Shown: piece by piece, positions 1-13,748 of the stretch
Position numbering within the stretch: the stretch's first letter is position 1
Layout: each line of letters opens with the position of its first letter
Origin: Candidatus Aenigmatarchaeota archaeon
GTDB taxonomy: Archaea; Aenigmatarchaeota; Aenigmatarchaeia; Aenigmatarchaeales; Aenigmatarchaeaceae
Reading direction: 5' to 3'
Assembly (NCBI GenBank): GCA_028715225.1
Contig: JAQUSH010000008.1
Span: forward strand, 1 to 13,748
DNA: 13,748 nt
Notes under the pieces: model-generated
What the model saw: only the letters and a program-made list of their open reading frames with translations
What the model was told of the DNA's origin: nothing
Database searches by the model: none
Position numbers and translations under genes: made by a program

Positions 1-717
1 CGGTGGGAAAAATACCGGCTGTATTTCGATAAGCAATTCCTTTTTAGCTTCACTAAGCAAAGCTTCAACAGATCTTGCAACGTCTAAAGCATTAAATCTT
101 TTGATTCTTAACAAATCCTTTTCAATGAAAGCATCTGGATTCCAGCCAAAGTTCTTCATATGCTGTATAAGATTTTCTTCTGGTTCTTCGAAAGACATGT
201 ATAATACTTTTTTACCCTTTTTGCATGCATTGTATGCAAGTTGTAAGCAGAATATCGTTTTACCTACACCAGGTCCTCCTTCAACAAGAACAGCATTTCC
301 CTTTGGTATTCCGTGTTCAAATAGATTGTCAAATCCAGGTATGAATGTCTGAACATGATCTATTTTGTGTTCAATCTTTCCATCTATTTTAACAGAAGCC
401 TTTTTATCTATCTTTTTGATTTTTATCTTCTTAAGAGCTTTTTTTGGAACCTTTTTTATTTTCTTAGGTTTTTCAATCTTAAGTTTTTTCACAGGAACTT
501 TCTTTATTTCTATTTTTTTTGGAATATTTTTAATCTTGATTTTTTTAGGCTTTATAATTTTAACAGGTTTTGCCTGTTTCTTTATCTTATTTATTTTAGT
601 CTTTTTAACATGTTTTTTAGAAACGATTTTTGTCTTTTTCTTAGGTATTTTTTTGACAACTTTTGCTTTTTTAGCAGGTCTTTTGAATATAGACATAAAT
701 GATTTTCTCTTAGCCAT
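1..717 (-). CDS. KaiC/RecA-superfamily ATPase with long lysine-rich N-terminal tail (C-terminus cut by window edge)
   Basis: The frame stays open from the ATG at 717 to the left edge, giving 239 residues of an incomplete protein. Residues about 1-118 are extremely Lys/Ile-rich and low in complexity, with many KKIKIKK-like runs, and probably bind nucleic acid or are disordered. The KaiC-like domain begins near residue 121 (FIPGFDNLFEHGIPKG), followed by the Walker A motif GGPGVGKT at residues 147-154 and then a YMSFEEPEENL segment typical of KaiC-like ATPases. Archaeal KaiC-family proteins are ATP-binding regulators or signalling ATPases; the substrate here is unknown. The start is supported by a TATA-like box centred 27 bases upstream. 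It diverges from topA. The Walker B region and everything after it lie outside the window. A RadA-type recombinase is less likely, because the sequence after Walker A resembles KaiC. Confidence 0.85.
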   Translation of the reverse strand, partial: MAKRKSFMSIFKRPAKKAKVVKKIPKKKTKIVSKKHVKKTKINKIKKQAKPVKIIKPKKIKIKNIPKKIEIKKVPVKKLKIEKPKKIKKVPKKALKKIKIKKIDKKASVKIDGKIEHKIDHVQTFIPGFDNLFEHGIPKGNAVLVEGGPGVGKTIFCLQLAYNACKKGKKVLYMSFEEPEENLIQHMKNFGWNPDAFIEKDLLRIKRFNALDVARSVEALLSEAKKELLIEIQPVFFPP

Positions 718-739
718 AGTATAATTTAATATGAACCGG

Positions 740-749
740 TATAAAAAGC
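740..749 (-). promoter_or_regulatory. TATA box of the KaiC-like gene
   Basis: Read on the minus strand this is GCTTTTTATA, centred about 27 bases upstream of the ATG at 717. That is the archaeal TATA-to-start-site distance, so the transcript is inferred to begin at or next to the start codon. Confidence 0.55.
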
Positions 750-772
750 TTACTTAGCATGAGAGAAATCTA

Positions 773-780
773 TTTATATT
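773..780 (+). promoter_or_regulatory. TATA box of topA
   Basis: TTTATATT is centred about 28 bases upstream of the ATG at 804. This favours 804 over the upstream in-frame ATG at 759 as the true start and suggests a leaderless message. Confidence 0.55.
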
Positions 781-803
781 TGCTTATAATTATACTCATA
801 AGC

Positions 804-3011
804 ATGACAACAATCATTATTGCAGAAAAACCAGACGCAGCGAAGAATATTGCGAATGCTTTAGCTGAAACTAAGGTAATCAGCAAGACGAGCAAGTATG
901 GCGTAGATTATTATGAGTTTAACAGAAAAGGAAAAAAATATATTGTGGTCGCTGCAGTCGGTCATTTATTCAATCTAAAACAAAAAGGCAAAGGATGGGA
1001 ATATCCGATATTTGATGTTGAATGGATTCCTAGCTACAAGGCAAGAAAACTTTCAATGTTCTCTGAAAAATACTTTAAAACTTTAGAAGATCTGAAAAAT
1101 TTAGGTAGCGAATTCATAATAGCTTGTGATTATGACAATGAAGGTTCCTTGATTGGTTACAATATTCTTAGATTCATATTTAACAAAGAAAATGCAAAAC
1201 GAATGAAGTTCTCTACACTTGCTAAACCAGATCTGATCAAATCATATGAAGAAATGTCTAACAAATTAGATACAGAAAATATAGAGGCAGGAATAGCCAG
1301 ACACTTTTTAGATTTCTATTACGGTGTAAATACTTCCCGTGCTTTGACATTGGCGATTAAGAAAGAAGCAAACAGATTTGCTATGCTTTCTGCAGGTAGA
1401 GTTCAGGGACCTACACTGACAATGCTAGCTGACAAGGAAGCTGAAATACAGAGATTCAAACCAAAGCCATACTGGCAGATCGAGTTAAAATTATTGATAA
1501 ATGGAAAAGAGGTTATTGCACTTTATGAAAAAGAAAAGGTATTTGACAAAAAAGAAGCTGATTCTGTTTACAAAGACAGTAAGGGAAAAGATCCTGTTGT
1601 TAAAGATGTTACTAAGAAAGAATATGTTCAGGCTCCGCCTGTTCCATTCAATATTACTTCACTGCAAACAGAAGCATATAGATTATTTGGTTATTCTCCT
1701 AAACAAACAGCAAATATAGCTCAGGATCTTTATACTAAAGCATATATTTCATATCCAAGAACATCTTCCGAAAAACTACCACCAAGCATAAACAATAAAG
1801 AAATACTGATGGCAATATCAAAGATAGACAAATACAAGAAAATATGCGAAAAGATAATTAAAGGAAAAGTTGTTCCTAATGAAGGAAAAGGTAATGATCC
1901 TGCTCATGAAGCAATACATCCAACAGTTGAGCCACCTAAGAGAACTCTAACAGGTCCTGGCGGAAAATTATATGATTTAATATGCAGAAGATATCTTTCA
2001 ATATTTGGCGAACCTGGAAAAAGAGAATCAATGAAAATAACTCTTTTGCTTGGCAAGAATGTATTCTCTGTGACAGGAAGAAGAACAATAGAAAAGGGTT
2101 GGATGGAATACTATGGTCCTTATGCTAAATATGATGAAGTTATATTCCCAGATCTGAAAGCTGGAGACAAATTAAAGATGAAGAAACTTGAAGTTCTTTC
2201 TAAAGAAACATCTCCTCCTCCTCGTTTCTCTCAGGCATCCATAATCAAAGAGATGGATAAACGCGGACTAGGCACCAGGGCGACCAGAGCAGGCATACTT
2301 GATACTCTTTATCAAAGAGATTATATTGTTGACAAAAGTATTCGTGTTACTGAACTGGGAATGAAGATTGCAGATACTTTGAAAAAATATGTTCCAGATC
2401 TAGTTGATGAGAAATTAACTAAGAAGTTTGATAAGGATATTGAAAATATCATAACAAAGAAAGCAAAGAAAGAACCTATCTTGAGCAAGGCAAGAACAGC
2501 AGTTACTAAGATTTCTGATGAGTTCAAGAAAAATGAATCTAAGATTGGTAAAGCATTAAGTGGCGCCATCGAGAATACTCAGAATGAGAAGGTGACTCTT
2601 GGCACATGTTCTGATTGTGGCGGAGAATTAAAAATATTGTTTAGTCCATTCTCAAAGAAAAAGTTCGTTGGATGCACAGGATATAACAAGTGCAAGATAT
2701 GTGGTTTCTCAAAGAAAGCTTGCAAATGCAAGTGTACGATATGCGGAGGAATAAAAGGAAAATGCAAGTGTGCTTGGAAAGAAAAAATATGGAATCCATC
2801 TTGTCAGCGTGGCTATCCATTGCCAGGATTTGCAACATTCCAAAAACTTGGAAAGATATGCGAAAAATGCAAGACACCTATGATACGAGTAATAAGAAAA
2901 GGAAAGCGTCCATTCAACATGTGTTTGGCAATTGACTGCGAAACAAAGAAAGACTGGGGCAAGCCAGGAGAAAAGAAAGTTGTTAAAAAGAAAGCAGTTA
3001 AGAAAAAATAG
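804..3011 (+). CDS. topA: DNA topoisomerase, type IA, archaeal, with C-terminal zinc ribbons
   Basis: A 735-residue type IA topoisomerase, which relaxes negatively supercoiled DNA by passing strands through a transient 5'-phosphotyrosyl break. It begins with a Toprim domain (MTTIIIAEKPDAAKNIA). The acidic metal-binding motif is DYDNEG at residues 109-114. The catalytic tyrosine is Tyr317 in AYISYPRTSS. A HEAIHPT motif and the KEMDKRGLGTRATRAGIL segment are also typical. From about residue 600 there are many CxxC or CxC pairs (CSDCGG, CKICG, CKCKCTICGG, CEKC) that form zinc ribbons, and the protein ends in a lysine-rich tail (KKVVKKKAVKKK). An upstream in-frame ATG at 759 would add 15 hydrophobic residues ahead of the conserved MTTIIIAEKP. 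I rejected it because the Toprim domain normally starts the protein and because a TATA box sits 28 bases before 804. The stop is one base from the stop of the convergent gene. Confidence 0.96.
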   Translation: MTTIIIAEKPDAAKNIANALAETKVISKTSKYGVDYYEFNRKGKKYIVVAAVGHLFNLKQKGKGWEYPIFDVEWIPSYKARKLSMFSEKYFKTLEDLKNLGSEFIIACDYDNEGSLIGYNILRFIFNKENAKRMKFSTLAKPDLIKSYEEMSNKLDTENIEAGIARHFLDFYYGVNTSRALTLAIKKEANRFAMLSAGRVQGPTLTMLADKEAEIQRFKPKPYWQIELKLLINGKEVIALYEKEKVFDKKEADSVYKDSKGKDPVVKDVTKKEYVQAPPVPFNITSLQTEAYRLFGYSPKQTANIAQDLYTKAYISYPRTSSEKLPPSINNKEILMAISKIDKYKKICEKIIKGKVVPNEGKGNDPAHEAIHPTVEPPKRTLTGPGGKLYDLICRRYLSIFGEPGKRESMKITLLLGKNVFSVTGRRTIEKGWMEYYGPYAKYDEVIFPDLKAGDKLKMKKLEVLSKETSPPPRFSQASIIKEMDKRGLGTRATRAGILDTLYQRDYIVDKSIRVTELGMKIADTLKKYVPDLVDEKLTKKFDKDIENIITKKAKKEPILSKARTAVTKISDEFKKNESKIGKALSGAIENTQNEKVTLGTCSDCGGELKILFSPFSKKKFVGCTGYNKCKICGFSKKACKCKCTICGGIKGKCKCAWKEKIWNPSCQRGYPLPGFATFQKLGKICEKCKTPMIRVIRKGKRPFNMCLAIDCETKKDWGKPGEKKVVKKKAVKKK

Positions 3012-3012
3012 A

Positions 3013-3291
3013 TTAATGTTTCAGGCTAAGAAGAAATGAATAAGTTCCTTTTATGATTGTAAGAACTGCGAAAGTTGTTACAACAAGTATTCTTATTTCG
3101 CTTATGACTAGGATTCCTGTTATGATATCTATCCATCCCATAATACTCCTGAATCCTTTTTTTCCAGAAATAGAAAATATTCCTTTAACCAAAACAAATA
3201 AGCCTAAAACAGATACAAGTGTTCCTTTCATTCCTGCAAGTAAAAGAAATCCAACAACTAAATCTAACAGGCTCAATATCAATAACATCAT
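3013..3291 (-). CDS. Small four-helix membrane protein, function unknown
   Basis: A 92-residue, strongly hydrophobic protein beginning MMLLILSLLDLVVGFLLLAG. It has about four membrane segments in two similar halves, each with a helix pair around a short Gly/Lys turn (GLFVLVKGIFSI and FAVLTIIKGTYSF). The internal similarity and the LxxGxF/IxxGxL pattern recall small DUF308/HdeD-like membrane proteins, but I cannot assign it. The frame can be extended upstream to a TTG at 3333. I chose the ATG at 3291 (3288 is also possible) because a TATA box lies 26 bases upstream of it and would fall inside the longer version. It is convergent with topA and divergent from the zinc-ribbon microprotein. Confidence 0.7.
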   Translation of the reverse strand: MMLLILSLLDLVVGFLLLAGMKGTLVSVLGLFVLVKGIFSISGKKGFRSIMGWIDIITGILVISEIRILVVTTFAVLTIIKGTYSFLLSLKH

Positions 3292-3313
3292 ATATTTAGT
3301 AGGATAAACAACT

Positions 3314-3321
3314 TTATATAA
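3314..3321. promoter_or_regulatory. Palindromic TATA box shared by two divergent genes
   Basis: TTATATAA is a perfect 8-base palindrome. Its centre (3317.5) is 26.5 bases from the minus-strand ATG at 3291 and 24.5 bases from the plus-strand ATG at 3342. One TBP site could therefore serve leaderless transcription in both directions. Confidence 0.5.
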
Positions 3322-3341
3322 GATATTTTTCAATTATTTTT

Positions 3342-3503
3342 ATGGATAATTCTTATCTTCGTCAAGAAAATGTTAAAGAAGAAGATGACAATCGAGAATA
3401 TTTTAAGAAAGGAGATTGTGGACACAACGTTTTTCTTATTGCCGGCGAATATCACTGCTTTGCATGCGAAAAGGATAGAACAGAAAAATTAGCACATGCC
3501 TAA
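3342..3503 (+). CDS. 53-residue zinc-ribbon-like microprotein
   Basis: The short open frame beginning MDNSYLRQENVKEEDDNRE runs for 53 residues to a TAA. It is acidic at the start and then carries a compact Cys/His set: DCGHN (Cys26, His28) and CFAC (Cys39, Cys42), arranged as half of a zinc ribbon around a hydrophobic FLIAGEYH hairpin. A TATA box lies about 25 bases upstream of the ATG, consistent with a leaderless gene. Its last 15 bases overlap the 3' end of the convergent SWIM-like gene, which also carries a Cys cluster. Function unknown; a nucleic-acid-binding or protein-binding zinc knuckle is an inference. Support is the metal-ligand spacing plus the promoter, with no homology known to me. 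Confidence 0.6.
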   Translation: MDNSYLRQENVKEEDDNREYFKKGDCGHNVFLIAGEYHCFACEKDRTEKLAHA

Positions 3504-3746
3504 TTTCTTCATAACAGCTAAAACATTGTAGCATCTTTTTCCTTTGCTTTTTTTCTTCAAACCGTAGTATGAGCACCAAGAACAGTCGCAGGATATTTCT
3601 TTTGTTTTTTTGTCAAAAGAAACCTGATGTTCGTGCACGTCTTTGGCATTAACATAAGTTACTTTGAGATATATTTTTTTAGGGGTTTCATCTGTTTTAA
3701 CTACTTCACATTTTTCTGCTTTTCTTTCTTGAGCTGTAGAGAACAT
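3489..3746 (-). CDS. SWIM-like zinc-finger protein, small
   Basis: An 85-residue basic protein. Its C-terminal half reads CDCSWC (Cys53, Cys55, Cys58), then a basic loop, then RCYNVLAVMKKLG with Cys72. This matches the SWIM zinc-finger layout, CxC, a spacer, then CxH followed by a hydrophobic helix (CxHILAV in typical members), except that Asn74 stands where His is expected. The N-terminal half looks like a short beta-rich segment (KIYLKVTYVNAKD, HQVSFDKKTKEIS), the usual strand pair before a SWIM finger. SWIM domains bind DNA or proteins; the partner here is unknown. The ATG at 3746 has a TATA box 26 bases upstream. The 3' end overlaps the convergent microprotein gene by 15 bases. Confidence 0.72.
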   Translation of the reverse strand: MFSTAQERKAEKCEVVKTDETPKKIYLKVTYVNAKDVHEHQVSFDKKTKEISCDCSWCSYYGLKKKSKGKRCYNVLAVMKKLGMC

Positions 3747-3768
3747 GGTAGATATTATGATGAGGTTC

Positions 3769-3776
3769 TATAAAAC
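3769..3776 (-). promoter_or_regulatory. TATA box of the SWIM-like gene
   Basis: The minus strand reads GTTTTATA, centred 26 bases upstream of the ATG at 3746, so a leaderless transcript is inferred. It sits only 6 bases from the plus-strand TATA box of the cdc48 operon. Confidence 0.5.
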
Positions 3777-3782
3777 GATATC

Positions 3783-3790
3783 TTTATATA
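3783..3790 (+). promoter_or_regulatory. TATA box of the 3830-cdc48 operon
   Basis: TTTATATA, with the predicted transcription start about 25-28 bases downstream, near 3812-3815. This leaves a short leader of roughly 15-18 bases before the ATG at 3830, enough for the Shine-Dalgarno-like GAGGT seen there. Confidence 0.5.
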
Positions 3791-3814
3791 CTACCTGTAT
3801 AGTAAATTATACTA
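3787..3814 (+). repeat. TATACTA direct repeat flanking an inverted half, possible operator
   Basis: TATACTA occurs at 3787-3793 and again at 3808-3814, exactly 21 bases (two helical turns) apart. Between them, TAGTA at 3800-3804 is the inverted form of TACTA. The array starts in the TATA box and spans the predicted transcription start of the cdc48 operon, where a repressor would be expected to bind. In such AT-rich DNA it could be chance. Confidence 0.3.
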
Positions 3815-3816
3815 TT

Positions 3817-3821
3817 GAGGT
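3817..3821 (+). promoter_or_regulatory. Shine-Dalgarno-like site of the 3830 gene
   Basis: GAGGT lies 8 bases before the ATG at 3830 and complements the CACCUCC end of archaeal 16S rRNA. It is one of few clear ribosome-binding sites in a window where most first genes appear leaderless. Confidence 0.5.
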
Positions 3822-3829
3822 TGTAAAAA

Positions 3830-4234
3830 ATGAAAGTTGAAATCAAGAAGAAAGGAAACACAACTGCGATACTGATTAGTTTTGATACTCAAAATGAAAA
3901 ATTTGAATCTCCTTCCGAGAAAAGCAAATTCTTTGAAAAACTATATGGAAGAAACCAGACTATAAAAAAAGAGAAGAAAAAATATTTTTACAGAAGAACC
4001 GGTCTTATGGACGAGGTTCCGCATATCAAAGTTGATAATTCTGTTTTTATCATAGCAATGGAGCAGATGAAGATGATGGAACAGTTTATGAATGAATGGG
4101 AAGAAAAGGTAATGTTCAAAACTTTTCCTGTCTTGCTAGACGAGGAAGAGGCAGAACAATTGCAAGAAATTCCAATTCAAACAGAAGAAAGCTTCAAACC
4201 AATTGAAGTTCCTAAAAAGAAAAAAGGTGATTAA
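3830..4234 (+). CDS. Protein of unknown function, translationally coupled to cdc48
   Basis: A 134-residue protein that I cannot assign to a named family. Three parts are visible: a basic N-terminal strand region (MKVEIKKKGNTTAILISFD), a central block LYGRNQ...YFYRRTGLMDEVPHIKVDNSVFII that looks conserved and folded, and a Met/Glu-rich amphipathic helix (AMEQMKMMEQFMNEWEEKV) leading to an acidic stretch and a lysine-rich end (PKKKKGD). There is no signal peptide or membrane segment, so it is probably cytoplasmic. Its TAA directly abuts the ATG of cdc48 (TAAATG), and the GGTGA inside its last codons serves as the cdc48 ribosome-binding site, so the two should be made together. An adaptor or cofactor of Cdc48 is a reasonable guess from position alone. 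Confidence 0.8.
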   Translation: MKVEIKKKGNTTAILISFDTQNEKFESPSEKSKFFEKLYGRNQTIKKEKKKYFYRRTGLMDEVPHIKVDNSVFIIAMEQMKMMEQFMNEWEEKVMFKTFPVLLDEEEAEQLQEIPIQTEESFKPIEVPKKKKGD

Positions 4235-6541
4235 ATGACAGAGATAAAGCTTAAAGTCGGCGAATTGACACAAAGAGACGAATATGGCAAAGGAATAGCT
4301 AGAATAGATTCCAAAGACATGACAAAGCTAGGAATCAAAGAAGGAGATATCATTGACATAAATGGCAAAACAGGCGTAGTTGCTATAAGAGCATATCCTG
4401 TTGATATCGGAAAAGGAATCATTAGAATTGACGGTTTAGTCAGAAAAAATGCGCAATCACCTATAGGAGAAATGGTCACAATTAAAAAAGCTGAGATTAA
4501 AGATGCTAAAAAAATAATATTAGCTCCAGCTGAAAAAAATATTTCTATGCACATTGCTCCAAATCTTATCAAACAAAACATCTACATGCGACCTATGAGA
4601 AAAGGAGATGTTATTATTCCAAACATGGTATTCAAGAGAGAGCACGACGAAGAAGATGAAGCTCCGGTTGATCCATTTGCAGACATGCCACCTATAATCA
4701 AATCTATGCTTGGTGCAATGGGAAGTCCAATGAACAGGGGAGAAGTTTTCTTCAGCGGTCAGACAAAATTGGCTGTCGTTAAAACAGTTCCTGATGGAAT
4801 CGTGCAAATTACAGATGATACTGAAATTGAAATGAATTCAGAAGCTGTTGAAATATCAGAGATGAAAATGCCTTCTGTTACTTACGAAGACATTGGTGGT
4901 TTGAAGGAAGTAGTACCTAAGATTAGAGAAATGATTGAAGTTCCTTTAAGACATCCTGAAGTATTTGAACGATTGGGTGTCGAGCCACCAAAAGGTGTAT
5001 TACTATATGGACCTCCTGGTTCTGGTAAAACATTGTTAGCTAAAGCTGTAGCGAATGAATCAGGCGCACACTTCATATCAGTAGCTGGACCTGAGATAAT
5101 GAGCAAATGGTATGGTGGATCTGAAGAAAATCTTAGAAAAATATTTGAAGAAGCTGACAAAAACGCACCAACGATAATCTTTATTGATGAAATAGATGCT
5201 ATTGCACCAAAGAGAGAAGATGTTTCCGGAGAAGTGGAGCGCAGAGTTGTTTCACAGTTGTTAACACTTATGGACGGTCTGAAGAACAGAGGAAAGATAA
5301 TTGTTATTGCTGCTACGAACAGACCAAATGCAATCGATCAAGCATTGAGAAGAGGCGGGCGTTTTGACAGAGAAATAGAAATCGGAGTTCCTGACAAGCA
5401 AGCTAGAAAAGAAATATTGCAGATACATACTCGAAACATGCCAATGGAAAAAGAAATCAGCATTGAAGAACTTTCAGATAAAACATATGGTTATGTCGGT
5501 GCTGATTTAGCTGCTTTGGCAAAAGAATCAGCTATGTCTGCTTTGCGAAGAGTATTGCCAGAAATATCCGAATTAAAGGAAAATGAACCTATACCTAAAG
5601 AAGTTGTAAAAAAGTTGCGAGTAACTAAGGAAGACTTTGATTACGCATTGCACATGGTACAACCGTCGGCTATGAGAGAAGTAATGATAGAAGTTCCTAA
5701 GGTCAAATGGGCAGATGTTGGTGGACTGGAAGAAGTTAAAGAATCTTTGAAAGAAGCTGTTGAATGGCCTATCAAACATCCTGATAGTTTTGAAAGATTA
5801 GGAATCAAAGCACCTAGAGGAATACTGATGTACGGACCTCCTGGATGTGGTAAGACAATGATTGCTAAAGCAGTGGCAAATGAGGCTAACGCTAATTTTA
5901 TTTCAATCAAAGGACCTGAAGTGTTCTCGAAATGGGTTGGTGAATCTGAAAAACAAATCAGAGATGTATTCAGGAGAGCAAGACAGGTAGCACCATCTAT
6001 AATTTTCATAGATGAGATAGATTCAGTTACACCAAAGAGAGGTTCAAGCGACGGTTCGCATGTAACTGAACAGGTTGTTTCACAATTGCTTACAGAAATG
6101 TCTGGTTTAGAAGATCTGAAAGGTGTTGTAGTTTTAGCTGCAACAAACAGACCAGATATAGTTGATCCAGCTTTGTTAAGACCTGGACGGTTTGATAAAA
6201 TGATTTATGTGCCAGCACCTGATGAAAAAACAAGATTAGAGATATTGAAGGTGCATACTAAGAACATGCCATTGAAAGGTGTAGACATAAAGAAGATTGC
6301 TACAAAAACAGAAGGATACAGTGGAGCTGATCTTGAAGCATTAGTTAGAGAAGCTGCACTGATTTCACTTAGAGAAGACATCAAATCTAAGGAAGTAACA
6401 AATAAACATTTAGAAAGTGCTTTCAAAAAAATCAAGCCATCAATAACAGACGATATGTTTAAGAAATATCAGAAAGTTGTTGAAGAGCTGAAGAAGACTA
6501 AGCTTGAAGAAGAGAGCAAGGCTAGCCGATATATCGGTTAG
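4235..6541 (+). CDS. cdc48: AAA+ ATPase Cdc48/VAT (p97 family)
   Basis: A 768-residue hexameric unfoldase of the Cdc48/p97/VAT family, which pulls proteins through its pore by ATP hydrolysis and can feed the archaeal proteasome. The N-domain spans about residues 1-200. D1 has Walker A GPPGSGKT (259-266), Walker B IIFIDEID (Asp318-Glu319), pore loop SKWYGGSE and an RRGGRFDRE arginine-finger region. D2 has Walker A GPPGCGKT (534-541), Walker B IIFIDEID (Asp593-Glu594), pore loop SKWVGESE and RPGRFDK. Both ATP sites look complete. Compared with typical archaeal members (about 745 residues), there is an extra segment at about 136-168, an acidic stretch then [19 protein letters not shown], inside the N-domain. 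The end (SRYIG) is not a strict HbYX proteasome-docking motif. GGTGA at 4226-4230 supplies a ribosome-binding site 4 bases before the ATG. Confidence 0.97.
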
Positions 6542-6669
6542 CTACCTTTGTATTTTTTTAATAATTTATCTATACTTGCTTGCAATTTATAGATTCCTTC
6601 TTCTATTCTTCCCATTCTACAGTTTGGGCAATTGCAACCATCTTCATAAGTTATATTATTTTTTGCCAT
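6538..6669 (-). CDS. 43-residue Cys-rich microprotein (CxCPxC)
   Basis: An open frame of 43 residues beginning [11 protein letters not shown]. It has a tight metal-binding-type cluster, CNCPNCRMG (Cys12, Cys14, Cys17), followed by a helix ([21 protein letters not shown]) with coiled-coil-like heptad spacing. A TATA-like box (TATTTAAG on the minus strand) is centred about 26 bases upstream of the ATG, the same geometry as the neighbouring genes, which supports a real leaderless gene. Its stop overlaps the cdc48 stop by 4 bases. It lies just downstream of the histone gene in the same direction but has its own promoter. Function unknown. Three cysteines would need a partner chain or another residue to complete a zinc site, so dimerisation is possible. 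Confidence 0.6.
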
Positions 6670-6690
6670 AAAAGTATTTATACAGAAAAA

Positions 6691-6698
6691 CTTAAATA
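6691..6698 (-). promoter_or_regulatory. TATA-like box of the Cys-rich microprotein
   Basis: The minus strand reads TATTTAAG, centred about 26 bases upstream of the ATG at 6669. A second AT element, TATAAATA (minus strand, about 6675-6682), is too close to the start to be the TATA box if transcription begins at the ATG. Confidence 0.4.
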
Positions 6699-6707
6699 CT
6701 GAATGTA

Positions 6708-6926
6708 TCAGACTGATTTTCTAGCTAAATCAATGTCTTCTTTTTTAATTGTTTTTCTTCCAGCGTGGTTTGAGAATTTGACTGCGTCTTTAGCAATTAC
6801 ATTAGCTATATCCATCAAAACTTCTGAGAAAGCATCTGCTGCCTTGTCACTTACACGTTCTGCTCCGTTCATCTTAAGAATCTCAGCCATAGGAGCTGCT
6901 GCTATTACAGATCTTTTTCTTGGCAT
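6708..6926 (-). CDS. Archaeal histone (HMf family)
   Basis: A 72-residue histone-fold protein that wraps DNA as dimers or longer polymers. The fold is clear: a first helix (PMAEILKMNGA), ERVSDKAADAFSEVLMDIAN in the long central helix, and the highly conserved NHAGRKTIKKEDIDLA loop and last helix. It is slightly longer than HMfB-type histones because of a basic start (MPRKRSVIAAAP) that could contact DNA. It ends directly after the last helix with no C-terminal tail. The ATG at 6926 has a strong TATA box about 27 bases upstream. It is divergent from the permease, with only 34 bases between the two start codons, so the two promoters interlock. Confidence 0.95.
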   Translation of the reverse strand: MPRKRSVIAAAPMAEILKMNGAERVSDKAADAFSEVLMDIANVIAKDAVKFSNHAGRKTIKKEDIDLARKSV

Positions 6927-6938
6927 AAATATTTATTA
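6927..6938 (+). promoter_or_regulatory. TATA box of the permease gene
   Basis: AAATATTTATTA has its core about 28 bases upstream of the permease ATG at 6961. It directly touches the histone start codon on the other strand. Confidence 0.5.
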
Positions 6939-6949
6939 ACCCATTCCGC

Positions 6950-6957
6950 TATTTATA
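6950..6957 (-). promoter_or_regulatory. TATA box of the histone gene
   Basis: The minus strand reads TATAAATA, centred about 27 bases upstream of the histone ATG at 6926. It ends 3 bases before the permease ATG on the opposite strand, so each gene's start site lies next to the other gene's TBP site. Confidence 0.6.
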
Positions 6958-6960
6958 TCT

Positions 6961-8241
6961 ATGCCTAAGTTGAAAAGAGAACTTGGTTTATTTGAAATTA
7001 CAATGTACGGCGTAGGAATAATTCTAGGTGCTGGAATTTATGCGCTTATTGGAAAAGCAGCAGGCGTAGCTGGTAACGCACTCTGGATGGCGTTTTTAAT
7101 CGGTGCAGTCATAGCATCTCTTACAGGTTTAAGCTATGCTGAACTTGGTTCTATGTTTCCAAAAGAAGCAGCTGAATATATTTATACAAAAAAAGCATTC
7201 AAAAAACCTGCTTTGTCATTTTTGATAGGATGGTTGATTATAGCAACATCTCTGATATCTGCAGCAGCTGTAGCATTAGGATTTGGCGGATATCTGAACG
7301 GATTAACTGGTTTTCCGATTGTTCCTAGCGCAGTAGGTCTGATTATAGCATGCTCGTTTTTGAATTTTTACGGAATGAAGCAGTCAGCTAAAATGAACAT
7401 AGTATTTACTCTTATAGAACTTTTAGGTCTTTTGATCATACTTTTCATAGGAATTCCTCACTGGGGTTCTGTTGATTATTTTGAAATGCCAAACGGATTT
7501 CCAGGCATATTTGCAGCAGCAGTTCTGATATTTTTCGCATATCTTGGATTTGAAGACATAGTCAATGTATCTGAAGAAACGAGAAAACCAACAAAAGTTA
7601 TTCCTAAAGCAATCATAATTTCAGTCATAATAACAACAATAATCTATATGCTGGTTTCAATATCAGCTGTCAGTGTTGTTTCATGGGATGTTCTTGGCCA
7701 ATCTTCTGCTCCGTTAGCAGATGTTGCAGCAACTGCTCTGCCAGGTTCAGGTTTCTGGCTGTCAGTTATAGCTTTGTTTGCAACAGCTAATACCGTATTG
7801 ATTATCTTGATAGTTCATTCCAGAATGCTTTGGGGAATGGCTAAAGACGGCTCTCTTCCTAAAATATTGTCTAAAATACATCCAACAAGATATACACCGC
7901 ATGTGGCTGTATTTTTGGCTATGATAGCATGCATAGCTTTTGCTCTCAGCGGAAACATAAAAGCTGTTGCTGAGATAACTGACATCGGAGCATTTTTGAT
8001 ATTCATATCTGTTAATGCTGCTCTGATTTACATGAGATATACTCTTCCTAAATTCAGAAGACCTTTCAAGGTTCCTTTCAGTATAGGAAAGATGCCAATT
8101 CTTCCATTGCTAGGTTTGCTGTTTTGCGCCTACATGCTGACGCACTTTGAAACAAGAATAATGCTGATAGGATTGCTGATTACTGTTGTTGGTGTAGTGT
8201 TGTATTATTTTATGAAGAAATACAAAATGATTAAAGTTTAG
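6961..8241 (+). CDS. APC-superfamily amino-acid permease
   Basis: A 426-residue integral membrane protein of the amino acid/polyamine/organocation (APC) family, which imports or exchanges amino acids using an ion gradient. The first membrane helix contains the substrate-binding signature ILGAGIYALIG (about residues 21-31). TM2 follows with the typical LSYAELGSMFPKEAAEYIY. The conserved IFFAYLGFEDIVNVSEETRKPTKVIPKA lies in the middle (residues about 195-222 are its key span). About 12 hydrophobic segments can be counted, the usual number. The substrate cannot be read from the sequence. The start follows a TATA box by about 28 bases. The 3' end overlaps the end of the convergent methionine aminopeptidase gene by 11 bases. 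Confidence 0.92.
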   Translation: MPKLKRELGLFEITMYGVGIILGAGIYALIGKAAGVAGNALWMAFLIGAVIASLTGLSYAELGSMFPKEAAEYIYTKKAFKKPALSFLIGWLIIATSLISAAAVALGFGGYLNGLTGFPIVPSAVGLIIACSFLNFYGMKQSAKMNIVFTLIELLGLLIILFIGIPHWGSVDYFEMPNGFPGIFAAAVLIFFAYLGFEDIVNVSEETRKPTKVIPKAIIISVIITTIIYMLVSISAVSVVSWDVLGQSSAPLADVAATALPGSGFWLSVIALFATANTVLIILIVHSRMLWGMAKDGSLPKILSKIHPTRYTPHVAVFLAMIACIAFALSGNIKAVAEITDIGAFLIFISVNAALIYMRYTLPKFRRPFKVPFSIGKMPILPLLGLLFCAYMLTHFETRIMLIGLLITVVGVVLYYFMKKYKMIKV

Positions 8242-9112
8242 TTGTAATAATCGGAACTTCACCGACTATTATTGTGTGTTCTGTTTGCGCGACTGGCTTT
8301 TCAGAAACTTCTTTTAATGGATAATAAGGATGTATTGCGTTTAACTGTATTAGCTGTTTTAATATCATGTCTAATTTCAATTTAGAAATACCGGTAATCC
8401 ATCTTTTTGCAAACGGCAGTCTGGAAAAATCATTTCTGGCTAACTCTAAAACTTTCCTTCCTTCAGGCGTTCTAAGAGGCCGATCGTTTAGCCATCTAAA
8501 TATCTCAGCTTGTCCTGAATCTTTGACTTGTCCTGCTCCGGATGTGCAGAACGGTTCAACTGCGTAAATTTCTCCTTCTCTTATCTGATATCTTGAATCT
8601 GTTTTTATGTTTGGCACTGTCATGCCTGCATGCAGATCAAATCTGCTAAGACTATGTCCTGTAAGATTCCTGACTGGATTGAAACCAAACTGCTTTGCAG
8701 TTTCTTCTATAACTTCACCTATCTCTCCGATAGTTGTGCCAGGTTTCATTACTCTTATTGCGTTTTCTAGCATTTTCTCAGAACATATGATTAAATCATC
8801 TTTTCCTGCTGGACGAATCGTGACAGCTGTGTCGCCAATAAATCCATCAACATGCGCACCTACGTCCAGTTTGACATAATCTTCTGCTTTGATTTCTGTT
8901 TTATCATCTATCAACGGTGTGTAATGTGCAGACAGTTCATTTATAGAAATATTAACTGGAAACGCCGGACGACCGCCTAGTTGTATTATTTTATGTTCTA
9001 CGGCGTTAGCTATATCTAAAAGTCTGGCTCCCGGCTTTATCATCTTGGCTCCAAGTTGCAGAGCTTCTGCTGTTATTCTTCCTGCTTTCTTGTACATTTC
9101 AATATCATTCAT
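8231..9112 (-). CDS. map: Methionine aminopeptidase, type II
   Basis: A 293-residue enzyme that removes the initiator methionine from new proteins. The pita-bread fold and all five metal ligands are visible: Asp83 (KLDVGAHVDG), Asp94 (FIGDTAVT), His153 (TGHSLSRFDLHAG), Glu186 (YAVEPF) and Glu278 (QTEHTI). His63 in SAHYTP is the conserved substrate-side histidine. The insertion between the His153 and Glu278 segments (NDFSRLPFAKRWI...) marks type II, the archaeal and eukaryotic form. The length is normal for archaeal enzymes. Its ATG overlaps the end of the PolB-C gene by 8 bases, so the two are probably one transcript with coupled translation. No separate promoter is seen. Confidence 0.97.
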   Translation of the reverse strand: MNDIEMYKKAGRITAEALQLGAKMIKPGARLLDIANAVEHKIIQLGGRPAFPVNISINELSAHYTPLIDDKTEIKAEDYVKLDVGAHVDGFIGDTAVTIRPAGKDDLIICSEKMLENAIRVMKPGTTIGEIGEVIEETAKQFGFNPVRNLTGHSLSRFDLHAGMTVPNIKTDSRYQIREGEIYAVEPFCTSGAGQVKDSGQAEIFRWLNDRPLRTPEGRKVLELARNDFSRLPFAKRWITGISKLKLDMILKQLIQLNAIHPYYPLKEVSEKPVAQTEHTIIVGEVPIITTKL

Positions 9113-10199
9113 TCAAATCTTTCTCTTTAACATTAAAGACACTCAAAACTCTTAAAGCTGACGGGATGATTTGATTTTCAATATAATATTTTTCATCAAT
9201 GTTCTTTATTTTAACTTTGTTAAATGATTCTGCTCTCTCTGAGTATGAACCCTTTCCTTTAGTTATTATGAATTTAACAGTTGTTCCGACTTTAACATTT
9301 CCTATCTTTTTAGCTACTCTAACATGTGCTCCTATGTTTTTGTATTCTGATATTGGTTTTGTAAGCTGAACAGTTATTATTAAGTCTGTTAATTTTATTT
9401 TATGCTGCTTTACTTTTTTGATAGTATTTTTCACGTAGTTTACTGCTTTAAGTTTTTGGTTATTTAGAACGAACTTTAAGACTTCTGTCTGCATGTTTTT
9501 TGCTAGTGAACACCAGTCTTCTCTGCGAGTTTCGAAACCACGTATTGTCATTTCTCCTTTTCCGTTCATTAAAGCATATTTCTTTTTTGCACCACGACCG
9601 GTCTTAGTTGTAACGAACAGACCTTTTTTGTATGTTCCACGATATTCTAATTTGATTATACCAGGCAGATCGTTGTTTACTTTCTTTAAAAATTTCATTA
9701 CTTTCTTCTGATTTCCTGATAAGAATACTGAATCAGTGTCTGAGTAAATGACTCTGAAGCCTTCTTCTTGTGCTTTAAGTATTACCATTTGTATGTAGCT
9801 TCTTCCGAATGCTGAAATCGATTCAGCGCACTCCACGCTGTAGTATGGGCTGTTCCTGTAACCGAAATAGCCGTAAGCTATGTTTGCTGCCAGCTTAAGC
9901 TGCTTTTCTTTTTTAGCTAACTTTTCATCATACTTCTTTTCTAGCTTCTTTTTTATTTCCCACCTATCTTCTAAAATCTTCTTTATCCGTTTTGGTATTG
10001 GAGCTATCTTATCCTGGCAGAACCACCTGTTAAATCCAGGAACCATTACTTTGGTTTTGCATTGTTTGTTAAGAGTAGTTGGATCGATGTTATGAGTGAC
10101 TATTATAGAAGGATACAAATTCCTGAAATCTAAGACAATTATGTTTTTATGTATGCCTGTGATAGGCTCTTTGACATAACCGCCTTTGTACTGACGCAT
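9105..10199 (-). CDS. Family B DNA polymerase, C-terminal (palm-fingers-thumb) subunit of a split enzyme
   Basis: A 364-residue protein corresponding only to the polymerase half of archaeal PolB (full enzymes are about 775-800 residues). It starts at the YKGGYVKEP motif, the linker between the exonuclease and polymerase domains. Motif A is DFRNLYPSII with Asp24. Motif B is KLAANIAYG with Lys102, Asn106 and Tyr109; Ile follows Asn where Ser is usual. Motif C is YSDTDS with Asp154 and Asp156. TTKTGRGAKKKYAL matches the family's KKRYA-type segment, and the thumb runs to the end. All catalytic acidic residues are present. No exonuclease motifs occur anywhere in the window, so the N-terminal half must be encoded elsewhere. 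The ATG has its own TATA box 27 bases upstream, and the in-frame sequence before it is not PolB-like, which argues for a natural split. No clear PIP box is seen at the C-terminus. It runs into map. Confidence 0.93.
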   Translation of the reverse strand: MRQYKGGYVKEPITGIHKNIIVLDFRNLYPSIIVTHNIDPTTLNKQCKTKVMVPGFNRWFCQDKIAPIPKRIKKILEDRWEIKKKLEKKYDEKLAKKEKQLKLAANIAYGYFGYRNSPYYSVECAESISAFGRSYIQMVILKAQEEGFRVIYSDTDSVFLSGNQKKVMKFLKKVNNDLPGIIKLEYRGTYKKGLFVTTKTGRGAKKKYALMNGKGEMTIRGFETRREDWCSLAKNMQTEVLKFVLNNQKLKAVNYVKNTIKKVKQHKIKLTDLIITVQLTKPISEYKNIGAHVRVAKKIGNVKVGTTVKFIITKGKGSYSERAESFNKVKIKNIDEKYYIENQIIPSALRVLSVFNVKEKDLNE

Positions 10200-10220
10200 A
10201 CTAAGATTAAGAAAAGCCTG

Positions 10221-10232
10221 AATATAATATTA
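10221..10232 (-). promoter_or_regulatory. TATA box of the PolB-C/map operon
   Basis: The minus strand reads TAATATTATATT, centred 27 bases upstream of the ATG at 10199. It gives the polymerase half its own leaderless promoter and so supports a genuine separate gene. Confidence 0.5.
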
Positions 10233-10270
10233 ACTAATCTGTTGGATTGAATGAAATTGATGGAATATGA

Positions 10271-10285
10271 GAAATAAAAAATAAG
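10271..10285 (-). terminator. T-rich terminator after the 270-residue gene
   Basis: The minus strand reads CTTATTTTTTATTTC about 11 bases after the stop codon at 10296. Archaeal RNA polymerase terminates at T-runs; no hairpin is seen. The rest of the 96-base gap up to the PolB-C start holds only its TATA box. Confidence 0.35.
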
Positions 10286-10295
10286 TTATATTTAA

Positions 10296-11108
10296 TTATA
10301 TTCTTGGTAGACTAGCCCAGTTGAAAGCTTCTCGTAGTATATTATAATTCTTGTTTTCTTTTTCTATCGGCATAAAGGCAACGATTTGCATACTATCCCC
10401 GTAATGTTCAGGATGAACTATTACGTGTGGATCACCAAAACGATCTCCATTAAGTTTGTATCCAGTTGTTGCAAAAATATCAATCGGTTCTTTATGAATA
10501 CATCCATTTTTAAATTCATCATTCATACGTCCATATATAAATTTATCAACACCAAGTGTGCCAATCTCAGTTAAACTTAATTTTCTGCTCGATGATTTGT
10601 CGTTGCACGTACTTTTAACACCGATTTCTCTCAAACTGACAAAGTTTTGGCGTATGTGATTATATCTAATAGAAACAACAGGAATCATAATTTCACTTTC
10701 ACATTTCTTTTTTCTAGGAACATATTTTGAAGGAAGGTTATCAGTACTATCCTCATGCATTATTTCTGGGATTATACAAGTTCTAAAATCTTCAGAGGTG
10801 TATCCATGTTCTTCATCACCAGTCCCATCTCCGGGACCAAACAATACCAGAGTAGCATTTGCTATTTTCCTTTCCTTATTATCATAAGAAAATTTAAGAG
10901 TCGTTTCACCTCTAGCAGTATATCCTTTATTTTTAGCTTTTTTCATTTTATGCGTATTAGAAAAGTTAATAAATAGTTGGTGTGGCGGGTTTGTTCTACT
11001 ATTCATTATAAGTGATATATCATTTAAAGAACGCTTTATTACTGGTTGTAACGCATCAAAATCAGGATCTTTTGGAGTTCCCCATTCATACATACGATAT
11101 TCGCTCAT
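10296..11108 (-). CDS. Protein of unknown function, 270 residues
   Basis: I do not recognise this family. It is a soluble-looking, mixed alpha/beta protein without signal peptide or membrane helices. Visible points: a start MSEYRMYEWGTPKDPDFDAL, a Gly/acid-rich turn FGPGDGTGDEEHGYT near the middle, an IPEIMHEDSTDN segment, a basic KYVPRKKKCES stretch, and a C-terminal part with GDPHVIVHPEHYGDSMQIV. Several His and Asp/Glu residues cluster in the last third and could bind metal, but no HExxH or other named active-site motif is present. The ATG at 11108 has a TATA box about 27 bases upstream, with a 15-base palindrome directly before that box, so it is probably regulated. It is followed by a T-rich stretch and then the PolB-C promoter. 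Confidence 0.82.
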   Translation of the reverse strand: MSEYRMYEWGTPKDPDFDALQPVIKRSLNDISLIMNSRTNPPHQLFINFSNTHKMKKAKNKGYTARGETTLKFSYDNKERKIANATLVLFGPGDGTGDEEHGYTSEDFRTCIIPEIMHEDSTDNLPSKYVPRKKKCESEIMIPVVSIRYNHIRQNFVSLREIGVKSTCNDKSSSRKLSLTEIGTLGVDKFIYGRMNDEFKNGCIHKEPIDIFATTGYKLNGDRFGDPHVIVHPEHYGDSMQIVAFMPIEKENKNYNILREAFNWASLPRI

Positions 11109-11130
11109 AGTAATTGTATGTCCAGAAAAG

Positions 11131-11139
11131 CTTAAAAAT
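11131..11139 (-). promoter_or_regulatory. TATA box of the 270-residue gene
   Basis: The minus strand reads ATTTTTAAG, centred about 27 bases upstream of the ATG at 11108. It directly adjoins the palindrome at 11140-11154. Confidence 0.5.
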
Positions 11140-11210
11140 AGAACAGGTTGTTCTCAAATGAGAATAATTTGTTGTATTGTTTGTTCATGATAAAAGTATA
11201 GAATAGGTTG
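11138..11210 (+). repeat. 13-base direct repeat, 60 bases apart
   Basis: ATAGAACAGGTTG at 11138-11150 and ATAGAATAGGTTG at 11198-11210 differ at one position. A further GGTTG occurs at 11226-11230. All lie in the 166-base gap between the divergent 270-residue gene and the AN1-finger gene. I see no RNA gene in this gap. It may be a set of regulator sites. Confidence 0.4.
11140..11154. promoter_or_regulatory. Palindrome AGAACAGGTTGTTCT next to TATA box, possible operator
   Basis: A perfect 6-base inverted repeat (AGAACA/TGTTCT) around a 3-base centre. It occupies the BRE position immediately upstream of the minus-strand TATA box of the 270-residue gene. A second, partly overlapping inverted repeat, TTCTC-AAAT-GAGAA, lies at 11151-11164. 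Binding by a dimeric regulator is inferred. Confidence 0.4.
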
Positions 11211-11244
11211 AATATATTGTTAATCGGTTGGGTTAAACGGTAAG

Positions 11245-11252
11245 TTAAAATA
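11245..11252 (+). promoter_or_regulatory. TATA-like box of the AN1-finger gene
   Basis: TTAAAATA is centred about 26 bases upstream of the GTG start at 11275. A stronger-looking TTTATATAAT at 11261-11270 is too close to that start and would place transcription near 11292, inside the frame, so the choice of box is uncertain. Confidence 0.35.
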
Positions 11253-11274
11253 GTAGATATTTTATATAATTTAT

Positions 11275-12018
11275 GTGAGAAGAGGCAAGGGAAATATTCG
11301 TGCACAGAAAAGAAGATACAGAAAAAGACAAAAATATACACATTGTTATTTTAAACAAGATGATAATCATTCTGGTGGGTTGCTTCATGAATGTAAATTC
11401 TGTCACAAGTATTATTGCTCAAATCATACTCTTCCGGAGAATCATGAATGTTTTGGTTTAAAGAAATATAAAAATATGGTTAAAGATGTTGGTTTTGCCG
11501 GAATCTATAGACAGCCATCGATAGAAAAAAGTGAACATAAGAGATATGGATTGAAATCACAGATAGAAAGACATCATGAACAACATAGAAAGATAGATTT
11601 ACATAAATTAAAAAGATTGTTTAGAGGAAGAATGTTAATTTTAATTTTGGGTATAGTTGCATTTGTATTTTCATACATTGCATCTTACTACAGCAGTGTA
11701 GAATTATTTGGATGGATAAATACAATACTTTGGTTAGTATTTGCTTTCTATCTTTATAGTGGAGCTTTCCATTATACTAATTCATTAGATATGTCTAACG
11801 ACTTAGCAATGTGGGTATCAAGAATTATTGGTGGCGTCATAGCATTTTTTGGATTATATTTTGGGTTTGCTTTATTGGTAGCTAATAGCTTATTTATGGG
11901 TGGCACTAATGCTCTTTCGGTCGGAATAGCTATTATATTTTTAGGTTTAGGATTGCTTGGCATATTCATGTTATTTAGAACTAAAAGAAGATACCCACAT
12001 CTTTATGTTAATAGATAG
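11275..12018 (+). CDS. AN1-type zinc-finger protein with four C-terminal membrane helices
   Basis: A 247-residue protein with a GTG start. Residues 1-20 are very basic (MRRGKGNIRAQKRRYRKRQK). Residues 24-59 form an AN1-type zinc finger. The second half is canonical: Cys40, Cys43, Cys48, His51, His57 and Cys59 in CKFCHKYYCSNHTLPENHEC. The first CxxC pair is reduced to Cys24, with only Asp29, Asp30 or His32 as candidates for the missing ligand. After a linker of about 55 residues there are roughly four membrane segments from residue 117 on, and the chain ends in a basic tail (RTKRRYPHLYVNR). In archaea AN1 fingers are often fused to membrane domains such as rhomboids; no rhomboid catalytic motif is seen here. 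AN1 fingers are known in protein quality control in eukaryotes. Starts further in would cut the finger. Confidence 0.8.
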   Translation: MRRGKGNIRAQKRRYRKRQKYTHCYFKQDDNHSGGLLHECKFCHKYYCSNHTLPENHECFGLKKYKNMVKDVGFAGIYRQPSIEKSEHKRYGLKSQIERHHEQHRKIDLHKLKRLFRGRMLILILGIVAFVFSYIASYYSSVELFGWINTILWLVFAFYLYSGAFHYTNSLDMSNDLAMWVSRIIGGVIAFFGLYFGFALLVANSLFMGGTNALSVGIAIIFLGLGLLGIFMLFRTKRRYPHLYVNR

Positions 12019-12023
12019 GTGGA

Positions 12024-12218
12024 ATGATTGATATGATAACAGATACATACATGCTTGGGCTTGCACTTGCAACTCTTGGAATTAGCATTGCTTTCCCAGC
12101 TCTTGATAAATTGGGTAAGATGACCAAGAGAAAGGCAAAATTCTTTTTGGTTTGGGGCATTATTTCTGCAATCATTGGAATTTTATCAATGCTAGTCGCT
12201 TACTTGGGTAGTCTATAA
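12024..12218 (+). CDS. Small two-helix membrane protein
   Basis: A 64-residue protein with two hydrophobic segments (YMLGLALATLGISIAFPAL and FFLVWGIISAIIGILSMLVA) joined by a basic loop (DKLGKMTKRKAK). The loop suggests both ends face outward and the loop lies in the cytoplasm. It starts 5 bases after the stop of the AN1-finger gene with AGGTG at 12017-12021 just before it, so it is the second gene of that operon. An in-frame ATG at 12033 is an alternative start. Two-helix proteins of this size are often accessory subunits of membrane partners; that role is a guess from position. Confidence 0.72.
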   Translation: MIDMITDTYMLGLALATLGISIAFPALDKLGKMTKRKAKFFLVWGIISAIIGILSMLVAYLGSL

Positions 12219-12238
12219 ATATTTATCCATATCAAATT

Positions 12239-12256
12239 CCTTTTTCGATCATTTTG
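12239..12256 (+). terminator. T-rich terminator after the AN1-finger operon
   Basis: CCTTTTTCGATCATTTTG, about 20 bases after the stop of the small membrane gene, contains two T-runs of the kind that stop archaeal RNA polymerase. No hairpin is seen. Confidence 0.3.
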
Positions 12257-12280
12257 TAAAATGTTAAATATCTATGGTCT

Positions 12281-12288
12281 TTTTATAC
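12281..12288 (+). promoter_or_regulatory. TATA box of the secreted protein/CPBP protease operon
   Basis: TTTTATAC is centred about 24-25 bases upstream of the ATG at 12309, consistent with a leaderless transcript. A second AT-rich element (TATAAAATA, 12290-12298) lies closer to the start. Confidence 0.45.
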
Positions 12289-12308
12289 TATAAAATATAA
12301 GTTACATT

Positions 12309-12725
12309 ATGAATAGGTTATCGATTATATTCTTTCTAATCTTAGTAACAACGCTAACAATGTCGAATATAGTAATTGCGGATAATAATAATTATATTGA
12401 CAATAGTTATGCTAATATAGAAGGTAACAATATTCAAATACAACAAACAAGTCCGTTCTTAAACAAATATGAAATTGATTATATTGTTAAAAATTCAAAA
12501 TCAAATTTTATTATTGATTTTTCTTCAAATGCAAAACCGATAGAATCATCAATAAATCCTTTAGTAACCTGTCATGAAGTTACGTCCCCCATTTTCATTA
12601 TATTCGTTAAATTAAATGGATATTCTTGTAACTTCGGTAAAGTTGAAGCTGGTAACAAGATTCATATAGAATTTCAAAATACAGCAACTCCACTGACTAA
12701 AACTTTCAACATGTTCGGTGTTTAA
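12309..12725 (+). CDS. Secreted protein of unknown function, partner of a CPBP protease
   Basis: A 138-residue protein with a clear signal peptide: basic start MNR, hydrophobic core (LSIIFFLILVTTLTMSNIV), and likely cleavage after Ala24 (VIA/DNN). The mature part is about 114 residues, Asn-rich at first and then made of alternating hydrophobic strands. It has two cysteines, Cys88 and Cys107, well placed for a disulfide bridge outside the cell. I do not recognise the fold; a small beta-sandwich is a guess. There is no anchor after the signal sequence, so it is either released or remains tethered by an uncut signal. Its TAA abuts the ATG of the CPBP protease gene, and GGTG in its last codons forms that gene's ribosome-binding site. 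Tight coupling makes a substrate, inhibitor or immunity-type relation with the protease plausible. Confidence 0.78.
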   Translation: MNRLSIIFFLILVTTLTMSNIVIADNNNYIDNSYANIEGNNIQIQQTSPFLNKYEIDYIVKNSKSNFIIDFSSNAKPIESSINPLVTCHEVTSPIFIIFVKLNGYSCNFGKVEAGNKIHIEFQNTATPLTKTFNMFGV

Positions 12726-13616
12726 ATGACAGGTGATCTAGAAAGCAATCTTAAAAGTACTTTTTGGGATAATGGGAAAATGTGGCATCCAATTCTTATC
12801 TTTTTAATATCATTTCTTACGCTAATCATTTTTTCTTCTACTAATATTCTATTATTAAATGCTAGAATAACTGAAATTTTTGTTGTAGGTATAGGTCCGC
12901 TTGCAATATTTATTTTGTTATATATGAAATATACAGAAAAAACAAAAAAACCGCATGAAAGAATTAAACAGGTACTTACAGAATTACATTTAATGGGAAA
13001 TAAAAAATATATCAAAGAAACAATGATAAATCTTATTGTTTGGTCTTTCTTCTCTTTTGCGATAGTACTACCAATAATCACTTCAAAAATTGATATATAC
13101 AATTATCTAGGCTATCCAATTGATTTTAATGTATACGACCTGCTTTTCGTATATTTTAATACATTGATTTATAATATATTATTTGTGACGATATGGGAGG
13201 AAATATTATTCAGAGGGTATTTTTTTAATATTTGCTATAATAAAATCAAAAGAGGCAGATTAATATTATCAATGTTATCGTCATCATTGTTATTTGCTAT
13301 TTACCACATGTTTGTTGCAAGCCCATTCTCTTATTTCATTTATCTACCTTCTGCCTTTATTTTTGGGATCTTCTTATGCTACAATTTGAGCATGGGTAAA
13401 AATTTATGGTCCAATATAATTATACATGCAAATGTTAACTATATTCTTTATAATATTAGCAATACCATAGCAGAAATTAATGATAAATTGGCTCGGGGGA
13501 TGGTTAACAATGTCAATACGACCGTTAATGATATTTTAAATAAAATAAGTCAATGCGCAAAAACTAATGGATTCAATGAAATTGACAATTGTATTAAAAA
13601 TGCTATAGCTTCCTGA
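12726..13616 (+). CDS. CPBP-family intramembrane metalloprotease (CAAX/Abi type)
   Basis: A 296-residue membrane protein of the CPBP (CAAX protease and bacteriocin-processing, Rce1/Abi) family. These glutamate-dependent proteases cut inside the membrane and take part in prenyl-protein processing or peptide maturation and immunity. All signature motifs are intact: EEILFR (Glu158-Glu159-x3-Arg163), FAIYH (Phe190 to His194) and HANVN (His234-x3-Asn238). About eight hydrophobic segments are visible. After the last one, an extra tail of about 50 residues (from AEINDKLARGMVNN on) contains Cys279 and Cys289 region cysteines (SQCAKTNGFNEIDNCIKN), unusual for the family and possibly disulfide-linked outside. 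It is coupled to the secreted protein upstream (TAAATG, GGTG 5 bases before the ATG). This pair is more AT-rich than the core genes to the left, which could mean recent acquisition. The end overlaps the minus-strand remnant. Confidence 0.9.
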   Translation: MTGDLESNLKSTFWDNGKMWHPILIFLISFLTLIIFSSTNILLLNARITEIFVVGIGPLAIFILLYMKYTEKTKKPHERIKQVLTELHLMGNKKYIKETMINLIVWSFFSFAIVLPIITSKIDIYNYLGYPIDFNVYDLLFVYFNTLIYNILFVTIWEEILFRGYFFNICYNKIKRGRLILSMLSSSLLFAIYHMFVASPFSYFIYLPSAFIFGIFLCYNLSMGKNLWSNIIIHANVNYILYNISNTIAEINDKLARGMVNNVNTTVNDILNKISQCAKTNGFNEIDNCIKNAIAS

Positions 13617-13748
13617 TTAAAGATAACCAACATTTATTTAATTGGCCACAACTCATCTCCGCCTTAAACTCTTTCTTAAGCTCCTCAAACAAACTCTCAT
13701 TTCAGCTTTCTTCTTAGATTCAACTTCAACTAAAGATTTCTCAATCTG
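13603..13748 (-). pseudogene. 3' end of a minus-strand gene, apparently frameshifted
   Basis: Entering from the right edge, one minus-strand frame reads QIEKSLVEVESKKKAEM, then turns into a less natural RVCLRSLRKSLRR and stops at 13653-13655. Another frame takes over at the same place with NESLFEELKKEFKAEMSCG, then QLNKCWLSLIRKL, and stops at 13603-13605. Both natural-looking parts are Lys/Glu-rich and coiled-coil-like. A single-base change near 13698-13705 would join them, so either the gene is broken or the true C-terminus is the shorter frame (13653). I cannot name the protein. If the longer reading is real, it overlaps the protease gene by 14 bases, like the other convergent pairs in this window. 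Most of the gene is outside the window. Confidence 0.35.

What the first reader, a model, noticed from the sequence alone, without database searches (positions are those of the whole stretch)
9105..10199. PolB split exactly at the exonuclease/polymerase domain boundary
The gene begins at YKGGYVKEP, the linker motif between the exonuclease and polymerase domains, and carries motifs A, B and C complete with all catalytic aspartates. It has its own TATA box 27 bases before the ATG, and the in-frame upstream residues are not PolB-like. Split PolB enzymes are known in Methanothermobacter and Nanoarchaeum, but as I recall those splits lie inside the polymerase region, so that the small subunit holds only the motif C part. 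A split at the domain border would give a stand-alone polymerase module without proofreading unless a partner joins it. The comparison of split sites is from memory.
Basis: partly seen in the sequence, partly recalled or inferred. Interest (0 to 1): 0.75.

Follow-up and report, generated by a model that had tools for sequence, protein, structure and literature searches.

The report
Archaeal DNA polymerase stripped to core
A group of tiny archaea carries a family B DNA polymerase that has lost its whole proofreading half and lives on as a conserved stand-alone catalytic core, which probably makes it an error-tolerant helper polymerase rather than half of a split enzyme.

Summary
In detail: window 9105-10199 (-) encodes a 364-aa family B polymerase beginning at YKGGYV, with intact motifs A, B and C. 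"Split" is not supported: this is a PolB3-type enzyme that lost its N-terminal and exonuclease domains. Complete core-only proteins (32 rows, window included) form one clade (SH-aLRT 100). Of seven family genomes with a PolB3, five have the short form (one broken again) and two the full-length one. In those five the only N-half match lies in a second, proofreading-type PolB (group B6 by its tail). No complete free N-half was seen among 120 listed of 164 database hits. The gene is under purifying selection. The short clade carries L103 and I107 in 32 of 32 (107 is A/S in 60 of 60 full-length), at the positions of yeast Pol zeta Leu1087 and Val1091; PIP-like tails occur in 4 of 32 against 48 of 60. 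A Y-family domain was found in 0 of 19 of these genomes. Most likely it is a non-proofreading repair or translesion polymerase; activity is untested. Exonuclease-less PolBs are reported in viruses; my searches found no report of a cellular one.

The parts
9105..10199 (-). core-only family B (PolB3-type) DNA polymerase, 364 aa
10179..10190 (-). YKGG (YxGG motif, residues 4-7) at the very N terminus; Y4 and G6 in 32 of 32 short proteins
10104..10130 (-). motif A DFRNLYPSI (residues 24-32), catalytic D24; steric-gate position Y29
9870..9896 (-). motif B KLAANIAYG (residues 102-110), with the clade-specific L103 and I107
9729..9746 (-). motif C YSDTDS (residues 152-157), catalytic aspartates 154 and 156
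9576..9587 (-). KKKY (residues 205-208), the KKRY-type motif (name recalled)
8231..9112 (-). type II methionine aminopeptidase, overlapping the polymerase gene by 8 bases; its nearness marks the locus as the ancestral PolB3 locus

Best explanation
The gene is an archaeal PolB3 that lost its N-terminal (uracil-reading) and exonuclease domains in place, probably once, in an ancestor within its order of Aenigmatarchaeota; most of the descendants seen also lack the PIP-like (PCNA-binding) tail. So far this rests on sequence. It now works as a distributive, non-proofreading DNA polymerase on its own (inferred). The proofreading replicase of the cell is the second polymerase, B6 (inferred from its exonuclease motifs and from relatives in which only a B6-like match is seen). 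With proofreading and uracil read-ahead removed, and with two nascent-base-pair residues changed towards those of Pol zeta, the core most likely fills gaps and extends past damaged or mismatched primer ends in cells that show no Y-family polymerase domain (inferred).
Against: No activity was measured. The motif B signature belongs to one clade, so it may be a single event, and it is not specific to exonuclease loss: two exonuclease-bearing relatives read KLLANVSYG (P0112, P0113). Full-length and PolB3-less relatives among the 19 genomes lack the Y-family domain too. Four or five short proteins keep a PIP-like tail (P0015, P0016, P0023, P0025, perhaps P0030). The AU test rejects short forms plus G004 and G006 as an exclusive clade (p 0.007) although these genomes are placed in one family; short forms inside the order are not rejected (p 0.225). 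In the B6 tree G002 falls apart from the other four short-form genomes, with weak support. So the exact point and number of losses is open.
Confidence: 0.6

Rival explanations
1. Split enzyme: the N-terminal/exonuclease half is encoded elsewhere, or B6 or another nuclease proofreads for it in trans.
For: Split PolBs exist in archaea (PMC4104785, passages), and a number of 584-606-aa relatives end just after motif C. The five genomes are only 84-93% complete. P0128 (381 aa, 60% identical, no PF00136 domain) looks at first like a free N-half.
Against: Nothing beyond the second PolB was found in 5 short-form genomes by methods that find that paralogue at 25-30% identity. No complete free N-half ending before YxGG was seen among the 120 listed of 164 hits; P0128, P0148, P0171 and P0179 stop earlier in mid-domain and P0138 runs past YxGG. 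By eye, no neighbour other than the aminopeptidase is shared by the five loci. A nuclease in trans cannot be excluded.
Confidence: 0.12
2. Pol alpha-like role: a proofreading-free core that extends primers before B6 takes over.
Against: No primase gene was noticed at the locus (ORFs read by eye), and many relatives show no PolB3. Motif B has Pol zeta-like letters at two positions; Pol alpha's letters were not looked at.
Confidence: 0.18
3. Decaying gene on its way to loss.
For: Reduction of domains and tail, and no PolB3 match in other members of the class; the G005 copy is broken again.
Against: Catalytic residues 32 of 32, low dN/dS, and a clade that spans down to 43% identity.
Confidence: 0.05
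4. Assembly break, frameshift, or a gene of a virus or mobile element.
For: The window is a whole contig of a 104-contig MAG with 5.45% contamination.
Against: The same boundary recurs in independent genomes and some 30 database proteins, G001 carries the same pair of polymerases, and the best of the 80 listed viral matches (263 found) is 33% identical.
Confidence: 0.02

Closest known systems
Archaeal PolB3 group (KOD, Pfu, 9 deg N polymerases)
   Same: Polymerase core, motifs A/B/C, YxGG; 42% identity over 356 residues to KOD mutant 8s84
   Different: N-terminal and exonuclease domains absent; motif B L103/I107; mostly no PIP-like tail
Split PolB of Methanobacteriales and Nanoarchaeum equitans
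   Same: An archaeal PolB3 that is not one full-length polypeptide (PMC4104785, passages)
   Different: There both parts are kept, and Methanobacterium-type large parts end after motif C (the Nanoarchaeum site is recalled, not checked); here the cut is at the exonuclease border and no second part is found
Eukaryotic Pol zeta (Rev3)
   Same: No proofreading; Leu and a branched residue at the same motif B positions
   Different: Rev3 keeps an inactive exonuclease domain and an N-terminal domain (PMC8881453, passages) and belongs to the Delta-like clade (PMC7544198, passages)
Mavirus and polinton-like-virus pPolB
   Same: PolB that lost most or all of the exonuclease domain (PMC11071308, passages)
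   Different: Protein-primed, viral, with other N-terminal domains and a helicase gained; here a cellular archaeal enzyme of the PolB3 type with nothing added (a gained helicase was not looked for)
Archaeal PolB2
   Same: Variant PolB linked to lesion bypass (PMC7544198 section 15)
   Different: PolB2 has altered exonuclease and motif C residues; here the polymerase motifs are intact and the exonuclease domain is gone

Membership tests
Family B DNA polymerase (polymerase domain) | PF00136 match and motifs A, B and C with catalytic aspartates | tested here: met
   E 2.8e-51; D24, D154, D156, K102, N106 invariant
PolB3 group | groups with archaeal PolB3 in a tree against the other PolB groups | tested here: inconclusive
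   nested among 62 longer relatives including Thermoproteota, best PDB hits KOD/Pfu-type, much closer to these than to the B6-like paralogue; but no B1, B2 or B6 rows were in the tree, and the group label rests on papers
PolB3 group | N-terminal and 3'-5' exonuclease domains | tested here: not met
   no PF03104 match in the protein; alignment starts at residue 382 of KOD-type enzymes
PolB3 group | PIP-like motif at the C terminus | tested here: not met
   window protein ends KEKDLNE; 4 of 32 short vs 48 of 60 longer rows match a loose PIP pattern
Split archaeal PolB | complementary second subunit encoded in the same genome | tested here: not met
   only the N-half of the second PolB is found in five short-form genomes of 84-93% completeness
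Split archaeal PolB | break near motif C | tested here: not met
   Methanobacterium-type large parts end after motif C; the window break is 20 residues before motif A
Translesion polymerase like Pol zeta | lesion bypass or mismatch extension | not testable with these tools
   only residue correspondence
PolB2 | missing first Asp of motif C (PMC7544198) | tested here: not met
   DTD intact in 32 of 32

The most novel reading that the evidence does not exclude
A cellular archaeal replicative polymerase turned into a Pol zeta-like translesion enzyme by discarding its whole N-terminal and exonuclease half and reshaping its base-pair pocket, and it serves as the translesion polymerase in cells without Y-family enzymes, beside a proofreading B6 replicase.
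Probability: 0.35. Interest if true: 0.8.

Novelty: new variant of a known kind. Interest (0 to 1): 0.62.

Why it matters
Pol alpha and Pol zeta keep an inactivated exonuclease domain (PMC7544198). Here the domain has been removed altogether and the core kept under selection while the clade diverged to 43% identity. That gives a 364-aa minimal family B polymerase, a natural test of which polymerase features depend on the exonuclease half (YxGG is kept without it), and a candidate answer to how Aenigmatarchaeota without detected Y-family domains tolerate damage. It is also a plausible small scaffold for polymerase engineering.

Tried and rejected
Split with a partner: searched with the G006 N-half, PF03104, a 16-row N-half profile and the protein database; in the five short-form genomes only the second PolB was found. 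P0128, P0148, P0171 and P0179 looked like free N-halves but stop mid-domain before the boundary; P0138 runs past YxGG. Exonuclease remnants near the gene: tblastn found none convincing; the lowest E outside the control was 0.033, in G002, downstream of the gene. Viral origin: listed viral relatives are at most 33% identical. TATA box: chance. DP1 by PF04042: 0 of 9, although PMC7544198 reports an inactive DP1 in Aenigmarchaeota; perhaps too diverged for that profile, not followed. B6 tree as a species proxy (13 rows): G000, G001, G005 and G007 cluster, G002 falls elsewhere with weak support, so it neither proves nor excludes one loss within the family.

Selection of rows: from the 118 hits, I put 30 complete short forms and 7 fragments into the tree, added G001 and G007 and 62 longer rows from loci; the other 81 hits were left out. 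Some of those 81 are proteins of about 350-430 aa that begin in the linker or after YxGG (for example P0039, P0040, P0047, P0051, P0083, P0092, P0096); I took them for cut or misstarted longer enzymes without being able to see their contigs. The 62 longer rows are called full-length, but a few are cut by contig ends (L009, L012, L029 at the start, L103 at the end). Searches use 60 of the 62, L099 and L108 (long branches) left out, and no fragments. The PIP test is a loose pattern: it counted P0034 (doubtful) and missed P0025; L103, cut at its end, counts as without a tail. One search was translated in the wrong frame and not used. The threshold (1e-62) can miss intein-bearing PolB3s, so its 69 of 156 without a match is an upper bound for absence. 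Literature: ten searches of the held open library, listings seen; none listed an exonuclease-less archaeal PolB. Subscription papers and supplements were not searched, and of PMC7544198 I saw passages and section 15 only.

Full report

It is a family, not an accident. The protein database gives 118 relatives. I classed 30 of them, the window's own included, as complete short forms of 340-396 aa; with G001 and G007 from the genomes that makes 32 rows. Of these, 28 start 3-8 residues before the tyrosine of YxGG and four have predicted starts 12-30 residues before it. In the window's family, five genomes carry the short form: G000, G001, G002 and G007 with frames of 371-381 aa bounded by stops, and G005, where it is broken after motif C by about 1.2 kb holding an antisense LAGLIDADG ORF. 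G004 and G006 carry longer versions (G004 cut by the contig edge); G003, 42% complete, has no match. Outside the family I saw no short form in the class: 87 of 156 genomes match at E 1e-62 or better, and the only frames under 650 aa there belong to G014, G028, G085 and G136; G014 and G028 are cut by contig edges, G085 and G136 were not inspected.

It is domain loss, not a split. In longer relatives the part before YxGG is about 350-476 residues. Searched with that of G006, each of the five short-form genomes gives one match, in the second PolB, at 26-29% identity (its frame is 890-895 aa in G000, G001 and G002, 1317 aa in G007 with a probable intein, and cut by the contig end in G005); G004, the control in the family, gives extra matches at 56-60%, and G008-G011 and G016 at 42-48%. 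PF03104 and a 16-row profile give the same picture. If the five completeness values (84-93%) are taken as independent, missing a real partner in all five would have a chance of about 2 in 100,000 (my estimate). In the protein database no complete free N-half that ends before YxGG is among the 120 listed of 164 hits.

The locus is ancestral. In G031 the order is full-length PolB, a DUF763-like gene (label recalled), methionine aminopeptidase; in G006 the aminopeptidase follows after about three genes; in the five short-form genomes it follows after 0 (G000, G001), 1 (G007), 2 (G005) or 3 (G002) genes. Only the window's aminopeptidase was named by a profile; the others I recognised by eye. So the short gene sits where the full-length gene sat.

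Evolution. A tree of 101 rows puts the 32 short rows and seven fragments in one clade (SH-aLRT 100, quick method). An exclusive clade with G004 and G006 is rejected (p 0.007); a position inside the order is not (p 0.225) (46 rows). A 13-row tree of the second PolB keeps G000, G001, G005 and G007 together but not G002, with weak support. Catalytic residues are invariant and dN/dS between G000 and G001 is about 0.06 (NG86) to 0.10 (LWL85), with dS near saturation.

What changed with the loss. Position 107 in motif B is Ile in 32 of 32 short rows and Ala/Ser in 60 of 60 longer rows; position 103 is Leu in 32 of 32 against 4 of 60; the steric-gate position 29 is not Tyr in 6 of 32 (3 Leu, 3 Phe) against 0 of 60. 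This is one clade, so it may be one or a few events. The two motif B positions correspond to yeast Pol zeta Leu1087 and Val1091, which PMC8881453 names as van der Waals contacts to the nascent base pair (passages), and to RB69 L561 and S565, altered in base-selectivity mutants (PMC3799440, passages; the correspondence by motif spacing is mine). Against over-reading: P0112 and P0113, which have the exonuclease domain, read KLLANVSYG. PIP-like tails are found in 48 of 60 longer and 4 of 32 short rows by a loose pattern. YxGG, listed among the polymerisation-domain motifs of phi29 polymerase (PMC4974454, one passage), is kept (Y4 and G6 32 of 32), so its retention does not need the exonuclease domain.

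Cell context. PMC7544198 (passages and section 15) reports that most sequenced Aenigmarchaeota lack the PolD catalytic subunit and that Aenigmarchaeota have a B6 PolB, some with a zinc-binding tail, with its own exonuclease domain. The window genome's 891-aa PolB ends in CxxC-type motifs, from which I infer B6; no tree tested it. Exonuclease I-III patterns were picked up in G000 and G007, and II and III but not a credible I in G001, G002 and G005 (patterns recalled). PF03833 is found in 0 of 10 genomes, PF04042 in 0 of 9 and the Y-family domain PF00817 in 0 of 19, with controls ringing in 3, 3 and 11 of 14 (for the last). Of 59 relatives, 20 show only a single B6-like match. So B6 is the likely replicase and PolB3 an accessory enzyme; both steps are inference.

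Mechanism, shown and inferred. Shown by sequence: loss of the N-half, conserved catalytic core, changed base-pair pocket residues, mostly missing tail, no detectable partner. Inferred: active, distributive, non-proofreading synthesis; insensitivity to template uracil, because the N-terminal domain matters for uracil recognition in archaeal PolBs (PMC7544198); use in gap filling or translesion synthesis. No step of the function was tested.

Novelty. [quoted passage not shown] I found no report of a cellular one in the searches. I class it as a new variant of a known kind.

Noticed in passing
L068:3080-5462 (G005; also L146): The short polymerase gene is broken right after motif C into 178- and 210-aa frames by about 1.2 kb that holds an antisense LAGLIDADG-type ORF (3784-4926 +, PF14528 E 6.4e-8).
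   Followed up: partly
proteins P0112, P0113, P0119, P0120, P0122-P0125, P0127, P0129: Close relatives of the G006 PolB3 N-half, 585-612 aa (P0129 named Aenigmatarchaeota), end just after motif C, several on long contigs (P0124 on 330 kb): apparently another lineage with PolB split at the Methanobacterium-type site.
   Followed up: partly
proteins P0039, P0040, P0047, P0051, P0083, P0092, P0096: Further polymerase-domain proteins of about 370-430 aa from other lineages that begin in the linker or after YxGG; probably cut or misstarted genes, but a second core-only lineage is not excluded.
   Followed up: no
L001:1258-3933 (-), window genome contig C3: The second (B6-like) PolB of the window genome has Val in place of the motif B Asn (KGMLVSLYG); nine relatives printed have Asn.
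   Followed up: no
window 10296-11108 (-): A 270-aa ORF upstream of the polymerase with no Pfam match; by eye no similar ORF stands upstream in the G001, G005 or G007 loci. No homology search was made.
   Followed up: no
L071:5848-9492 (-) (G001): The CDC48-like frame is 1215 aa against 768 aa in the window, probably an intein.
   Followed up: no
L017 and L032 (G015, G013): PolB3s with shortened parts before YxGG (376 and 350 aa) and unusual letter make-up, perhaps intermediates of reduction.
   Followed up: no
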